Below, piece after piece: positions 1-64,000 of a stretch of DNA of 64,000 nucleotides. How positions within the stretch are numbered: the stretch's first letter is position 1; every line of letters starts with the position of its first letter. The notes under the pieces were generated by a model, which did no database searches, was not told the DNA's origin, and was given only the letters and a program-made list of their open reading frames with translations. The stretch is from positions 1-64,000 of the forward strand of contig CAIURC010000028.1 of the NCBI GenBank assembly GCA_903901425.1, given 5' to 3'. The DNA is from an uncultured Spartobacteria bacterium. Lineage in GTDB: Bacteria; Verrucomicrobiota; Verrucomicrobiia; Chthoniobacterales; Chthoniobacteraceae. The translations under genes were made by a program, and so were the position numbers.

Positions 1-12
1 TGTCCGGGCGCC

Positions 13-483
13 ATGAAGCAACCGACACTCCCGCATTCCCCTGCCTCCGGGGGGGTGGTGTCTCCCGAGCAAACCATCCACGGGCGCGGCCTCCGGATGA
101 CGGAACAACGCCGCCAGGTTTACGACGTCCTGATGGCGGAACGGGATCACCCCACAGCGGTGGAGGTTTTCATGCGGGTCAAGGCGAAGATGCCCTCCAT
201 TTCCCTGGCTACCGTGTACAACTGCCTTGAAACGCTGACCACATGTGGGTTGGTCAAGCTGGTGAGCCACGAGCGGGAACCTTCCCGCTACTGCCCCAAT
301 CTTCAGGAGCACGCCCATCTCTTCTGCGAGGGGTGTTCCACTGTCATGGACATTCCGCTCCGGCCCCGACGCCGGGCCGAGGAGGTCTGGATTTTCCCCG
401 AGAACGCCAAGGTCACCCATCAGGAGGCGTCATTCCGAGGGCTCTGCCCGGAATGCGCCTCGCGAAAACCCATCACACCATGA
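13..483 (+). CDS. Fur-family metal-responsive transcriptional regulator
   Basis: 156-residue Fur/PerR/Zur-type repressor. An N-terminal winged helix (about residues 29-85) ends in the recognition helix [13 protein letters not shown] dimerisation and metal domain follows, with HAHLFCEGC and a C-terminal CPEC, giving two CxxC pairs suited to a structural zinc. The stop (481-483) overlaps the sufC ATG (480-482) as ATGA, so regulator and suf genes are probably translationally coupled. Context suggests it controls Fe-S assembly in response to iron or peroxide; this is inference, because the promoter lies left of the window. Which metal it senses cannot be told from sequence. It is not an IscR or SufR (Rrf2/DeoR type) protein. 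An internal ATG at residue 29 is an alternative start. Confidence 0.88.
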
Positions 484-1250
484 GTTCACTGAGCATTCGT
501 AATCTGCATGTCCGGATTGGAGAAAAGGAGATCCTGAAGGGGTTGACCCTTGAGATCCCCAAGGGGGAAGTGCACGCCATCATGGGGCCGAACGGCTCCG
601 GAAAAAGCACGCTCAGCAAGGTCATCGCGGGGCATCCCGACTACACCGTGACCGCAGGCGAGGTGTTTTTGGACGGCGAAGACATCCTTGGGCTCGAGCC
701 CGATGTGCGGGCCCGGAAAGGGATCTTCCTTGCGTTCCAGTATCCGATCGAGATCCCGGGTGTGACCAACGCGAACTTCCTGCGCGCAGCCGTCCAAGCG
801 CGCCTGCCAGAGGGCGAGGAACTCGAGGCCACCGAGTTTTATGCGCGGATGTACGAGAAGATGGATTTGCTGGAAATGCCGCGTGCATTCACGGGTCGCG
901 CCGTGAACGAGGGGTTCTCTGGCGGGGAAAAGAAGCGGAACGAAATCCTGCAGATGGCGATGCTGGAGCCGAAGTACGCGGTTCTGGACGAGACGGACAG
1001 CGGTCTGGACATTGACGCATTGAAGGTGGTGGCGCACGGGGTCAACAGCCTCCGGGGGCCGGATCTTGGCATCCTGATCATCACGCATTACCAGCGGCTG
1101 CTGGACTACATTGTGCCGGACTACGTGCATGTGATGATGGATGGCCGGATTGTGCAGAGTGGTCCGAAGGAGCTCGCGCTGGAACTCGAAGCGCGCGGGT
1201 ACGATTTCATCAAGGAAGGCCTTGAGCGGGCGGAAGCGGTGGCTGGTTAA
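480..1250 (+). CDS. sufC: Fe-S cluster assembly ATPase SufC
   Basis: 256-residue ABC-type ATPase of the SufBCD scaffold, normal family length. Walker [10 protein letters not shown] is at residues 36-44, the signature is [10 protein letters not shown], and Walker B with D-loop is [12 protein letters not shown]. The form '[10 protein letters not shown]' is characteristic of SufC rather than of transporter ATPases. SufC binds SufB and SufD in the cytoplasm and uses ATP to reshape the scaffold during cluster assembly. The start overlaps the stop of the upstream Fur gene by ATGA, and sufB follows 64 bases on, so the genes form one operon. Cysteine desulfurase (sufS) and sufE/sufU are not in the window. 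Confidence 0.97.
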
Positions 1251-1314
1251 GGAAAAACGGGCGGTCCCGGCTCCCGCAGAACGGGGGGACGGCCCAAACA
1301 CCCAAAAACAAACC

Positions 1315-2721
1315 ATGAACGACACGAGCACGATTGATATCGACCGCAGCGTTGGGGACTTTTCCTATCCGGAACAGCACGAGTTCGATGCCGGATACGG
1401 CCTGAGCCGGAAAACGGTGGAATACATTTCCCAGGTAAAGGGCGAGCCGGACTGGATCCGGGATTTCAGGCTGCGCGCCTTGGACGTTTTCGAGCGCAAA
1501 CCGATGCCCACGAGCTGGGCTTCGAGGGACTTGAACGCGATCGAGTTTGAGAAAATCCGCTACTACCTTGCACACGGGCAGAAGGCAAAGCGGTCCTGGG
1601 AGGAGGTGCCAGAGGACGTGAAGCGGACGTTTGAACGTCTCGGGATTCCGGAACAGGAACGGAAGTTTCTCGCAGGTGTGGAGGCCCAGTTCGACAGCGA
1701 GGCGGTGTATTCCAACATCAAGAAGGCCGTGGGGGATCAGGGCGTGATTTTTGTCGGATCCACCGAGGGTCTCATCAAGCACCCTGAGATCTTCCGGAAA
1801 TGGTTTGGGAAAGTGATTCCAACCGGGGACAACAAATTCAGTGCGCTGAACTCAGCGGTGTTCAGTGGTGGCTCGTTTATTTATGTGCCGCCGGGCGTGA
1901 AGGTGAAGCATCCCCTGCAGGCCTACTTCCGGATCAACGCAGAAAACTTTGGGCAGTTTGAGCGGACCCTGATCATTGCCGATGAAGGCAGCGAGGTGAT
2001 GTACATGGAAGGGTGCACGGCGCCGAAGTTTGAGACAGCGACCCTGCATTCCGCAGTGGTGGAATTGGTGGCGATGAAGGGAGCCAAGATCCAGTACGTG
2101 ACGGTCCAGAACTGGTCGGCGAACGTGTTCAACCTCGTCACCAAGCGCGCCGTGGCGCACGAGGAGGCAGAGGTGAAGTGGATCGATTGCAACATTGGTT
2201 CCCGCCTGACCATGAAGTATCCTGGGGTGGTGCTGAAGGGGCGGAAGGCGCGGGGCGAGGTGATCTCCATCGCGCTGGCGGGCGACGGCCAGCATCAGGA
2301 TACCGGTGCCAAGATGATCCATGCGGCGGATGAGACCACCTCGAACATCGTATCCAAGTCGATCTCTGTGGGGGAAGGCCGGGCAAGTTACCGGGGTTTG
2401 GTCCATGTGCCCAAGCACCTCAAGGGGTGCCGCAACAACACGGAGTGCGACGCGCTCCTGATCAACTCCAAAAGCCGTACCGACACGTACCCGGCCATCA
2501 CGGTCCGGGGGAGCGGCAATGCGGTTCAGCACGAGGCCAGTGTTTCCCAGATCAGCGCGGAACAGATTTTCTACATGCAGCAGCGCGGTCTCACCGAAGG
2601 CCAGGCCATGAGCCTTTCGGTGAACGGTTTTGTGAACGACCTGGTCCGGCAGTTCCCCATGGAGTACAGCGTCGAACTCAAGCGCCTGATCGACATGGAG
2701 ATGGAGGGCTCCGTGGGCTGA
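1315..2721 (+). CDS. sufB: Fe-S cluster assembly scaffold protein SufB
   Basis: 468 residues, the usual SufB length. The start at 1315 fits the family; an in-frame open stretch upstream overlaps sufC and is not expected to be used. Hallmarks are the N-terminal helical part with [20 protein letters not shown] and [12 protein letters not shown], the beta-helix core, and the C-terminal block [17 protein letters not shown] followed by [18 protein letters not shown] and the closing [19 protein letters not shown]. SufB pairs with SufD and SufC as the cytoplasmic scaffold on which [Fe-S] clusters are built. sufD starts 28 bases after the stop. Confidence 0.97.
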
Positions 2722-2749
2722 GCCGCAAAGGCCAACCCCGTTTCACACG

Positions 2750-4072
2750 ATGAGCGCAACAATCCTTGAAGAAAAAGCCTGCTGCACGTCCGCAGGTCCC
2801 TGTTCCAGCGAGGCTCCGGACTGGATCGCTTCTGCCCGGGCCGAGGCCTGGCGCCTGTACGACTCTCTCCCAAACCCGGCCCGCACCGACGAGGCTTGGC
2901 GGTTCGCGACCCTTTCGGGTTTGCTCAGCCCGCAGGAGTGTCTCCATGCCGGCCCTGCCCTTTCCAAAGAGTCCGGCGAGGAACTTGTCCGGCGTTCCAG
3001 GGGCGTCGAGCGCGTCGCTGGCCGCATGGTGTTTGGCAATGACCGGTTGCTGGCCCGCTCCGGCCAGGAACTGGCCCGGCTGGGCGTCATCTGGCTTCCG
3101 CTTCTGGAGGCCGCCCGCCAGCATCCGGACCTCGTCCAGAGCCATCTGCTGAAGACTCCAGCCGCGCTGGGTTCAGCGAAATTTGCGGCACTCCACCTGT
3201 CCCAGTTGAAGGCCGGGACATTTCTGTATGTGCCGCGTGGTGTGGAGGTGGACCTTCCTCTGGAAACGCACCACTGGCTGGAGAGCGGAGCATGTTTCCC
3301 ACACACCCTGGTGGTTGCCGAGGAGGGAAGCCGGGTCACCCTGATGGATTACTTCCAGTCGGTGGACAGGAATGGCAAGGGTCTGGCCTGCGGGGTGAAT
3401 GATCTGGTGCTGGCACCTGGCGCCTCCGTGACGCATGTCTCCGTCCAGGAATGGGGCCGGAACGTGACCGGGTTCCACATCGGGTCGGCGGCACTGAGCC
3501 GCGGGGCACGGTCCGCTTCACTGCAGGTGCATCTGGGGGGGCGCAGGATGCGTTCTGAGAGCATCAGCCGGCTCTGCGGGGAGGGCGCGCGCAGCGACAT
3601 GCTTTCGGTGAGCGTGGCCGATGGCACACAGGAGTACGACCAGCGCACCCTTCAGGTTCACGAGGCCCGAAACACTTCAAGCGATCTTTTGTATAAAAAC
3701 TCGCTGGACGACACGGCCCGGACGGTTTTCGCAGGATTGATCCGCGTGGAGCCGGGCGCGCACCAGACGGACGCGTACCAGAAGGTGCGCAATCTGTTGC
3801 TCAGCGGCGAAGCTGAGGCCAACAGCGCCCCGGGCCTCGAAATCGAGGCGGACGATGTCCGGTGTTCCCACGGTGCAACCACGGGGGAGGTCGATGCCGC
3901 TGAACTGTTTTACCTCCTTTCCCGCGGAATTCCCCGGCAGGAGGCCTACAAGCTCATCGTTCACGGATTCCTTGAGGAAGTCCTGGAACGGCTGGCACGC
4001 CCCGACCTGACCGCACGCCTCAGCGAACGCGTGTACGCAAAGTTTGATGCAAAGGCCGGCTCCGCCCGATAG
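2750..4072 (+). CDS. sufD: Fe-S cluster assembly protein SufD
   Basis: 440 residues, matching SufD. The C-terminal core has EIEADDVRCSHGATTGEV, which holds the conserved Cys-Ser-His of the SufB-SufD interface, followed by AAELFYLLSRGIPRQEAYK. The N-terminal part is divergent, as usual for this subunit, and begins with an unusual Cys-rich stretch (CCTSAGPC). SufD supports iron acquisition and dimerises with SufB. It is the last recognisable suf gene here; a small membrane protein gene follows after 9 bases and may be co-transcribed. Confidence 0.95.
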   Translation: MSATILEEKACCTSAGPCSSEAPDWIASARAEAWRLYDSLPNPARTDEAWRFATLSGLLSPQECLHAGPALSKESGEELVRRSRGVERVAGRMVFGNDRLLARSGQELARLGVIWLPLLEAARQHPDLVQSHLLKTPAALGSAKFAALHLSQLKAGTFLYVPRGVEVDLPLETHHWLESGACFPHTLVVAEEGSRVTLMDYFQSVDRNGKGLACGVNDLVLAPGASVTHVSVQEWGRNVTGFHIGSAALSRGARSASLQVHLGGRRMRSESISRLCGEGARSDMLSVSVADGTQEYDQRTLQVHEARNTSSDLLYKNSLDDTARTVFAGLIRVEPGAHQTDAYQKVRNLLLSGEAEANSAPGLEIEADDVRCSHGATTGEVDAAELFYLLSRGIPRQEAYKLIVHGFLEEVLERLARPDLTARLSERVYAKFDAKAGSAR

Positions 4073-4081
4073 GGTGGGGGG

Positions 4082-4867
4082 ATGAACTGGAGGCCTTACG
4101 CATTTGGCGCTTTGGCAGCGGCTCTGGGTGCCGCGGTCGCTGTTTTGGTGCTGGCGTGGCTTGACGCGCCGGAACCACCCACCAGTGTCCCTGTGGAGCA
4201 AAGCCCGCCCGCGGCTCCCGAGGAGATTCCGGGCAACGGTGCATCGGTGGAGCAGGCCGCGAGCAAGATACAGTCCTACACCAACAGGATTGCAGCCGCC
4301 GCCGCTGCCATGGATCCCGAAAACCGGAAGGCGCTGTTTGCCACCCAGCGGGTGTTCGCCCGATTGTCCCCGCTGGTTGCCGCTTATGAAGCCGCTCTCC
4401 ACGAACTGAACGAGGCCGGCGGCGCAGCCCCAGCCAAGCTCCAGTCCCGGGAAGAAATCGCGCGCCGCATCGGGCAGGTGCGCCAGTTCATGTCTGCAGG
4501 CCGCGCAGTCTGGCAATTCTATGGCGAACTCGAAAAAAACTTCGGCACGGAGCTCGCCCGCGAGAAACTGCCCGAGTCCACACGGCGGCAACTCTTGGAC
4601 GCGTTCCGCCGTGGGGCCAGCATCGACGAAAATCTCCTGGTCCGGGACTGCGACCGTGAGATCGGCGCAGGTCTGCTCGATGTTTTGGAACTACTCCGTC
4701 GACATTGGGGGAGTTGGACGGTGCGTGAAGGCACCGTGATGTTTGAGCAGGATGCAGTCCTCGGGGAGTACTTGGCGCTCCAAGAAAAAGTGCGCCTTGC
4801 AACGGAGCGGCAACAGACAGCGCATAAAAAACTGCGGGAACGCGTCGGTGCGCCCGCGCAAAAGTAA
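4082..4867 (+). CDS. Hypothetical membrane-anchored protein downstream of sufD
   Basis: 261 residues, family not recognised. An N-terminal hydrophobic helix (about residues 7-28) is followed by a Pro-rich linker and a long, Ala/Glu/Arg-rich, probably helical domain. This predicts a protein anchored in the inner membrane with the bulk in the periplasm. It begins 9 bases after sufD behind a G-rich stretch that could act as ribosome binding site, so it is probably the last gene of the suf operon. Nothing in the sequence shows a role in Fe-S assembly. Confidence 0.75.
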   Translation: MNWRPYAFGALAAALGAAVAVLVLAWLDAPEPPTSVPVEQSPPAAPEEIPGNGASVEQAASKIQSYTNRIAAAAAAMDPENRKALFATQRVFARLSPLVAAYEAALHELNEAGGAAPAKLQSREEIARRIGQVRQFMSAGRAVWQFYGELEKNFGTELAREKLPESTRRQLLDAFRRGASIDENLLVRDCDREIGAGLLDVLELLRRHWGSWTVREGTVMFEQDAVLGEYLALQEKVRLATERQQTAHKKLRERVGAPAQK

Positions 4868-4911
4868 ATTCCTCACCTGGAACCTGACCAGGGGCGCCCG
4901 CGGAAAGTCCG

Positions 4912-4941
4912 GCCCCGTCGGGGCTAGTCACGGATTTTTTT
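4912..4941 (+). terminator. Possible weak terminator after the suf operon
   Basis: A short hairpin, GCCCC-GTC-GGGGC (4912-4924), is followed about 10 bases later by seven T (4935-4941). The gap between stem and T-run is longer than ideal. The minus-strand gene to the right ends at 4928, so transcripts from the two sides converge here. Confidence 0.3.
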
Positions 4942-5641
4942 CAGGGGTCTCAGCGGGGGCAGTTTCTGCGGGTGGACGCGGGCCTGTCAGACCGGCATCG
5001 TCGAGGTGAAAAATCCCGTTGGTCATTCCTGGCTCCCGTCCCAGCTCGATTTTCCAGGTGATCCGGACAAAAGCAGCATCGGCCGGGGCGTCGAGATCGA
5101 CGGCAAACTCGTTCCACTGGCTGCTGTTGAAAAGGGGCGGCCGTTTGCCCAGTCGGACCCGGTTGTCTGGAATGGGATGGAGCCGGATCTCGACATCCCC
5201 AGTGTTTGCAATGCCGTCCCGGAGAAAAAACTCGGCCATGAATTTTAGGAACGGCGCCCGCTGGTCCAGCGTCAGCGGCTGGTCCGGATGGCTCCTACCC
5301 CAGATGAAAGCGCGGTATTTTGCCCCGGCTTGGATGGGGATCAGGTTTGAGATCAGCGTGCATCCGGCGGAAAAACCGTCAAAATGATCGAAGCTTGCGT
5401 ACAGCGATTGTTTGCCCGTGCGCGCAAACCCATTCGCGAGGCCGGCTGTGAATCCGGCTCCTGTGCCAGGTTTTACCGTAAACTCAATCCAGTCCCGGTT
5501 CCCGGGGCCCTTCAACGGAGTGCCCCCGGCGGAGGCTGGTGTGCGTTCCCGGACTAACGGGCTTTCAAACCCGCCTCCGGAAATCAGAGGTTCGGCGACA
5601 GCAGCCGTTGCGGAAGCCAGAAGAAGAAGGGGCCAGCGCAT
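4928..5641 (-). CDS. Hypothetical secreted protein, carbohydrate-binding-like fold
   Basis: 237 residues, no named family recognised. An N-terminal signal peptide (MRWPLLLLASATAAVAEP) is followed by a beta-rich domain with repeated aromatic and Gly/Asn positions. WNEFAVDLDAPADAAFVRIT and GIFHLDDAGL resemble carbohydrate-binding or discoidin-like jelly rolls that describe the 'NGGFE' of extracellular proteins. The C-terminus is a Pro/Glu-rich tail. It starts 3 bases after the hisD stop on the same strand, so the two are almost certainly co-transcribed, an odd partner for a histidine-biosynthesis gene. Confidence 0.72.
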   Translation of the reverse strand: MRWPLLLLASATAAVAEPLISGGGFESPLVRERTPASAGGTPLKGPGNRDWIEFTVKPGTGAGFTAGLANGFARTGKQSLYASFDHFDGFSAGCTLISNLIPIQAGAKYRAFIWGRSHPDQPLTLDQRAPFLKFMAEFFLRDGIANTGDVEIRLHPIPDNRVRLGKRPPLFNSSQWNEFAVDLDAPADAAFVRITWKIELGREPGMTNGIFHLDDAGLTGPRPPAETAPAETPEKNP

Positions 5642-5644
5642 GGG

Positions 5645-6916
5645 TCAGTGGAGTCGGATGGAGGCTGAGCGCCCGTGGGCGTCCAGCCCTTCCACGGCGC
5701 TGAATTGTTCAATCGTCCGCACCGATTTCGCCAGCGACGCCCGGCTGAGTTTCACGATGCTTGTCCGGCGCTGGAACATGTCTGCCATCAGGCCGGGGAA
5801 CGCCTTGCCCGCCCCGCCGGTGGGCAGCGTGTGGCTGGGCCCGGCCATGAAATCACCCGCCGCCACCGGCGAATAGCCACCGACAAAAATCGCGCCGCTG
5901 GTGACCAACTGCGCCGCCACACGGTCCTCGTCCTTGGCCACCAGCGACACATGTTCCGCCGCATACTCGTTGGCCAGTTCGATCCCTGCCTTCAGCGATT
6001 TCACCAAAACCAGAGTGCAGTCCTTTTCAAGCACGCCGGCCAGATGTTCCTGCCTCGAAAGGCTCTTGAGCTGATTGGAAAGCTCATTCCGCACCCCCTC
6101 CAGCAGTTTAGCGGAAGGCGTCACTAGCAGGCTCTGGCTCCCTTTCCCGTGTTCTGCCTGCGCCAGAAGATCCGCCGCCACCCATGCAGGGTTTGCTGTG
6201 GCGTCTGCAAGCACCAGCACCTCGCTCGGACCTGGCAGCAAATCCACCGAGACCGTCCCAAAAACCTGCCGCTTTGCCTCCACCACATACGCGTTTCCAG
6301 GCCCAAAAATCCTCTGGACCGGCCGAATTGTCTCCGTGCCGTACGCCAGTGCGGCAATCGCCTGCGCGCCTCCCACGGGGTAAATCTCAGTCGCGCCGGC
6401 TTGGTTCAGGGCGTAGTGGAGTGCCCGGTTAATCTTCCCGCTGCTGTCCGCCGGGGTAGCAACCACAATCTCAGGCACTCCCGCCGCCGCAGCAAGAGTC
6501 ACCGTCATCACCGCAGTCGAAACCAGCGGGGCGGTTCCGCCCGGGACGTAGATCCCCACCCGCTGAAACGGGTCAAACCGTTCCCCCACTTGGCCGCCTT
6601 GGGCGTTCCGCATCGACCAGCTTTTTCGTAGAGAACGCTTCGCAAACGCGTGCACGTTGGCATGCGATTCCCGGATCGCAGCCGCCGTGGCCGGATCCAC
6701 CTCCGGACTCCCCGTGACCCTCAGCCGTTTCCCTCCCTTCAACCGTGGTCCCCCAAACCGCTCGCAATATTCCAGCAGAGCCCGGTCTCCTCCCGCACGC
6801 ACGCCCTCCAGAATCTCGCGCACGGTCTTTTCCACGGCAGGGTCGGGAGCAGCTTTCCGGTTCAGTTGGGCAACGGCTTTTTCAAAGCCGGGGTCGGTGT
6901 AACGGAGAATGCGCAT
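5645..6916 (-). CDS. hisD: Histidinol dehydrogenase
   Basis: 423 residues with the start at 6916 (MRILRYTDP), where family homology begins. An in-frame extension to 7039 lacks homology. The GAAGG-AGG sequence directly abuts the ATG. The enzyme carries out the last two steps of histidine synthesis, L-histidinol to L-histidine, in the cytoplasm with Zn2+ and NAD+. Visible signatures are VGIYVPGGTAPLVSTAVM, FGPGNAYVVEAKRQVFG, the catalytic Glu-His in NEYAAEHVSLV, and the zinc/substrate region VAAGDFMAGPSHTLPTGG. No other his gene lies nearby, so it is a solitary his locus here, co-transcribed with the secreted protein gene that follows it. Confidence 0.96.
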   Translation of the reverse strand: MRILRYTDPGFEKAVAQLNRKAAPDPAVEKTVREILEGVRAGGDRALLEYCERFGGPRLKGGKRLRVTGSPEVDPATAAAIRESHANVHAFAKRSLRKSWSMRNAQGGQVGERFDPFQRVGIYVPGGTAPLVSTAVMTVTLAAAAGVPEIVVATPADSSGKINRALHYALNQAGATEIYPVGGAQAIAALAYGTETIRPVQRIFGPGNAYVVEAKRQVFGTVSVDLLPGPSEVLVLADATANPAWVAADLLAQAEHGKGSQSLLVTPSAKLLEGVRNELSNQLKSLSRQEHLAGVLEKDCTLVLVKSLKAGIELANEYAAEHVSLVAKDEDRVAAQLVTSGAIFVGGYSPVAAGDFMAGPSHTLPTGGAGKAFPGLMADMFQRRTSIVKLSRASLAKSVRTIEQFSAVEGLDAHGRSASIRLH

Positions 6917-7007
6917 CCTCCTTCTGTACTGGCCAGGCGCGCTTTTGGAAAGTGCGCGGGTTCCGGCCTTGGCTCTGAAATTCCAAAACGCTACTCTCCC
7001 CTCCCTT

Positions 7008-7514
7008 ATGGCTAGAACGCGCCCGGCAGTGATGGACACCCAGACCGCAATCGCGGAGGTCAGGGCCGTGTACGCGGAACTGGATCAGCGCCCTGTTGAA
7101 CGGCAGTGCACCCTCCGCACCGAGTGCTGCCGGTTCAAGCAGACCGGCGAAACCCCCTATCTCACCGCCGGCGAAGCCCTTCTCCTCGCGGACGCCCTTC
7201 GCAAACGCGGTCAGCACAGGATCCGGGAGACCAACGACGGAAACTGCCCCCTCCTCGATCTCAAGACCGGCCGTTGCGAGGCCTACGCGGACAGGCCCTT
7301 TGGTTGCAGAACCCATTTCTGTGCCGCTGCAGGTGGCCCTTACTCCCGCCGTGAAGTGGTGGACCTGATCCGGCGGTTGGAAGATCTGGACCATGCTGTG
7401 GGTGGATCAGGTTCCCAACGGCTCGGGCCGGCGCTCCGCTGGGCGCTTTCCACCCCAAGCGCGACGGGCAAGGTGAAGGCGCAGCCGATGCCGCGGGCCC
7501 GGGGCAGGGGATAG
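7008..7514 (+). CDS. YkgJ-type CxxC-cluster (putative metal-binding) protein
   Basis: 168 residues from ATG 7008; ATG 7032 (MDTQTAIAE) is equally possible, and a still longer form would overlap hisD. The Cys pattern QCTLRTECCRF, then NCPLLDLKTGRCEAYADRP, then GCRTHFC, is that of the YkgJ/'zinc- or iron-chelating' family. Its members bind a metal or Fe-S centre through about eight Cys, and their biochemical role is poorly known. The C-terminal tail (residues 135-168) is basic and low in complexity. It is divergent from hisD, with start codons 91 bases apart. Confidence 0.8.
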   Translation: MARTRPAVMDTQTAIAEVRAVYAELDQRPVERQCTLRTECCRFKQTGETPYLTAGEALLLADALRKRGQHRIRETNDGNCPLLDLKTGRCEAYADRPFGCRTHFCAAAGGPYSRREVVDLIRRLEDLDHAVGGSGSQRLGPALRWALSTPSATGKVKAQPMPRARGRG

Positions 7515-7770
7515 GAGTGTGGCAAAATGGCGCTTTCTGGGTCGGATCTGGGCGGTTTTCCCGAGGGGGAAAGTGTCATTATGGCGCTTTTCTCAGGGCT
7601 GATGACGGTGGTTTCCTGATTGAAAAGTTCTGCGGGTTAAATCGCAAGTATCTGCTCCGCAGGGGTTTGCGTATCCAATGGATTGCAGGATGCCGCGGCT
7701 GGCATCCCTCTGGCTCTGGGATGTTCATGAAGAAACTGCCTCCGGTCACGGAGGCTCAACCCAAAACCTC

Positions 7771-8217
7771 ATGAACAGACATCTCATGCTCAACACATCC
7801 CTCCTGCCCTGGACTCCCTTCCGCAGCGGACTCCGGGAAGAAATCAACCTCCTGTTTCCCGGAGTCGCCCAGCCAGTCTCTGCGCCCCCGATCGACCTGT
7901 ACGAACAGGAAGGGGCTTTTGTCCTCCACTGCGAACTGCCGGGAATGGGCCGGGACCAAATCGCCGTCAGTTTTCAGGAAGGCGTCCTGAGCATCAGCGG
8001 CGAACGCAAGCCGGACCACGCTCCTGAAGGCGCTTTCCGGGTGGAAAGACGGACCGGCCGGTTTGAACGCCGGATCGCACTTCCTGCAGCCGTCGATCCC
8101 GCCCGGATCGAGGCCACCTATGTGGACGGCGTTCTCAGGGTGCTCCTTCCAAAGCCGGAATCCGCCAAACCCCGCGTCATTCCGGTCCACGTGCCAGAAA
8201 CCGTGGACCGCTCATAG
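7771..8217 (+). CDS. Small heat-shock protein, Hsp20/alpha-crystallin family
   Basis: 148 residues from ATG 7771; ATG 7786 (MLNTSLLPW) is an alternative. The alpha-crystallin domain spans roughly residues 40-140: PIDLYEQEGAFVLHCELPGM, then an ISGERK turn, RRTGRFERRIALPAAVDP and the hallmark ATYVDGVLRVLLPK. The C-terminal Ile-Pro-Val is the oligomerisation IxV-type motif. It is an ATP-independent holdase that keeps unfolding proteins soluble in the cytoplasm. The 256 bases before it contain no other gene, and no CIRCE operator was found. A strong hairpin follows the stop. Confidence 0.93.
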   Translation: MNRHLMLNTSLLPWTPFRSGLREEINLLFPGVAQPVSAPPIDLYEQEGAFVLHCELPGMGRDQIAVSFQEGVLSISGERKPDHAPEGAFRVERRTGRFERRIALPAAVDPARIEATYVDGVLRVLLPKPESAKPRVIPVHVPETVDRS

Positions 8218-8227
8218 GGGCTGGCCC

Positions 8228-8259
8228 CCCCCGCTGCAGCGGAGGTGCTGCAGCGGGGG
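8228..8259 (+). other. Perfect 13-bp hairpin with a GGAGGT loop
   Basis: CCCCCGCTGCAGC (8228-8240), loop GGAGGT, GCTGCAGCGGGGG (8247-8259), starting 11 bases after the hsp20 stop. There is no T-run, so it is not a canonical intrinsic terminator. It could stabilise the 3' end of the hsp20 message or sit in the leader of the following gene, whose start is at 8338. Confidence 0.6.
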
Positions 8260-8337
8260 CGTGGCGGATTGACACGCAGGGGCGGATCGGGGACCCTTTC
8301 GGTTCGGGAGCGCTGGAACACCGCTCCCGCCCCCCCT

Positions 8338-9363
8338 ATGAAACGCCCCCCTCGTTCCCTCCCCCCCTATGATCCCGTGGGAATCCAACCGGAGACCGCC
8401 GATGCAGTTCATCGCCGGAGTTTTCTCAAAAGCTGCATCGGCGCGGCCGGATTCGTCGGCGCGTTGGGGCGCACCGGATCCGCCGCCAGTTCGCCGGACT
8501 CGGAAACGCTGGTCACGACGCTCCACCGTTCGCTTTCTGAGGAGCAGCGCAGCCTGATCTGTTTCCCGTTCGATCATCCTCTCCGCCAGAAGGTGGACAA
8601 CAACTGGATGATCACCGACCGATCCATCGGCTCGCTGCTGACGCCAGACCAGCTCCAGATGGTGCGCGAGATCTTTCTGGGTTTACACTCCCCCGAATAC
8701 GCCGACCGGGTACTGAGTCAGGTCCGGCATGACAGCGGCCGGGAAGGGTTCGAGGGGGGGAGCGCCATCGCATTGTTCGGCGAACCCGGTACGGGAAAAT
8801 TCGAGTTCGTTCTCACCGGACGCCACTGCACCCGGCGGTGCGACGGCGATTCCGTGGAGGGTGCCGCATTCGGGGGCCCGATCTTTTACGGCCATGCCGC
8901 GCAGGGTTTTAACGAAAAGCCCGACCATCCTGGCAACGCCTATTGGTTCCAGGCGGTGCGCGCCAACGAAGTGTTCCAGATGCTCGACGGCCGGCAGCGG
9001 GAAAAGGCGCTGCTGGACCGGGCGCGACGCGAGTCTGGCAATGACACCGTGCGGCTCAGTGGAAGTTCCAAAGGACTCGCTGGAATCCGGGTGGGCGACC
9101 TTTCCCCGGACCAGAAGGAGGGCGTCCAGAAGGTCCTGCGCGACCTGCTTGCGCCCTTTCGGAAAAAGGACGCTGACGAGGTGATGAATCTGGTGCGCGG
9201 CGCTTCGGGAACCGGCATGGACGATCTGCACCTCTCCTTCTACAAGGGACACGACATCGGGAACGACGGCATCTGGGACGTGTGGCAGGTCGAGGGTCCC
9301 AACATGGTCTGGTATTTCCGGGGCCAGCCCCATGTGCACGTTTGGGTCCATGTCAAAGCCTGA
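8338..9363 (+). CDS. Tat-exported DUF3500-like protein
   Basis: 341 residues from ATG 8338. A twin-arginine signal (HRRSFLKSCIGAAGFVGALG, about residues 25-44) predicts export of a folded protein. The mature part has FPFDHPLRQKVDNNW, a 'GRHCTRRCDGDSVEGAAFGG' block and PIFYGH, which resemble the DUF3500 family, a family with no established function. Near the C-terminus are DDLHLSFYKGHD and a His-rich end (GQPHVHVWVHVKA) that could bind metal. The next gene starts 7 bases after the stop, so the two are probably co-expressed. The longer in-frame form from GTG 8245 would include low-complexity sequence and is rejected. Confidence 0.78.
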   Translation: MKRPPRSLPPYDPVGIQPETADAVHRRSFLKSCIGAAGFVGALGRTGSAASSPDSETLVTTLHRSLSEEQRSLICFPFDHPLRQKVDNNWMITDRSIGSLLTPDQLQMVREIFLGLHSPEYADRVLSQVRHDSGREGFEGGSAIALFGEPGTGKFEFVLTGRHCTRRCDGDSVEGAAFGGPIFYGHAAQGFNEKPDHPGNAYWFQAVRANEVFQMLDGRQREKALLDRARRESGNDTVRLSGSSKGLAGIRVGDLSPDQKEGVQKVLRDLLAPFRKKDADEVMNLVRGASGTGMDDLHLSFYKGHDIGNDGIWDVWQVEGPNMVWYFRGQPHVHVWVHVKA

Positions 9364-9370
9364 CCCCCCG

Positions 9371-10072
9371 ATGAAACATCTCCTCATTGCCTGCATCGCC
9401 TGCCTGAGTCTCCACGCCGAGGAGTCCGGCAAACTTGTGTTTTCCGATGACTTTAACCGGAACGAGTCCCAGGAGACCCAGGACGAACCCGGGAACGGCT
9501 GGGAAACCAACAGCAAAGCCCGGGCGAAGGGCAACAAACAGGTGGACCTTCAGGACGGCGCACTCCGGATCTTCATCCACAAAGATGCCGACCATGCGGT
9601 CTCCGTGACCCACCCGTTTGAATTCAAGGACGGCACCGTCCAGATGCGGTTCAAACTCGAGGACGCCAAGGATTCGCTCGGACTGAATTTTGCCGACCTC
9701 GGACTGAAAACCGTCCATGCCGGGCACCTCTGCATGGCCATTTTCAGCACCAAAGACGTTCTGCTCCGCGACCTGAAAACAGGCGTGATGGATCTCGCAA
9801 ATTACAACGCGAAAAAAGAGGGCTCCCTCTCCAAGGAGGCCGCCGCGGCGCTCAAGCTCAAGGAAAAGGCGTTCCCCGCCCCCATCGCGCCGGGTGTCTG
9901 GCATTCTCTCAGCGTCACGATTGACGGCGAAACCTTGTCCGCTGCGGTCGATGAAAAGGAGGTGGGCAGTTTTTCCTCACCCGGCATTGCCCATCCGACC
10001 AAGAAAACGCTCCGGCTCTCCGTTCCGAAGAACGCCGTGGTGGACGACGTCCGGTTTTATTTCCGGAAATAG
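9371..10072 (+). CDS. Secreted LamG/DUF1080-like protein
   Basis: 233 residues from ATG 9371 with a short signal peptide (MKHLLIACIACLSLHA). The mature part opens with KLVFSDDFNRNE and continues as a concanavalin-like beta sandwich (FKDGTVQMRFKLED, ALRIFIHKD, GVWHSLSVTIDGETL, VVDDVRFYFRK). This layout is close to DUF1080 (3-keto-disaccharide hydrolase) and LamG proteins, which are abundant in Verrucomicrobiota, but catalytic residues cannot be assigned. It is linked to the preceding Tat protein by a 7-base gap. Confidence 0.75.
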   Translation: MKHLLIACIACLSLHAEESGKLVFSDDFNRNESQETQDEPGNGWETNSKARAKGNKQVDLQDGALRIFIHKDADHAVSVTHPFEFKDGTVQMRFKLEDAKDSLGLNFADLGLKTVHAGHLCMAIFSTKDVLLRDLKTGVMDLANYNAKKEGSLSKEAAAALKLKEKAFPAPIAPGVWHSLSVTIDGETLSAAVDEKEVGSFSSPGIAHPTKKTLRLSVPKNAVVDDVRFYFRK

Positions 10073-10214
10073 GCCTCATCGCGCTGGCGGATCCCGTCTT
10101 TGATGGGGGCCGCTGCACCGTCTCATCGCCCCGGCGTTCGCTCTGTGCGGAGCCGGGAAAGATTTGTGAAGAATTTTGAGAGATTTGGAAGGTTTCCGGC
10201 AAAACCCATTCGTT

Positions 10215-13200
10215 ATGAAGATGCGACTCCTCGTTCTGACGCCCATGATGTGGGCTGCTGTAGCGTCCCAAGCTTTTGGGGCGGAGTCGGGAACCGAGTT
10301 TTTTGAGCGCAAAATCCGGACCGTGCTGGTGGAAAAATGCTACGGGTGCCATTCTCAGGAGGGCGGCAAATCCAAGGGTGGCTTGACCCTCGACACCAAG
10401 GCGGGTTGGAGCGTGGGCGGGGATTCCGGGGCCGCCGTTGTGCCCGGGCGTCCTGAGGAGTCGCTCCTCATCAAGGCCTTGCGCTGGGAAGATCCGGATC
10501 TGGCGATGCCCCCCAAGAAGGAGGGCGGCAAGCTTGCGGCAGATGTGGTGCAGGCTTTTGCGGAATGGGTTCGGATGGGTGCGCCTGATCCGCGTGAGGG
10601 GGGGGAGCTCACAAAGAAAGATGCGCAGAAAACACACTGGAGTTTTCAGGCCGTAGCCCCGGTGGATTTGCCGGTGGTCCGGGACGAAAAATGGTGTCAG
10701 AGCGTGGTGGATTTTTTTGTGCTCTCCAAGCTGGAGTCTGCGGGGCTGAGGCCGAATCCGCCTGCGGATGCCGGTGCGCTTCTGCGGCGGATCAGTTATG
10801 ATCTGGTGGGGCTTCCCCCGACTTTGGAGCAGATGCTGGTGTTTGGGACCCAGTGGAAGAAGGCCTCGGAGGAGGACGAAATCCAGCTCGGCCTCAGCCG
10901 GGTTCCCTACAAGGCAGGTGCGGCCGGTTTTGTTCCCGCGCGGTCGGTTCTTCTGGAGCAGTGGATCGACCGGCTCCTGGCATCGCCCCAGTACGGCGAA
11001 CGCTGGGGAAGGCACTGGCTGGACACGGCCCGGTACTCAGACACGCGCGGTTTGAAAAGCGAGGCCGGCAAATACCGGTATCAGGACTACCGGTACGAGA
11101 ACGCCTAGACCTACCGGGATTACGTGATCCAAGCATTCAACGAGGACAAGCCGTACAACCAATTTGTGCTCGAACAATTGGCTGCGGACTTTATTCCGGG
11201 AATCGAGCCGGGTGATCCCCGGCTGGCTGCCCTTGGATTTCTGACCGTGGGCAAGAAGTTTGAGAACGACAACGATGTCATCGACGAGCAGATCGACGCC
11301 ACCACCAAAGCATTTCTTGGGCTCACCGTCAGTTGTGCGCGGTGTCACGATCACAAGTTCGACCCCATTCCCACGGCCGATTACTACTCACTCCACGGCA
11401 TTTTTGCCTCTGCAGAGGAGCCGGAAGAAAAGCCGGTGCTGAAATCCTCGGCGACCCACCAGCAGCGCGCGGATTACGAGGAAAGCCTCCGGGAACTTGA
11501 GGCACAGAATGCGGACCACTACTACGAACTGGTCCGGCAGCGGCTGGACCTGATCAAGCCACAGTGGGAGGGGTGGATTGCCTATTTTGCCTCCAGATGC
11601 GCCACCAGTATGGCAACTGAGAGCCCACAGAGCTTTGATGTGCGGAAAAAATACAAGCTCCCTGATGTTTTCTATTTCAGTGAACTAGGAAACAGTTTCA
11701 GTGGGGATGTCCGGCACCCCGTTTGGGGGGCGTTGATTCGCGCAGTGCGTTCCGCCCGCGGAAACCTCGAGGCCGACTTTGCCGCAGCACTCCAGAGGGA
11801 GCTGAGCGTTAAAGGCCCCTACCCGATCAACCCCATGGTCCGGGAACGGCTCGCAGCCGCCGCGCCGAAAAGCGTCGGAGACGCCGTTCGCACCTTTGCC
11901 CGGCTTATGGAGGAGTGCGATCGAAAACGGGAAGTCCTCCTTGAGGCCCGCAAGGCGGGGGGCGACCCAGTTCCACCGTTCGATGCGGCCTTGGAGGAGG
12001 TCTGCACAAGTAATTTTCCCATCCCGCTGCGAAAGGAAATCGATACCACGGAAGAGCTGATAGTCTTTTACCAGAAGGTGAAACTTCGCGGGGATACGGC
12101 CGAAGCATTTCTTTTCAAGGAAATCAACCAGCTCCGGATGACCCATCCGGGAGCTCCGGGCGCGGCCATGGTGGTCCGCGACGTGCCCAAACCCAAAGAC
12201 AGCCCGGTTTTTCTGAGGGGTGACGAGGCAAAGAAAGGCGGTTCCCCGGAGATTTTTGGAGTGCCTCTCGCAGGGCGAAAGAAAACCGTATCATAAGGGG
12301 AGTGGGCGGCTGGAGCTGGCCGAGGACATCACGTCGCCGACGAACCCCATTTTTGCCCGGGTGGCCGTCAACCGGATCTGGATGCACCACTTTGGAGCGG
12401 GAATCGTTCCCACTCCGGATGACCTCGGCGGAATGAGTCTGGCTCCGAGTCATCCGGAGCTCCTGGACTGGCTGTCACAATGGTTTGTGAAGAATGGCTG
12501 GAGCATGAAAAAGCTGCACAAGCTGATCCTGCTGAGTTCGGCCTATCGGCAGTCGGCAAACCCCAACCTCAGCCCGATCCGGACAGTTGCCGAGGAGAAA
12601 GACCCGGAAAACCGGCTTCTGTGGCGGGCCAATCTGAGGCGGCTGGACATGGAGGCCATCCGGGATTCGCTCGTGCTTCTCACGGGACGCATGGATTTGA
12701 GTCTCGGCGGTAAACCCATCAATCTCAGTGAGGAACCTTTCAGTTACCGGCGCAGCGTTTACGGGTATGTGGACCGGGGCGAGTTGAGCGACCTCCACAT
12801 CCAATTTGATTTTGCCGACCCTGCAATGCCAAGTAGCCGGAGAAATAGCACCACGCTCCCCCAGCAGGCGCTGCTCTTCATCAACAATCCCCTGGTCATT
12901 GACGTAGCCCGAAACCTGGCCGCCCGGGTTTCTCAGGAACACGACTGGCAGACACAGGTCCGCCTTCTGTACCGCATCCTGTTCCAACGGTTTCCAAGCC
13001 AGTCGGAGCTCTGGCTTGCAAAATCTTTTCTAAACCAGCCCGGGGCTCAAACTCAGGACCACCATCCGGAACGGCACCCATTTCCAAAATCCAAAAACGG
13101 TTCGAAAAAGAGCGGGTCCTCCGAAAAACCCGAGGCGACTCCGAAGCCCGTGGTTGCGGAACAAAAGATGGAGGGCATGGGAATGACTCCTGCCAAAAAG

Positions 13201-13311
13201 AATGAGGCCATCAAAAACCCGGGTGTCAAAATCGAGCGCAAGCCTCTGACGCCGCTCGAACTGCTGGCTCAGGCACTCCTCTGTTCCAACGAATTTGTCT
13301 ATGTCCCTTAA
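10215..13311 (+). pseudogene. PSD1/DUF1549-DUF1553 planctomycete-type cytochrome protein, broken
   Basis: A secreted c-type cytochrome-like protein of about 1030 codons with a signal peptide from ATG 10215. It has a PSCyt1 haem site CYGCH near residue 40, a DUF1549 domain (ERWGRHWLDTARYSDTRG, then [12 protein letters not shown]) and a C-terminal DUF1553 (NPIFARVAVNRIWMHHFG, GWSMKKLHKLILLSSAYRQS, LPQQALLFINNP). Two lesions break it. An in-frame TAG at 11106-11108 stands where the family has Trp before TYRDYV. A frameshift near 12230-12245 moves the frame from +3 to +1 just before [17 protein letters not shown]. All domains remain recognisable, so decay is recent, or one lesion is an assembly error. 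It is followed by DUF1501, its usual partner. Confidence 0.85.
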
Positions 13312-13332
13312 AAAATCGGATCCACAGAAACA

Positions 13333-14706
13333 TTGTGCGCAAACCGGCTGCCAGCAGCCGCGACGCGGAGGGAGTTTCTGCAAAGAACGGGAATGCAAAT
13401 TGGGTCCCTCGCCTTGGGGGCACTGCTTTCGGGGGAATCCCAATCCGAAGCAGCGGCTAATGAGCAGGGGCACCCGGCCAAACAACCGCATTTTCCAAGC
13501 AAGGCGAAGCACGTCATCCACATCTTTGCGGGCGGCGGGCCCTCCCATCTGGACACCTTCGACTGGAAACCCGGGATGCGCAAAGATAGCGGAAAGAGTG
13601 TGGCAGGACTGGGAGGCGTGCTCTGGCCGACGCCGTTTGAGTTCCAGCAGTCGGGAAAGTCCGGACTGGCCATCAGCGAAATCTTTCCCCATCTCCAGCA
13701 GGAAGCCGATGAGTTGTGCATTGTCAGGTCGCTCCACAGCGAGGTGCCTGCACACGGTCCCGGGGCCCAGTTCATGCACACGGGTTCCGCAGTCCTGACG
13801 CGGCCCAGCCTTGGCTCCTGGCTTCTGTACGGACTGGGCACCGAAAATGAGAACCTGCCCGGGTTTGTCTGTCTTGGGGGCGAGGTCAGCTGGAGGCAGG
13901 CTGCCTTCCTTCCCAGCGCCTGTCAGGGAACCCGCACCAACTTTAAGAGCGGCGTTCCTCTGGACCGGATCATCCCCAATCTGCGAAGCGAGTTTTCCAC
14001 TCTGGAAGAACAGCGCCGGCAGTTGGATTACATGCGGAAGATCAACGAACAGCACATGCTAAGCGTCCAGAGGGACGAACAGCTCGAGGCCCGGATCGAA
14101 TCGTTTGAACTGGCTTTCCGGATGCAGGCTGCGGCGACGGAGGCCTTTGACATCAGCAAGGAGCCTGAGTCTGTCCGGGCAGCGTATGGAAAGACCCGGC
14201 TCTCCGACAAACTGCTGTGCGCCAGACGACTGGTCGAGCGCGGGGTGCGTTTTGTCCAGGTCGATGCCTCTGGATGGGATAACCATTTCTCGCTCGAGAG
14301 TGCCATCCGGGTGAATGCCAGGGACGTGGACCAGCCTGCTGCTGCCCTGATTGCCGATCTTCGCAGCCGCGGTCTCCTCGAACAAACGCTGGTTCTTTGG
14401 GGAGGCGAGTTCGGCCGCCCCCCGAACACCTCGGGCCGGATCGATGAAAAAAGCGGCCGGGATCACTGGAGCAAGGTCTACTGCTGCTGGCTCGCTGGCG
14501 GCGGAGTCCGCGCCGGCACCGCGTTTGGCGAGTCCGACGAAATCGGTGCTGAGCCTGGGCGGGACCCGGTGCACCTGCACGATCTGCACGCGACTCTGCT
14601 GCATCTAATGGGGTTTGACCATACCCGGCTTACCTACCGGTACAACGGCCGGGATTTCCGGCTCACCGACAATTTTGGGAAGGTGATGCACGGAATGCTG
14701 GGATGA
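13333..14706 (+). CDS. DUF1501 secreted protein (sulfatase-fold family), TTG start
   Basis: 457 residues. Features are the Tat-like N-terminus TRREFLQRTGMQIGSLALG, the metal-site block HIFAGGGPSHLDTFDWKPGM, HGPGAQFMHTGSAV, and a closing LVLWGGEFGRPPNTSG/DHWSKVY/DLHATLLHLMGFDH. DUF1501 proteins share the alkaline phosphatase/sulfatase fold and are almost always encoded beside PSD1 or DUF1800; their substrate is unknown. No ATG precedes the Tat motif: the frame after the PSD1 stop offers only TTG at 13333. ATG 13393 would cut off the signal. This weak start, beside a broken PSD1 gene and a broken sigma gene, suggests the module is decaying although this frame is intact. Confidence 0.82.
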   Translation: MCANRLPAAATRREFLQRTGMQIGSLALGALLSGESQSEAAANEQGHPAKQPHFPSKAKHVIHIFAGGGPSHLDTFDWKPGMRKDSGKSVAGLGGVLWPTPFEFQQSGKSGLAISEIFPHLQQEADELCIVRSLHSEVPAHGPGAQFMHTGSAVLTRPSLGSWLLYGLGTENENLPGFVCLGGEVSWRQAAFLPSACQGTRTNFKSGVPLDRIIPNLRSEFSTLEEQRRQLDYMRKINEQHMLSVQRDEQLEARIESFELAFRMQAAATEAFDISKEPESVRAAYGKTRLSDKLLCARRLVERGVRFVQVDASGWDNHFSLESAIRVNARDVDQPAAALIADLRSRGLLEQTLVLWGGEFGRPPNTSGRIDEKSGRDHWSKVYCCWLAGGGVRAGTAFGESDEIGAEPGRDPVHLHDLHATLLHLMGFDHTRLTYRYNGRDFRLTDNFGKVMHGMLG

Positions 14707-14736
14707 TTTCTGGGCGTGCCAACGGGAAGTCCGGAA

Positions 14737-15277
14737 ATGACTGCGGAACAGTAACAGGAAAACATCCGCCGAGTCTTGCAAGTCGAGGTGGATTTTTACG
14801 CTGCCCTGGTCCGGGAGTATTCGCTTCCCCTTCACGGATGTCTGGGAGCTAGACTCCATCACAGGGAGGAGATCGAAGACCTCGCGCAGGAGGTTTTTCT
14901 CGCAGCCTACCAAGCGCTTAAAACCGGCCCGGGGAAACCTGCCTCGCTTGGCGGTTGGGCATCGCTCAGAGCTTCGGGAGCAAAAGATGGAGAGCCTCTT
15001 GGAAGAGTTGGGTGTCAGCAGGGGGCGCGATTTACGCGCTTCACTGGCGCACCGTCCCTCAGCTGCGGCAGTGCATGGGGAGACAGACATGAGCCTCAAT
15101 GCCTCTGAACTGTTCCGGCCAGAGTTCAAAAGGGAGCAGCTGGCTTTTGAGTCCTGGCTGCCCGGGAACGCTGAGGCCGGAATTTTCCTGCTTTTTCAGA
15201 CGCCCGATCGGAGGCGGTTCTTCGATTCAGGGGTATGGACACGTACACACATTCAAGTTCGTGGGAAGACGCCGTGA
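14737..15277 (+). pseudogene. Remnant of an ECF sigma factor gene
   Basis: From ATG 14737 the frame reads MTAEQ, then a TAA stop at 14752-14754, then QENIRRVLQVEVDFY and region 2 of an ECF sigma factor: HREEIEDLAQEVFLAAYQALK. After about residue 70 this frame turns into unrelated sequence. A second frame, open to 15277, carries SELREQKMESLLEELG and later residues that could be the shifted continuation. No region 4 helix-turn-helix is left. ECF sigma genes often accompany PSD1/DUF1501 genes in this phylum. It is judged non-functional; the right-hand limit is uncertain. Confidence 0.6.
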
Positions 15278-15747
15278 CGCGCCGGGAGGGGGCAGCGTCC
15301 CCAGACTCGGCACCAAATCCGCAGGACAGCCCGGAACCGTTCACCCCCAGCATCCCCAGCTCCCCCAGCTCCGCCGGGGCTCCCGGAGCTCCCGCTGGCA
15401 TCGTCCGGGCGCGGGACGGCCTTTCGAACCGGGGTCTGCTTCTGGCCGCCGGAACCGTTTGTGCCGGGTGCGCACTCGCGGCATTGGCGGCATTGGCGGC
15501 AGCAGCCGTCTGGGGGCTTGGTGCGCGCCGGCGCGGCCATGGGGCCCAGCAGCCTGCCCAGAAATCTGCCCAGCGGCCCTCTCCCCCTCCTGCCGGTTCC
15601 GAGCCAGAGGCGGGCCCGGAATCCGAAGGGGGTTCCCGCGTGACGGGGGTGGAGGGCTGGAAAACGGAGCTGTGGCGGCCCTTGCGCAGCGGCAGGGCGG
15701 GGTTCATGGGGCGGCTGCGGTCCGTGCCGGCAGGGCGCACTTTCTGA
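15235..15747 (+). CDS. Hypothetical Pro/Ala-rich single-TM protein
   Basis: 170 residues, no family. A Ser/Pro-rich N-terminal part precedes one hydrophobic segment (about residues 63-95, rich in Ala/Leu), then a basic and Pro/Glu-rich tail. In FecR-like anti-sigma or surface proteins of this phylum a similar TM follows a short cytoplasmic part. Lying after a dead sigma gene, it may be what is left of a partner protein. Low-complexity composition and a competing long open frame on the other strand keep confidence low. Confidence 0.4.
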   Translation: MDTYTHSSSWEDAVTRREGAASPDSAPNPQDSPEPFTPSIPSSPSSAGAPGAPAGIVRARDGLSNRGLLLAAGTVCAGCALAALAALAAAAVWGLGARRRGHGAQQPAQKSAQRPSPPPAGSEPEAGPESEGGSRVTGVEGWKTELWRPLRSGRAGFMGRLRSVPAGRTF

Positions 15748-15759
15748 GCCGGGGGGCGC

Positions 15760-16524
15760 TCAGGGTTTGGGTGCCTTGCCCTGGGCGCTGACAACGCGGG
15801 GTTTTTCGATCTTGCGCGCCGTGGCCGGGAGCGGCGTGAACGCGGCCGGCTCCTCCCGGGGGAGGGCCCTGAGCCGGATGTCGCGGATCTCGGCGGTGTT
15901 TGGGTTCCCGGCATGGAGTTGGATGGCCACGAGGCCCTCAAGGGCGCGGTTCTTTGCGTCGTGATCGATCAGGACGGCGGCGAGCCGGCCGTTGACGCGG
16001 TGTTCGAGCCGGTTGCCCCGGGCGAGGATGTGGAACTCGTTCCACTGGGCGATGTCGATCTCCACGGGGGGGTGTTCCGCAACCAGCCAGCGCTGGCCGT
16101 CCGGGTCGAGGACAACCTCGGTGCCGTTGTACCCGAAGATGCCGCGGCCGCGTTCCTCATAGGTCATGGCCGTGTGGACGGAGGTGGGGTGGACGTCACA
16201 CTGGTAGCCGGCGATCGTCCATGGGCTGATTTCGGGGAGCCGGCGGCTCCGGTACTGGATGCCGGAGTTGTTGTCGCCGCTGACCCGGATCACGGCCTTG
16301 AGTTCGAAGTCCTGGACGGACCCGTTCCAGATCAGGAAAGAGTTGGACTTGGGCTTCCCGGGTTCGCTGGTGCCGGTGATCACGCCGTTTTCCACCCGCC
16401 AGAGTGCGGGGTCGTAGTCCCAGCCGGACAGGTCTTTTCCGTTGAACAAGGGCTGGAAACCGTCCTCGGCGATGGCGGCAAATACGGGGAAAAGGAAAGC
16501 CAGGAGCAGGGAGGGGATTTTCAT
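15760..16524 (-). CDS. Secreted DUF1080 (3-keto-disaccharide hydrolase-type) protein
   Basis: 254 residues from ATG 16524 (MKIPSLLLAFLFPVFAAIAE signal peptide); an upstream extension to 16587 is not homologous. The single DUF1080 domain shows FQPLFNGKDLSGWDYDPALW, the VENGVITG turn, FELKAVIRVSGDNNSGIQYR, AGYQCDVHP, WNEFHILARGNRLEHRVNG and a closing AEIRDIRLRALP. DUF1080 is a concanavalin-like fold found in periplasmic proteins of Verrucomicrobiota; some members cleave 3-keto-glycosides. It is monocistronic as far as visible. Confidence 0.9.
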   Translation of the reverse strand: MKIPSLLLAFLFPVFAAIAEDGFQPLFNGKDLSGWDYDPALWRVENGVITGTSEPGKPKSNSFLIWNGSVQDFELKAVIRVSGDNNSGIQYRSRRLPEISPWTIAGYQCDVHPTSVHTAMTYEERGRGIFGYNGTEVVLDPDGQRWLVAEHPPVEIDIAQWNEFHILARGNRLEHRVNGRLAAVLIDHDAKNRALEGLVAIQLHAGNPNTAEIRDIRLRALPREEPAAFTPLPATARKIEKPRVVSAQGKAPKP

Positions 16525-16609
16525 GCGGTGGATTCGGCAGGACTTGAAACACGGCCCGGGTTCATCCCAGGAGCCTTTCCGGAGCATCGTGGAAATGGTC
16601 CCGGGATGG

Positions 16610-16693
16610 AAACCCCTTTTCCGAAACCCCTTTTCCGAAACCCCTTTTCCGAAACCCCTTTTCCGAAACCCCTTTTCCGAAACCCCTTTTCCG
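16610..16693. repeat. Six perfect copies of a 14-bp tandem repeat
   Basis: Unit AAACCCCTTTTCCG, six contiguous identical copies (84 bp), in the gap between two divergent secreted-protein genes (starts 16524 on minus and 16901 on plus). Unit length is not a multiple of three and no spacer is present. The rest of the 376-bp gap shows no gene; any promoters for the flanking genes must lie here. Confidence 0.97.
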
Positions 16694-16900
16694 CGGTGCC
16701 CTTTGAATCGGCAAAACGTCGAGGGCGGGAGGAAGGATGTGGCACGGCCGCCTGCACCCCCTCAGTCTGCGGGGAAAAGTGACCGGACGGGCTGGGTTTT
16801 CTGCCGGGGCGGAGGATCCGTGGAGGGAATAGCTTTTGAATGAACAAACTGCCTAGGGTTATTCGTGAGCCTTACCGCGTTGAAAAACCAATCATTGAGG

Positions 16901-19900
16901 ATGCGAGCAATCAGCAAGACGAAGTTTTGGTGGCTATGGATGCTGGTCACCCTGCTCCTGCATGGCGTCCCACTCCGCGCCCAGGTTTTCCCACGAAACA
17001 GCGGCCCGGTTGCCGTGGAGTGGAAACAGGTGGTTCGGTTGACCGTGTCTGGTGCGGATTCGGGGGGGAGCGTTTTGACCCGGGAGGCGGCCACCTCCAA
17101 CCCGGCCGCATGGAACGGCGTCGCAGTCAGCCGGGGGGGTCTCCCCGGGGACTGCCGGGTTTTGTTCCGGTTCGCCACGCCCGACCGCCGGACCGCCCTC
17201 GGTGTTTCCACTGCGGAACGGGACCTCGGGGCCGTCCGGATGCCGTACTCCATCCGGAGCGTGCCCGGGCGTCCCGCCCGGATTCAGGTTTGGGAGGGCA
17301 CCGTCCAGCGGCCGCTCCTGGCGGGAGTCAGCCCGGACCTGTTGCCCGGACAAATCTACGAGATCCGTCGGGAATCGGCTGTGGTCAGGTACTACCGGGA
17401 CAACCAGCTGATCTGCGTCTCTCCCGTACCCAGCCAGGAGGTATGGATGGTGGATGCCGCGATTGTGGACAAGGGCGGCGTTCTTAGCGATGTCCGGTAT
17501 CTGGGTTTCACGGAGCCCCTGGACGTGGAATGGGCCACGCCCGTCGGGGTTGCCGCCGGGTATGGAACGGGCGGGGCGGGTTCCAGCCTGAAGCGGATCG
17601 CCGCCCGGCCGGCGACCGGGCCGGGAGCCGGGGCGGTGGGGAGCCGCGCCCTGCATGGCAACGGCGGGTTCCGGTTCCGGTTTGAAAAACGGAGTGTGGA
17701 TGCCGTTGCCGGTCTCTTTGTTTCCGGAAAGGCGTTTGCCGAAGCAGGTTTCCAAAAGACGGATCTGGCCTACGCTCTGCAGACGGTGCCGGGCGGTTTT
17801 TATGAGGTGACAGAGGCGGGGGCCTTGCGCTGGCGGTCGAGCCAGGCGTGGACGCCTGGTGACCTGTTCGAAATTCAGAGGACGGAGGGGAGGGTGGTTT
17901 ACCGGAAGAACGGGGAGGTGTTTTACGAGTCGACGGAGCCGGGGCACGGTCCGTTGGGCATTGGCGTGGTCCTGGGTGCCACGGGATCCGGGGTGCTGGG
18001 GTGTCAGGTGACCGGGGTGTCCCGGCTCGAACCTGTGGGATGGACTGCCGAGGGCGGGATTGCCGTGCGGCATTCCCCGTTCGGAACCGGCTTGGAAAGT
18101 ACCGTGGTCAACCCGGGCGACACTGCCGGAGGCGTGGCCCGCAGCGACAAGGCGCTTTCCGCGCAGGGCCGGGTTCAGTTCCGGTTTCGGCGCACCGACC
18201 GGAACAGTGTCCTGGAACTCGGGGTCCGGGGTTCGGAGACGGCTCGACACGCCATCCGGGCCCGGGAGGACGGTCAGTGGGAGATCGAGGAATCCGGGGT
18301 TTCGGCCGGGGTCCAAGGCGCCTATGCGGTGGAGGATGTTTTCTCAATCCGCCGGGTGGTGGGCCGGGTGGAATACCTGCGGAACGGGGGCGTGGTTCGT
18401 TCTGTTGCGGATAGCGGCGGCCCGCTGGAGATCCGGGCCGGGTTAGTCGGAGAGGGCGCCGGGCTCGAGGATTGCTTGGCTGCAGGTCTGCCGGAGAACC
18501 TGCTCTGGAGGGGCGTTGCCGGAGCAACTCCCGGCGTTGGCCTCGGCGCGGGCGGTGTCCCGGGAATCGGCGGAACGCTAGTGCGCGGAGGAGCCGCCCC
18601 CGCATGGAACGCGGGCGCGACCGGTAGCCGGATGCTCGCCGGGGACGGCGAGGTGCGGTTCCGTTTTTTGGGGACTGGACGGCGCGCCGTTCTGGGGGTT
18701 TCCGAATCGGATGCCAGCCGGGGGCCAGGCGATTTGAAGTGCGCGCTGTATGGAAACGGGGGCCGGCTCATGGTGCTCGCAGGTGGAATCGCGCAGACCA
18801 ACCCCGCAGTGGGCACACCGGATGCCGGCTCGACGCGGTTCGGGATGTACTCTGTGGCGGATGTTTTCTCGATCCGGCGGCACGGGGCGGCGATCAGTTT
18901 TCTGCGGAACGGCGTTGCTTTCTTTTCACTGCCCAACGCGGCCCGGGGTCCGCTCTGGGTGGACAGCGCTCTGTACGACCGGGGAGCGGGATTTGGCGAC
19001 TGCCAGATCCTCTTCCGCGACAGCGATTCCGACGGGCTGGAGGACGAGTGGGAGGCGGAAAATTTCGGGCACCTCGACCGGGGGGCTGCGATGGATCTGG
19101 ACGGGGACGGCGCGTCTGAACTCGAAGAGTTTCTCACCGGTGAAGATCCCGCCGAACCGCCTGTGGACGAGGATGGAGACGGTCTCTCGGACGTTTGGGA
19201 ACAGTACGAATTCGGAGGCATGCAGGCTGTTGCCGAGGACGACCCGGACGGAGATGGTGCCTCCAACGCGTACGAGTACCTGCACGGGACGGATCCCATG
19301 GACCGCTACGATGGCCAGTTGCCGGCTCTGGAGATCGCCGGGGGCGACCGGCAGGAGGGCGAGCCCGGGGCTTTTCTGGAGGAACCCCTCGAAATTCTGC
19401 TCCGGACTCCCGAGGGGGTCCCCATTCCCAACGGGCCTGTCCAGTTTTCGGTGCTGGGCGGCGGCGGAACTTTGTTCCTTGAGTCTGGGACGCCCCCGGC
19501 CGAACCGGCTGCGTTTCTGGAGATGCGGACCGGCTCGGATGGGAGGGCCCGGATCCGGTATCGGATGCCGTCTTCTGGGCATGGGTCAGGCCAGGAGGTA
19601 AACCGGATCCGGGTGGGGGTCCGAAGCCGACGTGGTGGGTTCGCCTACCGCGAATTCGCGGCGTACCCTGGGGAAGCTCTGGAATTTCAGGGGTTAAACG
19701 TCTGGCTGAAGGCGGATGCCGGTGTGGAGTTGAGTGGCGGCCGGGTCCGTCTCTGGCAGGACCAGTCTGGAAACGGGAACGATGCGCGGCCGTTTGCGCG
19801 TGCCGCTGCCGGCACTCTGCCCGCAAAGGGAACGCTCGGGGCGGTCCGTGTCCTGAGTTTTGACGGCGTGGACGACCGGCTGACGCTGCCGGGCGAGGCC

Positions 19901-21277
19901 GGTCAGGACACATTCACCGTCGTGGCCGCAGCGGCTGCGTCCGCCACCACCGTATCTCGAGAGCAGGGGACCGGATATGCGATGCGCGGATCCGGGGCCA
20001 GCGGCCAGAGCTACTTATTGGGAGGGGCGGTTCCAGGCGGCGCCAGTCCCTGGCCGAAACCGCCGACCCAGCCGGGCCGGAAACGGTATTCGCTCTGGGA
20101 AAACCGGGCACGCGCGGTGGGCGAGGGAGGGGTGGAAGTCTACATCCCGCTCTCCGGGTTCGAAACGCTCATGCCAGTGGACGAGCGGTACCGTCCCGTG
20201 GACCGCCGGTACGACGTGACTGCCGGTCGGTACTTCGACCGCGCCAGAAACGCCTATGTCCAAAACCCGAATGGTGGCCGAAACCAGACCCAGATTCATG
20301 AGCTCTGGATCAGCCAAAACCCCGCGTACCGCGATTGGAACCTTTCCGTGCGTCTCCTCGGGGCGCAGAGTTTCCGGGGCCAATGGGTGGATGCGCGGGA
20401 GAATTTTTACGAGGTCACCCCGACCACGTGGAAACTCCTTACGGACACCACGGAACCAGATAAAACGGTGCTCGATGAAGTCAGCGCGGGGATTTCCATC
20501 GGCCAGAGCGGGATCGCCGCGTTTGATTTGCGCAGCGATTACGCGCCAGCGGCTGCCGTTTCAACGCGCAGCCCGGACACCGGGCTGCGGGTAATCACAG
20601 TCCGCTACCTGGGGAGGCGGCCGAGCCTCTTCGACAACGGGGTGCCGTCCACCGCCGCGCCCACACAGGTGTCTCTGGCAAACACCGTGCGCGGCCCGCA
20701 GTATATCGGATCGGCCGGGCTTCGTGGCAATTTTTTCAAGGGCAGTTTGGCTGAGCTTCTGGTTTTCGACCGGGCACTGTCGGAGTCCGAGCGGCGGGCA
20801 GTGGAGAATTATTTGGCCGAACGGCATGGACTCGGTGCTCTGGACCGGGACAAAGACGGACTCCCAGATTTCTTCGAACTGCGCTGGTTCGGGAATCAAG
20901 ACTCCACGGGCGCCATGGATTCGGATGGCGACGGTGTTTCCAATGCCGACGAATACCGGCTGGGGTTGAATCCCGCAGCACTGGACTCGGATCAGGATGG
21001 GCTCCCGGATGGCGTGGAACGGACCCAGACGGGAACTGACCCAGCCAACTGGGACACCGATGGAGACGGATATCCCGACGGTTACGAGGTGGCGCACGGC
21101 GCAAACCCAAAAAATTCCGACAACGGTTTTGCCGACGCGAACGGGGACGGCGTTCCAGATGGATGGAAGTTCTGGCTGCTCTATCGGCCGGGAGTCGCCG
21201 ACTCAGACGGGGACGGTGTCACAGACCTCGAGGAAATCCGGCAGGGCCGAAACCCGTTTGTCATCACCGCTCACTGA
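16901..21277 (+). CDS. Giant secreted multidomain protein: four internal repeats, Ca-binding repeats, LamG
   Basis: 1458 residues from ATG 16901 with a signal peptide (WWLWMLVTLLLHGVPLRAQ); GTG 16865 is a possible earlier start. Four consecutive units of about 160-175 residues fill roughly residues 30-705. Each ends in a pattern like DVFSIRR..G.V.Y.RNG.V, then a Gly/Leu-rich closing strand. Next come DxDxDG calcium repeats (DSDSDGLEDEWE, DEDGDGLSDVWE, DDPDGDGASNAYEYLHGTDP), an Ig-like stretch, a LamG domain (from LNVWLKADAGVELSG, about 926-1310) and a second Ca-repeat series (about 1316-1450). The protein is probably extracellular or surface-displayed and binds glycans or other polymers. Its function is not known. 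Confidence 0.9.
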   Translation: MRAISKTKFWWLWMLVTLLLHGVPLRAQVFPRNSGPVAVEWKQVVRLTVSGADSGGSVLTREAATSNPAAWNGVAVSRGGLPGDCRVLFRFATPDRRTALGVSTAERDLGAVRMPYSIRSVPGRPARIQVWEGTVQRPLLAGVSPDLLPGQIYEIRRESAVVRYYRDNQLICVSPVPSQEVWMVDAAIVDKGGVLSDVRYLGFTEPLDVEWATPVGVAAGYGTGGAGSSLKRIAARPATGPGAGAVGSRALHGNGGFRFRFEKRSVDAVAGLFVSGKAFAEAGFQKTDLAYALQTVPGGFYEVTEAGALRWRSSQAWTPGDLFEIQRTEGRVVYRKNGEVFYESTEPGHGPLGIGVVLGATGSGVLGCQVTGVSRLEPVGWTAEGGIAVRHSPFGTGLESTVVNPGDTAGGVARSDKALSAQGRVQFRFRRTDRNSVLELGVRGSETARHAIRAREDGQWEIEESGVSAGVQGAYAVEDVFSIRRVVGRVEYLRNGGVVRSVADSGGPLEIRAGLVGEGAGLEDCLAAGLPENLLWRGVAGATPGVGLGAGGVPGIGGTLVRGGAAPAWNAGATGSRMLAGDGEVRFRFLGTGRRAVLGVSESDASRGPGDLKCALYGNGGRLMVLAGGIAQTNPAVGTPDAGSTRFGMYSVADVFSIRRHGAAISFLRNGVAFFSLPNAARGPLWVDSALYDRGAGFGDCQILFRDSDSDGLEDEWEAENFGHLDRGAAMDLDGDGASELEEFLTGEDPAEPPVDEDGDGLSDVWEQYEFGGMQAVAEDDPDGDGASNAYEYLHGTDPMDRYDGQLPALEIAGGDRQEGEPGAFLEEPLEILLRTPEGVPIPNGPVQFSVLGGGGTLFLESGTPPAEPAAFLEMRTGSDGRARIRYRMPSSGHGSGQEVNRIRVGVRSRRGGFAYREFAAYPGEALEFQGLNVWLKADAGVELSGGRVRLWQDQSGNGNDARPFARAAAGTLPAKGTLGAVRVLSFDGVDDRLTLPGEAGQDTFTVVAAAAASATTVSREQGTGYAMRGSGASGQSYLLGGAVPGGASPWPKPPTQPGRKRYSLWENRARAVGEGGVEVYIPLSGFETLMPVDERYRPVDRRYDVTAGRYFDRARNAYVQNPNGGRNQTQIHELWISQNPAYRDWNLSVRLLGAQSFRGQWVDARENFYEVTPTTWKLLTDTTEPDKTVLDEVSAGISIGQSGIAAFDLRSDYAPAAAVSTRSPDTGLRVITVRYLGRRPSLFDNGVPSTAAPTQVSLANTVRGPQYIGSAGLRGNFFKGSLAELLVFDRALSESERRAVENYLAERHGLGALDRDKDGLPDFFELRWFGNQDSTGAMDSDGDGVSNADEYRLGLNPAALDSDQDGLPDGVERTQTGTDPANWDTDGDGYPDGYEVAHGANPKNSDNGFADANGDGVPDGWKFWLLYRPGVADSDGDGVTDLEEIRQGRNPFVITAH

Positions 21278-21290
21278 ACCCTACTCGGCC

Positions 21291-22706
21291 CTACTCGGAC
21301 TTGGCAGCCGCAGGCTGTGCAGATTTGCGTGGCAGCGGGCCAAATTCTTTTTCCAGTAGAGAATGAAGCTCGCCAAGGACCGCGGTGTTTTTCGGCGCGT
21401 CTGCCACGCTAAAAAACTCCTGTGGATCCGACTCGTGATCGTAGAGCTCGCGGGAACCATCTGTCCGTTCTACAAGGCGCCAGCGCGAGGTCCGCACCGT
21501 ACGTCCGTTCCCGGACCAGCAGAAGGCGGCTTCTTTTCCGGGAGCCGACGGATCCAGCACCATGGGCACAAAGCTCCGGCCGTCGAGCGTGTCCGGAGCC
21601 GGAATCTGAGCGAACCCACAGAAACTCGGGAAAAGATCGAGCAATTCAACGAAGCCTTTGGCGCGCTGGCCTGTCGGCGCACCGGGCTTGCGCACGATCA
21701 GCGGAACCCTCAGGACTTGTTCGTCCAAGCTGTGTTTGCACCACTGGCCGCGCCAACCAAGGTGGTACCCATGATCGCTGGTAAACACCACGACGGTGTT
21801 TTTCCCCAGACCCATTTGATCCAGAGCATCCAGAAGTCGGCCCACCTGCTGGTCGAGGAAAGTCACGGCCGCGTAGTAGCCCTTCTGCGCCGTGCGCTGC
21901 AGGGGGGCGGACAGTTCAAGCCCAGGCTCGTGCATCAGCGACCCCGGTGGCAGCGGCGTTACGGTTGCAGGAGTTTTCTCGAGCGCGAACTCCGTTTTAT
22001 GGTGTTTGTCCGTGCATTCCCGGGTGCTGTCCCAAGGCACGTGCGGGCTGTGAAAGCCGACCGCCAGGAAAAACGGTTTCGACGGGTCCCGCTCTGTTTT
22101 CAGGAATTGAAGCGCCCGTTCAGCCCGCATCCCGTCGGTAGTCGCCTCAGCCGTGTCTTGCACCCCGATGAACGAGATGTTTTTGCGCTGCAATCCGAGG
22201 TCCTCGTGAATCGGCGTCAGTTGCTTGGGTTTGACCGGAAGCTTGATGTCCTCCCGTTTCACCCGGACGTCCCAACCCTTCGGATCGACGTACGCGTCTT
22301 TGGGATCGTCATGGTCCAGTTTCCCAATCGAACACGTCTGGTATCCGTGGGTTCGCATCCATCGCCCCAGAGTCATGGTCTCCGGGTGTTTGATGAAATG
22401 GTTCGGCTTCGCGTGTTTGTTGTTCAAGCCCAACATGAACGAGGTCCGGCTCGGGGTGCAGACCACGCCCTGGCAGTACGCGCGCTCGAACAGCAGCCCC
22501 TCCCGGGCCAGTCGGTCCAAGTTCGGTGAAACCGCCGCCGGATCCCCATAACACCCCAGCCGGGTCGCAAGATCGTCGGCCACAATAAACAGAAAGTTGG
22601 GCCGATCCTTGGCAGCGGGTTCTTGCGCGAGAGGTGGTGTTTGCGCAGCAGCCGGGAGGGTCGCAAGCACAAGAAAGGCGAAAAAACGGGGGGGGAGTGA
22701 GGGCAT
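21291..22706 (-). CDS. Secreted sulfatase (iduronate-2-sulfatase-like)
   Basis: 471 residues from ATG 22706; the codon at 22715 is TTG. A signal peptide is followed by the N-terminal metal site NFLFIVADDLATRLGCYG and the formylglycine motif C-T-P-S-R with the modified Cys at residue 83. GKLDHDD, GFHSPHVPWD and FTSDHGYHLGWRGQW are typical metal and substrate elements of the sulfatase superfamily, arranged as in the iduronate-2-sulfatase group. The enzyme hydrolyses sulfate esters on polysaccharides in the periplasm or outside the cell and needs formylglycine-generating enzyme, which is not in the window. It converges with the giant secreted protein gene. Confidence 0.93.
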   Translation of the reverse strand: MPSLPPRFFAFLVLATLPAAAQTPPLAQEPAAKDRPNFLFIVADDLATRLGCYGDPAAVSPNLDRLAREGLLFERAYCQGVVCTPSRTSFMLGLNNKHAKPNHFIKHPETMTLGRWMRTHGYQTCSIGKLDHDDPKDAYVDPKGWDVRVKREDIKLPVKPKQLTPIHEDLGLQRKNISFIGVQDTAEATTDGMRAERALQFLKTERDPSKPFFLAVGFHSPHVPWDSTRECTDKHHKTEFALEKTPATVTPLPPGSLMHEPGLELSAPLQRTAQKGYYAAVTFLDQQVGRLLDALDQMGLGKNTVVVFTSDHGYHLGWRGQWCKHSLDEQVLRVPLIVRKPGAPTGQRAKGFVELLDLFPSFCGFAQIPAPDTLDGRSFVPMVLDPSAPGKEAAFCWSGNGRTVRTSRWRLVERTDGSRELYDHESDPQEFFSVADAPKNTAVLGELHSLLEKEFGPLPRKSAQPAAAKSE

Positions 22707-22876
22707 GGGAATCAAGGTTCTCTACTCTTACTTCCTTACCTCAGCCTACCTGCCGAAAAAAGTGGCGAGCCCCCTTTTTTTGTCAGCCGGGCCCGCCTTT
22801 GGTTCCCAGAATCGCTCACGGCCAGGCCGGGACGTGCTTTGCCGTAGAGGATTTTGGATGATAGAGTCCATCGGTG

Positions 22877-24187
22877 ATGAGGGCGCTTCTTTTTCTCCTC
22901 TGTGTTTGTTCGTTGCGGGCCGCAGAATTTCACGGATGGACCGTTGCGAGTCCGAGGGACGAAATTCGGCCCCAGTTCAGCGCCGGTCCAGCGGGGACGC
23001 TGCTCATCACGCAGGACGGACGTGAGGGGTTGGATGGCTGGTTTGAGAAGAGCTTTGAGGTCGAAGGCGGATCCTGGCGGAGTTTCGAGGTTCAGCGGAG
23101 GGTCCGTGGCGTGGCGAACCCTCGGCAGAGTTGTTTGGTGCGGATTCTGTGGCGCGACCGGGAGGGCAAAATGGTGCGTGTGGATGAGCGGCCTGCCAAC
23201 TCTGACCCGAGCCTGCCCATCCCCAGCGCCGAGCCGGACTACCCTTCAGATGGTGACACGGATTCCCAAGGCTGGACGCGTGTTCGGGGCATCTACAGGG
23301 TGCCCTCCAAAGCCGTACGCGCGGTGGTTGAGCTGCATCTGCAGTGGGCACCAAACGGGCGCGTGGAGTGGCGGACACCGGATTTTGTTCCGGCAGTGGA
23401 GCCGTCGGCGCGGAAGGTGCGCCTCGCAACGGTCCACTACAAGCCGAAGGGGAGGTCGCCGCGCCAGAACTGCGAGGAGTACGCTCCGCTGATTGCGGCG
23501 GCGGCCCAAAAGCAGGCGGACCTGGTAGTGCTGGGCGAGACGGTGCCCACGGTGGCGCTCGTGAAGGATCCCGTTTTGACTGCCGAAAATATCCCCGGGC
23601 CCACCACCGAGTATTTCGGGCAGTTGGCACGGGAGCACCGGCTGCACATTGTCCTCAGCCTCTACGAACGCGCCAGCCACTTGGTCTACAACACGGCCGT
23701 GCTCCTGGGGCCGGACGGCGCGTTGCTTGGAAAGTACCGCAAGGTTTCACTGCCACCCGGCGAGGTGGAGAAGGGGGTTGCTCCCGGAAGGGACTATCCG
23801 GTTTTTGATACGGCCATCGGCAGGATCGGGATGATGGTTTGTTACGACGGTTTTTTCCCTGAAGTCGCCCGTGAACTGGCCAAAAACGGGGCCGAAATCG
23901 TGGCTTGGCCGGTCTGGGGATGTAATCCCAAGCTGGCAGCGGCCCGCGCCTGCGAAAACCATGTGTACCTCGTCAGCAGCACCTTCATGGAGCATCACGC
24001 CGGCTGGATGATTTCCGCCGTCTACGATCACAACGGGGACACTCTGGCCACCGCTGCCGAATGGGGCACTGTGGCTGTCGCCGAGGTCACCCTCAACCGG
24101 GCGTATGTCGGGCCCTACAACCTCGGAGACTTCCGGAGCATGCTCCCCCGGCACCGCCCGCCAGTCCCGGGTGAGCCGGCGGACTGA
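22877..24187 (+). CDS. Secreted carbon-nitrogen (nitrilase superfamily) hydrolase with N-terminal beta domain
   Basis: 436 residues from ATG 22877 (GTG 22874 overlaps it). A signal peptide ([15 protein letters not shown]) precedes an N-terminal beta-sandwich of about 160 residues. The nitrilase domain starts at [13 protein letters not shown] and has the triad Glu221 (LGETVP), Lys289 (KYRKVSLP) and Cys322 (VCYDGFF). Most nitrilases and amidases are cytoplasmic; an exported form fused to a binding-like domain is common in this phylum, and its substrate is unknown. It is divergent from the sulfatase gene, with about 170 bases between starts. Confidence 0.9.
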
Positions 24188-24325
24188 ACTGGAGGCGGGT
24201 CGATGGGAAGCCTCAGCTGAGGGGAAATCAGAGAAAGAAGGTGTAACCCGCGGGGCCTCCCCGCCGAAGGAATCATTGGCGGCTGGTTGTCCCCTAGCCA
24301 ACTGGGTGCTCCCCGCCTGAACCTG

Positions 24326-24781
24326 ATGAATACAAACACCCTTCTTGAATGGCAGCGCTGGGCCGTCCGCATTGTTTTCCGGTCGGCCACTGTTGTGGTG
24401 CTTCTCTGGGCGATTCTGAGCTCTAATGGGGGTGCCGGCACCGCTTATGGCGCTGGAGAAAAGCCCGAGGGTCGCTCGGCGGAAAAGCCGGCCGTCCAGG
24501 CGGTTGGCGTGGAGAAGGCCAGCCCATCCGGGGTTGCGCGCCTGCTGGAGGCGTTGCGGAACCGGTTGCTGCCGGGGGGCGATGGCAAAAAGGGTGCCGT
24601 TGAGATGGAGCCCGGCATCTACCGGTCCGGCCCTGCTCGCGCCCTAGTGGTTGTGCCTGGACGCGATGCAGTGCCGTTGTTGAGCGGACCGGAACCGCGG
24701 GGCAACGCAGAACTCCGCGTGGTCCAGCCTCCGCTGAAACTGGAACGCTGGCCGGTTCCGTCTGGAAAAACCGCTCCCTGA
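24326..24781 (+). CDS. Hypothetical single-TM protein
   Basis: 151 residues from ATG 24326; homologues not recognised. One transmembrane helix (about residues 15-32) precedes a Gly/Ala-rich linker and a soluble part with PGIYRSGPARALVVVPGRDA and a Pro-rich C-terminus. The gene lies between the nitrilase gene and the convergent uvrC. A short GC hairpin (gcgggg-cct-ccccgc at 24250-24264) lies in its 138-base leader without a T-run. Confidence 0.6.
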   Translation: MNTNTLLEWQRWAVRIVFRSATVVVLLWAILSSNGGAGTAYGAGEKPEGRSAEKPAVQAVGVEKASPSGVARLLEALRNRLLPGGDGKKGAVEMEPGIYRSGPARALVVVPGRDAVPLLSGPEPRGNAELRVVQPPLKLERWPVPSGKTAP

Positions 24782-24808
24782 CCGCTGGACCTGCCCTTGG
24801 CGGGGCGT

Positions 24809-26368
24809 TCAGCGGTGTTCGTTCAGAAACTGGTGGAGCCGGGCCGCCAGTGCCGCGCCGATCTTTGGGACACCGGCGATCTCATGAACGTCGGCGCGGC
24901 GCAGGCGTGCGACACTTCCAAAGTGCTGGAGCAGGAGTTGTTTGCGGGACGGAGAAATGCCGGGGCAGTCGTCTAAGATGCTCTCCGAGATCCTCCGTTT
25001 CATCAGGAGCTGGTGGTACCCATTCGCAAACCGGTGTGCCTCGTCCCGGATCCGCTGCAGGAGCCGGAGCGCGCCGGACTCGTGGGAAAGCTGGATCGGG
25101 ACGGGACTGCCCGGGCGATGGATTTCCTCGAATTCCTTGGCGAGCCCGATGATCGGGAGGTCCCACAGGCCGAGCTGTTGCAGCTCATGGCACGCCGCTC
25201 CCAACTGGCCGCGCCCGCCGTCTACAATGATCAGGTCCGGCAGCGATTCCGGCCGCTTTTTTGAAAGGATCTCCACCGGGTTTTCTTGGGAAAATGACGC
25301 GTCAATCCCGGGCCCGTCTTCGCGGACAGACGGTGCGCTCTCCGTGAGCAGGCGCCGGTACCTGCGGCGGACCACTTCCGCCATGCTGGCAAAATCGTTC
25401 TGGCCCTTGACCGTGGTGATCCGGTACCGCCGGTAGAGGGAGGTGGACGGCTTTCCATCCAGAAAACACACCATGCTCGCCACAATGTGCGTGCTTGAAA
25501 TGTTGGAGATGTCGAAACACTCCATCCGCCGGACCGGCCGGGGAAGCCGGAGCGCCTCGGCCAGTTCAGCAATGTCCGCCGCGGGATCGATTCCTGCCCC
25601 GATCCGGTGCCCGTACGCGCGCGTGTACCGGTGAATCGGTTTGGTTGTCTGCTTCAGGTTCTCAAGCATGTTCCGCAGCTCGGCGGCCTTCTCAAAATCC
25701 AGGGCCGCTGCCGCCGCCCGCATCTCCGCCTCCAGTTCCGCCAAAATCTCAGGGGAACTGCCCTCCAACAGACTGCATGCCTGCTGAATCCGTTCCCGGT
25801 ACTGCTCCGTGGAAAGATCGCTCAGTTTCCGTGGCACCTGATAGGTCGACGATTTCAGTTCGCGGGCCGTTGGCGCACCTTTGCCAAACGTCAGGACCCC
25901 GAATTTTTTGCGCAGGAACGCCAGCGTCTGTCGGAGCGCCCCAGCGTTCGGGAACGGGCCGAAGTACCGGGCGCCGTCCTCGGTCTTGAGCCGGGTCAAT
26001 CTGAACCTGGGCCAGTCTTCGCGGGGGTCGACCTTGACCAGCAGAAAGCGTTTGTCGTCCCGGAAACTGATGTTGTACCGGGGGCGGAATTCTTTGATGA
26101 GCCGGCCCTCCAGAAGGAGCGCCTCGGGTTCGCTCTGGACTGTGTGCCATTCGAAGTCCCAGATGCTCTCAAGCAGCGCACGGGTTTTGAGGTCGGCGGT
26201 CATCCGGCGGGACGGCATGAAATACTGGCCCACCCGGCGCCGCAGGTCCCGTGCTTTGCCCACGTAAATCACCCGGTTGAGCCGGTCCCGCATCAGGTAG
26301 ACGCCCGGTTTGTGCGGGACTTCGCCCAGTTTGCTTCGGAAATTGGCTTTTTCGCGGTCGGATGTCAT
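24809..26368 (-). CDS. uvrC: Excinuclease ABC subunit C
   Basis: 519 residues from ATG 26368 (MTSDREKANFRSKLGEV); a longer frame to 26434 is non-homologous. Domain order is as in UvrC: GIY-YIG nuclease (GVYLMRDRLNRVIYVGKARD, about 17-95), UVR motif binding UvrB (LDFEKAAELRNMLENL, about 195-225), RNase H-like C-terminal nuclease (RMECFDISNISSTHIVASMV, LIIVDGGRGQLG), and tandem helix-hairpin-helix (LDDCPGISPSRKQLLLQHFG, VPKIGAALAARL). It makes the dual incision in nucleotide excision repair. It is shorter than the E. coli enzyme (610) but within the family range. It diverges from exbB. Confidence 0.96.
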   Translation of the reverse strand: MTSDREKANFRSKLGEVPHKPGVYLMRDRLNRVIYVGKARDLRRRVGQYFMPSRRMTADLKTRALLESIWDFEWHTVQSEPEALLLEGRLIKEFRPRYNISFRDDKRFLLVKVDPREDWPRFRLTRLKTEDGARYFGPFPNAGALRQTLAFLRKKFGVLTFGKGAPTARELKSSTYQVPRKLSDLSTEQYRERIQQACSLLEGSSPEILAELEAEMRAAAAALDFEKAAELRNMLENLKQTTKPIHRYTRAYGHRIGAGIDPAADIAELAEALRLPRPVRRMECFDISNISSTHIVASMVCFLDGKPSTSLYRRYRITTVKGQNDFASMAEVVRRRYRRLLTESAPSVREDGPGIDASFSQENPVEILSKKRPESLPDLIIVDGGRGQLGAACHELQQLGLWDLPIIGLAKEFEEIHRPGSPVPIQLSHESGALRLLQRIRDEAHRFANGYHQLLMKRRISESILDDCPGISPSRKQLLLQHFGSVARLRRADVHEIAGVPKIGAALAARLHQFLNEHR

Positions 26369-26496
26369 GAAAGGCGCTGCCCGGTGAATTCTCACAGTAG
26401 CCTCGGGCCGATCCCGGGTCCAGCGGACCGTCACCGGCCCGGTGGAAGGGGGGTTGCATCTCCCACCGGCCCGGCTAGTATGAAGGGCTTGATTTC

Positions 26497-27408
26497 ATGA
26501 AAGCCACCGCCATTTTTCTTGCCCTCTGCCTGTGTACGGCACCGCTTCTCGGCCAGGAACCGGCGGCCGGAACCGAATCCAAACCGCGCCCCAGCTCCGC
26601 CCAGTCGGCGGGCGCTGCCAGACCTGCGGGCTCCGCTCCTCTCACCGCTCCCCAGGGTGCACTTACAGCTCCCGGGGGCGCCCAGCGGCGGGAACCCGGG
26701 TCGGTGTCCGCACGCGCCGCGACTTCGAAACGGCTGGATCCGGTGAAGCTCTGGAACCTCGTGGAGTCCGGCGGCTGGGCCATGATCCCCCTCGGATTTT
26801 TGTCCGTCCTCACCGGGATGCTGGTGCTCGTGTATTTGTTCACGCTCCGGCGCGGCAGCATTGTCAGCGCGCACTACATGAACACCGCGGACGTCCTCCT
26901 GAAGAAGCGGGATTATCTCGGGCTGCTGGCCATCTCCAACCGGCACAGCGAAGCCGTGGCGCGCGTCGTCCGGCGGACCTTGGATTTTCTGACAAAAAAC
27001 CCGAATGCAACCTACGAGGTTGTTCGGGAGATTGCGGAGACGGAGGGGCAGGGGCAGGCGGCCGTGCTGCAGCACCGGACAGTTTATTTGGCGGACATCG
27101 GGACCTTGGCTCCCATGGTGGGTCTGTTGGGAACCGTGGTGGGGATCATCCAGTCGTTTGGCGTTCTGGGCAGCAACCAAGCTGGGACGGCCTCCCGGGA
27201 CCTGCTTCTGGCCAGCGGGGTTTCTGAGGCCCTCGTGGCCACCGCCACAGGCTTGATCATTGGCATCGTCGCCATGGGTTTTCACTCCCTCTTCCGCAAC
27301 CGGGTTCAGCGGCTGATCTCAGACCTGGAGATCGCCACCGCCCACATCCTCGCCTTGGTCGCCATCAACTACCAGAAGAAGCGCGACGGACAAAAAGGGG
27401 ACGAGTAA
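26497..27408 (+). CDS. ExbB/TolQ-type proton-channel protein with long N-terminal extension
   Basis: 303 residues. The MotA/TolQ/ExbB domain has three membrane segments near residues 92-113, 200-222 and 246-268, with the conserved DIGTLAPMVGLLGTVVGIIQSF block. The first about 85 residues form a cleaved signal peptide (MKATAIFLALCLCTAPLLGQ) and a Pro/Ala-rich periplasmic extension, a layout common in ExbB homologues outside Proteobacteria. With the following ExbD it would form a proton-motive-force-driven motor. The partner that would be energised (TonB or TolA) is not in the operon; a TPR protein follows instead. Confidence 0.93.
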   Translation: MKATAIFLALCLCTAPLLGQEPAAGTESKPRPSSAQSAGAARPAGSAPLTAPQGALTAPGGAQRREPGSVSARAATSKRLDPVKLWNLVESGGWAMIPLGFLSVLTGMLVLVYLFTLRRGSIVSAHYMNTADVLLKKRDYLGLLAISNRHSEAVARVVRRTLDFLTKNPNATYEVVREIAETEGQGQAAVLQHRTVYLADIGTLAPMVGLLGTVVGIIQSFGVLGSNQAGTASRDLLLASGVSEALVATATGLIIGIVAMGFHSLFRNRVQRLISDLEIATAHILALVAINYQKKRDGQKGDE

Positions 27409-27433
27409 CCACCGTCAGTCCCACGTATTCCCG

Positions 27434-27847
27434 ATGAAATTCCGAAGACGCGAAGCACCGCAGACCATGGGGTTCCAGATCGCCCCGATGGTCGATATCC
27501 TGCTCGTGCTCATGTGTTTCTTCATCGTCACATGGAACTTCGCGAAGAAGGAGATGGAGATCGACGTCAAGGTTCCCGCGGCGCAGAGCGGCAAAGAAAA
27601 CGCCGCCGCCATGAACCAGACCGTCCTCAACGTCCGCGCGGATGGGACCGTCATCTGGAACCGGAAACCCGTTCCTGCCAACGAACTGCTGGGCCGGTTG
27701 AAAGAACTCGCAGAACTCTATCCGGATTACGCCATCATCCTTCGCGGTGACCAGAAGGCCAGCTACGAGTCAATTGTCGCCGTCCTCGATATCTGCAGGG
27801 ACGCAAAAATCTGGAACGTGGCGTTTGCCACATCGAAGGGGGAATGA
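27434..27847 (+). CDS. ExbD/TolR-type biopolymer transport protein
   Basis: 137 residues. A cytoplasmic basic start (MKFRRREAPQTMGFQIAPMV) leads into one membrane helix containing the essential proton-carrying Asp (Asp21 in MVDILLVLMCFFIV), then a periplasmic domain (QTVLNVRADGTVIWNRKPV, YPDYAIILRGDQKASYES). It pairs with the ExbB-like protein encoded 25 bases upstream. Its stop overlaps the ATG of the TPR gene (27844), so the three genes are one operon. Confidence 0.94.
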   Translation: MKFRRREAPQTMGFQIAPMVDILLVLMCFFIVTWNFAKKEMEIDVKVPAAQSGKENAAAMNQTVLNVRADGTVIWNRKPVPANELLGRLKELAELYPDYAIILRGDQKASYESIVAVLDICRDAKIWNVAFATSKGE

Positions 27848-30507
27848 AACGCCGCATCAGGCATGCTTTCCGCGCTGTCCCCGTTCTGCTCGCGGGCGCA
27901 ACCGCTTTTGCCCAATCCCCGCCTCCGCTGACCCCGTTCAACCCGGAGGTGCCGGTGCGCAAGGCATTGCCTGTCCGCCCCGGCGAACCCAAGACCGACC
28001 CCAAACCGGGGCCAGATAAAAAGCCCGAGCCGGAAAAAAAGCCCGAGCCGAAACCGGAGGCGGAGAAAAAAACTGGCGAGGAGCTGCCGAAGAAAGCGGA
28101 CCCAAAACCTGATCCCGCAAAACCTGATCCCGCGAAGCCTGATCCCGCGAAACCCGACGGGAAGAGTGAAGGAGACGCCGGGGTGCCCGTGGTATCGGCG
28201 CTGCCGGTGATGCCCAAGTTGCCGGACCCGGCCGGCACAATCCGGCTTTCGCCGCAGGGAACCATGCGTCCCGACCAGATCCAACTGGGACTGGCTGACG
28301 GGTATTATCTGAAAAAGGCGTACGCGGCGGCTGCGGCGGAGTACGAGAAGTATTTGAACATGAACCCGCCGGCGGCCGAGGTCCCGGGTGCGTTGTACCG
28401 GCTGGGGGAATCCTACCGGGAGACGGGGGTGTTGAACGGGGCAAAGGCCAATTATGAGAAGCTGCAGCGGCATCCGGACGTCGGCGATCTGGCGGCTCCG
28501 GCCGCCTACCGTCTCGGCGACCTTTTGTACCGGGAGGAATCCTACGCGGAAGCGTTGCCCCATTATCTCAAGGCGGCCGCGTTGTTTCAGGATCCCAAGC
28601 TGGTGAATTTTGCGCGGTATTTTGCGGCCGAATGCATGCGGATCACAGGCCGGAAACGGGAGGCGGCAGAGGAGTACGCAAAGCTGGTCCAAAGCCCAGA
28701 GGTCATTCCTTTTGTTGAACAGTGTCGGATGGATCTGGCGGTGTTGTGGAAGGAACTGGGCCGGGGCCAGGACGCCCTGAAACTCGTGGACGGTCTTTCC
28801 AAGGACGCCAAGGACCCTGCAATCCTAGCCTGGGCCACCGTGAATCTCGGCCTCTGGGAGCTTGAAGCCAAACGCTGGAAAGAGGCGGAGACCGCCCTGA
28901 AAAGCGCGCTGGGGATGCCCGGTTTGGGCGAACTCAGGGGCCAGGCGCGGCTGGGGCTCCTGACCGTCTGGTACGAGCAGGGGAAGTATGCCGAGGTGGC
29001 GGAAGGCGTCCGAGACCTCCCCGAGCAGGGCCGGATCCGGGAGCAGATCCTCCAACTTGGTGCGCTCGCATTGAAACAACTGGGCCGGCGCGAGGAGTCT
29101 GTTGCCCTTTTTGAACAACTGGCCCGCGAATTCCCGGATTCCGCCAGCGCACGCGAAGCCGCCTACCAGCGTCTGGTGCTCCTGTTCACCAGCGGTGCGC
29201 CGGATCTGGTCAAACAGCTGGACGATTTTCTCGAGCAGCAGCCCAACAGCCCTAAGCGAGGCGAGGTCCAGCTCATGAAGGCGGAGTTGCTGTTCAAAAA
29301 CGCCGATTATGCAGGGGCCGCCCCCCTGTACGCTGCGGTTGACTCCGTGCCCCACCTTGGCACCGGAATGAAGGCGGAAGCCCTTGGCAAGCTGGCCTAT
29401 TGCCTCCTCGAGACCCGCCAGTACCCGGCGGCGGTGACGGCCTACACCAAGCTCATTGGCGGGCATCCGCAGTCCGGTCTTGTGCCGAATGCATTGTGTC
29501 AGAGGGGGATGGCGAAACTTCGGTTGGGTCAGGCCGGGGAGGCCATGCGCGATTTCGAGGAGGTCAATTCTAGGTTCCCCAAGGCGCCGGAACGCGAACT
29601 CGCCCTCTACCAGAAAGGCCGGATCCAAGGCCAGTTGAACGACAACGCCGGCATGGCGAAAACCTTCAAGCTCCTCCTCAAGGATTTCCCCCAGAGCGCT
29701 GCAGCTGCCGAAGCCAACTATTGGATCGGTTGGGTGGCCTTTGAACGCAAAGAGTATCGTGCCGTTTACGAACCCCTCGCTGCCGCCCGCAAGCTCGACC
29801 GGGAACGCTACTTCGAACTGGGCAGCCTCAAAATCCTCTGGTCCCTGTTTTACCTCGAGGACAAACCCGCCCTCGGCCGCGAAATCGAGGCCTACCAAAA
29901 CGGCGGCGCAAAACGCCCCGCCCCCTACGACATCGTCCACTGGTTGGGCCAGAAATATTTCGAATCCGGGTCCGAGTCCGGCCAGGCTTCAGACTACGAG
30001 CAGGCCGCACGCTTTCTTGGCATCCTTCTCGAACGGGGCGACGCAAGAAGCAACGATGTGTTGAACCTTGGCCGGAGCCAGCTCCGCGCCGGCCGTTTTG
30101 CCGAGGCGGTGGCCGTTTTCAAAAAGTTCGTTGCTGACGCCACCGAACCCAGCATCCGCGCACTGGGCCTGCTCCAGATGGGGGAGGCGTATCTGGGGCT
30201 GAAAGACCATGGCGCCGCCCAGAAGTCGGCCGAGGAAGCCCTTGGATTGCAGCCCGATGGCGAGTTGAACGCGAAGGCCAGGGTCCTTGTGGGAGACATC
30301 CAGCGGGCGCAGGGCGCCCTCGAGGAGGCCGCCAAAATTTATGAACTCGTCGGCGTCGTCATCGACGACGAGTCCATCACCCCGGGCGCCCTTGAGAAAG
30401 CCGTCCAAGTCTACAGGGAACTGGGGCGGGACGCCGATGCAAAGAAGGTCCTGAACCGGTTGCAGAGCCGGTATCCGGAGTACGCCCAGAAACGGAAGCT
30501 TCTCTGA
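27844..30507 (+). CDS. Large TPR-repeat secreted protein of the ExbBD operon
   Basis: 887 residues. After a signal peptide (AVPVLLAGATAFAQ) comes a low-complexity Lys/Pro/Glu/Asp linker (about residues 40-115) with several copies of DPAKP, then more than a dozen TPR helices. Examples are YYLKKAYAAAAAEYEKYLNM, AYRLGDLLYREESYAEALPH and VFKKFVADATEPSIRALGLL. The linker probably spans the periplasm or peptidoglycan, and the TPR array is a protein-binding surface. It overlaps the exbD stop by ATGA. The arrangement recalls the Tol-Pal system, where TPR protein CpoB/YbgF is encoded with TolQR, but TolA, TolB and Pal are absent, so the role is inferred only. Confidence 0.88.
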   Translation: MKRRIRHAFRAVPVLLAGATAFAQSPPPLTPFNPEVPVRKALPVRPGEPKTDPKPGPDKKPEPEKKPEPKPEAEKKTGEELPKKADPKPDPAKPDPAKPDPAKPDGKSEGDAGVPVVSALPVMPKLPDPAGTIRLSPQGTMRPDQIQLGLADGYYLKKAYAAAAAEYEKYLNMNPPAAEVPGALYRLGESYRETGVLNGAKANYEKLQRHPDVGDLAAPAAYRLGDLLYREESYAEALPHYLKAAALFQDPKLVNFARYFAAECMRITGRKREAAEEYAKLVQSPEVIPFVEQCRMDLAVLWKELGRGQDALKLVDGLSKDAKDPAILAWATVNLGLWELEAKRWKEAETALKSALGMPGLGELRGQARLGLLTVWYEQGKYAEVAEGVRDLPEQGRIREQILQLGALALKQLGRREESVALFEQLAREFPDSASAREAAYQRLVLLFTSGAPDLVKQLDDFLEQQPNSPKRGEVQLMKAELLFKNADYAGAAPLYAAVDSVPHLGTGMKAEALGKLAYCLLETRQYPAAVTAYTKLIGGHPQSGLVPNALCQRGMAKLRLGQAGEAMRDFEEVNSRFPKAPERELALYQKGRIQGQLNDNAGMAKTFKLLLKDFPQSAAAAEANYWIGWVAFERKEYRAVYEPLAAARKLDRERYFELGSLKILWSLFYLEDKPALGREIEAYQNGGAKRPAPYDIVHWLGQKYFESGSESGQASDYEQAARFLGILLERGDARSNDVLNLGRSQLRAGRFAEAVAVFKKFVADATEPSIRALGLLQMGEAYLGLKDHGAAQKSAEEALGLQPDGELNAKARVLVGDIQRAQGALEEAAKIYELVGVVIDDESITPGALEKAVQVYRELGRDADAKKVLNRLQSRYPEYAQKRKLL
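28109..28157 (+). repeat. Imperfect 15-bp coding tandem repeat (PDPAK)
   Basis: About three copies of CCTGATCCCGCRAAR inside the TPR gene, encoding consecutive Pro-Asp-Pro-Ala-Lys units in the linker. Unit length is a multiple of three, so gain or loss of units would change linker length without breaking the frame. Confidence 0.8.
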
Positions 30508-30585
30508 CCCGCGGCAGCCCCCGGTCCCCGGTGGAACCGCTGGAAGGGCTTGCTTGCCAAACCCCGCGGAGGAAAGAGTGGAGCC

Positions 30586-32373
30586 ATGGCGAGGGAAACA
30601 GAAACGCTGTCCAGGCCGGACGCCCGGGACCCAGGTTTGCGGACCCCGGTAGCCCTGCTGGTTTACAACCGTCCGGAACTTACCCTCCGGGTCGTGGACA
30701 GGCTCCGGAAAGTCCGACCCCGCGAGCTCTGGGTGGCCGCTGATGCCCCAAAACATCGGGATCCCGTCGATGTCGCTGCATGCCGGGCAGTCCTCGAGGG
30801 AATTTCCGAGCACGTGGACTGGCCTTGCCGGATCCGGGTCCGCGTCGCGGAAACCCATCTCGGGCGCGGCCGCGCCGTTGCCGAAGGGCTGGACTGGGTC
30901 TTTTCCATGGTCGAGGAGGCGATCGTCCTCCAGGACGACTGTGTTCCCGCCGAAAGCTTTTTCCCGTTCTGTGAGGAACTCCTCGAACGGCATCGCGAGG
31001 ATGAGCGGGTCATGATGATCTCGGGCTGCAATTTCCTCGCGGAAGAAACCGTTGGAGAAGCCAGCTACCATTTTTCAAGAAACTTCCATCTCTGGGCTTG
31101 GGCAGGCTGGAGCCGCGCATGGAAGCACTATGACCGGATGCTCAAGGACTGGCCGGTGTTCCGGGACGGCGGCGCGCTCCGCAGGCTTTTCCCAAACCCG
31201 GAACTCTCCCAGTTCTGGGAACGCAGAATGGAGCGTGTTTACAGGAAGCCGCGACGGGACTGGGAGTTGCAGTGGGTGTTTGCGTGCTGGAAATGGGGCG
31301 GGCTGGCCGTTGTGCCGGCAAAACACCTCGTCGCCAACCACGGCGCAGGCTTTCCCGGTGCACGGCTCCGGTCCGATCATCCGCACCATGGGGTGGCCAC
31401 CGAGGAACTCACGTTCCCGCTCCGGCCTCCGGGTTCCGTGGCCCGTATGGAGGAGTGGGATACTCTTCTGGAAGAAGAAATGCTCGCCGAGGGGAGCCTC
31501 GCCTACCGGGTCCAACAGTTTTTCCGACGCCTCAAAGAATGGCGGAAGGCGCCCCGCAACAGCAGAAGCTACCAGATCGGACTCCGGCTGCGGTTGCTGG
31601 CCATGGGCAGCGCATGGCGCGACGCGCTCTGGCTGGTCAAACCCGATGTGCGCCACCTTCTCGGACGCCTCGGGCTCGATTTCAATTGGACCAGTGCCGC
31701 GCATACCGTGTTCTTCGAGTTCCAAGACAAGACACTCCGGGTCGAGTGCAGGGACGACTGGTGCGATGTCCAATCCATCGTCCGCGTGTTCGGCGAGGAA
31801 AACTACGCGTGGTTGTCTGAGTTGGAACCCCTCCACCGCGTGATGGATCTCGGCGCACAGATCGGCGCGTTCGCACTCTACCTCCGCTTCTGGCACCCAG
31901 ACGCCGATGTCCTCTGCGTCGAACCCGACCCGCGAAACGCCAAAATGCTCCGGACCAATCTCCCCGAACAACGCGTCACGATTCTTGAAGCGGTTGTCAC
32001 CGGCGACGGAACTCCAGACCGTGTCCCGCTCGAGTTTGCCGTCCGCCGCACCGATGAAACCGCAGGCACAGAAAAGGTCCGGCTCGATGTCGCCGGTCGC
32101 ACTTTCTCCTCGATTCTTTCCTCCGTCTACGAGGCAGAGGTGGACCTTGTCCGGGTGGAGATTGCGGATGGCGCACCGAACATCCTGACCGCCACGCCCC
32201 CGCATCTGCTCTGCAGGGTCCGACATTTTTTGGTGGAATACCATTCCACCGAGGTCCGCGGCGAACTGCGCCGCCTGTTCCGGTGGGACTTTGAGGTCCG
32301 CCACGAGTTTCTCCTCGGTCGCAACCACGGTCTGGTTCACTTCGAACGCAGCGCCAGAACCCGCCGGGCTTGA
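30586..32373 (+). CDS. Glycosyltransferase (GT-A) fused to FkbM-like methyltransferase
   Basis: 595 residues from ATG 30586, preceded by GGAG 8 bases upstream. The N-terminal half is a GT-A nucleotide-sugar transferase: VALLVYNRPELTLRVVDRLR, then the acidic VLQDDCVPAESFF, and WAWAGWSRAWKHYDRML, as in HlpA/GNT-I-type enzymes. After a helical linker (about 290-370) the C-terminal half is an SAM-dependent FkbM-type fold: VMDLGAQIGAFALYL, DVLCVEPDPRNAKMLRTNLP, then VDLVRVEIADGA. The predicted role is adding and methylating a sugar on a surface glycan or glycoprotein. It stands alone; the scar at 32.4-34.4 kb begins at its stop codon. Confidence 0.85.
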   Translation: MARETETLSRPDARDPGLRTPVALLVYNRPELTLRVVDRLRKVRPRELWVAADAPKHRDPVDVAACRAVLEGISEHVDWPCRIRVRVAETHLGRGRAVAEGLDWVFSMVEEAIVLQDDCVPAESFFPFCEELLERHREDERVMMISGCNFLAEETVGEASYHFSRNFHLWAWAGWSRAWKHYDRMLKDWPVFRDGGALRRLFPNPELSQFWERRMERVYRKPRRDWELQWVFACWKWGGLAVVPAKHLVANHGAGFPGARLRSDHPHHGVATEELTFPLRPPGSVARMEEWDTLLEEEMLAEGSLAYRVQQFFRRLKEWRKAPRNSRSYQIGLRLRLLAMGSAWRDALWLVKPDVRHLLGRLGLDFNWTSAAHTVFFEFQDKTLRVECRDDWCDVQSIVRVFGEENYAWLSELEPLHRVMDLGAQIGAFALYLRFWHPDADVLCVEPDPRNAKMLRTNLPEQRVTILEAVVTGDGTPDRVPLEFAVRRTDETAGTEKVRLDVAGRTFSSILSSVYEAEVDLVRVEIADGAPNILTATPPHLLCRVRHFLVEYHSTEVRGELRRLFRWDFEVRHEFLLGRNHGLVHFERSARTRRA

Positions 32374-32375
32374 AA

Positions 32376-32537
32376 GATGGAATCAGGTTCTTGGCGGCGC
32401 TGGCATCGGTGGTGGAAACGTGCAAGCGCCATGGCATTGATGTTGGGGCCTATATGCCTCATGTCCTCGCCACGCTTTTTCCGTGGGTCTGTAGACTATG
32501 CGCGATGAATGGCTTGGGTTGCCCAATCAGCAAATGA
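32376..32537 (+). pseudogene. C-terminal fragment of an IS66-family transposase (TnpC)
   Basis: One frame reads RFLAALASVVETCKRHGID, then VGAYMPHVLATL, and stops at 32535-32537. This matches the C-terminal 'sli-x-TCk-x-hgid-x-x-aYl-x-dvL' pattern of IS66 TnpC proteins. It begins right at the stop codon of the glycosyltransferase gene and has no start, no catalytic DDE region and no visible inverted repeats. It is a relic, and the only insertion-sequence trace in the window. Short match length limits certainty. The rest of 32538-32721 holds no gene I can support. Confidence 0.55.
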
Positions 32538-32721
32538 TACCGAACCCGAAAAATTCATTCTTTCGCGGCTTGAAATAAAACGGCATGTCCATCAAGCCCT
32601 TCAATGCAGCACAGTGCGTGAGTCGCTTTTCGCGTCCAGATATAATGATCCAAACGGTGTGTTCAGTGAACGCATAAACGCCTTTTTGTGATGCAATCAA
32701 ACCGCCCAAACACCTTTTGAT

Positions 32722-33198
32722 ATGAATATAAAACAAATTTGCATTTTACCGGTTCTTTCTCTCGCTGCGTGCGTCAGCACATCGCTCCCCAAAGGATATT
32801 CCGGACCCACTGCAAATCTTAAAGATTCTGCACAGACTCATTCCAACTCGAAGGCGGACCTGTTTTGCGTTACAAAAATAGACGATCGGAATATTGCGGA
32901 CAGCCTGACTGCAACCCTTGTGGGGAAGCAGGGAATGGGCTTTATACTTATTCCCTCAATTCTGGAGCGTCCACTGCCGGCCCAGCCCATCACTCTGGAG
33001 CTGAAAGCTCGCACTGTGTACGCTGCGCCTATTCAGGAAATGTTCGGGAAAGTTTACACCGTTTCTGGAACAATTCCATTTCGGCCTAAACCCAATGGCG
33101 CTTACATCGTCAAAGGGAAATTAGGGCCTGAAGAGCAAAGTATTTGGATCGAAGATGCAGAAACTGGAAGCGTTGTATCTGAAAAGATCTCCAAATAG
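32722..33198 (+). CDS. Small lipoprotein, unknown function
   Basis: 158 residues with a lipobox (LSLAAC; Cys at residue 17 would be acylated). The mature part is beta-rich (DLFCVTKIDDRNIADSLTAT, ITLELKARTVYAAPIQEM, NGAYIVKGKLG). No family is recognised. Codon use and base composition are A+T-richer than in all flanking genes. With the transposase relic to its left and the toxin-antitoxin relic to its right, this suggests arrival by horizontal transfer. The 223 bases after it hold no recognisable gene. Confidence 0.7.
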   Translation: MNIKQICILPVLSLAACVSTSLPKGYSGPTANLKDSAQTHSNSKADLFCVTKIDDRNIADSLTATLVGKQGMGFILIPSILERPLPAQPITLELKARTVYAAPIQEMFGKVYTVSGTIPFRPKPNGAYIVKGKLGPEEQSIWIEDAETGSVVSEKISK

Positions 33199-33421
33199 TG
33201 GTCTCTGCGAGTGTGTCAGTCTGCAGGGGGGCCAAAAAGCGGAGCGCGGTGGATGCAGAACGCTGACAGCGTGAGGAACTCGGCGCATATCGTCAAAAAC
33301 GATAAGCCCGCGTGGGGTTCTGAACGTCCAAGATCCAGAAGGGACCTAAAGGCGTTCAACGGCCCAATCTGAGGCCCGCTTTGTTGGACCATTGCTCTCA
33401 CGCGATCGCGTTTGAGGGCAG

Positions 33422-34036
33422 GTGCCACAGATCATCTTCAGAAACATGGAAGACGCAGTTGTGCATGAGCTTCGTGCCCGGGTGTCCATGCATGGGGTTT
33501 CGATGGAAGAAGAACACCGTCGGCTCTTGAGAAGCACCCTTCTGGGGGAACGGGGCAAACGGAAATCTTTCTCGAAAATGCTGGTTTCCATCCCAAAAGC
33601 CACGGCAGACGAACCCGAGGATTTGTTCGCCCGTCAGCGTGATTTCCCCAGAGCAATCGAAGGGTGCGGGGGTGTCTGGTCGATGCCAACGTGCTCTGAG
33701 AGCCTCGGAAACCGGATCCATCCGAAGGAGTGTTGGGGTGGGGCGCAGCCACGCCGCCGGAACTCCTCTTTTTTGAGCGTTCTCACATTGGCTGAGCTTA
33801 GCCGGGGGGGCGAGTTCTTGAGGCGGAAACCTCCCCGCGCAGCGATCTCATTGGATCCGTGGATTGCGGAGATGCGGCTCGACTCCGCCGAGTGCATTTT
33901 CCCCGTAAACCCCGAAATCAAGAAATGCCGGGTGCGATTGCCACTGCAGGAACCTTTGCCGGTCATGGACGAGCTTTTGGCGGCCCCAGCGATTGTGTAC
34001 GATCGGACGGCCGTGACTCGCGGCAGGAGACTTTAA
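33422..34036 (+). CDS. FitA-like antitoxin fused by read-through to toxin debris
   Basis: The first about 80 residues are a ribbon-helix-helix FitA-type antitoxin: MPQIIFRNMEDAVVHELRAR, GVSMEEEHRRLLRSTLLGE and the toxin-binding tail EDLFARQRDFPRAIE. It should stop there, overlapping the toxin start, but the frame runs on. It passes over the toxin's beginning out of frame and then falls in frame with the toxin's middle (SVLTLAELSRG, DPWIAEMRLD, MDELLAAPAIVYDRTAVTRG) to give a 204-residue chimera. The start is GTG at 33422. A short functional antitoxin is possible only if the long tail is tolerated. Confidence 0.6.
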   Translation: MPQIIFRNMEDAVVHELRARVSMHGVSMEEEHRRLLRSTLLGERGKRKSFSKMLVSIPKATADEPEDLFARQRDFPRAIEGCGGVWSMPTCSESLGNRIHPKECWGGAQPRRRNSSFLSVLTLAELSRGGEFLRRKPPRAAISLDPWIAEMRLDSAECIFPVNPEIKKCRVRLPLQEPLPVMDELLAAPAIVYDRTAVTRGRRL

Positions 34037-34068
34037 ACGCTCTGGTGTCCGGATATTGAATCCATCCG
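33664..34068 (+). pseudogene. Broken VapC/FitB PIN-domain toxin
   Basis: Pieces of one PIN-domain toxin lie in three frames. RGCLVDANVL with the first acidic active-site residue (from GTG 33664) is followed by TGA at 33697-33699 where Ser is expected, and continues EPRKPDPSEGVLGWG. The frame shifts at the T-run near 33769-33774 into LSVLTLAELSRG to RTAVTRG. It shifts again near 34025 into DFKRSGVRILNP. One nonsense codon and two frameshifts rule out a functional RNase. The antitoxin part is the better-kept half. Confidence 0.72.
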
Positions 34069-34420
34069 ATTTGTGGGACTCCGGTCACACACAACGCCCC
34101 TTGCGCCTCGGGGCACATCCCGGAAATGCCAAACGGGACTTCGGTTCCGAATGTCAAAGGTCCAGACCTGCCTGCATTCACGGCGAGGGCGGACCTCGAT
34201 GGAGATCCGTGCAAGCACTCCACCTCGCCCCAGAAGCTGCTGTCCAACAAATGCTTGGAAAGGTGAAGGGCAGGGGTAGTCTGCGCGGGCAAAACTGGGC
34301 GGCATTCACCCCGCACCGGACACGCACAATAGCACCCACTTCCAACGCCCGAACCGAGAAAGCAATTTTCTAACAATAGCCCGACCTCCTCGAGCGCACC
34401 TTGATTGACACATTTTCCGC
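34069..34420. other. Gene-free stretch, 352 bases
   Basis: No convincing coding region, RNA or repeat is seen between the toxin relic and the following large gene. It is probably degraded sequence at the right edge of the scar. The promoter and leader of the gene at 34421 should lie in the last part; no clear -35/-10 pair was identified. Confidence 0.5.
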
Positions 34421-37400
34421 ATGGACCCTGAAAACCCCGCAAAGACCGTTGGCTACCTCATTGGCGTAGGAATGTCTTTTGTCCCGATCCTGATCCCAGT
34501 GATTCTGAATCTCGTCGCGCTGAAGCGAGATTCGACGAACAAGAAGTGTGCGTTGGCAGTGATCATTCTCCTCACTGGTTGGATCATCAACGTGGCGGGC
34601 AGCATGATTCTGAAGAGTCAGGGGCAACATCCGGTGTCCATCATGCTCCTCGGGTTGGTTGCCCTGTTGTTCGGCATTGCGAGCTTCGTGATGGCCATCC
34701 TTGGCTTGGTCGAGCTTAGGTCGGACCGCAACCAACGTGGAAAGAAGCGGGCGATCAGTGTGCTCGTGATCGGCACGCTGTTCGGTGTGATCATGCTGGG
34801 CGCTGCGGGCAAGGGGTATCGCGACGCCGTAGAAAGGAAGAAGCCAAATGCCGTGGGAATGGCCGGTGAATCCGTGACCAATGAAGACTGGAACTTTCGC
34901 ATCAAACCGCCGTCTGGTTGGGTGCCGGTGGACGGCGGAAAACTCAATCCTCATGCGCGGGCGGCGTTCATCCATTCCAACCCTGAAATTTTCTGCATGG
35001 TCCTCGTCGAGGACCATCCGGGAACGGATCTGCACCCTGATGCCTTGCTCGAAGTCACCAAGGCTCGACTCCGCAGCCAGGGGGAAGCTGAATTCGTCAC
35101 TGAAGGCAGGAAGACAGTGAATGGCATGGAGGGCGCGTTCTTGGAATCGGACTTGCGCATCAGTGCAAAGCAATTGTTCTTCCAGCACTGGATATTCCAG
35201 AACCGTAGCCATATCTACCAGGTGGTCCTTTGGGGCGACGGCAAATCCCCGGAAAAAGTCCGTGAGGCCGGCGAGATCTTCCGGGCCGGTTTCTCCATCA
35301 TCGACCCTAATCGCGCGGCGCTGATTAACCCTGCAGCGACTTCGGCCCCATTCCGTTCGCAGTCATTCGGTTACTCCGTCGATCCCACCGGCACCGCGTG
35401 GAAGCGCCGTTGGGAAAGCCTCGCGAAAAATATGCCGGTCGCGGAGTACGGTGTGCAGACCTCGTCGCAGCAGGGGTGCTCCGTGATTGTTCCAGTGGTG
35501 ATAGGCGACGCGGAGTTGGATCTTGATACGCTCGTGTCTGCTTTCATCTCCATGCTCGGGGTTGCGGCTGCCGATGAGAAGAGCGGTAGCCGCCAAGATT
35601 GCATCCAAGGCCCGTTTCGCGGGTGCAGCTTCGATTGCGCAAGGCTGTCCGGGGGAATGAACCTTCACTATCGGGTACGCGTGCTCAGCGGTCATGGGTT
35701 GGCTTATCTTCTGGTCGCCTGGCGTGACACGAACGTCGAATCGCGCCCGGAAATTCTCGACGAAATCCTCGAACGCGTGGTCTTTGATGACACGCCGCCA
35801 ACACCGCCCGAGGTTGGGAAACTCGATGAATACGGGCGGTTGAGGCACTCGATCGTATGGAATGATTTCGGGCTCGCACTGGACCGAGCGGGGAGGTCCG
35901 CGGCCGCATTGCCGTGGTTGCAGAGAGCATTCGAGATCGGAAAACCTGATCCCACGATTCTCACCAACTACATGGAAATCAGCACCAAACTTGGCAAAGC
36001 GGGCGAAGCGCTGGCTTTCATTAACCGGCATGCCGACAAGTTTCCGGGCAATCAAAAGATCGAGGTCGCACGCGCCAATGCACAGTTCTTGAGCGGCGAC
36101 GAAGAAGGGGCGATGAAGAGCTATGCCGCCCTTTTCGACGGCGGCTATCGCGACCACAAACTTTTCGCCGACTACGTCACCGAGCTGACCGCCCGGGAAC
36201 GCAGTGAGGCGGCCCTCGCCGCCATTGATCGCTACGCCGGGGACAAGCCCACACCGGGGCTTGCTCGCCTCCGGGCCAGAGTGCATCAGGCGCGGCGCGA
36301 GACCGAAAAAGCGTTTGAAATACTCCGGGCGCTGCAGGAAAACGCGCCGACCGACAGCGAAACAACGCTAGCTCTGGCGGATTGTTACTTCGAGGCAAAC
36401 CGCCATGCCGAAGCGCTGGCCGAGTGCGAGAAATTGATCGCAGCCAAGCACGACCCTGCCTACGTCTGGCGGCGCAAGGGGTTCGTGGAGTTCAGCCTCA
36501 AACGCTATCGCGAGGCAAAGGCGTCCTTCGAGAAGGCGCATGAGAAGGAACCCGCCAATCCGGAAATCAAACGCATGCTCGACCACGTCTCCGGGATACT
36601 CGGAGAAGGTGGGAACTCGCTGGTGAAGAAGCACATCGAGCCCGTCCCTGTTCCCGAGTCACTGCTTGCCGAACCCGCAGCCGGGAAGGCGGCGCCCTAT
36701 CTCAAGGGGTTCAGTGCGTATTTCGTCCGAAACGTGCGGGCGATTTCCTTCGTGAAGGGCAAAGAACTCAAATCCACGGATCGCCAGGTGGTCCGGGTGC
36801 TCGACAGGCAGGGCGTGGAAAAGTTCAGCACCTTGGAGATCGGCTTTGATCCGCTCAGCGAGGAGGTTTTCGTCAATTCTCTCGTCGTCAAAAATGCCTC
36901 TGGCGATGTCGTTGCCGAGGCGCGCGTCGAAGATTCGTACGTCGTGGATCAAAGTGCCGAGGAAATAGCGACGCAGCGCAAGATCCTCCGCATCCCATTG
37001 CCGAGTTTGCAGCCCGGATGCACCATCGACTACACGGTGACCCGGCGCGACTCCGGTCCGTCCGAAAGCTTTCGATTTCACTCGCACTCCTTCGCTCGCA
37101 GTTTGCCAATTCTCCGGAATGCCTTGGTGGTCACGGCGCCTGCAGATGCGGTGAAATGGGAAGCCACATCTGGCGTCCCGGCGCCGAAGCGTTCCGGTGG
37201 CAGTCTCACATGGAGTGTCGAGCAGCCACCCGTCTACCGTTGGGAACCGCTGCAGGCTCCCGGCGAGACGTTTCTCCCCGTGCTCTGGCTCGGTGACGCA
37301 CAAGCCAATTGGACGACCGAAGCAAAAACCTACCTGGCGGATATCAAGGATCGGCTCACGATCGATTCTGCAGTGCGCGCTGCCGCCGCCGAGGCGGCCA

Positions 37401-38470
37401 AAGGGCACACAAAAGACGCTGAGAAGACCGCAGCGCTCGCCCGTTTCGTCCAATCAAAGCTGACCTACAAGGCAATCGAATTCGGCCGGCGTGCCCGCAT
37501 TCCCGTTGCCGCCGCGCAGACCTTGCGCAATTCGTACGGCGACTGCAAAGACCACGCCCTCCTTCTCATGCAGCTTCTCGAATCGGCTGGCGTCCCCGCC
37601 CACCTCGCCCTTGTCGGTGCAGGCTCGGCGCTCCGGCCCGGGCTGCCGTCGCTCGATCAGTTCGACCACATGATCGTGTTCCTGCCATCCGGCAAAGGCG
37701 GCACCTTTCTCGACTGTACTGGCAAGTCCGCTGACCTGCGCTCCGGGCCGCCTTTCGGACTGGCAACGCGTCAGGCGCTGATCCTTGACCCCGAACGCCC
37801 TCGGCTCGAAACCATTCCTGATTATACCGCTGGTAGTTCCACAGTGAACACAACGCGCGACATCGTCTTTCCCAATCAGACCGACCTCGAGGTCCAAGAA
37901 ACCGTGACCTTCAGGGGATTTGCCGCCAGCGGCATGCGTTCCGCGCTCCAAGCCGTGGAGGCAACGAACCGCAACCGATGGTTGCTCCAAACCATGACCC
38001 GCGAATTGCCCGGTGTGGATTTGCGCGAGGCCAATATCGAAAACGTTGAGGATCCGCAGTCGCCGCTGCAACTGAAGCTCCATTACGTTGTCCCGCGTCG
38101 GTTCCAAACTGCCGGGGGGCAGCTCATCGGGCAGCTCCCTGCGCTGTGGGAGCGTTGGTTTCTGAACAGCGACCCGGTGCAGCAGCGCCAGACGCCTTTC
38201 AAAGTCTGGATTCCCGTGAATTTTGAAAGCCGTGTCACCCTCACGCCGCCCGCTGGCTGGCGGGCCAGTTCGACCCCAGAGAGCAAACTCAGCCGGCCCT
38301 ATTGCACCGGCTCGGCCAGCACCCAGCTCGAATCCCGCAAGCTCCGCTTGGACTGCCGCATCACGCAGCGCCCGGGGCAATTTCCCGCCACCGAATACCG
38401 CGCCTACCTCGATGCCACCTCTTCCGCCTTGGCACTATTGGAACAGGGCATTGTGCTGAAGAAGGAATAA
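34421..38470 (+). CDS. Membrane protein with TPR, DUF3857 and transglutaminase-like domains
   Basis: 1349 residues. Four N-terminal membrane helices (about 11-32, 43-64, 70-98, 110-130) are followed by a mixed domain (about 140-480). TPR-like helical repeats follow (about 490-720; AYVWRRKGFVEFSLKRYREA). Next come a DUF3857 beta domain (about 740-960) and a transglutaminase-like domain whose catalytic Cys sits in YGDCKDHALLLMQLL (near residue 1042), with His in QFDHMIVF and Asp in FLDCTGKS. DUF3857-transglutaminase pairs are usually periplasmic; here they are fused to membrane and TPR parts. Whether it cross-links or hydrolyses proteins is unknown. Confidence 0.9.
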   Translation: MDPENPAKTVGYLIGVGMSFVPILIPVILNLVALKRDSTNKKCALAVIILLTGWIINVAGSMILKSQGQHPVSIMLLGLVALLFGIASFVMAILGLVELRSDRNQRGKKRAISVLVIGTLFGVIMLGAAGKGYRDAVERKKPNAVGMAGESVTNEDWNFRIKPPSGWVPVDGGKLNPHARAAFIHSNPEIFCMVLVEDHPGTDLHPDALLEVTKARLRSQGEAEFVTEGRKTVNGMEGAFLESDLRISAKQLFFQHWIFQNRSHIYQVVLWGDGKSPEKVREAGEIFRAGFSIIDPNRAALINPAATSAPFRSQSFGYSVDPTGTAWKRRWESLAKNMPVAEYGVQTSSQQGCSVIVPVVIGDAELDLDTLVSAFISMLGVAAADEKSGSRQDCIQGPFRGCSFDCARLSGGMNLHYRVRVLSGHGLAYLLVAWRDTNVESRPEILDEILERVVFDDTPPTPPEVGKLDEYGRLRHSIVWNDFGLALDRAGRSAAALPWLQRAFEIGKPDPTILTNYMEISTKLGKAGEALAFINRHADKFPGNQKIEVARANAQFLSGDEEGAMKSYAALFDGGYRDHKLFADYVTELTARERSEAALAAIDRYAGDKPTPGLARLRARVHQARRETEKAFEILRALQENAPTDSETTLALADCYFEANRHAEALAECEKLIAAKHDPAYVWRRKGFVEFSLKRYREAKASFEKAHEKEPANPEIKRMLDHVSGILGEGGNSLVKKHIEPVPVPESLLAEPAAGKAAPYLKGFSAYFVRNVRAISFVKGKELKSTDRQVVRVLDRQGVEKFSTLEIGFDPLSEEVFVNSLVVKNASGDVVAEARVEDSYVVDQSAEEIATQRKILRIPLPSLQPGCTIDYTVTRRDSGPSESFRFHSHSFARSLPILRNALVVTAPADAVKWEATSGVPAPKRSGGSLTWSVEQPPVYRWEPLQAPGETFLPVLWLGDAQANWTTEAKTYLADIKDRLTIDSAVRAAAAEAAKGHTKDAEKTAALARFVQSKLTYKAIEFGRRARIPVAAAQTLRNSYGDCKDHALLLMQLLESAGVPAHLALVGAGSALRPGLPSLDQFDHMIVFLPSGKGGTFLDCTGKSADLRSGPPFGLATRQALILDPERPRLETIPDYTAGSSTVNTTRDIVFPNQTDLEVQETVTFRGFAASGMRSALQAVEATNRNRWLLQTMTRELPGVDLREANIENVEDPQSPLQLKLHYVVPRRFQTAGGQLIGQLPALWERWFLNSDPVQQRQTPFKVWIPVNFESRVTLTPPAGWRASSTPESKLSRPYCTGSASTQLESRKLRLDCRITQRPGQFPATEYRAYLDATSSALALLEQGIVLKKE

Positions 38471-38799
38471 AGATAGCGGGCTGCGTGAGGTCAGGTTGTC
38501 CGCCGGCATTCAACCCTGCTGCCGCCGAAGGACGAGCCGGGTCACCGCTCTTCCGGGTGACCGCTCTTCCCAGCGCCCGGCCTCCCCAGGCGCGCCTTCA
38601 AAGCCTCAGTGAGTTGAAGTGAGAGAGGCTGAGAGATGACGGAACGATTGCCTCGGAGTGGTTCGGGGCGGGATCTGCGCATGGCGTCACATTTTGAAAA
38701 GATGCTAGGCCAGCCTTTGGCTCTAAATGTCGCAGATCAGATGCGCCTCAAGGCGATTGGGTGACTTGGAAGTTTTCCGGGGAAAGTGGCCGGGGGCGG
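38471..38799. other. Intergenic region without a convincing gene
   Basis: 329 bases between the transglutaminase gene and the tRNA terminator. It holds a near-perfect 16-bp direct repeat (gggtsaccgctcttcc, two adjacent copies around 38538-38569). A 42-codon plus-strand frame from ATG 38636 to 38764 has no recognisable homology, and I do not call it a gene. Confidence 0.4.
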
Positions 38800-38830
38800 A
38801 AAAACAGAAACCCCTCGGGGAGAGGGGTTT
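38800..38830 (-). terminator. Intrinsic terminator of tRNA-Gly
   Basis: Read on the minus strand: AAACCCCTC (38830-38822), a 5-base loop, GAGGGGTTT (38816-38808), then CTG and five T (38804-38800). A 9-bp perfect stem plus T-run begins 10 bases after the tRNA 3' end. This is the best terminator in the window. Confidence 0.85.
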
Positions 38831-38839
38831 GTGAAAGCG

Positions 38840-38915
38840 TGGAGCGGGTGACGAGACTCGAACTCGCGACATCTTCCTTGGCAAGGAAGTGCTCTACCAA
38901 CTGAGCTACACCCGC
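38840..38915 (-). tRNA. tRNA-Gly (anticodon GCC)
   Basis: 76 nt on the minus strand including an encoded CCA (38842-38840). Acceptor GCGGGTG pairs with CACCCGC, discriminator T. The D-arm has GCTC-AGTTGGTA-GAGC, the anticodon arm CTTCC-TTGCCAA-GGAAG gives anticodon GCC, and the T-arm has GTTCGAGTC. All four stems pair. An intrinsic terminator follows directly. Confidence 0.98.
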
Positions 38916-38990
38916 GATGAAATGGACGGGAACACTACCGGCGACCCGCACCCGGTTGCAACGCTTTTTTTGGCCGGAACCAAAACCTGT

Positions 38991-39455
38991 TCAGCGGGCT
39001 CCGGCGGAACGGGCCGCCAAGGCTGAGCCGATGGCCAGCAAAATGGCCTGTTCGTCGGCAGTCCAGTCGTGGGCGGTGGCCTTTGCGATCCCCAGCACGC
39101 CGCGGAGTTCCGTGCCTTCAAACATCGGGACGGCAATCGAACCTTCCATGCCCGTCTGCTTGGCTGCAGGACGCGCCTGGCCAGAGGTGTCGGTTTGAAG
39201 GTTGCAGAGCATCACGGGTTCCCGGCGTTCGGCAGCGAGTCCGGCAATCCCCTTGCCGACGGGGACCGTCCGGACGAGGTCCACGATGAGCTGGGGGATG
39301 TTGAGAGAGGTCTCGAGGTGGAGCATGCCGTCCCGGAGCAGGTGCAGGGTGCCAGCCTGGCAGTCAAAATGCGCGGCCGTGGCGGCAAGGACCTCGGCGG
39401 CAGTGCCGTTTTTGAGAAGGACGGAAATGGATTCGGGGATTTGGGGGTCGCTCAT
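38991..39455 (-). CDS. GAF-domain protein
   Basis: 154 residues from ATG 39455 (MSDPQIPESISVLL); the frame is open further upstream, but that part overlaps the trpC leader and has no homology. A single GAF domain covers nearly the whole protein: FDCQAGTLHLL, IPQLIVDLVRTVPVGKGIAG, REPVMLCNLQTDTSG, GSIAVPMFEGTELRGVLGIA, WTADEQAILLAIGSALAARS. GAF domains bind small ligands or mediate dimerisation. With no output domain it may act with a partner; the ligand is not predictable. It is divergent from trpC. Confidence 0.82.
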   Translation of the reverse strand: MSDPQIPESISVLLKNGTAAEVLAATAAHFDCQAGTLHLLRDGMLHLETSLNIPQLIVDLVRTVPVGKGIAGLAAERREPVMLCNLQTDTSGQARPAAKQTGMEGSIAVPMFEGTELRGVLGIAKATAHDWTADEQAILLAIGSALAARSAGAR

Positions 39456-39613
39456 GGGGAGGAAACTTTGGGCGGGGAATGCCCGGGTTTCAACTCCACA
39501 GCCCGCGGCGTGGAAGAAATGGGAAGCGGTCAGAGCGATCCCAGGAGCGGTGAGTACCACAGGGTTCGGCGTTGCATGGGGGCCGGGAGGCGGTGCATTT
39601 TGGAGGTTCATCC

Positions 39614-40402
39614 ATGAATCGGCTCCAGAAAATCCTCGATGTGAAGGCGGAAGAAGTGGCCCGGCTGTTGCCGAAGCAAGAGCATCTCCGGATGGCGGCG
39701 CTCCGGCGGGACAGCTTTCGCGGGTTCGGCGCGGCCATTGACCGCGGCCCGCTGGAGTTGGGTCTGATTGCCGAGGTGAAGAAGGCGTCGCCGTCGGTGG
39801 GAACGATCGTGGAGGAATTCGATCCGGTGGCGATTGCGCGTGCGTACCAGGAGGCGGGTGCCCACGCGATCTCGGTGCTGACCGACGAACAGTTTTTTCA
39901 GGGAAAACTCAGTTACCTGACCCAAGTGCGGTCGGCGGTCGGGTTGCCCTGTTTGCGCAAGGATTTCACGATCCACGAGGTCCAGATTTATGAGGCATCG
40001 GCGGCGGGCGCAGACGCGATTTTGTTGATTGTGGCGGCGCTGGAACAGGCGCGGCTGGAGGCGCTGTACCGGGAAGCGGAGTTGTGTCAGTTGGACGTGC
40101 TGGTGGAGGTGCACACGGAGGAGGAACTGGACCGTGCGTTGGAGATCGGGGCGCGGATCATTGGGATCAACAACCGGAACCTGACGACCTTCGAGGTGGA
40201 TCTGGAGGCGACGGAACGGATCAGCGAGGAAGTGCCGGAGGGCGTGGTGCTCGTCAGCGAAAGCGGGATCAAGACCGGGGCGGACACCCAGCGGGTCTAC
40301 GACTGCGGCTGCAACGCGATTCTGGTGGGCGAGACGCTGATGCGCAGCGGGGATGTGTCGGGGAAAGTGGCGGAGTTGCTTGGGATCCAGCCGGACGCCT
40401 GA
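39614..40402 (+). CDS. trpC: Indole-3-glycerol phosphate synthase
   Basis: 262 residues from ATG 39614 with GGAGG at 39602-39606. A TIM-barrel enzyme of tryptophan synthesis converting CdRP to indole-3-glycerol phosphate with loss of CO2. Signatures are LGLIAEVKKASPSVG (catalytic Lys), AISVLTDEQFFQGKLSYL, PCLRKDFTIHEVQIYEA, DVLVEVHTEEELDRAL, GINNRNLTTFEVDL and LVSESGIKTGAD followed by LVGETLMRS. It is monofunctional, not fused to TrpF. No other trp gene is nearby. It ends 50 bases from the convergent lpxK. Confidence 0.97.
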   Translation: MNRLQKILDVKAEEVARLLPKQEHLRMAALRRDSFRGFGAAIDRGPLELGLIAEVKKASPSVGTIVEEFDPVAIARAYQEAGAHAISVLTDEQFFQGKLSYLTQVRSAVGLPCLRKDFTIHEVQIYEASAAGADAILLIVAALEQARLEALYREAELCQLDVLVEVHTEEELDRALEIGARIIGINNRNLTTFEVDLEATERISEEVPEGVVLVSESGIKTGADTQRVYDCGCNAILVGETLMRSGDVSGKVAELLGIQPDA

Positions 40403-40452
40403 GGCTGCCGAGTCCTGCGGTGTTGCACTGCAGGGCGCTGCGGGGCGGTGTG

Positions 40453-41649
40453 TCAGGTCAGCAGGTTTTCCGGTTTGCGGATGGGCGGCGGTGAACAGAT
40501 GCGTTGGACGAGTTGCTGCCAGCTTTCGTGTCCGGACAGAATCTCGATTTCGACCCGGAGAAAGTAGACGGGCAGTTCGAGATCGGGCATGGAGCGTGGG
40601 AACCGGACACTGTCTTTTTCGGTGGTGACGACGAGATCGAGATCGCGCCGGACACAGCGTTGGACGAACTCGCCGAGTTCGCGGTCGGTGAACCGGTGAT
40701 GGTCGGCGAAGCGTTTGGTGATTTCGAGGGTGGCACCGAGGTCGCGCAGTTTGTTTTCGAAGCTGGCGGGCTGGGCGATGCCAGAGATGGCACCGACGTA
40801 TTTGCCTTGGAGGAAGTCGAGGGGTTTGCGTTCGTCCGAGTAAAGGTTTTGCAGGTAGAGAGGCTGGTGGGTGCACTCGATGATTTCCGCGGTGCGGTTC
40901 AGGGTGCGGATCCGAGCGATGAGCTCGGCGTTGCCGCCGGGCGTGGATTTGGTGATGAAGATGTAGTTGGCGCGGCGGAGGTTGGACGGGGGTTCGCGCA
41001 GGGTGCCACGCGGAAGAAGGAACTCGTTGCCGAAGGGGGCCTGGCAGTCGATGAGGCAGATTTCGAGCCTGTGCCTAAGGCGGAGGTACTGCATGCCGTC
41101 ATCGAGGATGAGGGTATCGACGCCCATATGGCGGACGGCGTGCATGGCGCTTTTGACGCGGTCTTTGTCGACGAGGACCACCACGTTGCCGAGGCTGCGT
41201 GCGAGCATGAAGGGTTCGTCACCAGCAAAGCTGGAATCGAGGAGCAGCTTTTTGCCGTCATGAACGACGCGGGGTTTTTTGCGTTCGAGCCCGAGCCATT
41301 TCCGCTGGAGCCTGCGGAAGAGTGGGGGCTGGCGGCTTTTGTAACCGCGGCTGAGGATGGCGACGGAACGGCCGTTGTCCTGGAGCGTGCGCGCGAATTT
41401 TTCGACCACGGGCGTTTTTCCGGTGCCGCCGACGGTGAGGTTGCCGATGGAGATGACCAGGCAGCCCGGGGAATGTTCGCGGAGCATGCGTTTGCGGTAG
41501 AGCCAGATCCGGCTCTGGACAATTCCGCGGAACAGCCAGGAAAGCGCGAAAAGGAATCCGCGGAGGAGGGAAGCGCGTTTGCCGTACCGGCGTTCGAGGA
41601 TGACGGCGATGGCGAACTGCTCGAAATCTTCAAGCCAGCGGCGGAACAC
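40453..41649 (-). CDS. lpxK: Tetraacyldisaccharide 4'-kinase
   Basis: 398 residues, GTG start at 41649. It phosphorylates the lipid A precursor at the 4' position, at the cytoplasmic face of the inner membrane. The P-loop GNLTVGGTGKTPVV is the LpxK signature; SRGYKS, GDEPFMLAR and LILDDGMQYLRL are also family elements. It is longer than the E. coli protein (328) through an N-terminal hydrophobic region (FLFALSWLFRG) and C-terminal part. Its start lies 3 bases beyond the thrB stop, so the two are co-transcribed. Its presence shows a lipid A-containing outer membrane. Confidence 0.95.
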   Translation of the reverse strand: MFRRWLEDFEQFAIAVILERRYGKRASLLRGFLFALSWLFRGIVQSRIWLYRKRMLREHSPGCLVISIGNLTVGGTGKTPVVEKFARTLQDNGRSVAILSRGYKSRQPPLFRRLQRKWLGLERKKPRVVHDGKKLLLDSSFAGDEPFMLARSLGNVVVLVDKDRVKSAMHAVRHMGVDTLILDDGMQYLRLRHRLEICLIDCQAPFGNEFLLPRGTLREPPSNLRRANYIFITKSTPGGNAELIARIRTLNRTAEIIECTHQPLYLQNLYSDERKPLDFLQGKYVGAISGIAQPASFENKLRDLGATLEITKRFADHHRFTDRELGEFVQRCVRRDLDLVVTTEKDSVRFPRSMPDLELPVYFLRVEIEILSGHESWQQLVQRICSPPPIRKPENLLT

Positions 41650-41652
41650 GGA

Positions 41653-42498
41653 TTAGTCGGGGTGAAGGCGGAGGGTGCCGGTGTTGTCGGCGTGGGTGAT
41701 GACGGTCCGTGCGGGAGTGGGGCAGGCGGCGCGCATGGCGTCTGCAACGGCCTCTGCGTGGTCGAGGGTGACGCAGCAGATAGTGGAGCCTGAGCCGCTC
41801 AGGAATCCGCCGAGTGCGCCTGCGGCCTCGCCGGCAGCGGTGACATCGGGGAGCATGGGGACGAGGTGTTGACGGAAGGGTTGGTGGAGTCCGTCGCCGA
41901 ATGCGCCGCGGAGGAGGTCGTAGCGTTGGAGGGTGAACGCGGCGGTGATGCGGCAGGCGTTGGCGCAACTGGCTGCGGCTTCGCGGTGGGAGAGCGTGGG
42001 AGGTAGGACGGCCCGTGCAGCCGGGGTGGAGACCTCGAAATCCGGGATGAGCAGGACGAAATGCAGTTCGGGCCGGACTTCGCACCGGAGGGTCTCAGAG
42101 CCGGCACGGGCGACGGTGAAACCGCCAAAGGCAGCCGGGGCGGCGTTGTCGGGATGGCCTTCCAGATCGGCACAGATCTGGAAGAGGGCATTGGAGTCCA
42201 AGGGCTGGCCGGCGAGTTCGTTGAGGCCGTGCAGGATCCCGAGCCGGACGGTGACGGAGCTTCCCATGCCGCGGGACTGCGGGATTTCGCCTTCGATGGA
42301 CCAGTCGAAGTGGAACGGCGAAAGGCCAGACGTTTCGAAGAAGGAGGCGGCAGCCAGCGCGGGCATGGGCGGATGCTGGACGGGATCGCTCAGCCGGACC
42401 GTGACGCGGTTATGGATCTGGAGTGCGACACCGAGGGCGTCATAGCCCGGGCCGAGGTTGGCTGAAGTGGCTGGCACTTGGATGGTCACGGATTTCAT
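41653..42498 (-). CDS. thrB: Homoserine kinase
   Basis: 281 residues from ATG 42498 (MKSVTIQVPATSANLGPGYD); a longer in-frame stretch to 43047 overlaps another gene. It is a GHMP-family kinase that phosphorylates L-homoserine in threonine synthesis. The N-terminal substrate motif PATSANLGPGYDALG, the ATP-binding PQSRGMGSSVTVRLG and the C-terminal GGFLSGSGSTICCV loop are all present. It is slightly shorter than E. coli ThrB (310). It lies between an exported-protein gene and lpxK on the minus strand; no thrA or thrC is visible. Confidence 0.93.
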   Translation of the reverse strand: MKSVTIQVPATSANLGPGYDALGVALQIHNRVTVRLSDPVQHPPMPALAAASFFETSGLSPFHFDWSIEGEIPQSRGMGSSVTVRLGILHGLNELAGQPLDSNALFQICADLEGHPDNAAPAAFGGFTVARAGSETLRCEVRPELHFVLLIPDFEVSTPAARAVLPPTLSHREAAASCANACRITAAFTLQRYDLLRGAFGDGLHQPFRQHLVPMLPDVTAAGEAAGALGGFLSGSGSTICCVTLDHAEAVADAMRAACPTPARTVITHADNTGTLRLHPD

Positions 42499-42574
42499 GG
42501 CGCGGGGAGTTTCGGGGGATGGGTTTGGTGGGGTCAAGCGGGTGCTCGCAAGAATAGGCGGGATCCGATGGGAG

Positions 42575-43315
42575 TCAGGGCTCAAAAACTCCAAGGGCGC
42601 GCCACCCGGAGGGGCTCCATTCCAGGAGCTCCAGGCTGACCGGGAAACGGCTTTCCTGGAATTCCTTGAGGATTGCGTCCCGCTGTGCGGCGGGATTGGA
42701 GGCGAGTGCGGGAAAAAGGAAGGCGGTGGAGCGGTTGGGGACCACGACCTGGATTTTTTCGCCGAGTACCGGCTCGATTTGCTGGAGCCAGAGCGGGTTG
42801 CAAAGGGTGGCGGCCACGGAATGGGTTGGAGACCGGAGGATGCCGCACTCCACGACGCGTTGTTTGTTGCGGATCCACTGGATCTGGAGGGCAGGAAGAT
42901 CGGCTGCGGCATTGGAGCGGGCCTGCTGGAGGAACGCCTGCCAGTTGGCGCCGAATTCCTTGAACTGGGAAAAAGAGAGCGGCAGATCGCCGTCGGGGGA
43001 GCGCCACCCGGCCACCCATTGGGTCTGCTGAGCGCCCGGGATGGCACTGGAGACGGGATTTTTATGGGCGCTGCTTTCCAGCCAGACCCGCCACTGGGAG
43101 GGGGCGATGGAGACGGGTACCTCCTTCCATCCGGGGGGCAGGGGCGCCTGTGGGCGGGAACCCGGTTCCGTGGGGACCGGCGGGGCCGGGGGAGTGTTGG
43201 GGGCGGCTGAGAGACGGGGCGAAAGGCCGCTCAAAAGGCCGGTTACAAGGCTGGCCAGGAGGAGGGCTGTCAGGAAAAAGGCTTTTCTCGGGAAGCCGGG
43301 CGATCTCCACTGCAT
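42575..43315 (-). CDS. Hypothetical membrane-anchored or exported protein
   Basis: 246 residues from ATG 43315 (MQWRSPGFPRKAFFLTALLL); the membrane segment at about residues 12-32 is a signal anchor or signal peptide. A Pro-rich linker follows, then a domain with PGWKEVPVSIAPSQWRVWLE and QWVAGWRSPDGDLPLSFSQF, not matched to a named family. The start codon is only 3 bases from that of ruvA on the opposite strand. It is probably the first gene of the thrB-lpxK transcript. Confidence 0.72.
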   Translation of the reverse strand: MQWRSPGFPRKAFFLTALLLASLVTGLLSGLSPRLSAAPNTPPAPPVPTEPGSRPQAPLPPGWKEVPVSIAPSQWRVWLESSAHKNPVSSAIPGAQQTQWVAGWRSPDGDLPLSFSQFKEFGANWQAFLQQARSNAAADLPALQIQWIRNKQRVVECGILRSPTHSVAATLCNPLWLQQIEPVLGEKIQVVVPNRSTAFLFPALASNPAAQRDAILKEFQESRFPVSLELLEWSPSGWRALGVFEP

Positions 43316-43318
43316 CCG

Positions 43319-43927
43319 ATGATTACGTACCTGGAGGGGATTTTGGCTGAGGCGATGCCGACGCATATCGTGGTGGACGTGCACGGGGTCGGGTATCACG
43401 TGCTGATCCCGCTCTCGAGCTACGACAAGCTTCCGGGAGTGGGCAAAGGAATCAAGATCTTAACCCATCTGCAGGTCCGGGAGGATGCGCATGTGTTGTA
43501 CGGGTTTGTTTCGGCGGCGGAACGGGATTTATTCCGGCTTCTGGTGGGGCACGTGAGCGGGATTGGTCCGAAGACGGCGCTGGACGTTTTGAGCGGGATT
43601 TCCGTGGTGCAGTTTAAGGCGGCCGTGGTGGATGGCGATGCGGGGTTGCTGGCCAAGACCAAGGGGATCGGCAAAAAGACGGCGGAACGGATCATTGTGG
43701 AACTGAAGGACAAGGTGGGTGTAACGGCGGTTTGGGAGGCGGCCAGTGCGGCGCACGGGCCGACCCCGGAGGAAAGCCGGATGCAGGATGCGGTTCTGGC
43801 GTTGATCTCGCTCGGGTACAAGCAGGTGGACGCTTTGAAGGCGGTGAACCAGGTGTCGGCCGGGAAAGACACGGCCGCGTTGGGAACGGAGGATCTGGTC
43901 CGGATGGCTTTGAAAACATTGATCTAG
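43319..43927 (+). CDS. ruvA: Holliday junction DNA helicase subunit RuvA
   Basis: 202 residues (E. coli 203). N-terminal OB fold: MITYLEGILAEAMPTHIVVD, then GVGYHVLIPLSSYD and HLQVREDAHVLYGF. Central tandem helix-hairpin-helix: VSGIGPKTALDVLSG and TKGIGKKTAERIIVELKDKV. C-terminal RuvB-binding domain: RMQDAVLALISLGYKQVDAL. It binds four-way junctions as tetramers and loads the RuvB motor. ruvB and ruvC are not in the window. The next gene starts 4 bases after its stop. Confidence 0.97.
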   Translation: MITYLEGILAEAMPTHIVVDVHGVGYHVLIPLSSYDKLPGVGKGIKILTHLQVREDAHVLYGFVSAAERDLFRLLVGHVSGIGPKTALDVLSGISVVQFKAAVVDGDAGLLAKTKGIGKKTAERIIVELKDKVGVTAVWEAASAAHGPTPEESRMQDAVLALISLGYKQVDALKAVNQVSAGKDTAALGTEDLVRMALKTLI

Positions 43928-43931
43928 CGCG

Positions 43932-45233
43932 ATGCGGACTCTTGAAGAGCGGGCGGCAGAAGTGGCTGCGGCGTTTCCGGCTTCCGGTCTTTTTGCGGAC
44001 AAGGAATGGCTGGTGACGCCTCAGGCGTTTGGGCTTTCGGCGGAGTTGGTGGAAGCCTTGGAAAAGCTGGGGCACCGGCTGCTGCTGTTCACGCAGGCGT
44101 GCAACGAGTTGTATCATCTTTCGGTGGCGGGCCGGCAACCGGGCTGGGTGGCAGAGTATCTGGACCGTGGGAAGCCGGCGGAACTGGTGCGGTTGGCGCG
44201 GAAAAAAGAATGGCGGGCGGAGATCCCGAGGGTGATCCGGCCGGATCTGGTGCTGACTGCGGAAGGATTCACGATCGCGGAGCTGGACACGGTGCCAGGA
44301 GGAATTGGTCTGACGGCATGGTTGAACGAAACCTATGCAGGGCTGGGAGACGCCGTGATTGGCGGGGCGCGCGGGATGGTGGATGGGTTCGCCTCGATTG
44401 CGCCCGGGGCGGATATTTTGGTTTCGGAAGAAGCGGCAACGTATCGGCCCGAAATGGAGTGGATTGCGGCCCGGACAGGCCAGAGGGTGTGTGCCGCGGA
44501 AAACTACCCGGTACCGGTGGAGCGCGCCGAGGAAGCCCGGCGGGTGTACCGGTTTTTCGAGTTGTTTGATCTGGGAAACATCCCCGGATCCGACGCGGTT
44601 TTGAAGGCGGCAGAGGCGGGTTTTTTGGAAGTAACGCCCCCGGTGAAGCCGTATCTGGAGGAGAAACTGTGGTTTGGGTTGTTCTGGATGCGGCCGTTGC
44701 GGGAGTACTGGCGACGTGCGCTTGGGGACCGGAATTTTGTGGCGCTGCAGCAGTGCATCCCGCAGACGTGGATTTTGAATCCGGAGCCGTTGCCGCATCA
44801 TGCGGTGATTCCCGGATTGGAGGTGAACGGTTGGGAGGAGGTGGGGCGTTTTTCGCAGAAGGACCGGGAACTGATTTTGAAGATCAGCGGTTTTTCGGAG
44901 CTGGGCTGGGGATGCCGCGGGGTGTCCGTCGGGTCGGATTTGTCGCAGGAAGCATGGCAGGAGGCGGTGCGCGGCGCGGTGGCGGGCTTTGAGCGGAACC
45001 CATACATTTTGCAGCGGTTCCACAAGGGGCGACAGGTTTCGCATCCGTACTGGGACCGCGAGACGGGCGAGATCCGGGAGCTGCGGGGGCGGGTCCGGCT
45101 CTGCCCGTACTATTTTGTGCGGGAGAAGAAGGCGGATCTGTGTGGGGCGCTGGCGACGATTTGTCCGGCCGATAAGAAGCTGTTGCACGGGATGCGGGAC
45201 GCGATTTTGGCGCCTGCGCGGGCGGGCGAATAG
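43932..45233 (+). CDS. Conserved protein of unknown function, possibly ATP-grasp-like
   Basis: 433 residues, not confidently assigned. The motif TIAELDTVPGGIGLTAWLNE in the first third, then ADILVSEEAATYRPEMEWIA, and a late KISGFSELGWGCRGVSVG with NPYILQRFHKG and RVRLCPYYFV recall circularly permuted ATP-grasp proteins, in which an acidic PGG loop binds a peptide-like substrate and later Lys/Arg blocks bind ATP. This is a resemblance only. It starts 4 bases after ruvA, so it is probably co-transcribed, though a role in recombination does not follow from the sequence. Confidence 0.7.
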   Translation: MRTLEERAAEVAAAFPASGLFADKEWLVTPQAFGLSAELVEALEKLGHRLLLFTQACNELYHLSVAGRQPGWVAEYLDRGKPAELVRLARKKEWRAEIPRVIRPDLVLTAEGFTIAELDTVPGGIGLTAWLNETYAGLGDAVIGGARGMVDGFASIAPGADILVSEEAATYRPEMEWIAARTGQRVCAAENYPVPVERAEEARRVYRFFELFDLGNIPGSDAVLKAAEAGFLEVTPPVKPYLEEKLWFGLFWMRPLREYWRRALGDRNFVALQQCIPQTWILNPEPLPHHAVIPGLEVNGWEEVGRFSQKDRELILKISGFSELGWGCRGVSVGSDLSQEAWQEAVRGAVAGFERNPYILQRFHKGRQVSHPYWDRETGEIRELRGRVRLCPYYFVREKKADLCGALATICPADKKLLHGMRDAILAPARAGE

Positions 45234-45398
45234 GGGGAGCAACGGAGTGGGTGTCCCGGGGGGCATTGCACGGAGGCTGTTTCCGAAGAATCGACCGGAT
45301 GCGGAGCGCGGGGGGCACGGGATGAGATGCGGCCCGGGATTTTCTGAGGTGACCGCTTTTTGCTTGGGTGGGGGTGGAATTCGTAGCAGGATGGGGCC

Positions 45399-46064
45399 AT
45401 GCGGTTGGTAGATCTTTCGCACCCCCTCCACCCCGGTGCTTCACGTATTACGGGTGAACGCAGCCTGAAACATGAGGCGCTCAGCGCGCATGGGGGAGGC
45501 GGCGCGGGCGGGCATGGGAGCACGGTGATGTCGGGGTCGCGTTCGGTGCCGCGGCTGGTACTGGGCACGCACGAGGGGACGCATGTGGACGCGACGTCCT
45601 ATTACTTGCCGGAAGGGCATGCGCTGGAGCATCTGCCACTGGACTGTTTTTTCGGGAGCACCCAGCTGATCCGGATTCCAAAGGAACCGCGTCAGGACAT
45701 CACGGTGGACGACCTTGTGCCGTTTGAAGCGGTGCTGCGTCCGGGCGGTCGGGTGATCATCTCGACAGGCTGGCATTTGGAGTACGGGACGGTCCGCTAT
45801 TTTATCGAGCATCCGTCGATCACGGTGGAAGCGGCGCAGTACCTTGCGCACCGGAAGCTGAAGATGCTCGGGATGGATACGCCGACACCGGGCCGTGAGG
45901 AAGGCGTGGTGCACCGGATCCTGCTGGGAGACACCGTTCAACTCGCGTTGATTGGTTCCCTGACGAACCTGGATCAGGTGCCGGGCCAGTTTACGTTCAT
46001 TGGTTTCCCGTTGAACCTTCCGGGCAGTGACGGGTCGCCAATCCGGGCGGTCGCAGCCTTTTAG
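45399..46064 (+). CDS. Cyclase-family (kynurenine formamidase-like) metal-dependent hydrolase
   Basis: 221 residues. Family hallmarks are the opening VDLSHPLHPGA, the metal-binding LGTHEGTHVDATSYYLPEG (HxGTHxD pattern) and GRVIISTGWHLEYG; the C-terminal VHRILLGDTVQLALIGSLTN contains the conserved active-site His region. Members hydrolyse amides or lactones with Zn2+ or Mn2+, among them N-formylkynurenine; here the substrate is not clear, and no kynurenine pathway gene is nearby. A CLC transporter gene follows closely. Confidence 0.87.
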   Translation: MRLVDLSHPLHPGASRITGERSLKHEALSAHGGGGAGGHGSTVMSGSRSVPRLVLGTHEGTHVDATSYYLPEGHALEHLPLDCFFGSTQLIRIPKEPRQDITVDDLVPFEAVLRPGGRVIISTGWHLEYGTVRYFIEHPSITVEAAQYLAHRKLKMLGMDTPTPGREEGVVHRILLGDTVQLALIGSLTNLDQVPGQFTFIGFPLNLPGSDGSPIRAVAAF

Positions 46065-46154
46065 GCGGTGGGATCTCAGGGGGCGCAACGGGCAGAGCCG
46101 CAGCCCGGCAAGCCGCAGGAGAGCGGGGCTTCCAGCGCGGCATGGGCTTCGGGG

Positions 46155-47423
46155 ATGGGTGGTGCCGATTGTCTTCGGATGCTCCGTCAGAACGCGCTCC
46201 TGTTTTTTGGGATGTGTCTGATGGTGGGGATGGGCGGGGCGGTTTTTCTGGCCGGGTTGGATTTTGTGACCCGACTGCGGTACGCGCACGGGTGGGTGGT
46301 CTGGTTGTTGCCGTTCGGCGGGATCATGACGGTCTGGATTTACCAGCGTTGGGGCCGGGATGCCGGGCGCGGCACGGATCGGATTTTGGAATGGATCCGG
46401 GAGCCCGAAAAGCTCGGGGCATTCGGGCGGATGGGCGGGATGATCGTGGGTGGGACATGGCTGACCCATCTTCTGGGTGGATCCGCAGGGCGCGAGGGGA
46501 CGGCGTTGCAGATGGGAGGCGGGTTTGCCGCGGCGTTGGCGCTGAGGGCGGGGCTGAGTGGAGATCAGGCCCGGATTTTTGTGATGAGCGGGTTGGCGGC
46601 GGGATTTGGGGCGGTGTTTGGGACGCCGCTGGCAGGAGCGGTGTTTGCCGTGGAGGTGGTGAAGTGCGGGGCGGTGTGGCGGCGGCCAGCGCTTCTGGGG
46701 ACCGTGCTGGTTGCGGCGGTGTGTGCGGACGGGGTGTGCCGGGTGTTGGGAGTGGAACACGGGGTGCCCGTTCTGGCGGAGAGTGCCGGTCTGTTTTCTG
46801 GGGAAAGCCTTGGGCTGGGAGCGCTGATGCGGCGGTGCATGGGATTGGGTGTGGCAGCGGCGTGTTTTGGCATGTTTGCACGGGCGTATGTGGCTCTGCA
46901 CGGGAAGGCATGCGGGTTCTGGGCGCGCTGGGGCCAGCCGGCAGGGCTCCGGGCCGCGGCTGGTGGCGTGGCCGTGCTGGGTGTCACGCTCCTGCTGGGG
47001 ACCCGGGATTATTTGGGGCTGGGAGTCTGGGCGCCCGGCCCGGGTCCTGTGGTGTTGGGGAGTTTTTTCGGGACCGAACCGGTGCCGGTATGGGCGTGGT
47101 TTTGGAAGATGCTGCTGACGGTTCTGACCGTTTCCAGCGGGTTCAAGGGGGGCGAGGTGACACCCCTGTTTTACATGGGGGCTTCGCTAGGCAACGCACT
47201 CTCCCGGGTTCCCGGGTGGGTTGCTGCAGAGGGCAGCCTGCTGGCAGCTGCAGGAATGGTGGCGGTGTTTGCCGGGGCGTCCAAGGCGCCCCTCGCGTGT
47301 GCGGTGCTCGGAGGCGAACTTTTCGGGTGGCAGCATGTGCCGGTCTTCCTGGTCACCTGCTGGATCGCGGACCGGGTGAGCGGAAACCGCGGCCTTTATG
47401 GGGCGAGGAACCCTGCGGCCTAA
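46155..47423 (+). CDS. CLC-family antiporter, fluoride-type (CLC-F) motif set
   Basis: 422 residues from ATG 46155; GTG 46068, 3 bases after the preceding stop, is an alternative, as is ATG 46179. About ten membrane helices. The four anion-selectivity loops differ from chloride CLCs: GRGTD in place of GSGIP, GREGTALQMGG in place of G[KR]EGP (gating Glu kept), and GFKGGEVTPLFYMG in place of GGIFAP-like loops, with Val-Thr where chloride CLCs have Phe. From family knowledge these fit the CLC-F fluoride/proton antiporters that detoxify fluoride. No fluoride riboswitch was found upstream. Confidence 0.85.
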   Translation: MGGADCLRMLRQNALLFFGMCLMVGMGGAVFLAGLDFVTRLRYAHGWVVWLLPFGGIMTVWIYQRWGRDAGRGTDRILEWIREPEKLGAFGRMGGMIVGGTWLTHLLGGSAGREGTALQMGGGFAAALALRAGLSGDQARIFVMSGLAAGFGAVFGTPLAGAVFAVEVVKCGAVWRRPALLGTVLVAAVCADGVCRVLGVEHGVPVLAESAGLFSGESLGLGALMRRCMGLGVAAACFGMFARAYVALHGKACGFWARWGQPAGLRAAAGGVAVLGVTLLLGTRDYLGLGVWAPGPGPVVLGSFFGTEPVPVWAWFWKMLLTVLTVSSGFKGGEVTPLFYMGASLGNALSRVPGWVAAEGSLLAAAGMVAVFAGASKAPLACAVLGGELFGWQHVPVFLVTCWIADRVSGNRGLYGARNPAA

Positions 47424-47439
47424 GCTGCAGAGATGGAGT

Positions 47440-48246
47440 TCAAGCGCCTGCACGTTTCACTTCATCCCAGAGGTGGTCGAGTTTTTCGAGGCCGAGCGAT
47501 TCGAGGGGCAGGCTGCGTTCCTGGGCGAGCGCCTCCATTTTTCTGAACCGGCTTGAAAAGCGTTCGACTGCGCCCTGCAACGCGACCTCGGCGTCGGTGC
47601 CGGTTTTGCGAGCGAGGTTGACCACGGAGAACAGGAGGTCGCCGATTTCTTCCTCGATCCGGCAGGGATCGCCGCCGAGTTCGGCTTCGACTTCGCGAAG
47701 TTCTTCCCGGATTTTTTCGAGGACAGGCGGGAGGGAATCCCAGTCGAACCCGATTTTGGCGGCTTTTTTCTGGGTTTTTTGGGAGCGGATAAGAGCCGGA
47801 AGGCCTTTGGAGATTCCCTCCAGAAGGGACTCGGTGGTGTGTCCTTTTTCGGCTCGCTTGATTTCGTCCCAGCGCACCAGAACCTCGTCGGAATTGGCGC
47901 ACTGATCCGTGCCGAACACATGGGGATGGCGGCGGACGAGTTTTTCGCAAATTTCATGGGCAACCGCATTGAGATCGAACCGGCCTTCTTCAGTCGCGAT
48001 TTGGGCGTGGAAAACGACCTGAAGAAGGAGGTCGCCGAGTTCTTCGCGGAGGTTGGCGTCGTCCTGGAGGTTGATGGCGTCAATGACCTCGTGCGCTTCC
48101 TCCAGAAGGCCTGCGCGCAGGGAGGCATGGGTTTGTTCCCGGTCCCATGGGCAGCCATCGGGAGCGCGAAGATGTGCCACCACGAGGCGGAGCCGTTCGA
48201 GCGGGGGCAATGAGGCGGAAGGAGCGGGACGCATGATGGCGAGCAT
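47440..48246 (-). CDS. mazG: Nucleoside triphosphate pyrophosphohydrolase MazG
   Basis: 268 residues from ATG 48246 (ATG 48234 alternative). It has two MazG domains. The first has APDGCPWDREQTHASLRAGL, LLEEAHEVIDAI and LREELGDLLLQVVFHAQIA (EExxE...ExxD metal site). The second has LREVEAELGG and IEEEIGDLLFSVVNLARKTG. KIGFDWDS is the usual inter-domain loop. The enzyme hydrolyses NTPs/dNTPs to the monophosphates and cleans the nucleotide pool. It is the last gene of the sigma operon, 52 bases after the HtrA-like gene, and converges on the CLC gene. Confidence 0.95.
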   Translation of the reverse strand: MLAIMRPAPSASLPPLERLRLVVAHLRAPDGCPWDREQTHASLRAGLLEEAHEVIDAINLQDDANLREELGDLLLQVVFHAQIATEEGRFDLNAVAHEICEKLVRRHPHVFGTDQCANSDEVLVRWDEIKRAEKGHTTESLLEGISKGLPALIRSQKTQKKAAKIGFDWDSLPPVLEKIREELREVEAELGGDPCRIEEEIGDLLFSVVNLARKTGTDAEVALQGAVERFSSRFRKMEALAQERSLPLESLGLEKLDHLWDEVKRAGA

Positions 48247-48298
48247 CCTTCCGCGAAAAAACCGGGAGGCGCAATTCCTGAAAACAGCGCCGCCGCGT

Positions 48299-49384
48299 TC
48301 AGCGCGTGCAGTCGACGCGGACGGCACCCGGGGTAGCGGCCGGCGTTGTGGAAGGGACGGCTGATGTTGTGGGCGCCGCAGCCGGTGGCGCTGCGGGCGT
48401 GACGCGGAGTTCGAGCGTTTCCTCGTTCCGCTGAACCCGGATGGGAAGCGGGTTTCCAATGGAAAGGTAAAAGGAGGCGTTGAGAACGTCCTCGACGGAG
48501 CGGATCGGATGGGAACCCATCTGAAGGAGGCGGTCGCCTTTCTGGATGCCAGCCAGTGCTGCGGGCCCGTCTGCAGCCGTTGCCAGAACCTCGGCCGTCG
48601 AATGGACATCCTTCAGGTCCAGTCCCAGCCATGCGGTGCGGAGTTCGCCAAAACGGGTGTAGTCGGTCCGCAGCTTTTCAGCGGCTTCCACCGGGACGAT
48701 GAACGCGGCAGACCCGGCTTCCATGCAGGACACCAGCATTCCAACCAGATGCCCATTCATGTCGAGGACTGGTGCCCCGGATTCACCTTCCTGCACCGGG
48801 AGATTCGCCCGGAGATGGCCAACGCCAAAATGACGGCCAAGGTACTTGAGATCAAACCCGGCCAGAGTTCCAAACGCGGGTGTCAGCGGGAGATCGAGTG
48901 GAAACCCGATCGCAACCACCGGCGTTGCGACCGGCAGATCCTTGGAACTGCCCTTGGGCAGGCAGGGGGTCTGGGCCTCGATTTTCAGAAGCGCCACGCC
49001 GCACCGGGGATCGGCGGCGAGCCGTCGCGCAGGCAGCCGTTTTTCCTCATGGCATACCACGAGGTCCGTGCTCTGGCCACCCACGGAGTACGAGGTGACC
49101 AGGGTGCCGGCGGTGTCGATGAAAAAACCGGTGCCAGACAGCGGGCCGCGGGTGTCGGTGGATTCGACTCGGGCCACGGCGTTTTTGCATTTCTCGAACA
49201 CGGCGCGGACCTCGCGCGAGATCGCTTCTGCGGAGCTGCCTGAGAAGGAGGGAGTCAGGGCGGGGGCTTGGGCGTGAACCCGTGCCAGAACGGGAAAGAG
49301 GAGCGGAAACCCGAGTGCGCAGATGCCCAGCGGTCCCAGACGCCGGACAGGCAGTGCGGGATTAGAAGCTAAAAGAGGGTTCAT
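48299..49384 (-). CDS. HtrA/DegP-like protein lacking catalytic His and Asp (pseudoprotease), with PDZ
   Basis: 361 residues. An N-terminal hydrophobic anchor (about 18-38) is followed by a trypsin-like domain (about 55-230) and a PDZ domain (about 240-325; AALAGIQKGDRLLQMGSHPI). Against DegP, the catalytic His in TNNHVV becomes Ser100 (VTSYSVGG), and the Asp in DIAL becomes Gly129 (CGVALLKI). The Ser is kept (Ser202, GESGAPVLD). A Ser without its His/Asp partners should not cleave, so a binding or sensing role is likely. Its first 23 bases overlap the end of the upstream membrane-protein gene, which follows an ECF sigma gene. Confidence 0.85.
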   Translation of the reverse strand: MNPLLASNPALPVRRLGPLGICALGFPLLFPVLARVHAQAPALTPSFSGSSAEAISREVRAVFEKCKNAVARVESTDTRGPLSGTGFFIDTAGTLVTSYSVGGQSTDLVVCHEEKRLPARRLAADPRCGVALLKIEAQTPCLPKGSSKDLPVATPVVAIGFPLDLPLTPAFGTLAGFDLKYLGRHFGVGHLRANLPVQEGESGAPVLDMNGHLVGMLVSCMEAGSAAFIVPVEAAEKLRTDYTRFGELRTAWLGLDLKDVHSTAEVLATAADGPAALAGIQKGDRLLQMGSHPIRSVEDVLNASFYLSIGNPLPIRVQRNEETLELRVTPAAPPAAAPTTSAVPSTTPAATPGAVRVDCTR

Positions 49385-49835
49385 AGCTGGCGGGCCGGGG
49401 ATCGATCACGTATCTCCGGACCGGAACCGTTCTTGCCCGGTTCTGGCGGAGGAACTGTTCGTTGGAAAGGGCGTGGGGATCGGCGGAGTGCTGTCCGGCA
49501 GTGCGCGCTGCGGCGGTTTGAAACGCTGAGCTCTGCAATGGGGGCCGCGCAGCAGCCATGGTGCGTGCGGGGGCCGGATCCGGAAACGCGGTCTGGATGG
49601 TGGCGATGCCGCCGAGGAGCAGGCACGCCATGGCGCCTGCAAACTGCACGGGGCTCATGCTGTGGGTGCTGAACAGGGTCTGGATCCGGTCCAGCGCAAT
49701 TTGGAACACGGACCGGCGCAGGAGTTCGTTCCGCTGGCGGTCGTGAATCCTGGCCAGCAAATCCCCGTAGTATCCTTCAGGGGGCTGCTCAAAACGCTTG
49801 AGTCGAAGCAGGGCGCGGAGTTGCTCGTCGTTCAT
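49362..49835 (-). CDS. Small membrane protein, putative anti-sigma partner
   Basis: 157 residues, no named family. A charged helical N-terminus (MNDEQLRALLRLKRFEQPPE, then DLLARIHDRQRNELLRR) precedes one membrane helix (about residues 62-80, FAGAMACLLLGGIATIQ) and a Pro/Ala-rich periplasmic tail. This layout, and its place 15 bases after the ECF sigma gene, fit a membrane-bound anti-sigma factor. No zinc-binding ZAS motif is seen. It overlaps the next gene by 23 bases, so it is translationally linked to the HtrA-like protein. Confidence 0.75.
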   Translation of the reverse strand: MNDEQLRALLRLKRFEQPPEGYYGDLLARIHDRQRNELLRRSVFQIALDRIQTLFSTHSMSPVQFAGAMACLLLGGIATIQTAFPDPAPARTMAAARPPLQSSAFQTAAARTAGQHSADPHALSNEQFLRQNRARTVPVRRYVIDPRPASYEPSFSF

Positions 49836-49850
49836 GGAAACAGAGGGGGG

Positions 49851-50477
49851 TTAGCTCTGGTGGAATTCGCTGAGGAAATTCTGGAGCTGGCGGTGCGCAT
49901 AGAACAGACGGGACCGGACGGTCCCCTCGGAGACACCCAGGACCCGGGCGATGTCGGCATGCGGCATGCCTTGAATGTCGAACATGGTCACCACCGCGCG
50001 GTGATCCGGAGTCAGCTTTTGCATGGCCTCGTTCAGGCGGACCTGAAGCTCTTTGAGGTCGGTTTCCCGGACCGGGGTGGAGGATGCGGTCAGTTCAAGG
50101 AACTCTTGGTCGTTCTGGATCTGGGAATCCACATCATCCAGACTCATCTGGAACCTCCGGCCCCGTTTCTTGAGGTGGTTGATGGTCATATTGACCGCAA
50201 TCGAATGCATCCACGTCGGGAAACTGGACCGGCCCCGGAACCCACCCAGAGAACGGTAGGCCTTCGCCCAGACGTCTTGCAGCAGGTCGTTGGTGTCCTC
50301 GTGGTTGGAGGTCATGTGGTACACCAGACCGTAGAGTTTCGGGCTGTGTTTGAGCACCAACCGGTCAAATGCCGCCGAGTCGCCCTGCTGGGCGCGCGCC
50401 ACCCAGGCGTCGTCCTCCTCCCGTGCACTGTCCCGGGTGGGTTCCTGGATCGATTCCCGGTTTGAGTCCTGCTCCAT
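49851..50477 (-). CDS. ECF-type RNA polymerase sigma factor
   Basis: 208 residues from ATG 50477 (MEQDSNRES); a low-complexity in-frame extension reaches 50663. Region 2: AFDRLVLKHSPKLYGLVYHM, DTNDLLQDVWAKAYRSLGGF and FPTWMHSIAVNMTINHLKKR. Region 4: MQKLTPDHRAVVTMFDIQGM and HADIARVLGVSEGTVRSRLF. It belongs to the RpoE-like group. It heads an operon of four genes: sigma, membrane protein, HtrA-like protein and mazG. The gene order resembles the SigmaE-RseA-DegS envelope-stress circuit. The stop is close to the next start, so translation is probably coupled. Confidence 0.93.
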   Translation of the reverse strand: MEQDSNRESIQEPTRDSAREEDDAWVARAQQGDSAAFDRLVLKHSPKLYGLVYHMTSNHEDTNDLLQDVWAKAYRSLGGFRGRSSFPTWMHSIAVNMTINHLKKRGRRFQMSLDDVDSQIQNDQEFLELTASSTPVRETDLKELQVRLNEAMQKLTPDHRAVVTMFDIQGMPHADIARVLGVSEGTVRSRLFYAHRQLQNFLSEFHQS

Positions 50478-50666
50478 GCCGTCCCGACTTCTAGCAGGCT
50501 CCGGGAACGGGGCGAGCGCTGTTTGGAGTTGGGACGCATTCTGGAGCGCATTCTGGGGCGTATGCTGGTGAGCATGGGCCGGCCCAAGGGGAACCGGAAT
50601 CGAGGGAGCCATGTGTGCCCAGAGACTCGTCTTTGCGCTGAGAGTGGAGGCGGCGGCTGTCATGGG

Positions 50667-51476
50667 TTACTCCTCGGAATCCCGGCCCCGCAGCGCCAGG
50701 AGAAGATGCAGCAGGTTGCCCAGGGCCGCCACAAATGCGGCCACGTAGGTCAGCGCGGCGGCGTCCAGAACCCGGTTCACACCCACGGCTTCCGGCCCGG
50801 CATTCACAATCCCCATCTCGCCCAAGATCACCTTGGCTCGGCGGGACGCATCAAACTCGACCGGGAGCGTGATCAGCTGGAACACGGCCAGGATCCCGTA
50901 ACACATGACCCCCAGTTTGATCAGGCCCGTGATCTGGAAAAAGAAACCGCCCATCACGACAAACGGGAGCATCTGGGAGGCAAACATCGTGACCGGCACC
51001 AGCGCCATCCGCGCCCCGAGCGGGGCATAGGCGCGCGCATGCTGGATGGCGTGCCCGGCCTCATGCGCGGCGATCCCCACCGCCGCCACCGATGGCGTCC
51101 GGTAAACCTCCGAGGACAGGCAGAGCCGCTTCGCGCCCGGATCATAGTGGTCGCCCAGCATCCCGTTGATCTCCACCACCGAAACATCCCGGATCCCGGC
51201 GGCATCCAGAATGTCCTGGGCGGTTTCGGCTCCGGTCCGGCCCGAATCCACCGGGACCTGAGAGTACCGGCCAAAGGCGCTTTTCACCCGGAACTGCGCC
51301 CAGAGCCCCAGCAGCATCGGCGCAATGACCAGCAGGAGGTAGGTGCCGAGCCCGGGGCCGGATTGGGTCGATGCTGCCAGGGAAACGGGCAAATCCCCCG
51401 CAGAGAGAGTCCCCAGAAAAGCAGCCGGGATCGGACCAGTGAGAGAAAAAGCGATGGGAAGAATGTCAGCAGGCAT
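50667..51476 (-). CDS. Membrane zinc metallopeptidase, YugP family
   Basis: 269 residues from ATG 51476. A first membrane segment (about 43-60, LGTYLLLVIAPMLLGLWAQ) precedes a peptidase part with HYDPGAKRLCLSSEVYRTPS and the zinc-binding HEAGHAIQH. More membrane helices follow (MLPFVVMGGFFFQITGLIKL, LAVFQLITLPVEFDAS, and a C-terminal helix). These are hallmarks of the Zn_peptidase_2/YugP family of integral-membrane peptidases. Substrates are unknown in most bacteria. It lies just upstream of the sigma operon on the same strand but with about 190 bases between starts and stops. Confidence 0.9.
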   Translation of the reverse strand: MPADILPIAFSLTGPIPAAFLGTLSAGDLPVSLAASTQSGPGLGTYLLLVIAPMLLGLWAQFRVKSAFGRYSQVPVDSGRTGAETAQDILDAAGIRDVSVVEINGMLGDHYDPGAKRLCLSSEVYRTPSVAAVGIAAHEAGHAIQHARAYAPLGARMALVPVTMFASQMLPFVVMGGFFFQITGLIKLGVMCYGILAVFQLITLPVEFDASRRAKVILGEMGIVNAGPEAVGVNRVLDAAALTYVAAFVAALGNLLHLLLALRGRDSEE

Positions 51477-51697
51477 AGCCAAACGTGAAGGTTTCCGGGT
51501 TCTTTGACAATGAGGTGGGGCAACCGTTCAAAGGAAAGTCGGCATCAGGGCGGGAAAAGGGCGCATTCCATCCGCCTGTTCCTCAGGAGGTGCAGGGAAT
51601 GGCCCCCCCCTCTTTCCCCCTCCCCCCTTCCCATCGATTTTTTTCAGGCCGGATTTTGTTTCCTGCCAAAAGGTGGACCCGGCAAACTCAGACAAGG

Positions 51698-52372
51698 ATG
51701 GAAACGGAAACACAGCACACGGAAGGCCTGCTCTCGGCCCTGGCGGGGAGGGTTTTGGGGTGTTTGATCGAGAAAGAGACCGCCACACCGGACGTCTATC
51801 CGCTCACCTTGAACGCCCTGACCAACGCCTGCAACCAGCGCAGCAACCGCAGCCCGGTGATGTCCGCCCAGATCCGAGAGGTGGAACTGGCTGTTCAGGA
51901 ACTCCGGCTGCGCCGGATGGCGGTCCAGGTGACCGGCGGCGATTCCCGCGTTGAGAAATACCGGCACCGGCTTCCGGAAACGCTGGAACTCACGGTTTTG
52001 GAGCAGACGCTGCTCTGCGAGCTGCTCGTGCGCGGGCCGCAGACGGCGGCGGGGTTGCGCGCCAACTGCGAGCGGCTGCGTCCGGTGCCGGAGGACGTGG
52101 AATCGGTGCTGGCCGGGCTGGCGGCGCGTGCTTCGGGTGCGCTGGTGGCCAAGATGGAGCGGCAGACGGGGCAGAAGGAGGCCCGGTGGCGGCAGTTGCT
52201 GGCCGCCGAGGCGGCGGGAACCTCGGGCGAAGTGGAGAGCGTGTCTGTCACCGTGGCACTGCCAGAGTCGGCGGAAAAACGGATTGCGGACTTGGAGACC
52301 GAGGTGGCGCAGCTCCGGCTTTGGGTGCAGGAGATGCGGCGGGAACTCGGTCTCGGAGACGGCGCTGTCTGA
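51698..52372 (+). CDS. yceH: DUF480/YceH family protein
   Basis: 224 residues from ATG 51698; the frame is open upstream to 51485, but homology begins at SALAGRVLGCLIEKE. The DUF480 signature TPDVYPLTLNALTNACNQRSNRSPV is complete, and the two winged-helix domains (LRLRRMAVQVTGG; LTVLEQTLLCELLVRGPQTA) are followed by a coiled-coil C-terminus (KRIADLETEVAQLRLWVQEM). YceH is conserved in many bacteria without a clear function. It converges on gudD. Confidence 0.92.
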   Translation: METETQHTEGLLSALAGRVLGCLIEKETATPDVYPLTLNALTNACNQRSNRSPVMSAQIREVELAVQELRLRRMAVQVTGGDSRVEKYRHRLPETLELTVLEQTLLCELLVRGPQTAAGLRANCERLRPVPEDVESVLAGLAARASGALVAKMERQTGQKEARWRQLLAAEAAGTSGEVESVSVTVALPESAEKRIADLETEVAQLRLWVQEMRRELGLGDGAV

Positions 52373-52402
52373 AACCGTTCTGGCGGAGCCGTGGCGGCTG
52401 GA

Positions 52403-53743
52403 TTACCGGACGAGGCAGGGTTTTTTGGGGTTAAACTGCCAGCCCGGGATGAGAAACTGCATGGCCACCGCGTCGTTCCGGTCGTTGAGATCCATGGAGT
52501 TGTAGAGGCGGTGAGCCGCTTCGAGTTGGGGCCGGTCGATGGTGACCCCGAGTCCCGGAGCCTCGGGAACTTGGATGTGCCCGTTCCGGATTTTGAGCGG
52601 ATCCTGAGTGAGGTGCTGGCCATCCTGCCAGATCCAGTGGGTGTCGATTGCGGTGATGGTTCCGGGCGCGGCCGCGGCCACGTGGGTGAACATGGCCAGG
52701 GAGATGTCGAAATGGTTGTTGGAATGGGAACCCCAGGTCAGACCCCAGTCATGGCAGAGTTGCGCTACCCGGACGGAGCCCTGCAGGGTCCAGAAATGGG
52801 GGTCGGCGAGGGGAATATCCACGGACTGCAGCATGCAGGAGTGGCCCATCTGGCGCCAGTCGGTGGCGATCATGTTGGTGGCGGTCCGCAGACCCGTGGC
52901 GCGTCGGAATTCGCTGAGGATTTCGCGGCCTGAAAATCCGTTTTCAGCCCCGCAGGGATCCTCGGCGTAGGCAAGAATGTCGTGCCGGTTTTTGCAGAGG
53001 GCAACGGCTTCGGCGAGGGACCATGCGCCATTGGGATCCAGCGTGATCCGGGCCCCGGGAAACGCGTGGGCGAGCGTTTCAATGGTTTCCATCTCCTGAT
53101 CCCCGCGCAGAACGCCGCCTTTGAGTTTGAAGTTGGTGAACCCGTACCGTTCCTGGGCGGCCTGCGCCTGCCGGAGGATGGATGCGGAATCCAGCGCCTC
53201 CTCGTTCCGAACCTCGGCCCAGGCGTCCCCGGTTTCCGAGCGGTACGGGAGCGTGGTTTTCCGGCGGTCACCGATGTAGAAGAGGTAGCCGAGCATTTCG
53301 ACCTCGGTCCGCTGCTGGCCTTCGCCCAGGAGGGCAGCCACGGGGACCCCGAGGAACTGTCCGAGCAAGTCGAGCAACGCGGATTCAAGCGCGGCGACGG
53401 CGTGGATGGTGATGCGCAGGTCGAATGTCTGGAGGCCACGTCCGGCCTGGTCGCGGTGCGCAAAGGTTTCGCGGACGGACCGGAGCAGGTTCTGGTAGGT
53501 GGCGATGGGTTTGCCGAGGAGGAGCGGGGCCGCTTCCTCCAAGGTTTTGCGGATGGTTTCGCCGCCGGGCACCTCGCCAAGGCCGATGTGTCCCGCGTTG
53601 TCGTGAAGCAGGACGATGTTCCGGGTGAAAAACGGGGCATGGGCGCCGCTGAGATTGAGCAGCATGCTGTCCTGCCCGGCCACGGGAACGACCTCGAGGC
53701 GGGTGAGAACGGGGGATGCGTTTTTTGAGGTGGCGGGATTCAT
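52403..53743 (-). CDS. gudD: Glucarate dehydratase
   Basis: 446 residues, the same as E. coli GudD. Enolase-superfamily enzyme converting D-glucarate to 5-keto-4-deoxy-D-glucarate. It has the KxK base pair in [13 protein letters not shown] and metal ligands in [21 protein letters not shown] and ATNMIATDW. The His-Asp dyad region is [20 protein letters not shown]. The N-terminal [16 protein letters not shown] loop matches glucarate specificity. It is the last gene of gntR-kdgD-transporter-gudD, 6 bases after the transporter stop. Confidence 0.95.
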
Positions 53744-53749
53744 GGGAAA

Positions 53750-55045
53750 TCAGCGGTGGCTGGGCTTGGTGCGAAAGACGAGGAGCGCGGCGAGGATGGA
53801 GGCGATGGAGAGCCCGTAGAGGCCGCCTTGGATGGAGCCGGTGTGTTTCTCCAGGAACCCGAATGTGGCGGGTGCGACGAAGCCGCCGAGGTTGCCGAGG
53901 GAATTGATCAGGGCGAGGGCGGGTGCGGCGATCTGCGGGGGAAGCGAGTTCTGGGGGATGGGCCAGAACAGGGAGGAAGCGGCCTTGAATCCGAGTGCGG
54001 CAAAGCAGACGGCCACAAAGGCGAACGTGGGTGAGCCGAGGGTGGACAGGAACATGCCGGTGGCCGCGATGAGTAGCGCCAGTGCCACCCAGGCCTGCTG
54101 GTGGCGCCACCGGGCTGCGGCGGCGGCAAAGCCGTACATGGCTGCGATGGAGAGAATCCAGGGGATCGAGTTGAGGCAGCCCACTTGGAACTCCGTGAGG
54201 CCGCCGATTTTTTGGATGATGGACGGGAGCCAGAACGTGGCGGCGTAAATGGTGAGCTGGATGGCGAAGTAGATGAGGCAGAACAGGAGGAGCCGCGGAT
54301 CCCGGAGGAGGGTCAGGAGCGGGGGATGCGGGTTGCCCGCGGGGTGCTCGGCAGCGATGGCGTCCTGGAGCGCCTGTTTCTCGGCGTCGGAAAGCCACGG
54401 GGCATCTGCGGGCCGGGACCGGAGCTGGGTCCAGACCACGCCGCAGAGGAGCACGGAGGCGAGGCCTTCCACCAGAAACATCCATTGCCAGCCTTTGAGG
54501 CCAAAGCCGCGGAGCTGGAGGAGCGCGCCAGAGACCGGGCCGGAGAGAATGGAGGCGATGGCGGACCCGCTCAGGAAGACGGCGGTGGCCTTGCCGCGTT
54601 CGGCTTTGGGCAGCCAGAGGGTGAAGTAATAGATGACGCCCGGGAAAAAACCGGCCTCAGCCACGCCGAGCAGAAACCGGAGCGTGTAGAACTGGGGCCG
54701 GTTCTGGATGAACGCCATGAGCGTGGCGGCGATCCCCCAGGTGAGCGTGATCCGGGCCAGCCATGCCCGGGCGCCCACCCGTTGCAGGAGGAGGTTGGAG
54801 GGGACCTCAAACAGGGCGTACCCGATGAAAAAAAGGCCCGCGCCGAATCCGTACGCCGCCAGGTCGATATGGAGATCGGCCCGGAGATGGTTTTTGACGA
54901 ACCCGATGTTCACCCGGTCGATGTAGTTCAGGATGAACATCACCACGAACAGCGGCAGGACGCGGGCTTTCACCTTCGCAACCGCGGTGCTGAGTTCGGG
55001 AGCGGAGACAGCGGGCTGCTCCGGGTGGACGGGGGGCCGTGCCAT
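53750..55045 (-). CDS. MFS transporter, glucarate/anion:cation symporter type
   Basis: 431 residues, 12 membrane helices in the pattern of the ACS family (GudP, GarP, ExuT). The signature VMFILNYIDRVNIGFVKNHL opens helix 1, followed by YALFEVPSNLLLQRVGARAW and LRFLLGVAEAGFFPGVIYYF, all typical of this family. It imports D-glucarate, or a similar hexarate, with protons. Placement between kdgD and gudD with 6 and 17 bases of spacing supports this substrate. The specific sugar acid is inferred from context. Confidence 0.9.
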   Translation of the reverse strand: MARPPVHPEQPAVSAPELSTAVAKVKARVLPLFVVMFILNYIDRVNIGFVKNHLRADLHIDLAAYGFGAGLFFIGYALFEVPSNLLLQRVGARAWLARITLTWGIAATLMAFIQNRPQFYTLRFLLGVAEAGFFPGVIYYFTLWLPKAERGKATAVFLSGSAIASILSGPVSGALLQLRGFGLKGWQWMFLVEGLASVLLCGVVWTQLRSRPADAPWLSDAEKQALQDAIAAEHPAGNPHPPLLTLLRDPRLLLFCLIYFAIQLTIYAATFWLPSIIQKIGGLTEFQVGCLNSIPWILSIAAMYGFAAAAARWRHQQAWVALALLIAATGMFLSTLGSPTFAFVAVCFAALGFKAASSLFWPIPQNSLPPQIAAPALALINSLGNLGGFVAPATFGFLEKHTGSIQGGLYGLSIASILAALLVFRTKPSHR

Positions 55046-55062
55046 GGGCGGGTGCCTCCGGA

Positions 55063-55974
55063 TTACTGGGGGCCCAGTTGGGCGATGAGTTCCGCGAGGC
55101 GCGCCGTTTCCTCGGGCTTCAAGTCGAGGAGCGGCGGACGGACCGGGCCGCCATCGTGGCCGACGATTTTTGCGCCCGCCTTGACAATGCTGACGGCGTA
55201 CCCTGCGCCCCGGTTGCGGATTTCGAGGTAAGGCAGGAAGAACTGGTCGAGGAGGCGGTTGGTGGTGGCGGAATCGTTGGATTCGATCGCCTGATAGAAT
55301 TCCATGGCCGTGCGCGGGATGAAATTGAAGACGGCGGAGGAATAGACCGGAACGCCCAAGGCGCGGTAGGCGGCCGCGTAGACTTCAGCGGTGGGCAACC
55401 CGCCCAAGTAGCTGAACCGGTCGCCCAGCCTGCGCCGGATTTGGACCATGAGCTCGATGTCGCCGAGGCCGTCCTTGTAGCCGATGAGGTTGGGGCAGCG
55501 GTCGGCCAGTTTTTCAAGCTGGACCGGGCCGAGCCGGCAGACGTTCCGGTTGTAGACGATGACACCGATGTTCACGGATTTGCAGACCGCCTCAACGTGG
55601 GCGGCTACTCCGTCCTGGCTGGCCTCGGTCAGGTAATGGGGAAGCAGGAGGATGCCTTGGGCGCCGTGGCGTTCGGCTTCCTGGGCGTAGGCGATGGCCG
55701 AGCGGGTGGGGCCGCCGGCGCCTGCGAGAATCGGGACCAGGTTTTTGCAGGTGTCCACGGCGGTTTTGATGATCTGGGGGTATTCCTCTGGGGTGAGCGA
55801 AAAGAACTCGCCGGTGCCGCCTGCGGCGAAGAGGGCGGAGGCGCCGTAAGGGGCGAGCCATTCGAGGCGTTTCCGGTAGGAGTCGGCATTGAAATCGCCG
55901 GCAGGGGTGAAATCGGTGATGGGGAAGGAGAGGAGGCCTTGGGAGACAACGGCTTGGAGTTGGAGTGGGGACAT
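55063..55974 (-). CDS. kdgD: 5-dehydro-4-deoxyglucarate dehydratase
   Basis: 303 residues, family length. DapA-type TIM-barrel enzyme converting 5-keto-4-deoxyglucarate to 2-oxoglutarate semialdehyde with loss of CO2 and water. The Schiff-base lysine is Lys167 in [10 protein letters not shown] and the active-site Tyr is in [25 protein letters not shown] is the N-terminal family motif. It is the first enzyme gene after gntR, read from minus-strand transcription. With gudD and the transporter it completes conversion of glucarate to the semialdehyde. The dehydrogenase to 2-oxoglutarate is not in the window. Confidence 0.95.
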
Positions 55975-56007
55975 AAAGCGTGTGCTGAATCCCTAGCAGC
56001 ACTTCCG

Positions 56008-56018
56008 TTGTCCGACAA
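56008..56018. promoter_or_regulatory. Putative GntR operator upstream of kdgD
   Basis: TTGTC-C-GACAA, an 11-bp perfect palindrome around one central base, 34-44 bases upstream of the kdgD ATG, in the 63-base gap after gntR. FadR-subfamily GntR proteins commonly bind short palindromes of this size. A second GTC-C-GAC core lies at the gntR start. Confidence 0.6.
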
Positions 56019-56037
56019 GTGAAAATGGGTTTTGGGC

Positions 56038-56736
56038 TCAGTTGAGTAGCTGGAGGAGTCTGTCCCGGCTGTTCCCGAGATGGATCCGCATGGCGGCCGA
56101 GGCGCCAGCCGGGTCCTGCCGGCTGATGGCCTGCAGGATCTGGGCGTGTTCCGTGTTTCGGTGCTGGAGGAAGGTCTGGGAGAGGCCGGTCCGGGTGAGC
56201 TGGGTCTGGAGGTGGATCCGGGGGATGAGCTGGTCGGAGAGGCTGGAGAGAATCCGGGAGAGGTAGGGGTTGCCCGTGGCTTCCGCGATGAGGAGGTGGA
56301 ACTCCTGGTCCAGCGTGGTGGGGGCGGAATCCTGAGGGGTGCTAGTCATCTGGTGGTGCAATTCCGTCAGGCGGGCGAGCTGGGCTGGGGTGCGCCGGAG
56401 TGCCGCGAGGTTGGCTGCTTCGGATTCCAGCAGGAGCCGGGCTTCGATCAGCGAGGAGAGGTCGTATTCCGGGAGAGTGGGGGCGGCTGGGTTGGGGCTG
56501 ACAAAGGTGCCGATGCCGTGTTTGGTGTGGACGAGGTTTTTGGCCTGGAGTTGGGAAAGGGCTTCGCGGACAACGGCGCGGCTGAGTTGGTGGGTGGCTT
56601 GGAGTTGGGGTTCGGAGGGGAGTTTGGAATTGGGGGGGAAGACGCCGGAACGGATCTGTTGGGCGAGGAGATCGGCGAGTTCATGGGCGAGCCGTGCGGG
56701 TCGACGTGCGGGAAGCATTTCCGGGAGTCCACACAT
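56038..56736 (-). CDS. GntR-family (FadR subfamily) transcriptional regulator of the glucarate operon
   Basis: 232 residues from ATG 56736 (MCGLPEMLPARRP; ATG 56718 alternative). N-terminal winged helix: QIRSGVFPPNSKLPSEPQLQ, AVVREALSQLQAKNLVHTKH, GIGTF. C-terminal FCD all-helical ligand domain (from ARLLLESEAANLAALR) with DQEFHLLIAEATGNPYL and HAQILQAISRQDPAGASAAM holding the metal-binding Asp/His set. It probably represses kdgD-transporter-gudD and itself in the absence of glucarate or a breakdown product. It is the first gene of the operon, divergent from the giant DUF1800 gene. Confidence 0.92.
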   Translation of the reverse strand: MCGLPEMLPARRPARLAHELADLLAQQIRSGVFPPNSKLPSEPQLQATHQLSRAVVREALSQLQAKNLVHTKHGIGTFVSPNPAAPTLPEYDLSSLIEARLLLESEAANLAALRRTPAQLARLTELHHQMTSTPQDSAPTTLDQEFHLLIAEATGNPYLSRILSSLSDQLIPRIHLQTQLTRTGLSQTFLQHRNTEHAQILQAISRQDPAGASAAMRIHLGNSRDRLLQLLN

Positions 56737-56740
56737 AAGA

Positions 56741-56751
56741 CGTCCGACAGG
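56741..56751. promoter_or_regulatory. Second, degenerate copy of the operator at the gntR start
   Basis: cGTC-C-GACag shares the GTC-N-GAC core with the palindrome at 56008-56018 and lies 5-15 bases upstream of the gntR start codon. The outer bases are imperfect. It would allow autorepression. Confidence 0.4.
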
Positions 56752-56847
56752 CAAGCCTGGTTTTTTGGGGTTTTGGAGGAGGCAGCGAGGGGCGCGTGTT
56801 CCGCGCCGGGGCAGTGGCGCGAAACCTGCTCTTTTCAAGGCGGTTCG

Positions 56848-56863
56848 CCCCCCCCCCCCCCCC
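56848..56863 (+). repeat. Homopolymer run of 16 C
   Basis: Sixteen uninterrupted C ending 6 bases before the ATG of the giant DUF1800 gene (56870), where a ribosome binding site would be. Such tracts are hypermutable by slipped-strand pairing. Confidence 0.97.
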
Positions 56864-56869
56864 AAGACC

Positions 56870-59800
56870 ATGAGCTGCCCCCTGCTCCCCCGTCTTTTCC
56901 GGTCCCTCCCGCGCCTCGGTGTGGCGTGCCTCGTGTCCTCCGCGCTGAGCGTTTCCGCTGCCGAGACCTTGCAGACCCGGAATACCAAGGTCTGGAAGCT
57001 GCGGCACGGTGTTTCAGACGCCCAGATGGCTGACCCTGCTTGGCTTGCGCAGGATGCTGATGGGGACGGAGCCGAAAATGGGTTTGAGATGCTGGCTGGC
57101 ACAGACCCATTCAACCCAGCTAAAGCCGCCCGGGTCTCCTCCTTCCAGCGTGTGGGCGGGGGGGTGTCGCTCCTTTTTCCCACAGAAGCCGGGAAACGGT
57201 ACCGGGCAGAGTCTACGCCGGACCTGAAGCTTCCGGGAAGTTGGACGCTGCAGGGGGCCGCGGTCACTGGGGACGGTGGCTCCAAAACCCTCGTGGTTCC
57301 CTCGGCGGACAGTGGATTTTTCCGGATCCGGATTGATGATGTGGACACCGATGGAGACGGGGTGAGTGACTGGGTGGAGGAGCAGTTGTCATTGGATCCG
57401 TTTTTGATGCAGACGGTGGCCGGCAGTAGTGACGCGGAATATTTAGATTCGCAGCTGGCCTTGCCGAACCTCCCCAACGTGGTGACGATTCGTGCGGTGG
57501 CGCCGTTTGCGTCGGAGGACGGTCCGGTCGCGGGCAGGTTCACCATCACACGGACGCAGAATCTGTTTCCGTTGAGTTTGGACCTGCGAACTACGGGGAG
57601 CACCGCTGTGCCCGGCTCGGATTACGCGGGGTTGCCGGGCACGCTTTTTCTTCCTGCGCGAGGAGCGCTTTCTGCGGATCTGTTTGTGAACCCGGTGGTG
57701 CCGCAGGCCTCGGTGAAGGGGGGGCGTTCGGTGCGCCTGACGCTGGTCCCATCGGCATCTGGAAACGCGCCGTTCACTCTAGCGGGCCCGGACACTGCGA
57801 CAGTGATCATCAACGGCACCACGGTCCCCTCAGGCACGGGGTTGCTGGGGCGTTACTACGACACGGCCAGCTCGACCCAGGCAGATGCGGCGAACTTTGG
57901 GCAGTCGGGGACGTTCACCCTAAACCGGGTGGGGGCCGCAGCCCCGTATTCCGGGAGTACGGTGGTGGTGCCCTTTACCTACACGGGTACCCCGGCGCTT
58001 CAGGTTGGGCATCAGGTAAAGCTGACGTTCACCGCTGGCAGCCTCAACAGCGCCACGTTCAACCACCTCAATTACCCGGTTGTCGCGGTGAACCCGGGCG
58101 TCAGTTTCACCGTGGCTATTTCCGGGGCAACCCTCCCGACCAGTTATTCTGGCACCTGCAGCTTCAGCATCCAGTCCTTCCCGCATCCGGCGTTCCTCGA
58201 GCGGGTGGATCCGACGGTGAATTTTGACTGGAACCTCGGAACGCCGGGCGGCGTGGTGATTCTGCCCAACAACCCGGCCGACAACTACTCGGCCCTCTGG
58301 GAAACCTACCTCCAGCCGTCGACAGCCGGAAACTACGTCTTCCAACTCGATGCGGACACCCGGGCCCGGGTCCTTCTGGACACCGGTTCCGGCCTGATTC
58401 CGGTGGTCGAACACAACTGGACCAACCCCGGCGCCGACGCTGTCGGCACATTCAAACAGAGCACGCCCATCGCCTTGGTGGTGCCGGCCACGCCCGCGCA
58501 GCGCTACCGGATGCGGGTGGAGTACGTGGAAACCACGGGAGACGCCCGGTGCCGGCTCCAGTGGAGCGTGAACGGCGGCACGTTCTCGAACATCCCGCAG
58601 GCCAACCAGTTTACGCATACCACGGCCTGTTCCTACAGTTTTTCGGCGGGCACCGTCACGGTGACGCCCACCGGTGGACATGCCTTGAACGTGGGCGATA
58701 CCGTGGCTCTTGCGTTTTCGTCCGGCGTCCTGTTTACGCCCGGCGCGAACTCCACTTACAACGGAAACTACGTGGTAACCGCGGTGAACGGGGCCACCAG
58801 CTTCACGGCGGCGGTTGCGGGATTTCCGGTCAGCGTGCCGGGCGCGAGTACGGCTGAGGGAAGCCAGTTCATCCCGGTGCCCTCGACGGCGGGGCTGGCG
58901 GTTGGAATGGCCGTGACCGGCGCGGGATTGCCTGCAAACCAGTTCATCACCGCGATCGGCACGGGTTTCATCACGGTGACCACCGGCACGGGCGTGACGG
59001 CGCAGTCGAACACCACCCTCACCGCGGTCCTCCCCTCCACCGGAACCACGACCGGCGCGGGGTTTGTTTTGAACCAGCCCTCCAGCACCACGACGGGACT
59101 CCTGAATTCCTGCTACCCGAATGTGTCGATGGCCGGCGGGCCTGGCCGTGTCGGGGTGGATACCGCCGTTACCTCCGCCAACAACGGCATCTGGGGCTCG
59201 GGCACGCCCGATCCGGCCCGGATCCAGCCCGACTCTTTTTCCGCACGCTGGACAGGCCAGGTGCAACCCCAGTTTTCCGAGGAATACACCTTCTACGTGA
59301 CGGCAGACGACGGCGCGGCGCTTTGGATCAACGGCCAGCCACAGACCCTGCGTCTGCTCAATTCGCAGACGATCGGCGGCTCCACGTACACCTACGATGG
59401 GGGCACCGGCGACTTGGTCGTGAACGGCTCTGGGCTCGTATTGAGCCCGGGTGCGTTTGCGCTGGGGGAGACGGTCCGGTTGGATCCGAGCAGCAGCGCG
59501 CTGAATCATGCCGCGAGCAATTCCCCAACCTATGACTATGACCCAATCACGGGCGTTCTCACCGTAGATTACACCAATCTCGTCGTTGGTATGCCGGGCG
59601 GCACCCGGGTTGCCGGCAGCTACGCCGTGGGCGAGACCGTGGAACTGGACCCGACTTCCGGCGGCCTGAGTGCGCTTGCCCAGTTGCCTTACGTCATTCA
59701 GGCAGTCTCCGGAAACACCTTTTCCGTCAACGTCGGCGCCATCAATTTCAGCCCCACCCTTGCCGTTTCCAGCATCGCCGCAGCCAGCCCCTGCTCGGTC

Positions 59801-62800
59801 ACCACCGTGCAGTCCCACGGACTCACCACCGGCGCCCGGATCCGGATGGCCGGAGTCACCGGCGGCACGTTTTCCACCCCCATCAACGGGGTGTTCACCG
59901 TCACCGTGGTGGATTCCCGGACGTTCACCGTCGCCTCCAACTGCACCGCTTCGCCCGTGCCCGGCACCGGGGTGCTGACTGTTCCAGGAAACATCAACGT
60001 CAGCGACATCCGCAACCTGTCCGTCACAGCGCTCCAGGTCGCGGGAGCCGGGACCTACAGCTACTCAGCCAGCACCGGCGACGCCGTGGTGGATTACTCC
60101 GCGCTGGTGGTTCCCGGGAACACCGTCCAGTCCGGGCAGAAGATCGCGCTGGATCCCACCAGCGGAAACCTCTCGGGCCTCGCCAGTGCCTTTTATACGG
60201 TCACCGCCGCCACCCCCACCACGTTCACCGTCAACTTTGGTGCAGGCGCGTTTGCCACAGGCACGGGCAATATCGCGATTGTCACGCCGAGCACGGCCCC
60301 GGTTCCGGCTGCGCTGAGCAACGCGTTCACCGTGAATATCGGGCCGGGCCGGTATGCACACAACAGCGCCGGAAACATTAGCCTAGACGCTGTTGGGAAA
60401 CCCATAAAGGACTGGGCCGCCATCAATTCCGAGCGGTATGTCCGGATCCCGATGCAGGGCGGTGTCCGGTGTGACATCCAGTTGGACTCCTATGAGGCGT
60501 CATTCACCGCGAAAAGCATCTTGGCGTGGTCCAGTTCCAGCCAGCCCAAGCAGATCATCCCGCCCGAGCGGCTCTACCCCTCCAGCCTCGGCTCCGAACT
60601 GACTGCCAAGCCCGCGCATGTCAGCCCCACGGATGTCACCGCGATTACCAGCGGCTCGTTCAGCCACAGGATCGCTCTCTCCAACGGCGCCACCGCCTCC
60701 GTCAGTGGCAACCCGGCCTGGCTCAGCTTCAATCCCGCCACCGGCGTCCTCAGCGGCACGCCCCCGGCCGGGGCACGCGGGAACTACCAGGTCCTCCTCA
60801 CTATCCAGAACGGCACCGGCACCAGCACCTCCCTCATCAACCTGCACGTCGAGGAAAACGCCGGCTCCGTGGTGCGCGAAACCTGGGCCGGCATCGCTGG
60901 CACCACGCTGGCCAGCATCCCCATGGGCACAGCCCCCGCCGCCACATCCAGCCTTACCAGCCTTGAGGCCCCCACCGATGCCGGCGACAATTATGGTGCC
61001 CGGATCCGCGGCTACCTGACCGCGCCCGTGACGGGCAACTACTCCTTCTGGATCTCCGGAAACAACGCCGCCGAGCTCTGGATCTCGAATGACAACGAAC
61101 CGGTCAACGCCTTCAAACGGGCGTGGGTGACCACCGGCACCGGCACTGTTCGCGCATGGAACGCCGAGCCGAGCCGGAAATCGCCCTGGCTCGCGCTTGA
61201 GGCCGGCCAGAAGTATTATTTCGAGATCCTGCACAAGGCAGGGATTGCTGGGGACGGCGTCGACAATCTTGCAGTGGGGTGGTCCAAGCCGGGCGAATCC
61301 ACGCAGGCGCCTTCCGAAGTGGTGCCGGGTTATGTTCTGTCGCCCTATGTGCCGCCGGCGGCGGGTTCGACACCGGGCACGCTGTACGTGGCCTCGATGT
61401 TGTCACAGGGCGGGGCCACCACCAACGGGGTGGGCGGCGGGACCCTGCGGGTGAGTGAAGACGAGACAACCGCCTACCTGAAGTTCAACCACAGCGGGCT
61501 TTCTGGTCCGATTACCTCCGAGCACATCCATTCCGACCCGTACCAAGGCAAGCCTTCAACCATCCTGTTCGACATCGACGCTCCCTCGATGCCCGGGGAC
61601 GGACTCATCACCGATCCCGCCGACCCCAACGTGGGCGCCTACCGGTGGACCATTGCCCCCGTGGGCGCGCTCACCAAAACCGACGTCCTTGAGATCCTCA
61701 GAGAGGGCAAGGCCTACATCAACCTCCACACTGCCCTCTACCCGGCAGGCGAGATCCGGGGTAACTTCACCCTGGCACAGGGGACTCGTAACTTCATCCC
61801 GCCGCCCGCGCCGCGATCGTGGACGGACGACAGCGGGACCAACAACGGTGCCGCACGGTTCCTAGCCCAAGCCAGTTTCGGTGCGAGCATTGCGGACATT
61901 ACAGCCCTCAAGGCGCTGACGCCCTCGGGCGGCGACGCAAGCCTGGGCGCACCCGCCAGCCGGTACGACGCATGGATCGAGAACCAGTTCACCCAGCCCG
62001 CCACGCAGCACCTTTCGGAGGTGCGTGCGCGCGAACTGGCCAACGTCTTTTTCACCTTCAGCGAGACGCTGGAGTTCAACGCTTGGTGGAAGGCCTCTGT
62101 GTCGGGGCAGGACCAGCTCCGCCAGCGAGTCGCCTACGCGCTCAGCCAGATTCACGTCGTCTCGGGCCAGGGCCCCTTGGAGGGCAACGCTCTGGCGCTC
62201 GCTCACTTCTACGACACCCTCGCTGGAAATGCGTTTGGCAACTTCCGCGACATCCTCATCGGCACCACGCTCACACCGGCCATGGGCCGCTACCTCGACA
62301 TGCTGGGCAACGACAAGCCCGACCCCTCACTGGGCCGGACCGCCAACGAAAACTACGCCCGCGAAATCAAGCAGCTCTTCTCCATCGGTCTTTACCGGCT
62401 CTGGCCCGACGGCACCCTCATCCTCAGCTCCAAGGACGCGCCCATCGACACTTACGGACAGCGCGAGGTGGTCGGGCTTTCTCAGGTCTTTACCGGCTGG
62501 TCGTACGGGTACGACGGCCCGCCGCTCACCTCCTTCAGCGCACCAGCCAACTGGACCCGTCCCATGCGCGAGGTGCCTGCACGCCATTTCACCGGGCCCA
62601 AGCGCGTCCTAAACAACGAGGTGCTCCCCGGCCTCCTCTCCGATCAGGCTCCGGACCCGTACGGAAACCACAACGGCGCCAATTTTGCCTCGGCCGCCTA
62701 CCAGGCCCTGCCTGTGCAGGAACTCAACGCCGTGCACGACATGCTCTTTAACCACCCGAACACGGGTCCGTTCATCTGTCGCCAGCTCATCCAGCGCCTG

Positions 62801-64000
62801 GTCACCAGCCATCCTTCGCGCGATTACCTCTACCGCGTCGTGCAGAAGTTCAACAACAACGGAGCCGGTGTCCGGGGCGACATGAAGGCCGTCCTCAAGG
62901 CGATCCTGCTCGATTACGAGGCCCGCAGCGCCGAGCTGCTCTCCGTTCCGGCCTACGGAAAGCAACGGGAGCCCGTCCTCCGCGTCGCCCATGCGGCGCG
63001 CGCCTTCCGGCCGGGGGACGTCACCGGCACCTACAGCCAGACCGGAACCAACGCGATCACCATCGCCACCGGGTCCACCAACCCCAAGGTGGTTGCGGGC
63101 AACACCGTTTTCCTCGAGTTCACCGACACCACCGGCGATCCCGCCAAGCCAGCCCCGGCTGCGGGGACCTTCGCCGTGACGAGCGCGACTACCGCGGCGC
63201 CGTACTCCTACACCATCGCCGCCCCGGGCTGGGTCACGGGCACGTACAGCCAAAGCGGCACGACCATCACCCTCACTATCTCCAACCATGGCCTGCCAGG
63301 CGATAACGCCGCACGGGGACAGGTCCTCGCGGACGCCAACCACGGCCGGGCCTTTTTCGACTTCACCAGTGGCGGCCTTGACGGCCTCGCTGGATTTGAC
63401 CGCACGGTCCAGAAGGTCCTCACCTCCAACGCCTACGACACCCCCAGCGGTGTCGGTGCCACCAACGGAACCACGTTCACGCTGGCCGCGCCCGACAGCG
63501 CCATGCGCTCGGGCAACGTCATGATCGCCCGCTTCGCGGGGAGCTACTCCTCCACGGGCCGCAACGGCGTCCTCACCATCGACACCTTTGGCATCAGTTC
63601 CACCGGCTATGGACTGCAGTACGACCATGGGCTCTCGGTGGGCGACTCCGTGTTTCTCAACTTTACCAACTCGCGTGACACCACGTCATTCAACGAGACC
63701 TCTGTTGAGAACGATCTCGTCTACACCGTTCTCAGCGTTCCGGATTCCAACACCTTTACCGTGGCCGCCCGGGACGCCGCAAATGCCGCCATCGGTGCCG
63801 ACAACCAGGTTCAAGTCTTTCCCTTTAAACCCCAGCCCTTGGTGCGCAACGGCACCGTATCCACACGGCAGTCCACGTACGTGCTCGACAATACCGACAC
63901 GGACTTGGACCAGACCCCGCTGAACCCTACCACGGTCTTCAACTTCTTCCTGCCGGACTACAAGTTCGCCGGCGCTTTGGCCTCGCAGGGGATCACCACA
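56870..64000 (+). CDS. Giant secreted DUF1800 protein with PA14, Calx-beta, CHRD and repeat modules (3' end beyond window)
   Basis: Open for 2377 codons without a stop. A signal peptide (LGVACLVSSALSVSAAE) is followed by Ca-binding DxDxDG repeats (DVDTDGDGVSDWVEEQ, about 157), a Calx-beta-like stretch (about 214-278), and PA14-like modules near 325-600, 788-825 and 1373-1411 (YTFYVTADDGAALWINGQ; NYSFWISGNNAAELWISND). An Ig-like stretch (about 1267-1320) and a CHRD domain (about 1501-1635) come next. DUF1800 begins at AARFLAQASFGASIAD (residue 1661) with RQRVAYALSQIHVVSG and NYAREIKQLFSIGLYRLWPDG. Its last part (TTVFNFFLPDYKFAGAL) comes only after an insertion of about 270 residues. DUF1501 usually follows such genes. 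Confidence 0.9.
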   Translation, partial: MSCPLLPRLFRSLPRLGVACLVSSALSVSAAETLQTRNTKVWKLRHGVSDAQMADPAWLAQDADGDGAENGFEMLAGTDPFNPAKAARVSSFQRVGGGVSLLFPTEAGKRYRAESTPDLKLPGSWTLQGAAVTGDGGSKTLVVPSADSGFFRIRIDDVDTDGDGVSDWVEEQLSLDPFLMQTVAGSSDAEYLDSQLALPNLPNVVTIRAVAPFASEDGPVAGRFTITRTQNLFPLSLDLRTTGSTAVPGSDYAGLPGTLFLPARGALSADLFVNPVVPQASVKGGRSVRLTLVPSASGNAPFTLAGPDTATVIINGTTVPSGTGLLGRYYDTASSTQADAANFGQSGTFTLNRVGAAAPYSGSTVVVPFTYTGTPALQVGHQVKLTFTAGSLNSATFNHLNYPVVAVNPGVSFTVAISGATLPTSYSGTCSFSIQSFPHPAFLERVDPTVNFDWNLGTPGGVVILPNNPADNYSALWETYLQPSTAGNYVFQLDADTRARVLLDTGSGLIPVVEHNWTNPGADAVGTFKQSTPIALVVPATPAQRYRMRVEYVETTGDARCRLQWSVNGGTFSNIPQANQFTHTTACSYSFSAGTVTVTPTGGHALNVGDTVALAFSSGVLFTPGANSTYNGNYVVTAVNGATSFTAAVAGFPVSVPGASTAEGSQFIPVPSTAGLAVGMAVTGAGLPANQFITAIGTGFITVTTGTGVTAQSNTTLTAVLPSTGTTTGAGFVLNQPSSTTTGLLNSCYPNVSMAGGPGRVGVDTAVTSANNGIWGSGTPDPARIQPDSFSARWTGQVQPQFSEEYTFYVTADDGAALWINGQPQTLRLLNSQTIGGSTYTYDGGTGDLVVNGSGLVLSPGAFALGETVRLDPSSSALNHAASNSPTYDYDPITGVLTVDYTNLVVGMPGGTRVAGSYAVGETVELDPTSGGLSALAQLPYVIQAVSGNTFSVNVGAINFSPTLAVSSIAAASPCSVTTVQSHGLTTGARIRMAGVTGGTFSTPINGVFTVTVVDSRTFTVASNCTASPVPGTGVLTVPGNINVSDIRNLSVTALQVAGAGTYSYSASTGDAVVDYSALVVPGNTVQSGQKIALDPTSGNLSGLASAFYTVTAATPTTFTVNFGAGAFATGTGNIAIVTPSTAPVPAALSNAFTVNIGPGRYAHNSAGNISLDAVGKPIKDWAAINSERYVRIPMQGGVRCDIQLDSYEASFTAKSILAWSSSSQPKQIIPPERLYPSSLGSELTAKPAHVSPTDVTAITSGSFSHRIALSNGATASVSGNPAWLSFNPATGVLSGTPPAGARGNYQVLLTIQNGTGTSTSLINLHVEENAGSVVRETWAGIAGTTLASIPMGTAPAATSSLTSLEAPTDAGDNYGARIRGYLTAPVTGNYSFWISGNNAAELWISNDNEPVNAFKRAWVTTGTGTVRAWNAEPSRKSPWLALEAGQKYYFEILHKAGIAGDGVDNLAVGWSKPGESTQAPSEVVPGYVLSPYVPPAAGSTPGTLYVASMLSQGGATTNGVGGGTLRVSEDETTAYLKFNHSGLSGPITSEHIHSDPYQGKPSTILFDIDAPSMPGDGLITDPADPNVGAYRWTIAPVGALTKTDVLEILREGKAYINLHTALYPAGEIRGNFTLAQGTRNFIPPPAPRSWTDDSGTNNGAARFLAQASFGASIADITALKALTPSGGDASLGAPASRYDAWIENQFTQPATQHLSEVRARELANVFFTFSETLEFNAWWKASVSGQDQLRQRVAYALSQIHVVSGQGPLEGNALALAHFYDTLAGNAFGNFRDILIGTTLTPAMGRYLDMLGNDKPDPSLGRTANENYAREIKQLFSIGLYRLWPDGTLILSSKDAPIDTYGQREVVGLSQVFTGWSYGYDGPPLTSFSAPANWTRPMREVPARHFTGPKRVLNNEVLPGLLSDQAPDPYGNHNGANFASAAYQALPVQELNAVHDMLFNHPNTGPFICRQLIQRLVTSHPSRDYLYRVVQKFNNNGAGVRGDMKAVLKAILLDYEARSAELLSVPAYGKQREPVLRVAHAARAFRPGDVTGTYSQTGTNAITIATGSTNPKVVAGNTVFLEFTDTTGDPAKPAPAAGTFAVTSATTAAPYSYTIAAPGWVTGTYSQSGTTITLTISNHGLPGDNAARGQVLADANHGRAFFDFTSGGLDGLAGFDRTVQKVLTSNAYDTPSGVGATNGTTFTLAAPDSAMRSGNVMIARFAGSYSSTGRNGVLTIDTFGISSTGYGLQYDHGLSVGDSVFLNFTNSRDTTSFNETSVENDLVYTVLSVPDSNTFTVAARDAANAAIGADNQVQVFPFKPQPLVRNGTVSTRQSTYVLDNTDTDLDQTPLNPTTVFNFFLPDYKFAGALASQGITT

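Follow-up and report, generated by a model that had tools for sequence, protein, structure and literature searches.

A class-wide verrucomicrobial ECF sigma gene cluster with a predicted HtrA pseudoprotease and a putative anti-sigma factor bearing a PDZ-ligand-like C-terminus

In the RpoE-RseA-DegS-RseB circuit of E. coli and the AlgU-MucA-AlgW-MucB circuit of Pseudomonas, an ECF sigma factor has an adjoining gene for a single-TM partner, and the circuits also involve a periplasmic HtrA-fold protein with one PDZ domain, outer-membrane proteins (OMPs) ending in YxF, and RseP. The E. coli protease DegS is switched on by the C-termini of OMPs and cleaves RseA after RseB has left RseA (PMC8103513). 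HtrA pseudoproteases have been described as well, and in magnetotactic bacteria the pseudoprotease MamO activates MamE non-catalytically (PMC4794232). ECF circuits and HtrA pseudoproteases are therefore already known, separately. In a collection of open-access papers that we searched, no work joined Verrucomicrobia, anti-sigma factors and HtrA or PDZ proteins.

Here we describe a locus in a 64,000-nucleotide stretch of DNA (the window) from an uncultured Spartobacteria bacterium. It shares with the RpoE and AlgU circuits the ECF sigma factor, the adjoining gene for a single-TM protein, the HtrA fold with one PDZ domain, OMPs ending in YxF, and RseP. It differs from them in that the gene for its HtrA member, very probably dead as a protease, belongs to the sigma cluster, that the partner would itself supply the PDZ ligand with its C-terminus, that RseB is missing from the window's family, and that no anti-sigma domain was recognised. 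Like MamO, the HtrA-like protein would be an inactive scaffold retained for a non-catalytic job; MamO, however, keeps H116 and D149, its nucleophile is Thr, and it has a transporter domain and binds metal; no sigma factor or PDZ-ligand partner has been described for it. RseB and MucB shield an anti-sigma factor in the periplasm, as we propose for the HtrA-like protein, but they have an unrelated fold and sense lipid or LPS, and their family, PF03888, gave no match in the window's genome or in the 24 family genomes searched. Finally, P. aeruginosa has the periplasmic protein MucE, with a C-terminal WVF that serves as ligand for the PDZ domain of an HtrA; MucE acts in trans to activate AlgW, whereas here the putative anti-sigma protein itself carries the ligand-like tail.

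Gene order and its conservation

The genes lie on the minus strand in the order PF04298 peptidase, ECF sigma factor, single-TM protein, HtrA-PDZ protein (hereafter pseudo-HtrA) and MazG (Table 1), with the last bases of the TM gene overlapping the start of the HtrA gene by about 20 bases.

Table 1. Features of the sigma locus, in positions of the window
Feature	Position	Strand	Details
MazG nucleotide pyrophosphohydrolase	47440-48246	minus	Pfam MazG; local neighbour only
HtrA-PDZ protein (pseudo-HtrA)	48299-49384	minus	361 aa; Pfam, HMMER alignment, AF2 model
Parts of pseudo-HtrA			signal-peptide-like N-terminus; trypsin-2 fold, residues ~55-245; one PDZ domain, residues ~250-330
Single-TM protein, probable anti-sigma factor	49362-49835	minus	157 aa; TM helix at residues ~62-83
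Conserved C-terminal peptide of the TM protein, proposed PDZ ligand	49362-49418	minus	YVIDxRPxSYEPxFSF-stop
ECF sigma factor, regions 2 and 4	49851-50477	minus	open frame reaches 50663
Putative membrane zinc metallopeptidase	50667-51482	minus	PF04298 (Zn_peptidase_2)

The sigma protein matched PF04542 (Sigma70_r2) and PF08281 (Sigma70_r4_2) above the Pfam cut-offs, with the region-3 family absent among its matches, and scored 109.9 bits against the sigma70-ECF model TIGR02937 (cut-off 42.9). Against the RpoE equivalog TIGR02939 it scored 127.1 bits, below the cut-off of 236.15. The open frame begins with a 62-residue stretch (50478-50663, minus strand) that is absent from most orthologues; since most of them align only from about residue 62-83 onwards, the likely start is the ATG near 50477. 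An RpoE-like promoter motif (GGAAC...GTC) was found in none of 30 regions upstream of the sigma gene, and a looser version in 16, compared with 11.7 in shuffled sequences, so that such a promoter is without support.

To the question of how widely the cluster is kept, genome contigs gave no match when queried with a single protein and gave matches when queried with an alignment. We found pseudo-HtrA orthologues in 31 of the 38 genomes of the order Chthoniobacterales, and in the fetched loci of this order the genes for sigma, TM protein and HtrA stand in the same order and orientation, except that the sigma gene is missing on one contig and that the TM gene of one locus (L031) was recognised by profile alone. 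Across the class, the TM-protein profile matched in 148 of 188 genomes, the sigma gene adjoins the TM gene in 113 of 115 loci, and an HtrA gene lies beside this pair in 75 loci. Among the bacteria concerned are Chthoniobacter flavus Ellin428, an isolate that belongs to this order, and, we infer, Akkermansia-like and Methylacidiphilum-like genomes of the class. Outside the class, the sigma-TM pair was found alone, without HtrA, at three loci, where the TM proteins end in FEY, EEK and FEY. We also assembled a second sample of 64 loci, taken from named genome records after any copies of the first set had been removed.

The preliminary description of this DNA had read sigma, TM protein, HtrA-PDZ protein and mazG as a four-gene order with mazG as the operon tail. 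The first three genes are indeed conserved together (31 genomes of the order, 75 loci of the class). The fourth is not: mazG is near the cluster in just 2 of 115 loci, and within the order only in the window, which rules it out as a part of the circuit. The second occurrence is in the fetched stretch around the cluster of L222, a locus from a distant family (f13), and the sharing is probably a coincidence. Of 31 Chthoniobacterales loci, 12 have the PF04298 peptidase gene immediately upstream of sigma, an arrangement seen at no other tested locus of the class; the peptidase is a possible accessory and a candidate cutting protease for the sigma circuit. Farther along the same strand, at 52403-55045, the translations by eye resemble an enolase-superfamily protein of the glucarate dehydratase type and an adjoining MFS transporter, likely a pair for sugar-acid uptake.

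Catalytic residues and PDZ domain of the HtrA-like protein

Pseudo-HtrA matched the Pfam families Trypsin_2 (61.2 bits, cut-off 27.6) and PDZ_2 (37.7, cut-off 27), and its AF2 model (pLDDT 85) was best matched by DegP and DegQ and also by peptide-bound DegS. It is not a DegS by the equivalog TIGR02038, against which it scored 58.4 bits, below the cut-off of 422.95. All 31 orthologues of the order keep the W-x-G (W252, G254) of the loop at the entry of the PDZ domain.

The columns of the catalytic triad were read from an HMMER alignment of pseudo-HtrA to solved DegP-like and MucD chains. S100 aligns with the His of 'TNNHV', G129 with the Asp of 'RSDVAVLK', and S202 with the nucleophile position of 'GNSGGP', in agreement with the earlier reading that Ser100 and Gly129 replace His and Asp while Ser202 is kept. 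Four HtrA paralogues from the same genome carry H, D and S in those columns, so that misalignment is not the cause of the missing His and Asp. Nor is their loss a matter of chance, since Gly129 is invariant in the 31 orthologues, in which the His column is never His. Among the 75 HtrA-bearing loci of the class, His and Asp were found in none, and the 64 loci of the second sample likewise contain neither. Because His and Asp are absent from all copies class-wide, pseudo-HtrA appears to be an old, maintained pseudoprotease, and judging from its sequence it is very probably unable to cut.

The weight first placed on the retained Ser202 did not hold up. This position is Ser in only 4 of the 31 orthologues of the order, in 9 of the 75 class loci (the window and eight others) and in none of the 64 loci of the second sample, and in most orthologues it is Gly, Ala, Ile or another residue. 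Those nine loci could be cited in favour of an active protease that uses Ser202 in some unusual catalytic arrangement, but given the replacement of this residue in most orthologues and the lack of His and Asp in every one, we give this reading almost no credence. At two loci (L167 and L168, from genus g31 of family f14, by inference Akkermansia-like), the protein beside the sigma-TM pair is a strongly degenerate HtrA-like protein and the TM protein ends in IEM.

The TM protein and its C-terminal tail

In the TM protein a basic, conserved N-terminal helical region (LLRLKRxEQPPxxY) is followed by a single TM helix, then by a linker that varies and an end that is conserved; in the window, its disordered tail ends RYVIDPRPASYEPSFSF. 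Its sequence gave no significant match in Pfam or the PDB. The AF2 model, with a low pTM of 0.28, has three helices followed by the TM helix, where the domain of class I anti-sigma factors (ASDI) is a three-helix bundle with a fourth helix, and it had no Foldseek match. The protein combines a single TM helix with a gene beside an ECF sigma gene, which is the context of class I anti-sigma factors, and it would probably be an anti-sigma factor with a cytoplasmic N-terminus and a periplasmic tail.

The consensus of the tail is ...RYVIDxRPxSYEPxFSF, and the window's protein ends in FSF. Of the TM proteins at the 75 HtrA-bearing loci, 67 end in F, 6 in Y and 2 in M, and 56 have F, I, L or V at position -2. 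The second sample was still more uniform, with F last and F, L, V or I at -2 in 64 of 64. As a background, 528 other long frames of the same loci end in F in 2.7% and in F or Y in 4.4%. Peptides with aromatic residues at positions 0 and -2, as in YQF and WVF, fit the PDZ domains of DegS and AlgW (PMC8545111). The tail thus matches the type of C-terminal ligand taken by these domains, which suggests that it is a PDZ ligand, and this conserved ligand-like C-terminus gives a concrete basis, at the level of sequence, to the earlier idea that the PDZ domain of pseudo-HtrA may bind or shield the TM protein. It is very improbable that the tail is conserved just because its gene runs into the HtrA start codon: the two genes share about 20 bases in the window and could overlap in 54 of the 75 loci, but in the other 21 the HtrA frame stops short of the TM gene and the tails still end in F or Y (19) or M (2), which largely rules out an overlap artefact.

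We then compared the tail with the presence of HtrA on a sigma tree of 112 loci, of which 72 have HtrA and an F/Y tail, 26 have neither, 12 have an F/Y tail without an adjacent HtrA, and 2 have HtrA and a Met tail. The tail does not depend on pseudo-HtrA everywhere, since 12 of the 38 loci that lack an HtrA beside the pair end in F or Y. Seven of these belong to one family (f23; L186 and L225-L230, by inference Opitutaceae-like), in which a longer TM protein has hydrophobic-x-hydrophobic-K-F or a similar sequence at its end. In a sister genus (g4) within the window's own family, the HtrA orthologue has been lost, the best genome hits scoring like ordinary HtrAs, and the Phe end has been lost too (QP, AK, SK and QQ; n=4). 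The tree holds only six to seven independent HtrA contrasts; the tail follows HtrA in one to three of them (mean 2.3) and never goes the opposite way, and with so few events the phylogenetic sign test is not significant. The association is supported in one direction only: loci with pseudo-HtrA have a hydrophobic tail end without exception, and in nearly all of them it is aromatic.

A proposed circuit and its rivals

Taken from the sequences, the gene order, the loss of His and Asp and the hydrophobic-x-Phe tail, together with the predicted HtrA-PDZ fold, point to an inactive HtrA in the position that RseB or DegS holds beside the anti-sigma protein in E. coli. We propose that an RseA-like anti-sigma protein would have its tail held by the PDZ domain of pseudo-HtrA and would in this way be shielded from proteolysis. 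Unfolded outer-membrane proteins with YxF ends would compete for the PDZ domain and free the tail. The first cut of the anti-sigma protein might then fall to an active HtrA paralogue or, at loci that have one, to the PF04298 protease, and sigma would be released by RseP together with cytoplasmic proteases. Several of the parts are in place. Nearly all the BamA copies read from relatives have YQF or YKF at the end, so that OMP ends of the tail's type exist in these cells; RseP was found in 23 of 23 relatives searched; and active-type HtrA paralogues that keep H, D and S are encoded elsewhere in the window's genome.

For a class-wide verrucomicrobial ECF sigma circuit in which the PDZ domain of pseudo-HtrA shields the anti-sigma tail, we see about even chances. 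Shielding is the simplest reading, and its main rival is co-activation, in which pseudo-HtrA would bind the anti-sigma tail and deliver it to, or trimerise with, an active HtrA paralogue, promoting the cut as MamO does for MamE. This has both the MamO-MamE precedent (PMC4794232) and the active paralogues of the window's genome in its favour. However, the cluster has no gene for an active HtrA, and our analysis gave no sign of hetero-oligomers. Moreover, the PDZ domain of DegS is used for activator peptides rather than for substrate. On balance we regard co-activation as unlikely.

We would rate no higher the view that pseudo-HtrA works in the periplasm as a chaperone or as a sensor that binds OMPs, its gene simply accompanying the sigma pair as an autoregulated target, while the tail serves other proteases. 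HtrA proteins are known chaperones (PMC12826053), the BamA of these genomes ends in YQF, and family f23 keeps its F tail without an adjacent HtrA, all of which would fit. Yet the close succession of sigma, TM and HtrA genes in many families, and a TM protein ending in F, Y or M at 75 of 75 HtrA-bearing loci, argue for a direct link between the two proteins. The tail could also bind an active HtrA instead of pseudo-HtrA.

The shielding proposal can be carried one step further, to an inverted DegS circuit in which an ancient pseudo-HtrA senses outer-membrane stress as OMP C-termini compete with an anti-sigma C-terminus that mimics them, and control is exerted by release and not by cutting. We offer this fuller version tentatively, as a possibility that falls somewhat short of even chances. 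If true, it would mean that a protease fold that does not cut controls the envelope-stress response and has been kept for this across much of a bacterial class. It also provides a peptide-level hypothesis for a phylum whose sigma circuits are nearly undescribed.
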